Part shown: positions 1 to 37,989 of the stretch, in pieces
Position numbering within the stretch: position 1 is the stretch's first letter
How the letters are laid out: the number at the start of each line of letters is the position of its first letter
DNA from: Ferrimicrobium sp.
Lineage (GTDB): Bacteria > Actinomycetota > Acidimicrobiia > Acidimicrobiales > Acidimicrobiaceae
NCBI GenBank assembly: GCA_027365375.1
Contig: DAHXNM010000141.1
Location: 1-37,989, forward strand
Direction of reading: 5' to 3'
DNA: 37,989 nucleotides
Position numbers and translations under genes: made by a program
The notes under the pieces: model-generated
Databases searched by the model: none
What the model was told of the DNA's origin: nothing
The model's input: only the letters and a program-made list of their open reading frames with translations

Positions 1-97
1 TCTGGCGACACAGGAGAGCATGATGGTCATCGAAGGTCCCAGCTAGTGCCTCTTCTAGCTGTGAGATCTTTGAACGCAGTCTTGACTTGGCCATCTG
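1..97 (-). pseudogene. IS110-family transposase fragment, interrupted by the IS4 element
   Basis: The minus strand is open without a stop from the IS4 boundary to the window edge. It encodes a piece containing KISQLEEALAG followed by TFDDHHALLCRQ. The 'EAL-x-G-x-F-x(2)-HHA' pattern is what I know from the middle of IS110-family transposases, between the N-terminal DEDD domain and the C-terminal transposase_20 domain. The upstream half should lie beyond position 97, where the IS4-family element now sits, and it does not reappear after 1557. The rest runs off the window. I see this as a broken gene. Family assignment is by motif memory only. Confidence 0.5.
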
Positions 98-123
98 GGC
101 TAGGACCAATACCGTTCAGTTAA
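98..123 (+). repeat. Left terminal inverted repeat of the IS4 element
   Basis: It begins GGCTAGGACCAATACC and pairs with 1532-1557 read on the opposite strand. There are three mismatches over 26 bases, two of them near the outer tip. The end of the transposase reading frame (116) lies inside it, as is common in compact IS elements. Confidence 0.75.
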
Positions 124-1505
124 GCACCAGCACACAGATCTGCGGTGGATGCTCAGGTTGAGGCCAATGGTGGTGATGAAGGCGTTTGGCCACCCACTTG
201 AGGACCTTACGCTTGACCACTCGAGGGTTGGAGCGCAATCGACGCGGCGGGTTGAGACGTCTTGCGAGGGTGTTCATGGCAAAGACCCAGATAAGTTCTG
301 CTTCAGCTGTTCCTACTGGGGGGAAAATCGCCCCTTGCAACAGAGTGCCGGGCGATACGTAAAGCAGCGACAAAGGAGATTCGATCTGGGTCATGTCCTG
401 AATGCGCTGCTGTGTCAGCCATGAGGACTCTGATGGCATAGTGACAACACAGGTGTCCCCAGATCTCTTGGTAGATGAGCTCTGGAGACTTGGAACGCAA
501 GACCTCTCTCGCTCCTCGCTGGTGGGTCTTTAATTCGTCAAAGGTGGTCTCTATCTCCCAGCGTTCTGAATAGAGCTGGGCCAACTCCTTAGCCGGTGCG
601 ATGACGGGATCCAACAAGGTGGTGATGAGCCGGTATTGACCGTCCCCATCGATGGTGTAGTCGATGACACGTACCTTATGGGGATCTCTCCCGCCACGAC
701 CCGCCCCAGAGGTGGGCCGAATGGAGGCGATCCAGGAGCCATCGGATAAGGTCTGTTCATGGTGCGGGGACAGGGTGGACTTGACTCGAAAGGCCAGATC
801 AGCCCCGGTACTGGTAGCTTGCTCCCACAGGTTGAACCCATAGAGGCCACGATCAGCTAACACTAACATCCCTGGGGAAAGACGGCTGATGAGTTCTCGA
901 GTGAGTTCAACCTCAGAGCTGGTACAGGGGCCGATGACGGCATCGACGATTGCATGGGTTCCACACTCTGCTAGAGCTACCATGCGTGCCTGAGGGAAGG
1001 CGGAGCGATCTCCTCGACTCGAGGGAGGACGACCAAAGTGAGTCTCGTTGGCCTCGGTATCGGCAATATCTAAACACGTACCATCGATCGCCATCACGCG
1101 CCTTGTCGCGAACCAGGATCCAGGAGTATCTGGGGTAGCTAAAGGGCGTACAACCCGGTAGAAGAGATTACGCACTGGTTCTGCACCCAACCGGAGTCGA
1201 GCCTGGAAGAGTGCAGACTTTGACGGGGGCTTTAACGACTCAGTCCAGCCCTTGGACCATGACGGGCCATCGGAGAGCTGAGAGAACACATCCTCATAGG
1301 AGCCCTCTGAATACATCGCCATGCCGATGGCAAAGTAGACCATCACCCGGGCAGGCAGAACTCGGTTTCGGATCTCTCTACGTCCAACATCATCGATCGC
1401 TTCATCGATAACATCTGGAGGGAACACCCTCGTAAGCAGACCTATCGAGACAAGATCAGACAATCGGCGATCAGTTGCGGGCTTTACCCAACCGGCACGA
1501 GGCAT
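116..1505 (-). pseudogene. IS4-family transposase, frameshifted near its C-terminus
   Basis: The gene starts with ATG at 1505 and carries an RNase-H-like DDE transposase. Asp lies in MAIDGTCLD, Asp in VLADRGLYG, and the Glu in the YREK box Y-x2-R-x3-E-x6-K (YSERWEIETTFDELK). The frame stops at 303 after about 400 residues. The adjoining frame, reaching a stop at 116, encodes the basic tail expected of the family (RRLRSNPRVVKRK, then HHHHWPQPEHPP). A +1 change of frame at a run of six C on the coding strand (318-323) joins the two and gives a protein of about 464 residues. This may be a disabling one-base insertion, a sequencing error at a homopolymer, or, less likely, translational slippage. 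Confidence 0.85.
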
Positions 1506-1531
1506 GGTTACATGTTAGCACAGAATAGCCT

Positions 1532-1557
1532 TTAACTGAACAGTATTGGTTTTAGCC
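1532..1557 (-). repeat. Right terminal inverted repeat of the IS4 element
   Basis: This is the partner of 98-123. Read on the minus strand it begins GGCTAAAACCAATACTG. It lies 27-52 bases upstream of the transposase start codon and so overlaps its likely promoter. The next base but one outside it begins the acyltransferase stop codon. Confidence 0.75.
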
Positions 1558-1558
1558 G

Positions 1559-2464
1559 TTAGCCTCGGGACCCAAACAGTTTCGGCCACTTGCGTGAATC
1601 TCGATGGTTATGGCGATGCGCATTTGTGCGCCACTCCTCAACCCAACTTCGTGACGGCGCTGGGAAGGGTAAGGCTTCGTTCGGTTTACGAGCGGTGTAA
1701 AAGTCGGTAGCCGCCTCGCGACCTAGGATGCCGAGGGCGTGAGTGATGCGACCGTTGAAGTCGGCTACTCGTTCTTGGTCTCGAGCATACAGTGGTTCTC
1801 CGATGATGACGGTAGTGGAGCCGGGGTGGATTCGGTCAGCGGTCTTGCCGAAGATCTCATAGGTGCCGTCAATAAAAATGGGTACTACCGGCCGACCCAC
1901 TTTGATCGCAATTTGGGCGGCGCCTGACTTGAGTTCTTGGGTGAGTCCGTCGGGTGTCCTCCCACCCTCTGGGAAGAGAACGAGGTTCCAACCCTCCTCT
2001 AGGAGCTGGGTGGCCAACTCTGCCGACGCACGCGAAGGCCGCACGCGGTCGATCGGGATAGCACCGAGGAGTGTGGAAGAGAAGAAGCCTTTGGTTCTTC
2101 GGTCAAAGAAGAAGTCAGCTCCAGCGCCGACGACGGTGTGGTGGCGTAGCTTGGGTGGTAGCACGGTGAGAATGAGAGGAGTGTCGAGGTGGCTTTGGTG
2201 ATTGGCCACGAAGATTATTGGCCGCTCCAGGGTCTCTAGCGCTGATGCATTGATGATCGTAGGCTTTGCGATCGAACGAGTGAGCGGGGCAATGCTGGTG
2301 TCGAGCAGGAAACCGCGTACGCGTCGAACAACCTCTTTGCGCGAGAAAGTGGTGTCGTAGTTTGTGCCGGTGGCATGAGTTCGTGGCGGAATCATCGATC
2401 CAGGTGGGGTTGGTCGACGCAATAGGAACTCTGCTAGCGGGCGTGGTGACTTCCTAGTAGACAT
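1559..2464 (-). CDS. 1-acyl-sn-glycerol-3-phosphate acyltransferase family protein (PlsC-like)
   Basis: This 301-residue protein carries the acyltransferase motifs of the PlsC/AGPAT family. The catalytic H-x4-D is in NHQSHLDTP, and FPEGGRTPDG is the glycerol-phosphate-binding block. VPIFIDGTYE follows, as in motif IV. Members transfer an acyl chain to lysophosphatidate or a related acceptor at the inner membrane face. The first 35 residues are extra, Pro- and Arg-rich, and unlike a signal peptide. The ATG at 2464 overlaps the end of the LarA-like gene by 11 bases, so it is the last gene of the four-gene minus-strand operon. An IS4 element sits one base after its stop. Acceptor specificity cannot be read from sequence. 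Confidence 0.85.
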   Translation of the reverse strand: MSTRKSPRPLAEFLLRRPTPPGSMIPPRTHATGTNYDTTFSRKEVVRRVRGFLLDTSIAPLTRSIAKPTIINASALETLERPIIFVANHQSHLDTPLILTVLPPKLRHHTVVGAGADFFFDRRTKGFFSSTLLGAIPIDRVRPSRASAELATQLLEEGWNLVLFPEGGRTPDGLTQELKSGAAQIAIKVGRPVVPIFIDGTYEIFGKTADRIHPGSTTVIIGEPLYARDQERVADFNGRITHALGILGREAATDFYTARKPNEALPFPAPSRSWVEEWRTNAHRHNHRDSRKWPKLFGSRG

Positions 2465-4040
2465 CGGCCATCACCAAGGGGGGAGAGTGTAGGTGCATGA
2501 TACTGGGATCAGATCCGACTATCGTTCGAGCCATCTCAAGAGCATCAGCCATTGTCGATGCCGACTGGAAGCCAAGACGGCGGGTCGTCTTTGGATCGCC
2601 ACCAAGGATGATCACGCCACCTAGATGGTCGAGGGCATGGGCACCCCAATACCACATGTAGAACGGATGGACACCGTGGTAGGCGTTCCCGGTTCGATAG
2701 AGGTGAATGTACCAAGGATCTCGAGCGAAGGACTCCTCGTATTTGGACTCGATCACCAACGGGTCCGTGGTTTCACTGAGCACCTGGTCGAAGAAGTCTA
2801 CATAGCTTGGGTGGAACGCTGGATCGAACTCGGGACGGTTTGGGTGGGACATGATTAGCACACCACCCTTGCGTACCAGTGGCTTGTTTCGGTACATATT
2901 GAAGAAGTAACCAAGTCCGAGGCAGTAGACCAAGATCGGATTCATGATGGAGTTGACGTTATAGGGGCCGATGAATGGAAGCCCAAGTGTCAAGATATCT
3001 GACTGGCCGTCGACTCTGACCAGTTGCTGTTGATAGACGCGCTCTAGCGTGATCTCATGGACCGCCTCTACCTCTCCAGCGGTGATTCCGGTCACCCCAT
3101 AGGGAGATCGCACCGACTGGAAGATCTGGCGTGCGAGGTGGGGTGGGGTCCTCTTGAGGGCTTCGCTGGAGGCGATGAAACTTCCACGATCTCGAAGGTT
3201 CCACTCCCATTCTCGCTTGGCGAGAAAGCGGAAGTTCTCTGGAAAGGTGGCGGTGTTGAGCGTCGTCTCGATCTGGAAGATCTTTACTCCAGCCTCTTTG
3301 ATCACATGACCCATGCGCCAGTTAGATGAGTGCAGCTCTGAGTTGTGTCGATCCATGAACGATCGCGAGTGGACCATGGTGTCGACGTTGTGGTGGAACT
3401 TTATGGAGTCATAGCTAGCAAGTCCAGTCGCAACCGACTTATGTCCACCATCCATTGAGACGAGGTTGATGTTGACGTAGACCAAGAGGTCGCTCTCGAC
3501 TGCGCGACGGTTGAGCTCCACGAGTTCGCCACGATCCGTCTCTCCAACCACGGTCATGTTCGGCTTGTCTTCAGCATCGTGCTGGGTTAGCTGACCCCGG
3601 GGTGCGAGAGCGTTGTAGACCCGGTTTCCAAGTGCATGGCGAAGCTCTCCCTCGGTCATGCGACGATGGAGTGCGAGAGCTGCGATGAGGGCTACGTCGG
3701 TGACGCCGGCTTCGGCTGCGCGTTCTAGCACAGCCTCGATCACTAGTGAGCGAATGTCAGGTGACGCCATCTGTGGAAGTGGAAGCGAGACGTCGTCAAA
3801 GGCGATCGTCAGCTTCATGTTTGCGTTCAGCAGACTCGACAGTGGTTGAGCATCACCAACCGGGTTGTCAAGCGCCTTCTCAATGGCGGCGCGAACATCA
3901 TTGATCGGGTTCAATGGCTCTGGAGGATAGAGGATGCGTGACCCTCTTGGCAGACGCTCAAGCCGGAAGGACTCTCCGTGCCAAAATAGCGTCGGGGGAG
4001 TCGCGCGGTCAACCTCGAGAACAAATCCGGGTCTAGGCAT
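2454..4040 (-). CDS. LarA-like (DUF2088) protein, possible nickel-pincer enzyme
   Basis: It resembles lactate racemase LarA over its N-terminal half, with 'LTIAFDD', 'ALALHRRMTEGEL', 'HDAED' and 'DGGHKSVATGL'. Against Lactobacillus LarA, known residues H108, K184 and H200 (spacing 76 and 16) fit H125, K201 and H217 here with exactly the same spacing. The second catalytic His, H174, falls at I191 and seems lost. K184 tethers the nickel-pincer cofactor and H200 binds nickel in LarA. I chose the ATG at 4040 (528 residues) because it overlaps the preceding stop by 8 bases; an in-frame start at 4136 would overlap that gene by over 100 bases. The C-terminal 200 residues, rich in Trp and Tyr, are longer than I expect for LarA. 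No cofactor genes (larB, larC, larE) are in the window. The substrate is unknown, perhaps a 2-hydroxyacyl or polyol lipid intermediate given its neighbours. Confidence 0.75.
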   Translation of the reverse strand: MPRPGFVLEVDRATPPTLFWHGESFRLERLPRGSRILYPPEPLNPINDVRAAIEKALDNPVGDAQPLSSLLNANMKLTIAFDDVSLPLPQMASPDIRSLVIEAVLERAAEAGVTDVALIAALALHRRMTEGELRHALGNRVYNALAPRGQLTQHDAEDKPNMTVVGETDRGELVELNRRAVESDLLVYVNINLVSMDGGHKSVATGLASYDSIKFHHNVDTMVHSRSFMDRHNSELHSSNWRMGHVIKEAGVKIFQIETTLNTATFPENFRFLAKREWEWNLRDRGSFIASSEALKRTPPHLARQIFQSVRSPYGVTGITAGEVEAVHEITLERVYQQQLVRVDGQSDILTLGLPFIGPYNVNSIMNPILVYCLGLGYFFNMYRNKPLVRKGGVLIMSHPNRPEFDPAFHPSYVDFFDQVLSETTDPLVIESKYEESFARDPWYIHLYRTGNAYHGVHPFYMWYWGAHALDHLGGVIILGGDPKTTRRLGFQSASTMADALEMARTIVGSDPSIMHLHSPPLVMADVY

Positions 4041-5253
4041 CGTGTACCGACTTTCTTTTTGTGAGATCGAAAACAACTTTAATGGCGTCCTCGCGGCCAC
4101 CATGATAGGCCTTGCGAAGGGCCGGAACATACTCATTGAGTCGATATCTATGAGTTACGAGCCTGCCTAGCCCTAGCTCGGGGGCTAGATGAAGGGCGAG
4201 GTCGAAGGTGCGTGGTCGCCCATCGTTGTCTAGTAGTCCAATCCGCTTCGCGGTTGCGGGCTCGAGCTGTTCTTGTCCGTAGGCGTAGGCGCCCTTTAGC
4301 GTTACCTCGCGGTGCCAGAGTGGAGCGAGATCCAATGATTGCCTCGACGGCATGCCGGCCACGATCACCTCGCCGCCTGGACGGACGGTTTCGACGGCTG
4401 ACTCGATGGTCGAGGTAGAGCCAACCGCATCGATAATGGTGTCAAAACCATCGCTTAGATATCGTCCTACCCGCTGGCTGGCATGCAGCCGACGAGCAGC
4501 ACCGAGGAGTTCGTCAGGGTATAGCACCTGGGTGGCACCAAGAACTTTGGCGAGTTGGCGTTGCAGTGGGTGTTTAGCGACCACGGTGATTGAGTCGTAC
4601 TCACCGAGCCGAGCAGAGGCCGCTAGGGTTGTGAGCCCGACGGTACCAGCACCGATGATGGCAAGGTTGCCTTGACGGCGGTTTGGCACAAGGCTGATAT
4701 GAATCGCGCAGGCTAGTGGCTCAATCATCACAGCATCTTCGAGGGTCATAGTCTCTGGGAGCAGGTGCAACGCGCGCTCATGGGCGATGAATTCATTCGA
4801 CCAACCGCCACCGGTTGAGGCACAATAGCCGAGCTGTATTCCCTCTTTGAGATCGCCTATGGCGATAGACTCGCAGCGTTGTGTCTCTCCGACTGCACAG
4901 AACCGGCAGGGGGCGAGACCTCTTATTGCGCAGGTGAGCGCTGGTTCCACGACGACTCTCTCACCTGGGCGGTCTACTCGCTCGCCGACGATCTCGTGCC
5001 CAGGCGTGAAGGGTAAAGAGGTGAGTGGATCGAAGTAGCGAGAGGACTTGAAGAAGACGGTGGCGATGTCTGACCCACAGATTCCAGAGAGTAGCGGTCG
5101 TACTCTTACCCATTCGTTGGAGGGCTGTTTCGGAGTATCGACGTCCTTCAGACTAAGTGGACCTGACTCGATAGCCTTGTCGGTCAGTCGATCCTTTAGA
5201 AGCCGGGCTGTTAGAAATCTGGCCGGTGACCGGCTAACGACTAGTGCCTTCAA
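4033..5253 (-). CDS. Zinc-dependent medium-chain alcohol dehydrogenase family protein
   Basis: This is a two-domain MDR oxidoreductase of 406 residues. The catalytic zinc site is suggested by CGSD and TPGHEIVGE. A structural zinc lobe follows with four cysteines (CAIRGLAPCRFCAVGETQRC). The NAD(P)-binding fold has IIGAGTVGLTTLA. I place the start at a TTG at 5253: it has GGAGG six bases upstream, overlaps the stop of the preceding gene as TTGA, and gives the usual MDR N-terminus MKALVV. The more upstream ATG at 5322 would add 23 residues inside the previous gene. Its operon partners suggest it interconverts a fatty or glyceryl alcohol and its carbonyl, which is inference only. Confidence 0.85.
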   Translation of the reverse strand: MKALVVSRSPARFLTARLLKDRLTDKAIESGPLSLKDVDTPKQPSNEWVRVRPLLSGICGSDIATVFFKSSRYFDPLTSLPFTPGHEIVGERVDRPGERVVVEPALTCAIRGLAPCRFCAVGETQRCESIAIGDLKEGIQLGYCASTGGGWSNEFIAHERALHLLPETMTLEDAVMIEPLACAIHISLVPNRRQGNLAIIGAGTVGLTTLAASARLGEYDSITVVAKHPLQRQLAKVLGATQVLYPDELLGAARRLHASQRVGRYLSDGFDTIIDAVGSTSTIESAVETVRPGGEVIVAGMPSRQSLDLAPLWHREVTLKGAYAYGQEQLEPATAKRIGLLDNDGRPRTFDLALHLAPELGLGRLVTHRYRLNEYVPALRKAYHGGREDAIKVVFDLTKRKSVHDA

Positions 5254-7574
5254 AGCTGGCCTCCGATCGGGAGGAAGATGTTGCCATACCCCTTCGCGCG
5301 TGACCACTCTTCGATTAGCCATCCGCGGCGCCGAGCAAGCTGGCGCAGTTTGGTATCTGGGTTGACGGCTACAGCAGCGCCGGCGGCCTCGAGCATCGGG
5401 AGATCGCTTGTGGAGTCGGCATAGGCGATCGTCTCTTCGATCTCGAATCCGTTGCTCTTGGCTAGCTTGCGCAACAGGTCACCACGCGCCTCTCCAATTG
5501 GGAGCGCGCCAGGAACCTCACCTGTCAGCCGACCGTTGTCATCGGTGGTCATCTCCAGAGAGATCATCTGATCGAACAGGGGTGCCATAGGGGCAACGGC
5601 AAAGGAGAGTGCTCCGGTGATGCAGACGGTAAAGTGTCCCGCGCGCCTATGAGCTCGTACGCGTGCAAGTCCGAGCGGAAACGATTTGCGTAGCAAGTAT
5701 CCGGTGAGAAACTCAGGTGCCTTGCGCTCTAGTTCTTCGAGCTCGGCACCACGGTAGCGCCGATAGAAGTAGCGGAGGAAATCGGAACGGTCGTGATTAT
5801 CGAGCGCCAAGAGCTGTGGGGCCTCTGCTAATAGACTCGCTGCGATCGCCAACTTCTGACCTCCCTCTACACTCGCTGTCGCAAGCCAGGAGAATGAGTC
5901 AACTACATTTGCCGCCAAGATGGTGTTCTCTAGGTCGAATGCCGCCATACGATGACCGCTAAGGAGCGATGCTCGAAGCCGGTCTTCTCTGGAGGTTCGT
6001 TTCGGAGCGCTGCTCTTGGGACGGGTGCGAGCGCGAGCGTGCTCTACCACCGATGGAAGGTGTGTCGTTAGCACGAACGACTCCCAGTCGATTAAGCGTG
6101 GGTCCATTGCTATCGTGGCTCGCTCCTCATCCTCGAGTTGGGAGGCGAGCTCTAGCAGATTATCGGCTAGATAGATGGCCTCGCATTCGGCGTAGGCACC
6201 GTAGAGCTCGACGTAGGAGCTGGCACGTTCAAGACCCTGCTGAGTCTCTGCGAGCTGGTCTTGATACTCGACGAAGTTCGACCGCAGCGGCAGTTTCGAT
6301 ATGATCTTAGTTGAGGTGTCAACCAGTCGTTTGGAACGCCGCAGTGTCGACTCCACCTGTCCACGAGCGGGATAGGTCCACTCTGGAATCGCAATCGCCT
6401 GTCCAATCTCGTCGTAGAGTGGATTTTCGCTGAAGTACCTACGGATAAAGCCAACTAGCTGACGATACTTGAGCGGGTTCACGGATCCAGATGCAGAGTG
6501 ATAGTGTTTGACGCTCTCAGGTGGATGCGCTGCAGCCGTCAAAATTGCGCCTACGACCAGATCGACGGGGATCACATCGACGACCCCTTCAGGGACGCCG
6601 GGAAAGTCCTTCAGGAGTCCACGAGCGAACGAGATGATAATCGGCTCCGCCATACGAAAACCACGAATCCAGCCAGGATAAGGGTCACGGAGAGCGGACT
6701 CGATGATCGAGGGTCTGACGATCGACAGAGGGACGTTGCCACGCTCCGATTCGAGCAGTCGTTCGCCCAGAGCCTTGGTCATCGCGTAGGCATCGGGCCA
6801 CCCCAGGCTTTGAGCTCGGGCACGGCCCTTGGCCACCATCTCATCCTTTACCCATTCAGCGCGCAGGCGTTCGATCTTCTCCGAAAGGAGCGCAACTCCT
6901 GCTGCTCCAAGCTCAGCAAGTGCAGTCGAACGCAGCTCAGCCAGGGTGTCGGGTTCACGGCTGGAGGCCTCGGTGGAGGTGCGTTGTGCGCGAGCGGCGT
7001 TGACCTCCTGTTGCCAAGGAATATCTGGGTAGTGAGGTTGCTCGGTCAATGAGAGCTCCGGGGCGTCTCCCTTCCGAGAGCCGGCGACATAGGCGGTGGA
7101 GACGGATACGAAGTGTCCTGGATCCTCGGGATTGGCTCGTGCTTGCTGGTAGGCGTGCATCACCCGTGTTGGCCCGAGAAGGTTGATCTCGATAGCCTGG
7201 TCGAACATGGCGTCAAAGCTCACGGTGGCTGCGGAGTGGACCACCACGTCGCTGTTGGCGAGCAGTCGTTGACCCTCTTCGTCGAGGCCGAGTCCGTCAG
7301 TTCCTACGTCGCCTTTGGCGATCTTTACTCGATTCGCGACCTCGTCACGGAAGCGTTGCGACCCCCATTGATCGCGGAGTCGATCGAAACAGTTATTTCT
7401 GAATAGATCCTTCTCGGCACGCCCCTCGGCGGTGATAGCCCGCCCTGGACGAATGAGCAAGACTAGGTTGGTCTCCGGTAGCGTTCGAAGCACCGTCTCT
7501 ACCAGAGCCGTTCCCAAAAACCCGGTTGCGCCGGTTACAAAAATAGTCTTTCCGCTTAGTGCAGATTCGAGCAC
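5250..7574 (-). CDS. Fatty-acyl-CoA-reductase-like SDR fused to a HAD-IB phosphatase domain
   Basis: A 774-residue fusion protein. The N-terminal part is an extended SDR of the NAD-binding-4 (male sterility/thioester reductase) kind: GATGFLG at residues 15-21 binds NAD(P), and the catalytic pair lies in YAMTK near residue 261. Such domains reduce fatty acyl-CoA to aldehyde or alcohol. From about residue 535 a HAD-IB (SerB-like) domain follows, with motif I as FDLENT near residue 543, motif II in CITGAL, and motif IV in ADSTSDLPML. The second Asp of the usual DxDxT is Glu here, so phosphatase activity is uncertain. The start is GTG at 7574. It is the first gene of the minus-strand operon and overlaps the next by four bases. 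Confidence 0.85.
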   Translation of the reverse strand: MLESALSGKTIFVTGATGFLGTALVETVLRTLPETNLVLLIRPGRAITAEGRAEKDLFRNNCFDRLRDQWGSQRFRDEVANRVKIAKGDVGTDGLGLDEEGQRLLANSDVVVHSAATVSFDAMFDQAIEINLLGPTRVMHAYQQARANPEDPGHFVSVSTAYVAGSRKGDAPELSLTEQPHYPDIPWQQEVNAARAQRTSTEASSREPDTLAELRSTALAELGAAGVALLSEKIERLRAEWVKDEMVAKGRARAQSLGWPDAYAMTKALGERLLESERGNVPLSIVRPSIIESALRDPYPGWIRGFRMAEPIIISFARGLLKDFPGVPEGVVDVIPVDLVVGAILTAAAHPPESVKHYHSASGSVNPLKYRQLVGFIRRYFSENPLYDEIGQAIAIPEWTYPARGQVESTLRRSKRLVDTSTKIISKLPLRSNFVEYQDQLAETQQGLERASSYVELYGAYAECEAIYLADNLLELASQLEDEERATIAMDPRLIDWESFVLTTHLPSVVEHARARTRPKSSAPKRTSREDRLRASLLSGHRMAAFDLENTILAANVVDSFSWLATASVEGGQKLAIAASLLAEAPQLLALDNHDRSDFLRYFYRRYRGAELEELERKAPEFLTGYLLRKSFPLGLARVRAHRRAGHFTVCITGALSFAVAPMAPLFDQMISLEMTTDDNGRLTGEVPGALPIGEARGDLLRKLAKSNGFEIEETIAYADSTSDLPMLEAAGAAVAVNPDTKLRQLARRRGWLIEEWSRAKGYGNIFLPIGGQL

Positions 7575-7614
7575 CGTAGTATCCCCATCATGTGAGTTGT
7601 CAGTTTACGCCGTG

Positions 7615-8130
7615 TTAGGGACGGCTGTTGCGCCTACGCCTGGCCTCGCGCTTGGAGGGAGGTTTGGGTGGGGTATAACGCTTTGATGCAGTGGGTCGTG
7701 GTCTCGGCGCCATCATGGCAGCGCTGCTCCCGGACGAGTTTGGGGGAGCGAGCCCAGCCTTCTTGGCCATCCGCGCCTGACGGCGTAGCTCAACTTGAGC
7801 GCGATCGACTTTGAATCCAACAAAAACTCCCCACGCCATCAGAGGGAAGGCCAGCAGAACAAGACTGCCCCATCCGGCGCCTAGCGCGACGATGATTGCA
7901 CCAACTCCAGCGAACCGGCGTTGGTTGCGATAGATCATGAAGGCTGTGATCGCCATCAGTACCAGCCCTTCGGTAATAGCGACGGCTGGATCATTCAGGA
8001 AGGACGCATTTTTTGCTGGCTTTACTTTGCCAATAATCACTGGGGTCCAGATGGCGATGTAGGCGATAGCGGTGAGCGCTACGATGCCAAAACCTATCTG
8101 ACGTTCGCGTTTTGAAAGTGGGGCGGCCAT
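7615..8130 (-). CDS. Small membrane protein with basic C-terminal tail
   Basis: This is a 171-residue protein of no family I recognise. It has three hydrophobic stretches, about residues 12-33, 47-67 and 73-103, that should span the membrane. A cytoplasmic-looking tail of about 65 residues follows, rich in Arg, Lys, Pro and Ser and ending KREARRRRNSRP. The positive tail suggests the C-terminus stays inside. It lies 40 bases upstream of the lipid operon in the same direction and may be co-transcribed with it. Function unknown. Confidence 0.7.
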   Translation of the reverse strand: MAAPLSKRERQIGFGIVALTAIAYIAIWTPVIIGKVKPAKNASFLNDPAVAITEGLVLMAITAFMIYRNQRRFAGVGAIIVALGAGWGSLVLLAFPLMAWGVFVGFKVDRAQVELRRQARMAKKAGLAPPNSSGSSAAMMAPRPRPTASKRYTPPKPPSKREARRRRNSRP

Positions 8131-8334
8131 ACCTGAGCAAGCCTAGTGGGATGGGGTCTGTCTGCGTCCAAGTAACTAGATTCGGCTCCTAGAGTATGCT
8201 GAGCATCAGTTGGATGGAGGACATTTCCATTACTTGACCACCATCGGGAGTTCTCGATATAGAGAGGCAATCGAGGTCGCAACGGGACAGCCGATGGTAG
8301 CGACTAGCCGAGGAGCCCTGAATAGAGTTAGCTT

Positions 8335-8922
8335 ATGACGATTGAAGAGCGCAAGGAACGCACCCGCGCCATGTTGGCTGAGGCGGCAGCTGACCTGTTT
8401 GTCATGAAGGGCTTCGATCACACTACGGTAGAGGAGATAGCTCAGGCCGCCGATATCTCTCCACGCACTTTCTTTCGATACTTCGCCACTAAAGAGGAGG
8501 TGGTGATGAGTTTTCTGTGGCTAAAGGTCGACAAGTTACTGGCTTCCTTGGCTGTTAGACCCTCTGACGAGAGTCTGTTGGAGTCGGTGCAGGTGGTGTT
8601 TCGTTCGACCGAGGCAGACTCCGATGTAGAAAGAGACCGGCAACTTTTGCGCCTGTTGGCAACAACACCATCGCTGCGTGCTCGTTGGTTGGTAGATGGT
8701 TGGGAGTCAGCGGTTCGGCTGCGTCCAATCATAGCTGGGCGACTCGGACTCGAGGAGTCGAGTGCTCGGGTCGGGTTGATTGCGAACACTCTATTTATGG
8801 TTGCTGAGACGGTGCTTGATCAGTGGTCTTTTGATGGTGGTGATTTCGTTGGCGATATGCTAGCCGCCCTAGCCCTGCTCGATCGAGGAGGGCTGTTGAG
8901 TGCCGGGGGTGAAAGGATCTAG
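8335..8922 (+). CDS. TetR/AcrR-family transcriptional regulator
   Basis: The 195-residue protein starts with a TetR DNA-binding domain. Helix-turn-helix residues lie at about 20-60 (AADLFVMKGFDHTTVEEIAQ, then SPRTFFRYFATKEEV). The C-terminal half is the variable ligand-binding part and does not identify the effector. It is divergent from the small membrane protein at 7615-8130 with 204 bases between them, and it stands alone on the plus strand. The likely targets are itself and the divergent gene plus the lipid operon beyond it, by position only. Confidence 0.9.
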   Translation: MTIEERKERTRAMLAEAAADLFVMKGFDHTTVEEIAQAADISPRTFFRYFATKEEVVMSFLWLKVDKLLASLAVRPSDESLLESVQVVFRSTEADSDVERDRQLLRLLATTPSLRARWLVDGWESAVRLRPIIAGRLGLEESSARVGLIANTLFMVAETVLDQWSFDGGDFVGDMLAALALLDRGGLLSAGGERI

Positions 8923-9094
8923 TGCCAACAAACTGACTCACACCAAAATGGGGTTGAGCTCAAGAGTTCACCAGGGTCACGGGAGCCGGTTGGGTGCGAG
9001 ACCGCGAAGGTTGGTGGTCCGTAGTTGCAACGGCTATCGCCATCGGGTGATGTCACAATCTACGAAGTTAGCGGTCACGGAGGCCAACCAGCGG

Positions 9095-9487
9095 TTATGA
9101 GGCGGTTGGTTGTGCGGTCCTGCACTCAGCAAGGGTGGCAACGTTCTCGTGGGCTAAGAGATGGGAAAGACAGAGGATCTCTGGCACCAAAGTGCTGGCA
9201 ATCCTGTAGTACTTGCGTCTCCCGACACGTTCGACCGCGATGAGTCCACAGGCTGCTAGGCAGCTGAGGTGCACAGAGGTCCGCCCTTGGGACAGCCCTG
9301 ATGCCTTCACACACTCTGTGGCGCCTAGACGGCCAGCAGAGTTGATAGCGACAAGCAACTTGAGTCGCGTCGGGTCGGCAAGGGCGGCGAAGAATCGGCT
9401 GAGGTGAGAGATATCCTCGGCTTGCATGAGAGTCGCCTGCGTCTGCAGGAGCCCCGATTTGGAGAATTTAGAGGGCAGCGAGCGCAT
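9095..9487 (-). CDS. ArsR-family metal sensor, CmtR-like
   Basis: This is a winged-helix ArsR/SmtB regulator (core FFAALADPTRLKLL, recognition helix around QGRTSVHLSCL). The recognition helix ends HLSCLAACGL, giving Cys-x3-Cys, and a third Cys lies 42 residues further on (ATLAEC). In Mycobacterium CmtR the Cd/Pb ligands are C57, C61 and C102, the same arrangement. I therefore read it as a thiol-rich soft-metal sensor. With the ATG at 9487 (AAAGGA seven bases upstream) the protein has 130 residues and overlaps the aminotransferase gene by 20 bases. A TTG at 9502 or an ATG at 9427 are other possible starts. No metal efflux pump is adjacent, unlike the usual CmtR context. Confidence 0.85.
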   Translation of the reverse strand: MRSLPSKFSKSGLLQTQATLMQAEDISHLSRFFAALADPTRLKLLVAINSAGRLGATECVKASGLSQGRTSVHLSCLAACGLIAVERVGRRKYYRIASTLVPEILCLSHLLAHENVATLAECRTAQPTAS

Positions 9488-10637
9488 CGTGGATCCTTTC
9501 AATCATTGTCTCGACGACGGATGGCCAGGCGGCAAGGTTCAGTCGGAAAAACTCTGGTGCCCCCGGTAGGTAATCCTCTCCAGGGCCGACCGCCACTCGT
9601 GCGCGGTCGAGCAGAAACTCGTAGGCCGACTGGTTGGAGGGACGCCGGAGCAGCTCACCCCAGAGAAGATAGGTTCCCTCGCGTTCTGTGAGAGTCACGT
9701 TGTCGTCATCTGCCAAGCCCTTGGTGGCGAGTGTGAAGTTGTCATCGATGATGCCGCGAACCTCAGCGAGCCATGCACCCTCGGTCTGGTAGGCATGTGC
9801 GCCGACGCTGAGCCCGATAGAGGTAGCTTGCGAGAGAGCAAGTAGCTGGCTTCCCTCTATACGAGCACGCAATTCGGTGTCGTTTGGCAGTTCAATATGA
9901 GCTACCTTGAGGCCGGCGATGTTGAAAGACTTCGACGGTGACGCGAGGACGACCGCACGGTTAGAGCTTTCGTGATCGAGCGAGGTGTACGGAATATGGA
10001 CTGCACCCGGAGCTCGAAGATCCTGATGGATCTCGTCCGAGATCACAGTCAGCCGTTCCCGTTCGGCTATATCAGCGATCATTGTCAGTTCAGCTCTACT
10101 GAATACGCGTCCTGTGGGATTCTGGGGATTACACAGGATGATCGCCTGCACACGTTCCTCCGCGGCGGCTCTAGCGACGAGGTCAAAATCGATGGTGTAG
10201 CGTCGATTGACTCGCTGCATTGGGACAGGAACTAGTTCGCGTTGGGCTTCGTTCACAACGCGAAAGAACGGCGGATAGCTCGGTGTCAGGACGATAACTC
10301 CTGCTCCAGGGTCGGTGACTGCCATAACGATAATTCGCAACGCTGCCACTACGTCGGCCACTGTCACGAGCGAGTGGGGTTGGGTGCCAAAGTTATTTTT
10401 GGCCCAGTCCTGGTAAGAGGCCTGGTAATTCAGGATGAGATCAGGCGATGGGTATCCAGTGTCGCCTAGCTCGAGAAGCGTGATTCCGGCCTCTAGCGCT
10501 CCTCGAGGGGGCGGAAAGTCCATGTCTGCGACCCATGCTGGTAGGACGTCTGCCGGATATCGCTGCCACTTGACGGAATGAGTACGGCGAGCACGAACTG
10601 CAGCGAGGCTCTCTTCAGCGGGAAATTGCGACTTCAT
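9468..10637 (-). CDS. MalY/PatB-type aminotransferase (C-S beta-lyase)
   Basis: This is a fold-type I PLP enzyme of 389 residues. It has the MalY/PatB N-terminal signature R-x2-T-x-S-x-KW and WVADMDFPPP, and an Asn-Pro block at LCNPQNPTGR. The Schiff-base lysine is in SPSKSFNIAGLK, near residue 235. The family cleaves cystathionine, cysteine or related thioethers to pyruvate, ammonia and a thiol or H2S. I chose the ATG at 10637 because the family signature begins there; an in-frame start at 10748 would add 37 unrelated residues. It overlaps the CmtR-like gene downstream. That pairing suggests a link between metal sensing and release of sulfide, which is inference. Confidence 0.88.
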   Translation of the reverse strand: MKSQFPAEESLAAVRARRTHSVKWQRYPADVLPAWVADMDFPPPRGALEAGITLLELGDTGYPSPDLILNYQASYQDWAKNNFGTQPHSLVTVADVVAALRIIVMAVTDPGAGVIVLTPSYPPFFRVVNEAQRELVPVPMQRVNRRYTIDFDLVARAAAEERVQAIILCNPQNPTGRVFSRAELTMIADIAERERLTVISDEIHQDLRAPGAVHIPYTSLDHESSNRAVVLASPSKSFNIAGLKVAHIELPNDTELRARIEGSQLLALSQATSIGLSVGAHAYQTEGAWLAEVRGIIDDNFTLATKGLADDDNVTLTEREGTYLLWGELLRRPSNQSAYEFLLDRARVAVGPGEDYLPGAPEFFRLNLAAWPSVVETMIERIHDALAAL

Positions 10638-10892
10638 AGTAAGCAAGTGTATTCCGTTGAGAAAGCGGTTGTTGAGTTCCTTGTCAGCCGATCGGATGAC
10701 ACCGTTTGCCCAGCTCGCGACTGTTTTTCTTGATGGATCAATCTGCATCTCCTCGGATTCAAGTCCAGAGGATCACTTGTGGGAACAAATCTGGTAGGGT
10801 GATGGTTGAAAATGGCAGTGACTGACAAAGTTGTAGATGTTGATAGCTGATGGTGCCATCGTTGGCGTGGTGACAAGAAGGAAGGAGAGGCA

Positions 10893-12464
10893 ATGGATTC
10901 GTCCCAAAAGGTTGCGAGGAGGGATCTTAGAGGAAGCCCGTGGTTATCGTTGGTTGCGGTGGCCTTTGGCGTCATTATGGTTGGGCTGGACGCGACCGTC
11001 GTTTCGATCGCGAACCCGTTTATAGCTCGAGGGTTGCATGCGAATCTCGCGGACCTGCAATGGGTAACCAATGGTTACCTTTTGGTCACGGCAGTCCTCC
11101 TTATTCCGGCTGGCAAGCTTGGTGATCGTGTTGGTCGTCGCAAGATCTATCTGATCGGGATGGCTGGCTTTGCTCTCGCGAGTGTCGGAGTCGGACTTTC
11201 AGGTTCTATTGGTTTGGTTATCCTCTTCCGTGTCTTCCAAGGGGCATTCGGTGCGTTGATCATGCCAAACACGTTGGCGATCTTGCGCAAAACCTTCCCG
11301 CTCGAAAAGTTAAATACTGCCATCGGAGTATGGGGCGCAGCCTCAGCGGTTGCAATCGCTGGAGGACCGATCGTAGGAGGCCTTCTGGTCCAGGATGTCT
11401 CCTGGCAGTCTGTGTTCTACCTCAACCTTCCGGTCTCGATCATAGGTATCGCTATCAGTGTCGTGGTGTTGCTAGAGAGTCGCGAGACTGATGTTGAGTC
11501 TCCGGACGTTCCGGGGATGCTAACGCTAGCTGCGACCCTGTTTCTGCTGGTATTTGGCCTGATCAAGACACAGACTTGGGGTTGGACAGATCCGAAGACA
11601 CTCGCCTGTTTCGGAGGGGCAATCGTGTTCGCTGCTCTTTTCATCTTTGCCGAAGGTCGAGTTACGAGTCCGTTGCTGCCACTCAGGATCTTCGCAAGTC
11701 GAGCGCTCTCGATGTCCACCATCAGCGTGATCCTGAATTTCTTCGCCTTTTATGGTGTGATCTTCTTTGTCTCTCTATATCTGCAGGAGGTTCACGGATA
11801 TTCGCCGATACAAGCTGGCGTACGCCTGTTACCGCTGACTGCGATGTTCGTTGTCTCTGCTCCGCTCGGCGCAGCCTTGAATCAGCGTTTTGGTCCGCGG
11901 TTTCCAGTAACGATTGGTATGCTTTTTGCCGCGGCGGGTCTATGGATCCTGACGAGTCTCGAGGTGAATTCGAGCTATACCCTGCTTGCAGTACCCTTCG
12001 TGATACTGGGTCTGGGTGTTGGATTTGTTCTAACGGCGACCTCTGACGCGATAGTAGGCAATGCTCCATCCCAGGATGCTGGGGTAGCCGGTGGGATTCA
12101 GTCGACGGCGTTACAGATTGGTGGAGTTATTGGAACCTCCGTGCTCGGTTCGGTCCTCCTTGATCGAGTGGGTTCGACGCTGGTGAGCAAAATGACCAAG
12201 GCTGGGGTCCCTGGCTCACTGGCGCCTAAGTTGCTTGCTGCAAAACCGCTGATCGCGGAGGGCGCGGCGCCGCATGTCGCTCATATTCCGGCGCAGTTGC
12301 AGCTGGCCATCACCAATGGATCGCACGCGGCATTCCTCTCAGGACTCCATGTTGCAATGGTGGTCGGTATCATCGTGTGTCTCGTTGGGGCAGGGACAGG
12401 GTTCGCGATTGGCAACAAGAGGCCTACAGAGGAGAGGGCCCCGGAGGAGACGCTTACTGATTGA
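10893..12464 (+). CDS. MFS drug exporter, DHA2 (EmrB/QacA) type
   Basis: The 523-residue protein has about 14 hydrophobic helices and the MFS motif A as GKLGDRVGRRKIY in the loop after helix 2. LDATVVSIANPFI in helix 1 and the W-x-x-N-GYLL block are characteristic of 14-helix DHA2 exporters, and motif C appears as GGPIVGG. Such proteins use the proton gradient to expel lipophilic cations, drugs or lipids. The ATG at 10893 has an AAGGAAGGAGAG ribosome site just upstream. It is divergent from the MalY/CmtR-like pair and ends in a strong terminator. The substrate cannot be deduced. Confidence 0.9.
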   Translation: MDSSQKVARRDLRGSPWLSLVAVAFGVIMVGLDATVVSIANPFIARGLHANLADLQWVTNGYLLVTAVLLIPAGKLGDRVGRRKIYLIGMAGFALASVGVGLSGSIGLVILFRVFQGAFGALIMPNTLAILRKTFPLEKLNTAIGVWGAASAVAIAGGPIVGGLLVQDVSWQSVFYLNLPVSIIGIAISVVVLLESRETDVESPDVPGMLTLAATLFLLVFGLIKTQTWGWTDPKTLACFGGAIVFAALFIFAEGRVTSPLLPLRIFASRALSMSTISVILNFFAFYGVIFFVSLYLQEVHGYSPIQAGVRLLPLTAMFVVSAPLGAALNQRFGPRFPVTIGMLFAAAGLWILTSLEVNSSYTLLAVPFVILGLGVGFVLTATSDAIVGNAPSQDAGVAGGIQSTALQIGGVIGTSVLGSVLLDRVGSTLVSKMTKAGVPGSLAPKLLAAKPLIAEGAAPHVAHIPAQLQLAITNGSHAAFLSGLHVAMVVGIIVCLVGAGTGFAIGNKRPTEERAPEETLTD

Positions 12465-12496
12465 TATTGAGTTGCCACCTTTTGGTGTTGTCGCTC

Positions 12497-12535
12497 AGGG
12501 TGCCGTTGAGGTGATGCTTCAACGGCACCCTTTTT
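12497..12535 (+). terminator. Rho-independent terminator of the DHA2 exporter gene
   Basis: A perfect 13-bp stem (AGGGTGCCGTTGA with its complement at 12519-12531) closes a 9-base loop and runs into five T. It lies 33 bases after the exporter stop codon on the same strand. Confidence 0.9.
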
Positions 12536-12855
12536 GCAATGCCTTTGTGTGCTAGCTTTGTGGTTCCATGGGTTCGCGATGTGGCTGTCGAGTTCGGTTG
12601 AATAGTGGTGTCGACCATTTGATCGCGCCAAAGCCTGCCGCGAGGAGTTGGGATGTCCATCATATCACGATCGTGTCCGCAGGAAAAGAATCTGCTCTTT
12701 AGTGTGACATCGGCCAGCTGACCTTGGTCTCCGAGAGGTGTTGACTCAACCGTGAGGCCACTGCAATGCCCGGACTCAGGCCACTCTTGGTCGCACTCGG
12801 CGGTGATGATGTAATTGATTAGCTAGCCAAGAGAGCGTCAGCTATCTGCGTTCGA
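12536..12855. other. Gene-free stretch between two converging genes
   Basis: I see no credible gene, tRNA or repeat here. Short open frames on the minus strand run through the terminator and have no ribosome site. It separates the end of the DHA2 exporter from the end of the converging alpha/beta hydrolase. Confidence 0.5.
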
Positions 12856-13806
12856 TCAGCGGTGATCGTGAAGATGACCTGCGAGCCAAGACAAGATTGT
12901 TGCTGAGTGGTGCAGCGGTGTCGACAGGTGTCCCTCATCGGGCAGGCTTCGCAGTTCACTGCTATGAAGGTGACGTGCTAGCCATCTGGAGTGTTGAGCG
13001 GGCACCATCAAATCTTGATCACCCTGCCAGATCTGCACCGGCGTTGTCATCGTCTCGAGGTCAAACCCCCAGGGCCGCACGAAGGCAAGGTCGTCGTCAA
13101 GCCAGCCGTCAATACCAACGCTTAAGGCGTGAGCAAAATCGTCGACTATCTCTTGTCCTAGAGTTCGGACTGCAGCGACATCAACGGGGGTCAGAAGGGT
13201 AGCCATGTTGGCCACTACCGAATTAACATCTGCAGTTGCCAAGTCGTCGCGTGCCTGATTTAGATACTGACTGAGAGCATCGGAGCCTTGGAGCGCCAAA
13301 CCGAACTCGTCGAGGTTGTCTTCTCCCATCCCCTCAAGGAAGTCGAGATCTTCTTGACCGTATGCTCCGACACCACTTATCGAGGCGACGGCGACCACTC
13401 GATCGGGAAGTAGCGCGCCACAGGCGAGTGCATGGGGTCCTCCTCCTGAAGTGCCATAGCTAGCACAGCGAGTGATCTCGAGGTGGTCGAGCAACTCCGC
13501 GCTGTCGTTAGCAACGGAAGCAACGCTTCGACCTGGATGCCTGGATGAACTCGCGTAACCTGGTCGTGTGGGATAGATGAGACGGATGCCAAGTTCGGCT
13601 GCGTTGGCAAGTTCGTAACCCATCGGGATGCCGGCCCCTGGAGTCCCATGGTGAGCGATAATCGTGTCTTGATAGTTGGATCCAGTATCAAAATACTCCA
13701 ACGTTCTACCGTCGCTCAGTTGGAGGTGTTCGATCGCCACATCGGTCCTTTCGTTAACTGCTATCACCATCACGTTAGTGGAGTCTGCCTCGGTATGGTT
13801 AGTCAC
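12856..13806 (-). CDS. Alpha/beta hydrolase
   Basis: This is a 316-residue alpha/beta-fold hydrolase. The oxyanion segment is HHGTPG (52-57), and the nucleophile elbow G-x-S-x-G is SYGTSGGGPHA with Ser120. The acid is in QGDQDLMVP and the catalytic His in DEGHLSTP near the end. The complete triad suggests an active esterase, lipase or similar enzyme of the cytoplasm, since no signal peptide is seen. The start at 13806 is followed by a second in-frame Met at residue 13 that could serve. It is a single gene with no obvious partner, so the substrate is unknown. Confidence 0.85.
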   Translation of the reverse strand: MTNHTEADSTNVMVIAVNERTDVAIEHLQLSDGRTLEYFDTGSNYQDTIIAHHGTPGAGIPMGYELANAAELGIRLIYPTRPGYASSSRHPGRSVASVANDSAELLDHLEITRCASYGTSGGGPHALACGALLPDRVVAVASISGVGAYGQEDLDFLEGMGEDNLDEFGLALQGSDALSQYLNQARDDLATADVNSVVANMATLLTPVDVAAVRTLGQEIVDDFAHALSVGIDGWLDDDLAFVRPWGFDLETMTTPVQIWQGDQDLMVPAQHSRWLARHLHSSELRSLPDEGHLSTPLHHSATILSWLAGHLHDHR

Positions 13807-13975
13807 CAGCGTGTCCGGAGGCTCTGATCCTCAGCGGCGGTGCCGTGGGAACCAAGCATTATGTAGGTTCTTTGGGCTGGGGGAGCGTTGTTAGGGCGCC
13901 ACCCTAGGTCTCAACTAAGACTCGCACCTCTAGGCGAAGGTACAGGGACACCTGAGCCAATCTCCACTTGACGTT

Positions 13976-14018
13976 GTTCCACCCCAAGGCAGAGCCCTGC
14001 CCTTGGGGTGGAACTTTT
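13976..14018 (+). terminator. Terminator-like hairpin
   Basis: A 14-bp perfect stem (GTTCCACCCCAAGG with 14001-14014) with an 11-base loop is followed by TTTT on the plus strand. No plus-strand gene precedes it. It lies between tRNA-Val and the hydrolase gene, both on the minus strand, where it may also stop tRNA read-through, although no T-run follows in that direction. Confidence 0.55.
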
Positions 14019-14152
14019 GCTAGTGAGCTCTATCGGCGACCATAGATTGCTGATTTCAGGGCGATAAGTACCTACAATCAGTTGGTATATGGCCTAGACA
14101 ACTTGCTGTTTGAGTTTCGCAAACGAATTGGGGGAGTTTCGCAACCGGCCCT

Positions 14153-14229
14153 TGGTGGGCGCTAGAGGACTCGAACCTCCGACCTCAGCCGTGTGAAGGC
14201 TGCGCTCTAACCAACTGAGCTAAGCGCCC
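14153..14229 (-). tRNA. tRNA-Val (anticodon CAC)
   Basis: The minus strand folds into a full cloverleaf. The acceptor stem is GGGCGCT with AGCGCCC, the D arm is GCTC...GAGC, and the anticodon stem is CAGCC/GGCTG with loop TTCACAC, giving anticodon CAC. The variable loop is AGGTC, and the T arm is GGAGG-TTCGAGT-CCTCT. The body is 74 bases (14156-14229), and the 3' CCA is encoded in the DNA (14153-14155). It reads valine codon GTG. Confidence 0.97.
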
Positions 14230-14318
14230 GCGACAGGTAGATACTAGCCAGCCAACTTGTGGAAACTGTTCACGTGGTACTCAGTTTCGGTCAAGGGGGT
14301 TGTGGATCAAACACTGAC

Positions 14319-14362
14319 ACACCAGCTTTGGGGTTCATCGAATGTTAAAGGCTGGTGTTTTT
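14319..14362 (+). terminator. Terminator-like hairpin in the leader of the EAL genes
   Basis: ACACCAGC-TTT pairs with AAA-G-GCTGGTGT, 11 base pairs with one bulged G and a 17-base loop, then five T. It ends 57 bases before the start of the first EAL gene on the same strand, and no plus-strand gene lies upstream. It could be a leader attenuator or a stray terminator. I see no match to the c-di-GMP riboswitch core. Confidence 0.5.
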
Positions 14363-14418
14363 CTGCCGAAATGCCTAAAAGCGGTCAGCATGGCGCATGG
14401 GATGACGAGGTGTAGGCA

Positions 14419-15558
14419 ATGCAGCAGCAGGCAGAAGGGCAAGGTTCGAGTGTTACTCAACTTGATGTTGAGCCTGTCGTAAGAGTGATCACCTCCGCGA
14501 TTGCCGATCCAAGCACACTTGGCATCGTAACCCAGCCGATCGTGTCTCTCGACGACGGTAGTGTGGTGGGCTATGAAACACTAGCTCGATTCGCTGGTGA
14601 GATCTCCACCGAGCGCTTGTTCGAGGAGGCTTCCGAACTTGGAATGGGTGCAGAGTTGGAGGCGATCGCTCTCGAGCGGGGTCTGGCGATGCTTCACTAT
14701 CTTCCTCACGGTTTTGTCCTCCATGTGAACGTGTCGCCAACGTATCTCGGTATGCAAGATATACATCGAATCTTGCTCGGTGCGCGATTGGATCGGGTGG
14801 TTATCGAGCTTACCGAACATATCCCAGTATCTGAGACCGGTCAGTTGCGCCGACAGCTCGCGACCTATAGGTCGCTCGGCGCACGTATAGCACTTGATGA
14901 CGCAGGTGCAGGTTACGGAGGGTTGGAGCTCATGTACGAACTCGAGCCCGACATGATCAAGATCGACAGGTTCCTCATCAGCGACATAGATCGCTCTGAC
15001 ACCAAGGCGGCTGTTGTGGCAACGCTTGTGACCTCTGCTCGAGCTAGAGGCATCAAGGTAGTTGCCGAGGGAATCGAGACCGCATCTGAGTTTGATGCTG
15101 CCTCCCGTCTAGGGATCGACCTTGGGCAGGGGTATTGGATTGCGCGACCAGCAGCGGGTTTGCCGCGGATTGATGTAGCTAAGTTGTCACGACATAGCCG
15201 CAAAGAGCGTAACGTCACTCTTGGTAGGGAGCTTGCTAGGGTAACCGAACCGGTTACAACTGCGCTGGGGAGCTCGAGTTTTGTTGGTGTGCAGTTTGGT
15301 GTCGGAGTAGACCACTACGGGAGACCATTGTTCGTTTGGTCGATAGATGTTGATGGAGTTGAACACGTTCGAAACGCGACCGAGGTTGAGTCTGGGTGCT
15401 CGATACAAGAGTGCATCAGGAGGGCCCTTGGCAGGAGTTTGGAGACCCGCTTCGATCCTTTGGTGGTGACCGACCATGCTCGGCGTGTTCTCGGCATAAC
15501 CCGACTTGAACGACTTCTCAATGTTGTGGATGCCAAACCAGGATCGGAGGCATCCTGA
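14419..15558 (+). CDS. EAL-domain cyclic-di-GMP phosphodiesterase with CBS-like C-terminus
   Basis: Residues about 30-255 form an EAL domain with every usual key residue present. These are E53 (as ETLAR), N104 (NVSP), E130 (IELTEH), D160 and D161 (LDDAGAGYGG), K181 (KID), E217 and E220 (VAEGIE), and Q237 (GQGYW). It should hydrolyse c-di-GMP. There is no membrane segment or GGDEF domain. The last 95 residues are a separate module whose end (DPLVVTDHARRVLGITRLERLL) resembles half a CBS domain, perhaps a nucleotide sensor. The stop and the next start overlap as TGATG, so it is coupled to the degenerate EAL protein that follows. Confidence 0.88.
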   Translation: MQQQAEGQGSSVTQLDVEPVVRVITSAIADPSTLGIVTQPIVSLDDGSVVGYETLARFAGEISTERLFEEASELGMGAELEAIALERGLAMLHYLPHGFVLHVNVSPTYLGMQDIHRILLGARLDRVVIELTEHIPVSETGQLRRQLATYRSLGARIALDDAGAGYGGLELMYELEPDMIKIDRFLISDIDRSDTKAAVVATLVTSARARGIKVVAEGIETASEFDAASRLGIDLGQGYWIARPAAGLPRIDVAKLSRHSRKERNVTLGRELARVTEPVTTALGSSSFVGVQFGVGVDHYGRPLFVWSIDVDGVEHVRNATEVESGCSIQECIRRALGRSLETRFDPLVVTDHARRVLGITRLERLLNVVDAKPGSEAS

Positions 15559-16496
15559 TGTCAGAGCAGATCGAGATCACACTTGCCGGAGATTGGGATT
15601 GGGAGTTGGAGGTCCGGCGCACCCTTGCCGCCCCTCACGAACTAACGACAGTTTTGGAGCCGGTGAATTCTTGTCACTCCGCACAGTTGATGGCCATTGA
15701 AGGACTGACGCGGAGCCCACGAGTCGGTTCGAAGGAGCTCTTTGCACGGGCTAGCGCCCTTGGACTCGACGTGACACTTGAGCTATGCACCCTTAACCGG
15801 CTACTACAGCGGTTCGCGGCCGAAGAGACCGAGGTGCGCCTTAGCGTTAACGTCTCTCCGTCAATTGTAGGCTCGACAGCCGTGCAGGACCTGTTTGCAC
15901 CCTGGTGTGATCGCCTTATCATCGAGATCTCTGAGGAGAACATCGTCCGAGATCCGAGAGTGGTTGCCGAGGCGGTGGCACCTCTTCGGGCCCAAGGTGC
16001 AGAGATAGCGCTCGACAACGCGGGAGTTGGCTACGGAGGATTGTCGTTGTTGGTGGCATTGGAGCCCGAGTGGGTAAAGATAGATCGTCGGCTGGTTGGT
16101 ACACTCTTGACCTCGGAGACCTCTCGTTCAATCGTACGGAATCTGTCGACGATGGCTCATAGGATTGGGTCACGCGTCATTGGCGTTGGTGTCGAGGAAG
16201 AGGCTCAGCTAGAGTTGCTGGTTGCTATTGACGTTGATTGCTGGCAGGGCTATCTCGAACAGCCTTTTGCGATGCGTCGCCCAGTAGGCGCAATAGCTGC
16301 GATGTTGCGTGAGCATCCGATTCCGCCGACTGCGACCTTTGTGGTCCAGCTCGCAGATTCGGCCTCGTTAGCGGTTGGCCAGTGGATCCGTCGTGGTGTA
16401 GCGTCGCTTGATGATGTTGCACGTGTGACCGATGGCTGCTACGAGGTAGGCTGGGTGAAATTTCGCGACCTAGTTGGCGTCGCGCGGAGTAATTAA
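15558..16496 (+). CDS. Degenerate EAL-domain protein, probably not catalytic
   Basis: This 312-residue protein is related along its length to the EAL domain just upstream. It keeps E48 (as IEGLTR), N98 (NVSP), E123 (IEISEE), D153, K174 (KID), E213 and Q230. It has Asn154 in place of the second Asp of the DD motif and Val210 in place of the Glu of AEG-I/V-E. Both lost residues help bind the metals in active EAL enzymes, so it is more likely a c-di-GMP receptor or a regulator of its partner. No N-terminal membrane segment is present. The gene is translationally coupled to the upstream EAL gene. A tandem duplication followed by decay is the simplest origin. Confidence 0.85.
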   Translation: MSEQIEITLAGDWDWELEVRRTLAAPHELTTVLEPVNSCHSAQLMAIEGLTRSPRVGSKELFARASALGLDVTLELCTLNRLLQRFAAEETEVRLSVNVSPSIVGSTAVQDLFAPWCDRLIIEISEENIVRDPRVVAEAVAPLRAQGAEIALDNAGVGYGGLSLLVALEPEWVKIDRRLVGTLLTSETSRSIVRNLSTMAHRIGSRVIGVGVEEEAQLELLVAIDVDCWQGYLEQPFAMRRPVGAIAAMLREHPIPPTATFVVQLADSASLAVGQWIRRGVASLDDVARVTDGCYEVGWVKFRDLVGVARSN

Positions 16497-16534
16497 GTCA
16501 GTCTTAAGCAACGATTGCTGCTAGGGGAGGTGGA

Positions 16535-17665
16535 ATGGCGCAACATGCGCGTGCCAAAAGGAGCAAGGTTCAGCGCTCCAAGCGAAGTCGCCGTGGCAGG
16601 ATTATAGGTATTCTGGTGGTGGTCGTGATTCTCGCCGTCGCGGTGACCATAGGTGCTTTGCAGTCGAGTCGCCAAGTTGTCACACAGACCAAGACCAGAC
16701 ACACGTCTGCTCCCAAGACATCGAAGTCTGTTCCGCCCACGGTTCCAGCGTCTACCCAGGCGCGGTGCCCGTTGACCGATCTTCCTGCGCCTAACGGACA
16801 GGTGCCACAACGCCCAGCCTTGGCGATCAAGGTCGGCAACGACCCAGGAGCGCGTCCACAGAGTGGACTCAGTGAGGCTGACGTGGTCTATGAGGTCCAA
16901 GCGGAGGGTGGTATTACTCGGTTCATAGCCGTGTTTCAATGTCAGACTCCAGCCACCGTGGGTCCGATCAGATCCCTACGTTGGGTCGACTGGCATGTTG
17001 TCCATCAGCTTGGCCACCCCATCCTCGTCTCTGCTGGAGGTATCAATCCTGACATCTCTGCAGTCAAGTCCCAGAGTTGGCTCCACTACATCGATGCGCT
17101 CGCGTTCGTCGGTGCCCCCTTCGAGAGAATTTCTTTTCGAGTTCCTCCTGAAAATCTGTACGGGTCACCCTCAGAGATCTGGTCTTTGGTGTCCTCGAAG
17201 ACACCTCCTCCGAGCCTCTTCGATTTTTCTTCAACGCTACCTCAAGGAGGAGCTAGCGTTGGGACCGTCTATCTGCCCTTCTCGTCTCCTGAGGACGTGA
17301 GCTGGGAGTGGAGCGCGTCGGCGAACAGATTTCTTCGTTTCTATTCGGGGCAACCTGCCAACGGCAACGGTGGTGAGCAGTTGAGCGCGACCAATGTTGT
17401 TATCCAGTTCGTGAATGCTCCTCCAGGTAAGTACAACGAGAGCGGTCCACACAGCCTTGGTGTGCACTCGCAGACGGTCGGAACTGGACCGGCATGGATC
17501 CTGCGTAATGGCGAGATCTTCAAGGGAAGCTGGCAGCGGTCTTCGCTATCACAAACCACCTCGTACCATCTTTCGAATGGTGAACAGATCTCTCTTGCGC
17601 CCGGTCAAACCTGGGTGGAGGTGGTTCCAAACTGGGTACATGCCACCGAGACTGCGCCGTCGTAG
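16535..17665 (+). CDS. Membrane-anchored DUF3048 (YerB-like) protein
   Basis: The 376-residue protein begins with a very basic stretch (residues 1-23), then one membrane helix at about 24-44. A Ser/Thr/Pro linker and an extracellular domain follow. That domain has the hallmarks of DUF3048: RPALAIKVGNDPGARPQSG, ADVVYEVQAEGGITRF, and VGPIRSLRW. The family includes the Bacillus lipoprotein YerB; its biochemical role is not known to me. No lipobox is seen, so it is held by the helix. It starts 38 bases after the degenerate EAL gene with AGGGGAGG upstream, so it may belong to that operon. Confidence 0.85.
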   Translation: MAQHARAKRSKVQRSKRSRRGRIIGILVVVVILAVAVTIGALQSSRQVVTQTKTRHTSAPKTSKSVPPTVPASTQARCPLTDLPAPNGQVPQRPALAIKVGNDPGARPQSGLSEADVVYEVQAEGGITRFIAVFQCQTPATVGPIRSLRWVDWHVVHQLGHPILVSAGGINPDISAVKSQSWLHYIDALAFVGAPFERISFRVPPENLYGSPSEIWSLVSSKTPPPSLFDFSSTLPQGGASVGTVYLPFSSPEDVSWEWSASANRFLRFYSGQPANGNGGEQLSATNVVIQFVNAPPGKYNESGPHSLGVHSQTVGTGPAWILRNGEIFKGSWQRSSLSQTTSYHLSNGEQISLAPGQTWVEVVPNWVHATETAPS

Positions 17666-17747
17666 TGGATCAGGCAAGCAACATTGTTGGCGCAACCCCG
17701 GCGGTGGTTGGGAGCAAAAGTGGTGAAGCTATGATGCAGCGTTGTTA

Positions 17748-19229
17748 ATGGGCGAGGTCCGCCACCAAGGTTCCGGTGGTCAGCCTACCTTCGGTCAACG
17801 GGCCAATGGCATGTTCTTCACTCCGGTGGACGTTGCTACGCGGTTGCTTGCTGCTTTCGTCGAGGAGTACAGTCTCGATGTCCATCGCGTACTTGACTTA
17901 GCTGCAGGTGCAGGTTCTTTGCTCCTGGCTGCCGATCGGGTGCTGCCAGGGTCTCTCACGCTGGTAGGCGTTGAGCAAGATGCGACGGTAGCGGAGAGTT
18001 GCCGTAATGATCTTGCCGAACGAGTGCATGCAAGCAGCGATCTGACCATCTTCCAGGGTGATGGTCTCGACCCTGCAATAAACAGACAGCTCTCGCACCA
18101 GTTTGGTCGCTTCGACTTGGTAGTTGGCAATCCACCGTTCTTGAGCCCACGACTGCGTTCGCTTCGCTATGAGGGTAGCAACGGTGTGGAGTGGAGTAAG
18201 CTTCGTCGCTCATATGCTGATATCACAAGGGCGACCACCGATCTCTCTGCCTACTTTGTCGCTCGAGCCTTTGAGCATCTGCGCGTGGGTGGGGTGTGCG
18301 CGATGATAGTTCCAATCTCATTTCTATCCTCAGACGGCGCCTCCGAAGTCCGACGGGTAATTGAAGGACAGGGTGAGGTTCTAAAGGTTGATCGCCTTCC
18401 GGATGATGCCTTTGCCGCATCGGTGGCTACGGTATGTCTATGGGTTCGTAGATTGAGTGAGCAGGTAACTCGATCGAGTTCTGAAGGGACGAGCTGGGGG
18501 TCATGGATCGCCGAGTCGCCGAAGCTCGAGCTTCCAGGGTCGTTGCGAGTCAGGGATTTAGCTCGAGTGACTGCTGGCTTTCGTGATGAGTTCTATCAGG
18601 TGGTAGCTGAGGTTAAGGAGGTAGACAACGCCACTGTGTCATTGACCGATCAAGGGTGGCATCAAGTGTTTACTGTTGGACACCTGGGTTGGGGAGAACC
18701 GTTATGGGGACACCGTCCCGTCAGGATAGGTGGGCATGCTCTCCTCCATCCGGCGGTGTCGTCAGCTGCGGTTTCGTCGATGAAGAACGCCATGCGTGCA
18801 CTCTTAGTTCCAAAGCTTGTCATCGCGCCGCAAAAACGAGTCGTCGCGCCTTGTATAGATTCCGAGGGATCGGTGGTGCCGTTAACTCCAGTGATCTCTG
18901 TCCTTGCAGCCGATGGTTCAAGGTTGTCACTCTCACTCTTGGCTGCTGCGCTCGGTTCGCCGGTTGCAGCCGCTTATCTTGAACATCGCTGTGCAGGTAC
19001 TGCGTTGAGCACTAAGGCACTGAAGTTCTCTGCGCGAGATGTAGGCGATGTGCCTTTACCTTTGAACCGAGAGGCCTGGGAACGGGCGGGTCATCTCTGG
19101 CCGGCCTGGGGAGCGGGAAGGTTGGGACCCTACCTGGACGCGATACGCGATGCCTACTCGATCGAAGAACCGAGTTGGGGTGAGTTGCTTGATTGGTGGC
19201 TCCCTCGCATCGGCCAAGTCGTGGAGTAA
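17748..19229 (+). CDS. Solitary N6-adenine-type DNA methyltransferase
   Basis: This protein of about 493 residues has a class I methyltransferase fold. Motif I for S-adenosylmethionine is LDLAAGAGSLLLAAD, an acidic turn follows in GVEQD, and motif IV is NPPF (VVGNPPFLSP), the mark of N6-adenine or amino-group DNA methylases. The C-terminal 250 residues look like a target-recognition region (AGFRDEFYQV and so on), as in Eco57I/TaqI-type enzymes. No restriction nuclease or specificity subunit flanks it, so it may be an orphan regulatory methylase or a relic. Start choice is weak: ATG at 17748 or TTG at 17742, neither with a good ribosome site. Confidence 0.8.
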   Translation: MGEVRHQGSGGQPTFGQRANGMFFTPVDVATRLLAAFVEEYSLDVHRVLDLAAGAGSLLLAADRVLPGSLTLVGVEQDATVAESCRNDLAERVHASSDLTIFQGDGLDPAINRQLSHQFGRFDLVVGNPPFLSPRLRSLRYEGSNGVEWSKLRRSYADITRATTDLSAYFVARAFEHLRVGGVCAMIVPISFLSSDGASEVRRVIEGQGEVLKVDRLPDDAFAASVATVCLWVRRLSEQVTRSSSEGTSWGSWIAESPKLELPGSLRVRDLARVTAGFRDEFYQVVAEVKEVDNATVSLTDQGWHQVFTVGHLGWGEPLWGHRPVRIGGHALLHPAVSSAAVSSMKNAMRALLVPKLVIAPQKRVVAPCIDSEGSVVPLTPVISVLAADGSRLSLSLLAAALGSPVAAAYLEHRCAGTALSTKALKFSARDVGDVPLPLNREAWERAGHLWPAWGAGRLGPYLDAIRDAYSIEEPSWGELLDWWLPRIGQVVE

Positions 19230-19233
19230 TGAG

Positions 19234-19362
19234 GCGTCATCTCCAGCGAAACTCGGGCAAAACACCAACGAGACTCTTGCGGGTCTCGTTGGTGTCTGGG
19301 GGTTTGGGATGGGGTTGTTGGTACTCTCCAACCTATGCCGGTTTCTTGTGAGTTGGCTGGTA
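19234..19362. repeat. 129-bp direct repeat with hairpins, copy 1
   Basis: Starts five bases after the methylase stop. It matches 19486-19614 at 127 of 129 positions. It contains a long stem (ACACCAACGAGAC at 19262-19274 with 19283-19295, extended by wobble and GC pairs) and a smaller GTTGG-TACTCT-CCAAC hairpin. On the minus strand the long stem is followed by TTTT; on the plus strand it is not. Confidence 0.9.
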
Positions 19363-19485
19363 ACTGAGATCAGGAATGCTGGGATTGTCCGCTAAGTTGC
19401 TTTTGGTCCCTCTAGCTGAGAATCACTGCATCGTTGGCTGGCGAGCTATGGCTCATCCCAGGTTGATGAGATATCGGAGTGATAC

Positions 19486-19614
19486 GCGTCATCTCCAGCG
19501 AAACTCGGGCATAACACCAACGAGACCCTTGCGGGTCTCGTTGGTGTCTGGGGGTTTGGGATGGGGTTGTTGGTACTCTCCAACCTATGCCGGTTTCTTG
19601 TGAGTTGGCTGGTA
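19486..19614. repeat. 129-bp direct repeat with hairpins, copy 2
   Basis: Same element as copy 1, 252 bases further on. Its main stem is perfect over 15 base pairs (19514-19528 with 19533-19547) with a TTGC loop. The change that differs between copies within the stem is C-G here and a T-G wobble in copy 1, so both copies can fold. It has no open frame of note and no inverted ends like an IS. Confidence 0.9.
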
Positions 19615-19631
19615 GCGGCTTGAGTCCTCCC

Positions 19632-19916
19632 ATGGATAAATCCGGCGACCTCCAACTTGACGCTCGTTTTAGCGAGCTGCCGGGTAGCCGCGTGATCTCA
19701 AACCCGATTCCTCTCGAGTTCATAGTGGAGGCAAATAAGCTCGCCGGCGTAGTTCGTATTAGTTCTCCACGCTTCTTTGCCGTCTATTGCCCCATCATGA
19801 GAGCTCCGATGCACGGGTATGGCGGATGGGTTGCAACTGTCAGTCGCCTTCAGGAGTTAGAGTTGCTAGATTTCAGGAGATTGAACCGGGGTTTCGGAGG
19901 ATGGGTGAGTGATTAA
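19632..19916 (+). CDS. Hypothetical small protein
   Basis: An ATG at 19632 opens 94 codons, just beyond repeat copy 2. I recognise no family. The protein is soluble-looking, with VVRISSPRFFAVYCP in the middle and a Gly/Trp-rich end containing GYGGWVATV and GFGGWVSD. No clear ribosome site precedes it. The frame stays open 45 bases upstream into the repeat, so chance openness is possible. I keep it only as a candidate. Confidence 0.25.
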   Translation: MDKSGDLQLDARFSELPGSRVISNPIPLEFIVEANKLAGVVRISSPRFFAVYCPIMRAPMHGYGGWVATVSRLQELELLDFRRLNRGFGGWVSD

Positions 19917-20153
19917 CTTCTCGGTAAAAAGGATCCTCGAGGAGTGAACTTTATCTGACTCGCTGGATTCGATGAGCCGCAGGCGGATTTCTCGATTCTG
20001 ATGCTATCGTCGGTTGGTCACACAGCCCTCTACCATGATCACGGAAACCTTTGGAACCAGGGTGATTCCTAGATCGCAGAGTCTTCGTAAAGACAGGTAG
20101 GCTCAAGAGCCACATGAACGGTCTGCGAGGCTCGGTCCTGCAGGGCAGAGAGG
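19917..20153. other. Gene-free stretch before the disulfide oxidoreductase
   Basis: No gene is supported here. Together with 19363-19485, between the repeat copies, it makes a 924-base interval from 19230 that holds only the two repeats and the doubtful small frame. Confidence 0.4.
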
Positions 20154-21578
20154 ATGTCATTCGTGAGGTTTTTTGACGTTGTGCTCTTAGGTGCTGGATC
20201 GGCCGCAGAGTTGATTTGGCCCCATCTTCCCGGAAAATCGGTAGCAGTCGTTGAGGCAAATCGTGTCGGAGGCGAGTGCCCTTTCGTCTCTTGTATGCCC
20301 TCAAAGGCACTTCTTCGATCTGCACAGGTACGCAGATTAGTTTCGCAGGCGCATACGCTCGGGGCCGTATCCTCCCCCTTGGTCCTAGATGATGGGGCAA
20401 AGGCGTTTGCTGCGGCGGTACAGCGGAGAGATCGGATCGTAGAACATCGCGACGATAGTGACAATGCTGCAGAGCTGATCGAATCTGGCGCCATGCTGTA
20501 TCGGGGGCGTGGGCGAGTACAGGGTCCAGGTCGGCTGATTGTAGAGGACGATAGTAGGGCTGTCGAAGAGCTTTCCTATGGAGAACTTGTTGTTGCCACC
20601 GGGTCATCACCGGTGATACCGCCGATCCCTGGACTCGATCTTGTGCCTACCTGGAGGAGTGACGAGGCGCTGAGTTCTTCGGAACTTCCGGATTCGTTAG
20701 CTATCTTGGGAGGAGGGGCGGTAGGGTGCGAGCTTGCTCAAGTGTATGCAACATTCGGTGTAGATACCACCCTTATTGAGGCTGCCGACCATCTCCTTCC
20801 GCACGAAGATCCTGTTATTGGTGAAATTCTTGCCGATGCACTGCAAAGATCGGGAGTCAAAGTACGGATGGGTGCAAAGCTAGTCAAAGCCGAGCCTCAT
20901 GAGGTTGGAGCACTGCTGATTATGGAGACGGGTGCCGAACTTTGTGTGTCCCGAGTTCTCGTTGCTGTCGGTCGCCGGCCAAATATCGCCAATCTTGGCC
21001 TCGAGACGCTCGGTGTAGACCCAGATAGCCATGCGTTGGAGGTCGACGCACAGGGTAGGGTCGTCGGCATCGACCATCTTTGGGCTGTTGGGGATGTCAC
21101 TGCGATTGCACCCTTCACTCATACAGCAAGCTACCAAGGACGAGTAGTTGCAGCGAACCTGCAAGGGGGTGAGAGGCGTGCGGACTATCGGGCGATTCCT
21201 CGCTGTGTCTATACAGATCCTCCGGTCGCGGCGGTCGGGCTCACGGCGGATGAGGCAGGCTCACGCGGACTAGAGATACGCGAAGCATCGTTTCCACTCA
21301 ACTCCACGGCTCGGGCGGTTTCAGATGGGAACGATATCGGTATCTTGAATCTGATAGCGGATGCACGCCGGGGCATACTCGTGGGTGCAGCGATGATCGG
21401 TGCTGGTGCCGACGAGATGATCGCAGAGGCGGTGTTGGCGATTCGAGCTGAGATACCGATCTCACTCCTGATAGATCTAGTGCATGCGTTTCCCATCTAT
21501 GGAGAGGCTTACGAACCTCCGTTACGGCAGCTCTTAGGTCTAGATACTGATGACACACCAATGGCTTCTGGCAGATAG
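20154..21578 (+). CDS. Class I pyridine nucleotide-disulfide oxidoreductase, MerA/Lpd-like
   Basis: It is a 474-residue flavoprotein. FAD binds at LLGAGSAAE (12-19) and the redox-active disulfide is GGECPFVSCMPSK (C42 and C47). The NAD(P) fold is AILGGGAVGCELA near residue 186, and WAVGDVT contacts FAD. The interface domain ends HAFPIYGEAYEPPL, where lipoamide dehydrogenases have H-P-T-x-x-E: the catalytic His is Phe while the Glu stays. Mercuric reductases also lack that His, but this protein has neither their C-terminal Cys pair nor the N-terminal metal-binding domain. It is a reductase of an unknown disulfide or electron acceptor. ATG at 20154 or GTG at 20163 may be the start; the latter has the better-spaced GAGAGG. 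Confidence 0.85.
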   Translation: MSFVRFFDVVLLGAGSAAELIWPHLPGKSVAVVEANRVGGECPFVSCMPSKALLRSAQVRRLVSQAHTLGAVSSPLVLDDGAKAFAAAVQRRDRIVEHRDDSDNAAELIESGAMLYRGRGRVQGPGRLIVEDDSRAVEELSYGELVVATGSSPVIPPIPGLDLVPTWRSDEALSSSELPDSLAILGGGAVGCELAQVYATFGVDTTLIEAADHLLPHEDPVIGEILADALQRSGVKVRMGAKLVKAEPHEVGALLIMETGAELCVSRVLVAVGRRPNIANLGLETLGVDPDSHALEVDAQGRVVGIDHLWAVGDVTAIAPFTHTASYQGRVVAANLQGGERRADYRAIPRCVYTDPPVAAVGLTADEAGSRGLEIREASFPLNSTARAVSDGNDIGILNLIADARRGILVGAAMIGAGADEMIAEAVLAIRAEIPISLLIDLVHAFPIYGEAYEPPLRQLLGLDTDDTPMASGR

Positions 21579-21744
21579 CATGCCGCTTACTGGCTCCGCC
21601 AATACTCACTGAGAGTGTCAAAACTGATTACCAATTCCTGAGTTCGTGTATGCTAAGCGCTGCTAGATGTTGAGTGGATTGGGAGACAACTGACGCCTCC
21701 CTTGTCGCGCTTTGGAGCTTTTCCGGGGAGTTTAGGGTGTTGAG

Positions 21745-23202
21745 TTGGTGGTTCGTAAAGCTAGGCCGATAGTCGCTATCTTTTTGTTGGCCTCCTCTCT
21801 TAGTGTCATGATGACCGTACATGCATCGAGGCGACTCCCAGCGGTGCGTCTCAACTCATCTCATTATGGATATGTGCTCGCAGGTGCCGGCGGTGCGACC
21901 TATAGTTTCGGATCCACAAACTATGGATCTACATATTCAGATGGGCTTACTGGGCTCACCGGGGCTCACCCGTTGAGCGCGCCGGTTGTCGCGATAGCCA
22001 CAGACCCTGCAGGTGGCTATTGGATGGCGGCCAAAGACGGAGGGGTATTCAATTTCGGCAACGCGGCATTTCATGGATCCACCTACAGCTACGGGATCAC
22101 TGGCCTGGGAGGATCTCATCCGCTCAATGCTCCAATCGTCGGCATGGCCGCTACCCCTGGTGGCAATGGCTATTGGTTGGTCGGAGCCGACGGAGGTGTA
22201 TTTGACTTTGGAACTGCTTCGTTCCTTGGTTCTGAGGGGGGAAAGAGCATCCCCGCCCCGGTCGTAGGTATTGGAGGCATGACCGCCCAGTTCTCAATTA
22301 CCACTACGTCGCTCCCAAGCGCCACTTCGAACCAGACCTACAGCACCACGCTCAGTGCTGCAGGCGGAGTTGGTGCCAATACCTGGTCTGCCACTGGATT
22401 GCCCGCTGGGCTATCGATGTCATCCTCTGGAGTAATCAGCGGAACGCCAGGTAATGCGGGCACTGCTTCGGTGGTGGTCACGGTGACTGATCAAGCTGGT
22501 CAATCGGCAACTGCTGATCTCAAACTGACCACGAATCCCCAATTGCTCACCTCAGCCTCCCCAAATTGGTCGGGCTATATCGTGCAAGACGGTGCTTTTA
22601 ATGGGGTGAGTGCTACCTTCAACGTCGCGGGCTTGACAAGTCCTCAGCCTTCTGTGTGCAATACTGGTAGTAGCGGTTCACTCAGTCAGTACTGTGCGAC
22701 GGCAGAGTGGGTAGGGGTGGACGGTGCCAACAACTCTGACCTCATCCAGGCTGGCGTCGTAGATGTGCCGGTAGTCGGGACCAACAGCTACTGCATCCGG
22801 CCTTGGTGGGAGATCCTTCCAGCCGCGGTTACCTACTTTGCCAGTAGTTGCAATGCGGTGTCCGCTGGCGATAGCGTCTCCGTCGATGTCTACGAAACAT
22901 CTACCGCGAACCTTTGGAATATACAGATCAAAGATAACACCAACGGACTGTCGTTTTCGACTCAGCAGTCCTATGCTGGTCCAGGTGCCTCGGCCGAGTG
23001 GATCGTGGAGGCTCCGACTTCGAGCCAAGGGATAACGACATTGTCGCCCTACACTCCGGTCACGTTCACGAACCCAAGCTACTCTCTGGCTCCGACGGGT
23101 GGTGTCGATCAACAGACGGCTGTGGTTATGGTCCAAAACGGGAGTGAGGTATCGGTTCCGATCAAGAGTACGAGTAACTCATTCACGGTGGCCTATCAGT
23201 AG
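21745..23202 (+). CDS. Secreted G1-family (eqolisin) acid endopeptidase with repeat and Ig-like domains
   Basis: It is 485 residues. A signal peptide (basic start, hydrophobic residues about 8-24) is followed by two to three Gly-rich repeats at 40-175 (e.g. GYWLVGADGGVFDFG). A putative Ig domain lies at about 183-265 (GLPAGLSMSSSGVISGTP), and the peptidase is at about 270-485. The catalytic domain has NWSGY, EWVGVDG and SDLIQAGV with Q335 as the likely catalytic Gln. AEWIVEAP holds E418 and E422, one being the catalytic Glu. Glutamic peptidases work at very low pH and resist pepstatin, which fits an acidophile digesting protein outside the cell. The start is TTG at 21745 or GTG at 21748, after TTTAGGGTG. 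Confidence 0.88.
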   Translation: MVVRKARPIVAIFLLASSLSVMMTVHASRRLPAVRLNSSHYGYVLAGAGGATYSFGSTNYGSTYSDGLTGLTGAHPLSAPVVAIATDPAGGYWMAAKDGGVFNFGNAAFHGSTYSYGITGLGGSHPLNAPIVGMAATPGGNGYWLVGADGGVFDFGTASFLGSEGGKSIPAPVVGIGGMTAQFSITTTSLPSATSNQTYSTTLSAAGGVGANTWSATGLPAGLSMSSSGVISGTPGNAGTASVVVTVTDQAGQSATADLKLTTNPQLLTSASPNWSGYIVQDGAFNGVSATFNVAGLTSPQPSVCNTGSSGSLSQYCATAEWVGVDGANNSDLIQAGVVDVPVVGTNSYCIRPWWEILPAAVTYFASSCNAVSAGDSVSVDVYETSTANLWNIQIKDNTNGLSFSTQQSYAGPGASAEWIVEAPTSSQGITTLSPYTPVTFTNPSYSLAPTGGVDQQTAVVMVQNGSEVSVPIKSTSNSFTVAYQ

Positions 23203-23482
23203 CTTAAGCGTCGTTACAGCCTCGTTCGAGGTGTGACCGCATGCAGTATGTAAGAGCAGGGGCGGTGCACCACGTGTATTGTTTATGAGTTGTCGCAGGC
23301 GTTCCTGGTAGCGTCTCCATGTGGTGATCTATGGCTTGTGTCTGCGGCCGTTCGCCTAATGATCTCCTGTTGGGACGCCTCTTGTAGGGAGACAAGCTCA
23401 AGGGAGGGCCTGTGTGGCTCATCGTACTCAACACCACGAGAAGTTGTTGGTGCTTGTAGCTAGTTAGACAATCCTTCGATGG

Positions 23483-24271
23483 CTAAGACGAGGCGTTGGG
23501 TGATGGCACAAGAGCGTCGAGCTCAGCAAGAAACTGCTGGCAGTCAGCGTGGATTTTGATGACACCCCGGTCGTCGTAACGGGTTGGTCCTTGGTTGACG
23601 ACGACGACCTCCTTGCCTCGATCGAGTGCGAAGGCGACGAGCCGTGCAGCCGGATTTACCGAAAGCGTACTCCCTAGAACAAGCACCACCTCTGTTGTCT
23701 CGATGAGCGCTTGAGCCAGTTCGATCCTTGCTGGTGGCACCGGCTCTCCGAAGGTCACCGTGTTTGAGGTGAGCACCCCGCCACAGGAGCCTGAGTCGAA
23801 GCGGATGCGACAACGTGGGTCTCGGTCACCTTGAACGACACGTTCGAGTGCCTCGTCCATCGGTTTGATATCTCCGCAGCTAAGGCATCGGGACTCGTGA
23901 ATGCAGCCGTGAAGTTCTATAAGTGGGTAGTGGTAACCGGTGCTCAACCGATGAAGGCCATCGACGTTTTGAGTGATCACCCCTTGGAGGCGGCCCGCAC
24001 GAGCGAGCGATTCTAGGCAATGGTGTCCAGGTGTAGATTGAGCGCGATAAAGAGGGTTGGTGAGCCGGTCGTGCCATAGTTTTGCCCTCAGTTCCGGATC
24101 TTGCCGGTATTGGCTTACCCGGGAGTGTTTTGATGCGGCTGGATTCTTGGTCCAGACACCCTCAGGCCCGCGGTAGTCGGGGATTCCAGCCGCCGTCGAC
24201 AGGCCGGCTCCCGTGAAAGCTACAATCGTCGTCCTTTGAAGCTCGTCTAGGGTTGGGTGCAATCTGTTCAA
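23483..24271 (-). CDS. Sir2-family NAD-dependent protein deacylase
   Basis: This is a 262-residue sirtuin. The NAD motif is FTGAGLSTAAGIPDYRG (19-35), ITQNVDGLH follows, and the catalytic His is in ELHGCIHESRC. A zinc ribbon begins CLSC and closes near SGSCGG, and VLVLGSTLSVNPAA is the nucleotide-contact block. It removes acyl groups from lysines using NAD. The start is a TTG at 24271 that overlaps the PPOX stop as TTGA. This is the last gene of a three-gene minus-strand operon with an MFS transporter and the PPOX protein. The pairing gives no clear substrate. Confidence 0.92.
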   Translation of the reverse strand: MNRLHPTLDELQRTTIVAFTGAGLSTAAGIPDYRGPEGVWTKNPAASKHSRVSQYRQDPELRAKLWHDRLTNPLYRAQSTPGHHCLESLARAGRLQGVITQNVDGLHRLSTGYHYPLIELHGCIHESRCLSCGDIKPMDEALERVVQGDRDPRCRIRFDSGSCGGVLTSNTVTFGEPVPPARIELAQALIETTEVVLVLGSTLSVNPAARLVAFALDRGKEVVVVNQGPTRYDDRGVIKIHADCQQFLAELDALVPSPNASS

Positions 24272-24678
24272 CCGCTGATGCTGGGTCCGATTCGTGTCGT
24301 GGTGATCTCGATGAGAACACGACGTTCAGCGATCATCGATGCACGATATCCCTCCCAGTCGTTATGTTCGCCCGCAGCTAGCCGGTAGTACTGAACCAGC
24401 TCCTCCATCGCTTCTGGCAAGGAGTGAACCGATGCGACCCCGTCGATCTGGATCCAGTCGCCGAAGAAAGCGTCCGGGAACACGCAGACAAAGGCGGATG
24501 GATTATTACGAAGGTTTTTTGTCTTTATAGCGGTCTCCCGAGATGAGATTCCTATGGTGCTTGCTGTGAGTCGAACGGCGAGTACCGGCGAGAGCTGGAT
24601 ACTGCGATCCTTGCGGAAGGTTCCTAAGACTGCATGATGGTTGCTGTCGAGAAAGTCGAGCGTGGGTGGTGAGGCCAT
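24268..24678 (-). CDS. PPOX-class flavin- or F420-dependent protein
   Basis: The 136-residue protein has the split-barrel fold of pyridoxamine-phosphate-oxidase-like proteins. It opens LDFLDSNHHAVLGTFRKDRS, then QLSPVLAV, KTKNLRNNPSAFVCVF and IQIDGVASV, the usual strand pattern. Actinobacterial members use F420 or FMN to reduce small molecules. I start it at the ATG at 24678, ten bases after the MFS stop with AGGA upstream; an in-frame start at 24732 would add 18 residues lying inside the MFS gene. It overlaps the sirtuin start by four bases. The cofactor is not decided by sequence. Confidence 0.82.
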   Translation of the reverse strand: MASPPTLDFLDSNHHAVLGTFRKDRSIQLSPVLAVRLTASTIGISSRETAIKTKNLRNNPSAFVCVFPDAFFGDWIQIDGVASVHSLPEAMEELVQYYRLAAGEHNDWEGYRASMIAERRVLIEITTTRIGPSISG

Positions 24679-24688
24679 GAGGTTAATC

Positions 24689-26017
24689 CTATTGGGTTGT
24701 CGGGTTTTCGTCCTCAGGGACAATGATATCATCAGCTAGGGCAGCCTCACGGCGTGCAATCTCTTCTGGGGGTGCCGCATTCCGGAAAAAGAAGTAGTAG
24801 GCAAAGGCTGAAGCCGTTTGGATGACGCTGGCTATCTCAAATGGTAGCGAGAGGCTCACGTCGTCTAGGAGGTAACCGGTCAGAGTAGGAGATGCCGCCA
24901 TCACGATCTGAGATGGGAGATTTGAGAGTGCTGCGACCCGAGCCTGTTCTGAGGGATCGGCCATAGCGAGCACGTATGACTGTCGCAAGGGGAGAGCCAC
25001 GCGTTGGGCGAACATCCGAATCGTGTAGATGATGCCTGCAATGACGAAGGTGGGGGAGAGTGCTAGCGGAATCAAGAGCAGCCCCTGGGCGATGCGCAGC
25101 CACGAGGTAATTCGTACGGTACCAAAACGCTGCGCCATTTTAGGAGCGATGAGTCCTGATCCTAGAGTGATTATGTTCACGACCAAATAGAGTTCACCAA
25201 TACTGACCTCGTTGGCGTGGTAGCGGATATAGAGCCAATAGGTGACGAAAGGACCAAACATTCCAACTGCGGCTCCGTTGAGCGTGTTGGTGACCCACAG
25301 TCGATAGAGCAGCCATCGTGATCGTTGGGGAAAGGCAAATACCTTCTCTTGCTTGTGCTCGGCTGGGTGAGAGGCTTGAGAAGGATGATTGGAGAGAAAC
25401 ATCGCAATGACGCTTGCAACGAGTGCCGCGGCTGCGGCGATGAGCATACTTGGGCGAAATACTGCGACTGCTACCGCTCGCGCGACATGTTGTTGTCCGG
25501 AGATGGCCGCGAGCCCGGTGCCGATGAGCGCTCCAGCCGTCGAGGCCAACGACACCAGCGAGAATGCTCTATTGCGGTTAGATGGGTTGATGGAGTTGAC
25601 GATTAGCTGTGATTCTGCGGGTTGATAGGGACCCACCATGCCGGCACCGGCACCAGCTCCACGTCCAAAGCTCGCCAGAGCTGCAAAAATGAATAGGACT
25701 GCCGTATCGCTGGAGAAGGCATAGACGACACCCGCCACAGCCACCAAGGCGGGGACGACGATCATAAAGGATTTGGCGCCGACCTTGTTGGTGGCAAATC
25801 CAATCCCCGAGGACATTCCAGCAGCAACAAGGGCGACTATGAGATAGAGGATTCCGAGTTCGAACCCATTGAAGCCGAGGGTAGCGAGGTAGATAGGCAC
25901 CGCAATGCCTGCGATCGCCCGCGATACGCTCATTGCCACTCTGGCTGTGAAAATCAAGGATAAATCTTTGGTCTGGAGTACCTCCAACCAGGAGCCGGAG
26001 CTTGCCGCCTTCGTCAA
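24689..26017 (-). CDS. MFS transporter, 12-helix type
   Basis: The 442-residue protein has about 12 hydrophobic helices split into two halves by a polar loop near residue 210 (NHPSQASHPAEHKQEK). The first half includes IGFATNKVGAKSFM at the motif A position. The domain GRGAGAGAGMVGPYQPAE is Gly-rich, as in sugar or drug MFS carriers. The start is TTG at 26017 with GAGGT seven bases before it. The promoter just upstream carries a 17-base palindrome likely to be an operator. It is followed by the PPOX and sirtuin genes. The substrate cannot be told. Confidence 0.85.
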   Translation of the reverse strand: MTKAASSGSWLEVLQTKDLSLIFTARVAMSVSRAIAGIAVPIYLATLGFNGFELGILYLIVALVAAGMSSGIGFATNKVGAKSFMIVVPALVAVAGVVYAFSSDTAVLFIFAALASFGRGAGAGAGMVGPYQPAESQLIVNSINPSNRNRAFSLVSLASTAGALIGTGLAAISGQQHVARAVAVAVFRPSMLIAAAAALVASVIAMFLSNHPSQASHPAEHKQEKVFAFPQRSRWLLYRLWVTNTLNGAAVGMFGPFVTYWLYIRYHANEVSIGELYLVVNIITLGSGLIAPKMAQRFGTVRITSWLRIAQGLLLIPLALSPTFVIAGIIYTIRMFAQRVALPLRQSYVLAMADPSEQARVAALSNLPSQIVMAASPTLTGYLLDDVSLSLPFEIASVIQTASAFAYYFFFRNAAPPEEIARREAALADDIIVPEDENPTTQ

Positions 26018-26032
26018 TGGGTTACCTCAATT

Positions 26033-26059
26033 AGCATACGCTTACAAACTAGTTGTAAA
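26033..26059 (-). promoter_or_regulatory. Promoter with palindromic operator for the MFS-PPOX-sirtuin operon
   Basis: On the minus strand TTTACA (26059-26054) and TATGCT (26038-26033), 15 bases apart, may form -35 and -10 boxes. A perfect inverted repeat TTACAA-N5-TTGTAA (26042-26058) covers the -35 and spacer. Such a position suits a MarR- or TetR-type repressor. The ribosome site and TTG start follow within 20 bases. Confidence 0.55.
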
Positions 26060-26467
26060 CTGCAAGTATTCCTGTCGTCTCGAAGAACTGCGGTTGTGGT
26101 TATCGAGCGTGTCAGAGACCTAAGGTTTTCAGCGTGGAGATGGATAACGGTCACCAGATCTTAGAGGTACGGCATCTAGGATGCGGTGCAGATTAAATCA
26201 AGACAGATTAAATCAGGACAGATTCCATCCGCACTAGAACCCTGGGTATACAATAGCATCGATGCCGGAGCGTGTGACAGTTGGTTTTTCTTTTGGTGGC
26301 TACTCGTAGCCGATCAGAGCTTCACATTCGGGTCCAAGATCTATAGATCCCGACGGAGCGGGCGCGATAGCGCTATTCGAGACAGCCGCAATGTCTGAAC
26401 GCTGCCACTAGCTGATCGGCCCAGGTGTCGTAGGCTACCCGGCTCTCCGGTTATGGCGGAGTAGATG
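26060..26467. other. Gene-free stretch upstream of the MFS operon
   Basis: Apart from the three 15-bp repeats at 26189-26233 I see only a short ATAGCGCTAT palindrome near 26370 and no gene. The stretch lies between the 3' end of putA and the promoter of the MFS operon. Confidence 0.45.
26189..26233 (+). repeat. Three tandem 15-bp repeats
   Basis: The unit is CAGATTAAATCA(A/G)GA at 26189 and 26204. A third, degenerate copy keeps CAGATT at 26219. The spacing is near one and a half helix turns. They lie about 170 bases upstream of the MFS start and could be regulator-binding iterons or chance. They are too short and few for a CRISPR array. Confidence 0.6.
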
Positions 26468-29422
26468 TCATTCGCTGATATCTGGCGAAAATCCTTGCCG
26501 TAGCAGATTCTCTGAGATCACCTGTTGGTCGGCGAACTGGATCAGATACGATGGTCCACCAGCCTTGAAACCTACGCCGGAGTTGCCAAAACCGCCAAAG
26601 GGATGCCTTCCGGGCACGGCACCGGTGATGCCACGATTGACATAGAAGTTCCCCGCCCGTGCCGCATTCGCCACCCGGGCGATTGCCTGAGCGGATCGCG
26701 AGAATACCCCTTGAGTCAGTGCATAGATAGTGTCGTTTGCCCGCCAGATGGCGTCGTCGAGATCGTCTGCACGCTCCACCGTTAGGACTGGACCAAAGAT
26801 CTCCTCGCGATAGAGAGGCGATTGGCGATCGGGGTTTACGAAGACAGTTGGAGGAACGAAGTAACCATCGCTCTCTGGCGCTATCCCTTGCTGTAACAGC
26901 TCTGAACTCTTCTTACCCTCTTCGATCATGCGCGTGATCTTGGCGAAGGCAGCATCATCCACAACGGGACCCACCTGGATGGCTGGGTCACGAGGATCAC
27001 CGACGATCAGCGTGTTGGTGGCGAGTGCGAGACGATCGACGAAGGCATCGAAGATCTGGCGATGGACAATCACCCGCGAACACGCTGAACACTTCTGACC
27101 GGCAAACCCAAATGCAGAGTAGATCACGCCGGGTACAGCTTGGTCGAGGTCGGCATCTGCATCGACCACTATCGCGTTTTTCCCTCCCATCTCTGCAACG
27201 ACTCGTTTCAAGGATGTTTGACCAGGTACGACGTGGCTGGCGGCCTCGATGATATCAAGTCCAACCGCTCGGGAGCCGGTGAAGGCGATGGTCGAGATCT
27301 GTGGGTGGCGAACGAGTTTTGCACCTACGGTCTCCCCTCGACCTGGAACGAGGCAGAGAGTGCCTGCTGGTAGTCCAGCATGCTCAAACGCACGTGCGAT
27401 GTAGCTCGCAGTGATAGGCGTCTGCTCGGCCGGCTTCAGGATCACAGAGTTGCCCATTACCAGGGCTGCCGCCGTCATCCCCATCGGGATCGCTAGAGGG
27501 AAGTTCCATGGTGGAATCACTAGGGTGACCCCCCGGCTGCGATAACGCAGCTGATTGGTCTCGCCCGCGGGAGAGTCGAGTCGTTCGGTGTCGAGTCGCT
27601 CCGCCCAGATTGCGTAGTACTCGAGAAAGTCAATCGCTTCGCCGATATCATTGTCGGCTTCAAGCCAGGGCTTGCCAGCCTCCATGATCTCGATGGCGTT
27701 GATCTCGCTTCGACGGCTGCGCAGATAGGCGGCTGCCTTGCGGAGAATAGTGGCGCGCTCTGGAAGCGATGCGCTTGACCACCCGGGTTGCGCAGCAAGT
27801 GCCGCCGAGGCTGCTGCCTCCACCTGCTCTTCGCTGGCCTCTTCGATCTGGGCAAGAATTTGGGTCGGGTTCGCTGGATTCAACGAAGTCGACCAGACGC
27901 CACTCTCAGCGAGAGGGAGACCGATTGAAAGTCGGATTTTGTTGCTGGTGTTTAACGTCGCGGCGACGTTGTCTATAGCCTCCTGCTGGAGCCGCATCTC
28001 GTGCTGGTGATGGAATTCAGTCGTCGGCTCGTGCGTATATCCAGTGGGATATCCGGTTGGAGGTCTTGATTCGCGTGTGAGTTTAGGAGGCGCGACCAGG
28101 CGTGCGATTGACTGCTTGCTTCCAAAGCGCGCCCTGACGAAGGAGGAGTTCGACGTATTTTCGAGCAGACGGCGCACAAGATAGCTCATGCCCGGTAGTA
28201 GTTCACCTACTGGGGTATAGATCCTTACCGACTGGCCCTGGGCGAGCAGTGCTGAGGACATCGGTTCTGCCATCCCAAAGAGCATCTGAATCTCATAGTC
28301 ATCTGGAGTGAGTCCAAGGCTCCGGGCGTAGGCGATGGCGAAGGAGAGGGAGCGGAGATTGTGGGAGCCAAAGGCTGGATGCACCTTCCGGTGATTATCG
28401 AGAAGTAGCTTGATAGATTCCTCGTAACTGATATCGCTCTCGGCCTTATCTGTGAAGACTGGAGGGGTGTGCGACTCCGAGGAGGCCTGGGCGAACTCAG
28501 TATCCCAGTATGCGCCCTTGACAAGGCGTATCCATAGACGTGGATTGCCAGACTCTTGGCCCTCTAGACGAGTTAGCAGCGACTTGAGCTCGGCAACATG
28601 TCGACGGAGATACGCCTGCATCACTAGCCCAAGTTGGAGGTCGGCGAAGTTTGGGTCACCCACTAACCGGTTGAAGATCTCAAGCGTCAACTCATAGGTG
28701 TCATAGTGCTCCATGTCGAGGAAGATCAAGCTGCCGGCATCTTGTGCTGACTTTAGGAGTGGGGTGATGCGTTCGATGACCTCGTCTATGGCGCCTCGAC
28801 GTTGCAACGGTCCGTAGTGAGGAGTGAGCGCGCTCGGCTTGACGCTGATGCTGATCTTGGGTCCAGTGAGCTTGGCGTTGATCGCGATAAATGGAGCAGA
28901 GGTGGAGAGCCGGTCGTGGATGTCGGTAAGGCGGTTGATGTACCTGTCGCTCTCTGGGTAGGTGATGATCTTCTCACCCAGCAGGTCAACCGTGGTCAGA
29001 TAGCCCTGGTGGGCCATCTGACCTACTTTGCGAGCAATCTCATCGAGCTCAGTACCGAGGATAAATTGGTTAGCCATCTCGATGATGTTGTTTCGAGTCA
29101 GCGATGTCAATACCGAGCGGCCGATACCAAGTTTGGAGGCGAGTGACTGGCTTGCAGCCATCCATTTTGGAGCTCTGGGATCGAGGTATTCGAGCACGTG
29201 CGCAGTAGTCTGTTCCGGCCCATCTAGGGAAGGAAATACATCTACAAGTCGAAACAGGTCAGCGCGGAAGACAGGATCCTTCAGCGCTTGCTTCATAACC
29301 AATGAGGCGAATCCTTTGAGCTGGTAGACACCACTAGGGCCGTCGTAGGTGCTAATTGCAGCCGCGATCTCTTGGATCGCTGGCTCTAGTGATCCGCTGT
29401 GTACTGACTCCAAACTCATCAC
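26468..29422 (-). CDS. putA: Bifunctional proline dehydrogenase / glutamate-semialdehyde dehydrogenase
   Basis: This is a 984-residue PutA without the N-terminal ribbon-helix-helix DNA-binding domain. An FAD-dependent proline dehydrogenase barrel occupies about residues 130-450 (FLDMEHYDTYELT, RLVKGAYWD, YEIQMLFGMAEP). The NAD-dependent P5C dehydrogenase fills about 500-970 (PWNFPLAIP, VAEMGGKNA, and the catalytic Cys in GFAGQKCSACSR). It turns proline into glutamate, channelling P5C between sites, and works at the inner membrane face. The start is GTG at 29422, with AAGGG nine bases upstream, or the ATG three bases later. It is a lone gene divergent from a hydrolase. Confidence 0.95.
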   Translation of the reverse strand: MMSLESVHSGSLEPAIQEIAAAISTYDGPSGVYQLKGFASLVMKQALKDPVFRADLFRLVDVFPSLDGPEQTTAHVLEYLDPRAPKWMAASQSLASKLGIGRSVLTSLTRNNIIEMANQFILGTELDEIARKVGQMAHQGYLTTVDLLGEKIITYPESDRYINRLTDIHDRLSTSAPFIAINAKLTGPKISISVKPSALTPHYGPLQRRGAIDEVIERITPLLKSAQDAGSLIFLDMEHYDTYELTLEIFNRLVGDPNFADLQLGLVMQAYLRRHVAELKSLLTRLEGQESGNPRLWIRLVKGAYWDTEFAQASSESHTPPVFTDKAESDISYEESIKLLLDNHRKVHPAFGSHNLRSLSFAIAYARSLGLTPDDYEIQMLFGMAEPMSSALLAQGQSVRIYTPVGELLPGMSYLVRRLLENTSNSSFVRARFGSKQSIARLVAPPKLTRESRPPTGYPTGYTHEPTTEFHHQHEMRLQQEAIDNVAATLNTSNKIRLSIGLPLAESGVWSTSLNPANPTQILAQIEEASEEQVEAAASAALAAQPGWSSASLPERATILRKAAAYLRSRRSEINAIEIMEAGKPWLEADNDIGEAIDFLEYYAIWAERLDTERLDSPAGETNQLRYRSRGVTLVIPPWNFPLAIPMGMTAAALVMGNSVILKPAEQTPITASYIARAFEHAGLPAGTLCLVPGRGETVGAKLVRHPQISTIAFTGSRAVGLDIIEAASHVVPGQTSLKRVVAEMGGKNAIVVDADADLDQAVPGVIYSAFGFAGQKCSACSRVIVHRQIFDAFVDRLALATNTLIVGDPRDPAIQVGPVVDDAAFAKITRMIEEGKKSSELLQQGIAPESDGYFVPPTVFVNPDRQSPLYREEIFGPVLTVERADDLDDAIWRANDTIYALTQGVFSRSAQAIARVANAARAGNFYVNRGITGAVPGRHPFGGFGNSGVGFKAGGPSYLIQFADQQVISENLLRQGFSPDISE

Positions 29423-29515
29423 CTCATACTACCCTTAAAGCGTTATCTCGGTTCGAGAATCGGTGGTAGTCGTAGTGTCTTGGGTCAAGGTGTCCTAGAG
29501 GTGAGGTGGCAGGTC

Positions 29516-30379
29516 ATGGAGACGCTTGAGGTGAAGATGCGAGATGGTGTTCGGCTTGTATTGGATCGGTTTGATCCAGTCGGTCCTAGTCTCACAGCTT
29601 CGGTGATCTTGCTGCATGGGCTCTCGTCGAATGCACAACTGTGGTGGCCTGTGGCTCGTTTGCTCTCAGAACATGGAGTTTGCAGCTACACCGTCGATCA
29701 GAGGGGCCATGGTCGTTCGGGTGGGGCGGGTTCCCCGATGGGGATCGCCGAGAGCGCGGATGATCTTCTAACCGTGGTGAAGGATATCTCGCCCAGCGAA
29801 CCACTAGCGGTCGTGGGGCAGTCATGGGGTGCCTCGGTGGCGCTGCATTACGGAGCGGTCGCCGCCGATCAGCCAGAGGTCAGGCCCTATGTGGTTGGTC
29901 TAGTTGATGGCGGATTTCAAGCTATGGGGCGTGCTTTTTCATCTAGGGAGGATGCGCTCAGACAGTTGCGTCCTGCCGAGATTGATGGGCGACCGATCGA
30001 GGAGCTGGACGCTTTTTTTCGACGGCGGTACGAGGATTGGGATCCAGAGGTCTTACTCGCTGCCCGAGCTGGTTTTCACATCGACTCTGCTGGGCTAGCC
30101 TATCGGCGATTGGCAGTCAGAGACCATATGGTCATTTTGGGCGATCTAATAGATTACGAGCCACACATCGATGCAGGGCGTCTTCGCTCCAAGCTGCTCT
30201 TGATCCCTGCGCTTGCAGGGAGTCCAGAGGCGGATGAGGCAAAGACGGTGGCTGCAGGAAGACTGCTCGCAGAGGCTCCTAACCAAGGCTGGCTTCGCCC
30301 GATGATCGGCGATCACGATCTTCATGCCCAGTATCCCGAGCGTATCGCCGAGATCATTTTCGAGTCGCTTTCGGCCTAG
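29516..30379 (+). CDS. Alpha/beta hydrolase, lipase-like
   Basis: This is a hydrolase of 287 residues with HGLSSNAQLWWPVARLL as the oxyanion region and VDQRGHGRSG. The nucleophile Ser is in VVGQSWGASVALHYG and the likely catalytic His in GDHDLHAQYP at the end. The DQRGHGRS block is shared with many esterases and haloperoxidase-like enzymes. I start it at the ATG at 29516, which has GAGGTG eight bases before it; a TTG at 29480 would add 12 residues. No signal peptide. It is divergent from putA. Its role is unknown. Confidence 0.82.
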   Translation: METLEVKMRDGVRLVLDRFDPVGPSLTASVILLHGLSSNAQLWWPVARLLSEHGVCSYTVDQRGHGRSGGAGSPMGIAESADDLLTVVKDISPSEPLAVVGQSWGASVALHYGAVAADQPEVRPYVVGLVDGGFQAMGRAFSSREDALRQLRPAEIDGRPIEELDAFFRRRYEDWDPEVLLAARAGFHIDSAGLAYRRLAVRDHMVILGDLIDYEPHIDAGRLRSKLLLIPALAGSPEADEAKTVAAGRLLAEAPNQGWLRPMIGDHDLHAQYPERIAEIIFESLSA

Positions 30380-30734
30380 AGGCGGCGTTGTTCGCCAAGT
30401 GAGGTCTGTTGTTCGGGGCTGGGGCCCGCATCCTCCGAGCGGCGGGTGATCCAGATGGCGTGTGGGTGAGAGTGTTGGCTTGTGATTGGTCATCGGTATC
30501 GGCCCAGATCGAACCAGAGTCTATGTTTTGTCTTTAACGCCAAGAGACACCGTGAACGCAACCGACATTTTGTGTTTAGAGCTCTGGCCAACCTCTCCTG
30601 CTGGCTGCGTCGGCCTTTGCCGTCTCCGGTATCTGCGTGTGATGCACTAACTCGGGTGATCGGCTGGGCGCTATCGGCGCGAGTGAGTGATGATCGGTAG
30701 ACGCTATCGGCTCTTGCGCTCAGGTGATCGCTGG
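30380..30734. other. Gene-free stretch between converging genes
   Basis: No convincing gene or terminator is seen between the hydrolase and the reductase. CGCTATCGG occurs twice (near 30668 and 30703), too short to interpret. Both flanking genes end here. Confidence 0.4.
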
Positions 30735-31784
30735 CTATCCGAGTATTGACAATGAGAAAAAGTCGCCTTGCTGGTCGGTAAACGGCTCGGTGTAGACCAC
30801 ACCTGGTTTTAATGAGTTGACCGCTCGCGAGCAGTCGGCGACGAAGGGGTCACTGCCGGCGATGAACACGGCGGTGTCGGCCAGTGAAGGAGTGATGGCT
30901 TCAAGGATCCCCGGTATGCGGCCATGGTGATGTGGCTCGGTGGTGCAGGTTAGGTCATGATCATGACGTGTGTAGCTGACCTGGAGCTCAAAGTTTGAGT
31001 AGCGTCGTTTGAGGTATTCGAGTTGTCCTAACGGATAGACATCTGCTGGCGTGCGTGCTGAGAACACGAGAGTGACCGGATGTGCAAAGCCCCGTCGAAG
31101 TGCAGCCTCGGTGAGCGACATGATCGGGGCGAGGCCGGACCCGCCGGCGATCAGTAGAACGGGCGTGGCGATTGCGGGGTCACCGATGAAGGAGCCGTAA
31201 GGCCCATTTACCATGAGGGTCTCGCCGATTGATACGCGGTCGGTGAGCCAGCTGCTGGTCTGGCCGAAGGGTTCACGAGTGATGTAGAAGGTCAATTCGC
31301 CGTCGGGGCGCGGAGCATTCGCCATCGAGTAGTTGCGCAGAGGATGCTCCGGTGGCGCTCCAAGTTGCATATGTTGACCGGGCCAGAATCGGAGCGACTC
31401 GCCAACGGGGCGAAGGCGTAACTCGATGATGGAGGGGGTGCGCTCTATACGTTCTACTACGACATAGGGGACCTGTTCGCGAGGTGGGAATAGCGTCGGC
31501 TTTGCGTCCTCAGTTCCCCATTCGATCTCGAGGCACTCCGATAGCGGTTTGGCCATGCACATCGCTCCATAACCTTGCTCGCGATCCTCTTTTGAGAGAG
31601 CCATGTCTAAGACGAACCCTTGGTCGAAGGAGCCAGAGCGGACCTTAACCTTGCACTCGCCACAGGTTCCGGCCCGACAGTTGTTCGGCAGTGCCCAACC
31701 CTCGGCCTCGAGGGCGGCCAAGACGGTCATGCCATCGGGGCAGGGAATCTCATTGCCTGACGGATAGAGCCTTATTACTGACAC
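30735..31784 (-). CDS. 2Fe-2S / FAD oxygenase reductase
   Basis: The 349-residue electron-transfer protein starts with a plant-type 2Fe-2S ferredoxin domain with ligands C36, C41, C44 and C76 (CRAGTCGEC, MCMAKP). An FAD domain follows with RNYSMA at 150-155 and GPYGSF, then an NAD(P) domain with IAGGSGLAP. This domain order is that of methane monooxygenase reductase and benzoate dioxygenase reductase; PaaE of phenylacetyl-CoA epoxidase has the ferredoxin at the other end. It should pass electrons from NAD(P)H to an oxygenase. The GTG start at 31784 has AAGGAGG four bases upstream. It is divergent from the R2-like diiron gene, its likely partner. Confidence 0.9.
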   Translation of the reverse strand: MSVIRLYPSGNEIPCPDGMTVLAALEAEGWALPNNCRAGTCGECKVKVRSGSFDQGFVLDMALSKEDREQGYGAMCMAKPLSECLEIEWGTEDAKPTLFPPREQVPYVVVERIERTPSIIELRLRPVGESLRFWPGQHMQLGAPPEHPLRNYSMANAPRPDGELTFYITREPFGQTSSWLTDRVSIGETLMVNGPYGSFIGDPAIATPVLLIAGGSGLAPIMSLTEAALRRGFAHPVTLVFSARTPADVYPLGQLEYLKRRYSNFELQVSYTRHDHDLTCTTEPHHHGRIPGILEAITPSLADTAVFIAGSDPFVADCSRAVNSLKPGVVYTEPFTDQQGDFFSLSILG

Positions 31785-31921
31785 CGGGCCTCCTTAAAAC
31801 ACTCAACACACGTTTAGGTCTCTCGCTCCTCGATCACAGCGTCGCAGTTCGTGTCCTTCGACACCATTGGCGACTGCACTGTGATCTATGAGACGAGAGC
31901 CTGTGCTACTATTGTAACCAG

Positions 31922-31937
31922 CCGACCGAATGGTCGG
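31922..31937. promoter_or_regulatory. Palindromic operator in front of the diiron/CoA operon
   Basis: CCGACC-GAAT-GGTCGG is a perfect inverted repeat with six-base arms and a four-base centre. It lies between a possible -10 (TACTAT near 31910) and the ribosome site, 23 bases from the GTG start of the R2-like gene and about 140 from the divergent reductase. The placement suits a TetR repressor, and the TetR gene at 35929-36540 in the same operon is the natural candidate. Confidence 0.7.
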
Positions 31938-31960
31938 TAGATGTGTGAAAGGGGAGTGCA

Positions 31961-32986
31961 GTGACACAGGCGCACGACGGACTCGGCGGATCGATGGAGT
32001 TTCCCCCGCCGATTGAGCAGCCAAACATCTTTCCGTTGTCGTGGGAGTCTCAGACGACGAAGCTCGAAGAGATTTGGGCCTCGGCACAGAAGGAGTACTG
32101 GGATCCAGCACGGCTTCCGTGGGACGGTCTGCGACCCGAGCAGATGTCCCCAGCAGAGCGCGAGGCGGTTGCATACTGGTTCTCGCTTCTTTCTGTGTTC
32201 GACGCATCGGCTCCACCGGTGTTCGCGACAGCCTTAGTGCATGCGTATGAGATTCATGAGGAGGATCCGGTTCGACGCGCGTTCTTCTCGATCACCCGTG
32301 ATGAGCAGAATCACGAGATAGTCTGTGGTAAGGCGATCTCACTCCTGACGCCAGGAGCCCCACTCGACTACGAACCACAGTCTGACCTGGGGCGCAGGGC
32401 AAAGCGCAACGTTGAGTGGCTCTATCACAATGGGGCTCGTTATTGGAACGGTTATAAGAAGGCGGTTCCTCGCTACTCGATGGCTGTGCTTTTTAGCTCC
32501 TTCCTGATGGGAGAGGTCGCCTCGGCTACCTTGTTCCAATACATGTTCAACCACACAACGATTCCCGTCTTCAAGGAGGCTTTCCGAGCGATAGGCCGCG
32601 ACGAGGGTCGACACATGGCGATCTGCCTTTCCCTGATGGAGCGCGACTACCCAAAGATCTCTGACGAGGATCGTTCGGTCGTGACCAAACAGATTCGGGC
32701 TGGCTATGTCTTCCTCTCCGGCATCCTTTTTGAGCCCCCATCCGATTTCTGGGACCTACCCGAAGATTTTATTTCGACACAGCGTGAGATAGAAGAGGTA
32801 GCCCGTGCAGCAGGGCTGGGTGTCGCCACCTACGATGAGAAGTTAGAGAATTGGCGCCAAGCGATGCTAAACGTCAAGGGAGTGCTGGAACGATATGACA
32901 TTCCGTTCCCGGCTATCCCTGAGGTTGGAATCTCTGGAGAGGAAGTCACGGACGTAAATTGGGACGAGATAATTCCAGTCTTTTAG
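31961..32986 (+). CDS. R2-like diiron carboxylate protein, putative oxygenase or oxidase
   Basis: This is a 341-residue ferritin-like four-helix protein of the ribonucleotide reductase R2/R2lox kind. Metal ligands can be assigned as D81 (SVFDAS), E115 and H118 (DEQNH), E185 (LMGEVAS), and E215 and H218 (IGRDEGRHM, close to R2lox IGDDERRHM). The place of the R2 radical tyrosine, four residues after the first His, is C122, so a normal radical R2 is unlikely. No large ribonucleotide reductase subunit is near. A GTG start at 31961 follows AAGGGGAG. It opens a CoA-degradation operon and faces an oxygenase reductase, so I infer a diiron oxygenase on an acyl- or aryl-CoA. This role is not established. 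Confidence 0.75.
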   Translation: MTQAHDGLGGSMEFPPPIEQPNIFPLSWESQTTKLEEIWASAQKEYWDPARLPWDGLRPEQMSPAEREAVAYWFSLLSVFDASAPPVFATALVHAYEIHEEDPVRRAFFSITRDEQNHEIVCGKAISLLTPGAPLDYEPQSDLGRRAKRNVEWLYHNGARYWNGYKKAVPRYSMAVLFSSFLMGEVASATLFQYMFNHTTIPVFKEAFRAIGRDEGRHMAICLSLMERDYPKISDEDRSVVTKQIRAGYVFLSGILFEPPSDFWDLPEDFISTQREIEEVARAAGLGVATYDEKLENWRQAMLNVKGVLERYDIPFPAIPEVGISGEEVTDVNWDEIIPVF

Positions 32987-33834
32987 GCCGAGATCTAGAC
33001 ATACGCATTGGGGTAGTTGGTGGGGGAACCATGGGTTCGTCTATCGCCTCCCAGGTGCTGATGTCTGGATTGTGGGTCACCGTTATCGAGGCCAAGTCAG
33101 ATGCAGCACGACGTGCGCAAGATCGTATCGTCGCCACCATCGACCGGGCCCGCCAGAACGGCTTCACCGATATCTCCAGCGAGGTCATAGAGGAGCGGCT
33201 CTCTGTCGTGACCGACTACGAGCAACTCGTCGGGTCATCTATCGTGATCGAGAGTGTGCCAGAGATCGTTGAGCTAAAGCGCGAGGTCATCACCCGAATC
33301 CGACGGGCGATAGGTCCTGATACGCCGGTCGGATCCAATACCTCCTCGATCGCTATCGGCAGCCTTCAAGAGGGGCTGCCTGGGGCTGAGAGTATCGGCG
33401 GACTTCACTTCTTTAACCCGGTACCAGCATCGGCGTTGATCGAGATAGTGGTAGGGCCGTTGACAGGTTTGCCCGTCGTTGATCTTTTTGGGGAGCTTGC
33501 CAGGTTGCTCGGCAAGGAGGCGATCGTCGTCAACGATGCTCCTGGATTCGCCACCTCAAGGCTGGGAGTTGCACTCGGGCTCGAGGCTATTCGGATGCTC
33601 GAAGACCAGGTGGCGAGTGCTGCTGATATCGATCAAGCGATGGTGCTCGGCTACAGGCACCCAATTGGTCCGTTGCGCCTTACCGACCTGGTTGGTCTCG
33701 ACGTCAGGCTGGCGATTGCCCGATATCTCGAACAGATGCTTGGAGAGCGATTCACGCCGCCGAAACTTCTGATCTCGATGGTCGAGGCTGGTCGCCTTGG
33801 GAAGAAGTCTGGAGAGGGCTTCTTTGTCTGGTGA
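32959..33834 (+). CDS. 3-hydroxyacyl-CoA dehydrogenase (PaaH/FadB2-like)
   Basis: This is an NAD-dependent dehydrogenase of about 280-291 residues. The Rossmann motif is IGVVGGGTMGSSIA and the catalytic His sits in GGLHFFNPVP. TSRLGVALGLEAIRML and the GYRHPIGPLRLTDLVGLD block form the C-terminal domain. It oxidises 3-hydroxyacyl-CoA to 3-ketoacyl-CoA, the PaaH step in phenylacetate breakdown. The only normal in-frame start is TTG at 32959, overlapping the R2-like gene by 28 bases with a poor ribosome site, so initiation may depend on coupling. The conserved domain starts only at about residue 15. Confidence 0.9.
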   Translation: MGRDNSSLLGRDLDIRIGVVGGGTMGSSIASQVLMSGLWVTVIEAKSDAARRAQDRIVATIDRARQNGFTDISSEVIEERLSVVTDYEQLVGSSIVIESVPEIVELKREVITRIRRAIGPDTPVGSNTSSIAIGSLQEGLPGAESIGGLHFFNPVPASALIEIVVGPLTGLPVVDLFGELARLLGKEAIVVNDAPGFATSRLGVALGLEAIRMLEDQVASAADIDQAMVLGYRHPIGPLRLTDLVGLDVRLAIARYLEQMLGERFTPPKLLISMVEAGRLGKKSGEGFFVW

Positions 33835-34621
33835 TGCTAGTCACGAGGAGGCCGCGACCTCTGTTTCATCGTCTCAGGCCGCGCAGAGCCAGCCTCTGGT
33901 GATTGTTACCGAGAGCGAGGGGGCGCTTAATCTCGGCCTGAACCGGCCAGACAAACGCAATGCGCTCTCGCTCGCGCTGGTGGACCAGCTTCGTCATGCT
34001 ATTGAGACCCGTCGGAATCGACCTGCAGTCTTGTTGTTGACCTCGACGACACCAGGAATGTTTATTGCTGGTGCAGACATCGGCGAGCTTAATGATCGTG
34101 GTGAAGAGGAGGCCTTCCAAGCGATCAACGTAGAGCTCTTCAATGCTATTGCGCGCTGGCGATGGCCAACCATAGCCGTCATCGATGGACCAGCGTTTGG
34201 AGGTGGGTTGGAGTGCGCGCTCGCGTGCGATCTGCGTGTCGCCTCCCCCACGGCTCGATTTGCTCAGCCGGAGCTTGGACTCGGTATCCTGGCGGGAGCA
34301 GGAGGGAATTGGCGTCTACCTGAGCTCGTAGGCCAGGGGATCGCGCGAAGGATGTTATACCTTGGTGAGGTTCTGGATGCCTCAACTGGGTACTCGGTCG
34401 GTCTCGTTGATCAGCTCTCTGAGGAACCTCTTGCTGCCGCGATTGCCTGGGCGAACGTCATTGGTTCGAAACCCTGGCGGGCGCTAGAGATAACGAAGTT
34501 AGCGTTGGCGACTGGGGGGCACGACTCTACCCGCGTAGTGGATATTTTGGGACAGGCGATTCTCTTTGAATCCGAGGAGAAGCGAGTCCGGATGCAGAGG
34601 TTTTTGAAGCCGAGTCATTAA
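33824..34621 (+). CDS. Enoyl-CoA hydratase (PaaF-like)
   Basis: This is a crotonase-fold enzyme of 265 residues. The oxyanion loops are FIAGADI and GPAFGGG. Both catalytic glutamates of enoyl-CoA hydratase are present at the right 20-residue spacing: GGGLE and AQPE. The turn LGILAGAGGNWRL matches the family. It should add water to a trans-2-enoyl-CoA. I choose TTG at 33824 because GGAGAGG lies six bases before it; it overlaps the dehydrogenase gene by 11 bases. A TTG at 33797 is the alternative. The first 20 residues (Ser, Ala and Gln-rich) are extra. Confidence 0.9.
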   Translation: MSGDASHEEAATSVSSSQAAQSQPLVIVTESEGALNLGLNRPDKRNALSLALVDQLRHAIETRRNRPAVLLLTSTTPGMFIAGADIGELNDRGEEEAFQAINVELFNAIARWRWPTIAVIDGPAFGGGLECALACDLRVASPTARFAQPELGLGILAGAGGNWRLPELVGQGIARRMLYLGEVLDASTGYSVGLVDQLSEEPLAAAIAWANVIGSKPWRALEITKLALATGGHDSTRVVDILGQAILFESEEKRVRMQRFLKPSH

Positions 34622-34643
34622 TAGATGATGAAAGGTGGGTATT

Positions 34644-35129
34644 ATGCGCGAGTTTGCGTTGTCTGAGCGCTATCCGATCCTCTACAAGGGTTATGGCGAG
34701 ATCTCTGTTGGAGACAGGCAGGCTACTCGGGGCCGAACTATCACCGAGGGCGATATCACAAGCTGGTGCGCGCTTACAGGAGACTGGTTCTACCTGCATA
34801 CTGATGCAGAGGCCGCCAAGGCGTCGGTATTTCAGCAGGTTGTTGCCCCTGGTATCATGGTTTTTGCGATGGCAACTGGCCTTGCAGTTCCCGCAGACTC
34901 GACTGCCATCATCGCCAACTATGGCTCTGACTCGATTCGCTATCCACACCCAACGTTTGTCGGTGATACGATTCACCTCGAGGCGGAGGTAGTCGCGAAA
35001 GACGATAAGGGGGATGATCGTGGGGTGGTGTCGCTGCGTTGGCAGGTGATCAACCAGAACGGAGTCCTCGTCTGCACCAGTGTGCTGAAGGTGCTCGTCG
35101 CTCGAGAGGTCCCCGCTTATGGCGTTTGA
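34644..35129 (+). CDS. MaoC-like (R)-hydratase domain protein
   Basis: It is a 161-residue single hot-dog domain. The MaoC/hydratase-2 dyad Asp-x4-His is in LTGDWFYLHTD, followed by APGIMVFAMATGL and YPHPTFVGDTIHLEAEV. Such proteins hydrate enoyl-CoA or ring-opened CoA thioesters. In phenylacetate breakdown a MaoC domain forms the C-terminal half of PaaZ and opens the oxepin ring; here it stands alone without the PaaZ aldehyde dehydrogenase. The ATG at 34644 follows AAAGGTGG; a GTG at 34635 is possible. The end overlaps the next gene by 11 bases. Confidence 0.88.
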   Translation: MREFALSERYPILYKGYGEISVGDRQATRGRTITEGDITSWCALTGDWFYLHTDAEAAKASVFQQVVAPGIMVFAMATGLAVPADSTAIIANYGSDSIRYPHPTFVGDTIHLEAEVVAKDDKGDDRGVVSLRWQVINQNGVLVCTSVLKVLVAREVPAYGV

Positions 35130-35925
35130 GCGTAGCCTGCCGCTGGAGCTAGCCACCGATGAGCCGGTAGCCTTTGGGGTCGGCGTTGACCTCGCCGAGC
35201 TGTGGCTCAACCGGCCAGCTAGGTTGAATGCCAGCTCAGATGAGATGGTGCGGTCGATCGACTTAGCGTTAGATGCAATCGCTGAACGCTCCCCACGTGT
35301 TCTAGTCGTTGGCGGAGCGGGGCGAGCCTTCTGTGCCGGACGTGACCTCGCCGATGCTCACCCAGAGGATGAGGATGCCGAGGAGATACTCGCCAACGTC
35401 TATAACCCACTGATACTGCGGCTAGCAGGCCTGGACGTGATTACCATAGCCGCGGTGCATGGTGCTGTCCTCGGCACTGGGCTGGGGTTGGCGCTGGCAT
35501 GTGATTTCGTCATCGCCTCGAGCTCCAGCCGGTGGGGATCACCGTTTGCGCGAATTGGCGCGGTCCTAGACTCCGGCGGTCACTACTTTTTCGGGCGGCT
35601 GGGGCACCAGCGGATTATGGAGCTGATCCTGCTCGGCGAGCTATTCGATGGGAGCGATGCATTCAGGTATGGGCTCGCCTCTCGGGTCGTGGACGATGAG
35701 CATTTTGAGGAGGAGGTCGAGCGATATGTCCAACGTGTTGCGCACGGACCAACCCAAGCCTTTCTAGCCTCTAAGCGGATCTTGAACCGGGAACGGATTC
35801 CCAAACTCGCCGAGGTGCTTGCGATGGAGGCCGAGGCCCAAGGTGGCTGTGCGAGGACTCTGGACTACGCGACAGGCATTCGTTCCTTCGTTGGACACCA
35901 AGAACCTCATTTCGAAGGATGCTAG
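35119..35925 (+). CDS. Enoyl-CoA isomerase-type crotonase (PaaG-like)
   Basis: The protein has 268 residues and a crotonase fold with GRAFCAGRDLADA and HGAVLGTGLGLALACDF. Where hydratases have their two glutamates it has Gly (GTGLG) and Phe (SPF), so hydration is unlikely. An Asp in the turn AVLDSGGHYF matches the acidic residue of PaaG-type isomerases. PaaG turns the epoxide of phenylacetyl-CoA into an oxepin and also shifts double bonds. The ATG at 35119 overlaps the MaoC gene, and the stop is three bases from the TetR start. The pair of crotonases thus appears specialised, one hydratase and one isomerase. Confidence 0.88.
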   Translation: MAFERSLPLELATDEPVAFGVGVDLAELWLNRPARLNASSDEMVRSIDLALDAIAERSPRVLVVGGAGRAFCAGRDLADAHPEDEDAEEILANVYNPLILRLAGLDVITIAAVHGAVLGTGLGLALACDFVIASSSSRWGSPFARIGAVLDSGGHYFFGRLGHQRIMELILLGELFDGSDAFRYGLASRVVDDEHFEEEVERYVQRVAHGPTQAFLASKRILNRERIPKLAEVLAMEAEAQGGCARTLDYATGIRSFVGHQEPHFEGC

Positions 35926-35928
35926 CCG

Positions 35929-36540
35929 GTGGTCGATTCAGCGGCTGATGAGCGCCGTCAGGAGATCGCAAGTTTGGCGGTGAGTCGGTTTGCGCTGCGC
36001 GGCTTTGACGGTACGTCGATGAGTGATCTCGCCCGCCATGTCGGGCTCTCAAAGGCGGGTATCTATCACTACTTTCCTAGCAAGGAGGCGATCCTTTTCG
36101 AGGCACTCCTCGGGCATTCGGAGAGGCTCCTGGCTACGGTGCTCGATGCCGTTGATCGGGGCGGAGATCCATCTGAGAGACTCGGGAGAGTTGTAGAGGT
36201 GATACTGTACCTCTATCAAGACGCTGACGCCTATCATCAAGCTCAGGTCAACGACCTAGCTCGACTGCCCGAGTCCGAGCAGGAGGTTATCCGCAACAAC
36301 GAACGACAGGTGGTCCGGGTGATGGAGGAGCTGCTTGGCCAGCTTGGGGCAGGGTTGGAGATATCGACGATCAAGGCTCTCACCATGTCGACGTTTGGCA
36401 TTCTCAACTGGCATGCTCGCTGGTTCCGTGAAGGACCTGGCAGGATCGAGCTGGTGGAGTACGCGAAGCTGGTGACTGAGTTTGTTCTTGCTGGGATGAC
36501 TGGAGTAGTAGCGATGAGGGCGATGGAGGTTGGACCATGA
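35929..36540 (+). CDS. TetR-family regulator of the CoA-degradation operon
   Basis: This is a 203-residue TetR protein. The DNA-binding domain lies at about 9-56 (RFALRGFDGTSMSDLARHVG, then SKAGIYHYFPSKEAIL). The C-terminal ligand domain has GILNWHARWFREGPGRIE, a pattern I associate with acyl-CoA-responsive regulators such as KstR2 and PaaR. It lies inside the operon: GTG three bases after the isomerase stop and ATGA overlap with the PaaI gene. It likely represses the operon through the palindrome at 31922-31937 and is released by a CoA ester intermediate; this is inferred from position. Confidence 0.9.
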   Translation: MVDSAADERRQEIASLAVSRFALRGFDGTSMSDLARHVGLSKAGIYHYFPSKEAILFEALLGHSERLLATVLDAVDRGGDPSERLGRVVEVILYLYQDADAYHQAQVNDLARLPESEQEVIRNNERQVVRVMEELLGQLGAGLEISTIKALTMSTFGILNWHARWFREGPGRIELVEYAKLVTEFVLAGMTGVVAMRAMEVGP

Positions 36541-36962
36541 CCGAACAGGAGCTCGCGGAGGCGTGTGCTCGGGCGATGTACGCACGTGATCTGGCGTCTC
36601 AGTCGCTAGGGATTGAGCTCGTTAGGGTTGGTCCAGGCAGCGCCAGCCTGACGATGGAGGTCACCGACACCATGGTGAATGGGCACAGGATATGTCATGG
36701 TGGCTACATTTTCTTGCTTGCTGATACCGCCTTCGCGTTCGCTTGCAACACCTACAACTTGGTGACTGTGGCTCAGAGTGCAGCGGTGGAGTTTATCGCC
36801 CCGGTCTACCGTTCAGATAGGCTCGTTGCGATTGCCAATGAGGTTACTCGGTATGGGAGGAATGGTCTCTACGACATTACGATCGAACGTGAGGGCGAGA
36901 CCATTGCTATCTTCCATGGTCGATCGCGATCGTTGGGACAACCGGTTCTAGAGGAGGAGTGA
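36537..36962 (+). CDS. paaI: PaaI-type acyl-CoA thioesterase
   Basis: This is a 141-residue hot-dog thioesterase with strong likeness to Escherichia coli PaaI: 'MVNGHRICHGGYIF' then 'LLADTAFAFACN'. The Asp of LADTAFA and the CHGG His lie in the active site. PaaI releases CoA from stalled hydroxyphenylacetyl-CoA intermediates, a safety valve against CoA depletion and toxic oxygenated products. It is coupled to the TetR gene by an ATGA overlap and two bases before the thiolase start. Its presence is the best single pointer to an aromatic-CoA substrate. Confidence 0.92.
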   Translation: MTEQELAEACARAMYARDLASQSLGIELVRVGPGSASLTMEVTDTMVNGHRICHGGYIFLLADTAFAFACNTYNLVTVAQSAAVEFIAPVYRSDRLVAIANEVTRYGRNGLYDITIEREGETIAIFHGRSRSLGQPVLEEE

Positions 36963-36964
36963 AG

Positions 36965-37989
36965 ATGTCAAAGGCCTATCTTGTTGGGGGAGTTAGAACT
37001 CCATTTGGGCGCTACGGAGGCGCACTCTCTCCGGTCCGCACCGACGACCTCGCAGCAGGGGTACTAGCTGAGCTAATGCGGCGCTATCCGTCGGTGGCTG
37101 GGCATGTCGATGAGGTGATTCTAGGATGTGCCAATCAGGCGGGCGAGGACAACCGGAACGTCGCGCGCATGGCGGGTTTGCTCGCTGGCTTGGGGGTCGA
37201 GACCCCGGGTGTGACCGTGAACCGACTCTGTGGATCCGGACTTGAGGCGATAATGACGGCCTCGCGCCTGATCAAGAGTGGGGATGGGGAGATCGTCATC
37301 GCCGGTGGAGTCGAGGGTATGTCGAGAGCGCCGTTTGTAATGCCAAAGGCTGCGAGTGCCTTCGACCGTTCTATCGAGGTCTTTGACACCACGCTTGGAT
37401 GGCGTTTTATAAACGCTCGCATGCGTGATGAGTTCGGCGTCGACTCGATGGGGGAGACGGCCGAGAACGTCGCTGAGGAGTTTTCGGTATCCCGAGATGA
37501 TCAGGACGCCTTTGCTATGCGTTCGCAGGAGAGAGCCTCCAAAGCACAGGAGAACGGTCGCCTCGGGCGAGAGATCGTCTCGGTCGAGGTGCATAGCAGA
37601 CGCGAAACGACGGTTGTCGATTGTGATGAGCATCCTCGGTTGACCTCGTTGGACAAGCTCTCTGGGCTGAAACCTGCCTTTCGACACGGAGGAACGGTGA
37701 CGGCCGGCAATGCGAGTGGGCTCAATGATGGCGCCGCCGCTGTGTTGGTCGCCAGTGAACCGGCCGTAGAGCGCTATTCGTTGACCCCGGTTGCGGAGGT
37801 GGTAGCGGGAGCGACCGCGGGTGTCCCTCCGCGGATCATGGGCATAGGACCCGTGCCGGCCTCGCGCCGGGTTATGGATCGCCTGAATCTGCGGATCACC
37901 GATTTCGGGGTCATAGAGCTCAACGAAGCCTTCGCCGCTCAGTCGCTCGCCTGCCTTCGCCAACTTGGTCTTCCAGATGATGCCGACTT
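36965..37989 (+). CDS. Acetyl-CoA acyltransferase (PaaJ-like thiolase), partial
   Basis: This is a thiolase whose first 341 codons lie in the window; it runs off the end. [15 protein letters not shown] opens it, and the acyl-accepting Cys is in [25 protein letters not shown] follows, then [18 protein letters not shown], and NAFA-type [10 protein letters not shown] near the cut. The C-terminal His and Cys motifs are beyond the window. It should split a 3-ketoacyl-CoA into acetyl-CoA and a shorter acyl-CoA, as PaaJ or beta-ketoadipyl-CoA thiolase do. The ATG follows GAGGAGGAG, two bases after the PaaI stop. Confidence 0.92.

Follow-up and report, generated by a model that had tools for sequence, protein, structure and literature searches.

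R2L and the reductase encoded beside it probably make up a two-component diiron-type oxygenase, and the main clade of R2L proteins most likely serves as a phenylacetyl-CoA epoxidase that does the job of PaaABCDE. R2L is our working name for the R2-like oxygenase component encoded in the window, i.e., the whole 37,989-nucleotide stretch of Ferrimicrobium sp. DNA that was analyzed, and for its relatives. This reading is built on the sequence of the protein, its predicted fold, the invariance of its residues, its gene neighborhood, and the absence of PaaA from many of the genomes that carry it.

Invariant residues and predicted fold of R2L

The R2L open reading frame begins with GTG and encodes 341 amino acids without internal stops, in the frame and at the coordinates given in Table 1. 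A scan of GTDB genomes identified 42 relatives, which were 56 to 95% identical. The putative ligands D81, E115, H118, E185, E215, and H218, along with C122, were found to be invariant in 43/43 R2L sequences, and D114, E119, D214, and C222 were likewise invariant. All of these residues were kept in six further or more distant members, including those of Variovorax and Nonomuraea, giving a set of 49 sequences (the 43 family members plus plasmid and genome members). The original prediction of an R2-like protein with this ligand set and a cysteine at the position of the R2 radical tyrosine was thus borne out across the family. It noted C122 and overlooked a second invariant cysteine, C222, which also lies four residues after a histidine; both ExxH helices read E-x-x-H-x-x-x-C. 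The tyrosines Y72, Y161, and Y172 are invariant as well. In PLSDB/RefSeq, R2L is annotated as a "hypothetical protein."

Structure prediction, which had been named as a check, supported a helical R2-like fold. The AlphaFold2 model, built from a 42-row alignment, had a pLDDT of 85 and a pTM of 0.83, and its helices 102-129, 174-198, and 202-232 hold E115-H118-C122, E185, and E215-H218-C222, respectively. Because E115, H118, and C122 are residues i, i+3, and i+7 of one confidently predicted helix, they should share a helix face. The part of the predicted ligand set that became less certain is D81 as the first ligand: it is the last residue of helix 64-81, where the pLDDT is about 80, and the R2 aspartate is paired with S78 instead of D81 in a weak profile alignment to Escherichia coli NrdB. 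In a Foldseek search against the PDB, the top matches of the model were class I R2 chains, with TM scores of 0.4 to 0.54, and R2lox was also listed.

The cysteine has a precedent in the soluble methane monooxygenase (sMMO) hydroxylase MmoX, in which the stretch L-D-E144-I-R-H147-T-H-Q-C151 has the same ExxHxxxC pattern as R2L and puts a cysteine at the R2 radical tyrosine position with the spacing of C122. Since MmoX is an O2-activating diiron hydroxylase, this precedent points to an oxygenase and requires no exotic cofactor. We therefore set aside the idea, raised in the original prediction, of an unusual cysteine-containing cofactor. The oxygenase or oxidase chemistry that had been offered beside it gained ground from the adjoining reductase, the paa neighborhood, and the lack of PaaABCDE in many carriers. 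What a cysteine does at the position of R2 Tyr122 and MMO Cys151 is a long-standing question for methane monooxygenase, and R2L would provide a natural test of it.

R2L falls outside the known families compared

Family membership was judged from sequence, in part by the curated cut-offs of Pfam and NCBIfam. The Pfam matches of R2L, to AurF, rubrerythrin, and R2, were all weak and under their cut-offs; no NCBIfam model matched, and a PDB sequence search with R2L returned no real relative. The best Pfam match was to AurF (PF11583), with 25.8 bits against a gathering score of 29.6. AurF arylamine N-oxygenases carry an extra, seventh ligand, a histidine four residues before the Glu of the last ExxH; the corresponding position of R2L, 211, is Ile in 42/43 sequences, and membership in that family was rejected. 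PaaA and PaaC were also rejected, as R2L had no PF05138 match at an E value of ≤0.1, no TIGR02156 match, and no profile similarity to PaaA. The same was the case for BoxB (no TIGR03225 match in NCBIfam and no profile similarity) and for the bacterial multicomponent monooxygenases of PF02332 (no Phenol_Hydrox match in Pfam). Among the few proteins compared with R2L by profile, the nearest was a ferritin-like 356-amino-acid protein with two DEARH motifs, encoded in the same genome as the window (contig C36, L082:886-1956).

It is conceivable that R2L is a divergent ribonucleotide reductase (RNR) R2 or an R2lox-type oxidase that lies near catabolic genes by chance, as its best Foldseek matches in the PDB are R2 proteins, with R2lox listed, and it matches PF00268 weakly. 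That match, however, scores 15.9 bits against a cut-off of 33.6, and the radical tyrosine of R2 is replaced by Cys in 49/49 sequences. As had been noted originally, no NrdA is encoded nearby, none being present among the open reading frames listed for the window; no R2 over the PF00268 cut-off was found in the genome of the window organism. R2lox proteins have their cross-link tyrosine five residues before the third carboxylate, where R2L has an invariant serine, S180. The catabolic neighborhood and the partner reductase, moreover, recur across phyla. We consider an R2 or R2lox identity highly improbable.

Operon and proposed partner reductase in the window

The R2L gene of the window is followed by genes for a paa-like lower pathway and faces away from the reductase gene, which is divergently oriented (Table 1). 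The PDB relatives of this reductase are the benzoate dioxygenase reductase, the T4MO electron transfer component, and MMO component C. Its cluster occurs near R2L in 30/43 loci, in most of them immediately downstream (21 to 340 bp) and co-oriented.

Table 1. Positions of the R2L gene, its putative active-site codons, and neighboring features in the window
Feature	Position	Strand	Basis
Proposed electron donor: NAD(P)H reductase of the BenC/MmoC/T4MO-F type, [2Fe-2S] ferredoxin domain at the N terminus plus FAD and NAD domains	30735..31784	-	Pfam Fer2, FAD_binding_6, NAD_binding_1
Candidate TetR/PaaR operator upstream of R2L (CCGACC-N4-GGTCGG, 16-bp inverted repeat)	31922..31937		Sole match in window
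R2L, R2-like oxygenase component, 341 aa	31961..32986	+	ORF; family of 43-49; AlphaFold2 model; Foldseek
Codon of D81, putative first metal ligand (least certain)	32201..32203	+	Invariant 49/49; structural position uncertain
E115xxH118, putative ligand motif	32303..32314	+	Invariant; inside helix 102-129
Codon of C122, R2 radical Tyr position	32324..32326	+	Cys 49/49; spacing as for C151 of sMMO hydroxylase
Codon of E185, putative ligand	32513..32515	+	Invariant; helix 174-198
E215xxH218, putative ligand motif	32603..32614	+	Invariant; helix 202-232
Codon of C222, second invariant Cys at His+4	32624..32626	+	Cys 49/49
3-Hydroxyacyl-CoA dehydrogenase (PaaH-like, short form)	32959..33834	+	Pfam 3HCDH_N/3HCDH; TIGR02279 180 bits, below cut-off
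Enoyl-CoA hydratase (PaaF-like)	33797..34621	+	ECH_1; NF007239 127.6 bits, below cut-off
Stand-alone MaoC hydratase, like C-terminal (oxepin-CoA hydrolase, ring-opening) half of PaaZ	34635..35129	+	TIGR02278 positions 523-664, E 1.8e-27
PaaG-like isomerase; best model PaaG, below cut-off	35119..35925	+	TIGR02280 E 7.7e-53
TetR regulator, candidate PaaR	35929..36540	+	TetR_N, TetR_C_24; same cluster adjoins R2L in further loci
PaaI thioesterase	36537..36962	+	TIGR02286 140.3 bits, over cut-off 118.9
3-Oxoadipyl-CoA thiolase PaaJ/PcaF, truncated at contig end	36959..37989	+	Cluster membership; full copy in L001 over TIGR02430 cut-off

The inverted repeat upstream of R2L is a perfect palindrome and the single match in the window when up to one mismatch is allowed (0.16 expected). 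It lies beside a GTGCTACTATTGTA box, and both are kept at the same place in the near relatives L001 and L002, where the flanks differ. In Burkholderia, PaaR acts via inverted repeats in the paa promoters (PMC2770484), which makes this palindrome a likely candidate operator of the TetR protein of the operon.

In the window organism, whose genome is an 84% complete metagenome-assembled genome (MAG), R2L likely catalyzes the same kind of reaction with a thioester that resembles phenylacetyl-CoA. We are less sure of its exact substrate, since neither this genome nor its two nearest relatives have a PaaK at an E value of ≤1e-120; the PaaG-like protein is under the cut-off in all three. Elsewhere in the window, at 14419-16496, two adjacent genes resemble, by eye, those for EAL-domain cyclic-di-GMP phosphodiesterases.

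R2L in the paa clusters of other bacteria

Core paa genes were present within the fetched flank in 25/43 R2L loci, and paaX in 13, with the PaaK, PaaJ, PaaH, PaaF, PaaZ, PaaX, and PaaN representatives near R2L being over the NCBIfam cut-offs. Several of these clusters were full but lacked paaABCDE, such as those of Sedimenticola (L018, with paaK, J, H, G, and F; paaZ, R2L, and the reductase gene; and paaX), of Alcaligenaceae CGII-47 (a complete paa cluster with R2L), and of locus L055 (paaN, G, H, J, K, and X with R2L and the reductase gene); PaaN, G, H, J, K, and X, R2L, and the reductase are encoded together in genome G317. On the other hand, paaABCDE adjoins R2L in four loci (L004, L008, L025, and L029) and on a Vitreoscilla plasmid (L043).

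Other gene contexts were found as well. In a Paraburkholderia/Dechloromonas clade, R2L is accompanied by a CoA-transferase, a PaaK paralogue, MaoC, and an SCP2-type thiolase, and the copies of an Obscuribacterales/Variovorax clade have other contexts; these two clades may use other substrates. On two Variovorax plasmids (L044 and L045, at about 10-21 kb), the genes for R2L and the reductase are grouped with those for an indolepyruvate ferredoxin oxidoreductase, a transporter of the Liv type, MaoC, ECH, an OB-fold protein, a thiolase, and an AMP-binding ligase, to which L045 adds PaaN and a CoA-transferase. This grouping looks like an island for the catabolism of an arylpyruvate-derived acyl-CoA. 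An ABC transporter of the branched-chain amino acid type (LivHMGF/K), a candidate importer of phenylacetate or aromatic acids, adjoins R2L or its paa cluster in L010, L014, L015, L017, L023, L030, and L042. One of these loci, L015, is on a contig labeled Stygiobacter (Ignavibacteriota) and is nearly identical to that of Magnetospirillum sulfuroxidans; the contig is probably mis-binned.

Occurrence of R2L relative to PaaABCDE

PaaA was over the cut-off in 12/42 R2L genomes, with weak or fragmentary matches in eight more, and R2L and PaaABCDE occurred together in 11 to 12 genomes; Marinospirillum minutulum is one host with both. Where they coexist, R2L may be an isoenzyme, perhaps one for low oxygen levels, or it may have another role or act on another aryl-CoA. 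In contrast, 16/43 R2L genomes had PaaK and PaaG over the cut-offs and no PaaA homologue at an E value of ≤1e-3, and nine of these lacked BoxB too; many R2L genomes are incomplete MAGs, which bears on such counts of absence. The 16 include the isolates M. sulfuroxidans J10 and Alcaligenaceae CGII-47, as well as Sedimenticola selenatireducens DSM 17993, which has BoxB and lacks PaaA. In the R2L tree, PaaA-positive and PaaA-negative carriers are mixed within single clades, e.g., Marinobacter (L007) with Alcaligenaceae (L023), and this mixing fits the transfer of one function.

Among 55 Magnetospirillaceae genomes, R2L was found in 8, PaaG in 25, and PaaA at an E value of ≤1e-40 in none. All eight R2L carriers were PaaG positive (Fisher P = 9e-4, with the significance inflated by relatedness), and they had operons of the PaaN-G-H-J-K type, except for G276, in which PaaN and PaaG are encoded beside R2L and a box cluster. 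Taken alone, PaaG was rejected as a paa pathway marker because most PaaG copies in the R2L-negative Magnetospirillaceae, at least 12/17, sit in boxABC clusters (BoxB confirmed). PaaK alone proved weak, with PaaA missing from 4/14 R2L-negative, PaaK-positive gammaproteobacteria, and the comparison of PaaK-positive genomes with and without R2L was not significant (P = 0.10). In a sample of gammaproteobacteria, R2L was rare (1/229, the center genome only).

One alternative is that R2L is an aryl-CoA monooxygenase for which phenylacetyl-CoA is not the main substrate. It would act instead on a related compound, e.g., hydroxyphenylacetyl-CoA, indoleacetyl-CoA, or a different aryl-acetyl-CoA, whose degradation continues through a paa-like lower pathway. 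This would agree with the genomes in which R2L stands beside PaaABCDE, the separate gene sets of Paraburkholderia and Dechloromonas, the indolepyruvate ferredoxin oxidoreductase gene near the Variovorax R2L, and the window genome without a canonical PaaK. However, the 16 PaaK- and PaaG-positive genomes have no PaaA to supply the substrate of PaaG, and the known effector of PaaX, encoded within 13 of the R2L loci, is phenylacetyl-CoA itself. We regard this alternative as unlikely.

Another reading makes R2L an accessory paa protein, i.e., a scavenger of O2 or of the epoxide, or a regulator, with an undetected enzyme performing the epoxidation. A helper is conceivable because PaaABCDE, besides forming the epoxide, also takes the oxygen back out of it (PMC9493321), and solo PaaA-like proteins in some paa operons without R2L indicate that unknown oxygenases exist. 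The dedicated adjoining reductase and the fully conserved putative ligand set, however, argue for catalysis, and carriers such as G023 and G042 lack PaaA as well as BoxB. We find an accessory role quite improbable.

The solo proteins are divergent members of the PaaA_PaaC family, 24 to 28% identical to PaaA, encoded in paa operons of G126 (L086:3112-3948) and G279 (L091:18424-19359), the latter being an exception among the R2L-negative Magnetospirillaceae. Neither genome had an R2L match or a PaaA at the strict cut-off used. Related proteins are encoded by Azospirillum TSO22-1 (L059:5641-6462) and by Obscuribacter (L060:4406-5158). The solo proteins are possibly a second nonstandard epoxidase.

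Proposed reaction and significance

The epoxide used by PaaG must have a maker in PaaA-less genomes, and R2L, given its fold, site, reductase, association with PaaX, and distribution, is the most economical candidate. As an epoxidase, R2L would convert phenylacetyl-CoA, O2, and NAD(P)H to ring-1,2-epoxyphenylacetyl-CoA, the substrate of PaaG. The reductase would donate the electrons, reducing a dimetal site formed by D81, E115, H118, E185, E215, and H218; O2 would then give rise to a peroxo or high-valent intermediate at the reduced site, and this intermediate would epoxidize the CoA-bound ring. PaaG would yield the oxepin, which could be opened by PaaZ/PaaN or by a stand-alone MaoC hydratase, with PaaF, PaaH, and PaaJ completing the pathway. 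Located on the ligand-bearing helix face in place of the oxidizable tyrosine of R2, C122 may favor attack on the substrate over radical storage. We infer the metal, the use of O2, the substrate, and the product of R2L from the lines of evidence above.

The aerobic phenylacetate pathway has been reported for about 16% of the bacteria sequenced, and PaaABC(D)E is the epoxidase named in reviews (PMC9493321). A 2026 survey selected on PaaA and PaaC, which it proposed to be robust pathway markers, and listed some clusters without an epoxidase module, naming no replacement (PMC13186573). The PaaA-less R2L genomes described here would be missed by such a selection. The new enzyme brought to light by the GapMind work was an oxepin-CoA hydrolase rather than an epoxidase (PMC9007349). 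In the open-access literature, we found neither a description of R2L nor an alternative phenylacetyl-CoA epoxidase.

On balance, we favor the view that R2L and its reductase represent a new, nonhomologous family of phenylacetyl-CoA epoxidases, having an R2-type dimetal site with C122 and C222 beside it, that reached at least three phyla by horizontal transfer and fills the place of the "missing epoxidase" in paa pathways without PaaABCDE; PaaA and PaaC would thus be unreliable markers. If so, a key step in the degradation of pollutants and amino acids has a second, unrelated enzyme, and such an oxygenase, having a single subunit and a dedicated reductase, would offer a simpler means of producing aryl-CoA epoxides, oxepins, and tropone precursors.

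Comparison with known systems

R2L shares the R2 fold with class I RNR R2, its top Foldseek match, and with R2lox, which also has a similar ligand pattern and for which oxygenase chemistry has been reported in one member, an alkane monooxygenase (PMC10867098). It differs from R2lox in that its first putative ligand is Asp rather than Glu, and in lacking both the cross-link tyrosine and an R2lox-like gene context. With PaaABC(D)E (PaaA, TIGR02156/PF05138), it shares the location in the paa catabolon and a reductase of its own with Fer2, FAD, and NAD domains (PaaE in PaaABC(D)E), and it would likewise use ferritin-like diiron catalysis. R2L, however, has one oxygenase subunit with no PaaB, PaaC, or PaaD partners seen, and the Fer2 domain is N-terminal in its reductase (the BenC order) but C-terminal in PaaE. 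In organization, the proposed system would be like the benzoyl-CoA 2,3-epoxidase BoxAB, a two-component aryl-CoA epoxidase made of a diiron oxygenase and a reductase, yet it is unrelated in sequence to BoxB as well as to PaaA, and R2L is shorter than BoxB (341 versus about 473 amino acids) and has other pathway neighbors. Soluble methane monooxygenase has an MmoC-like reductase such as that found beside R2L, whereas no MmoB, MmoY, or MmoZ was seen with R2L, in which C222 provides a second cysteine.
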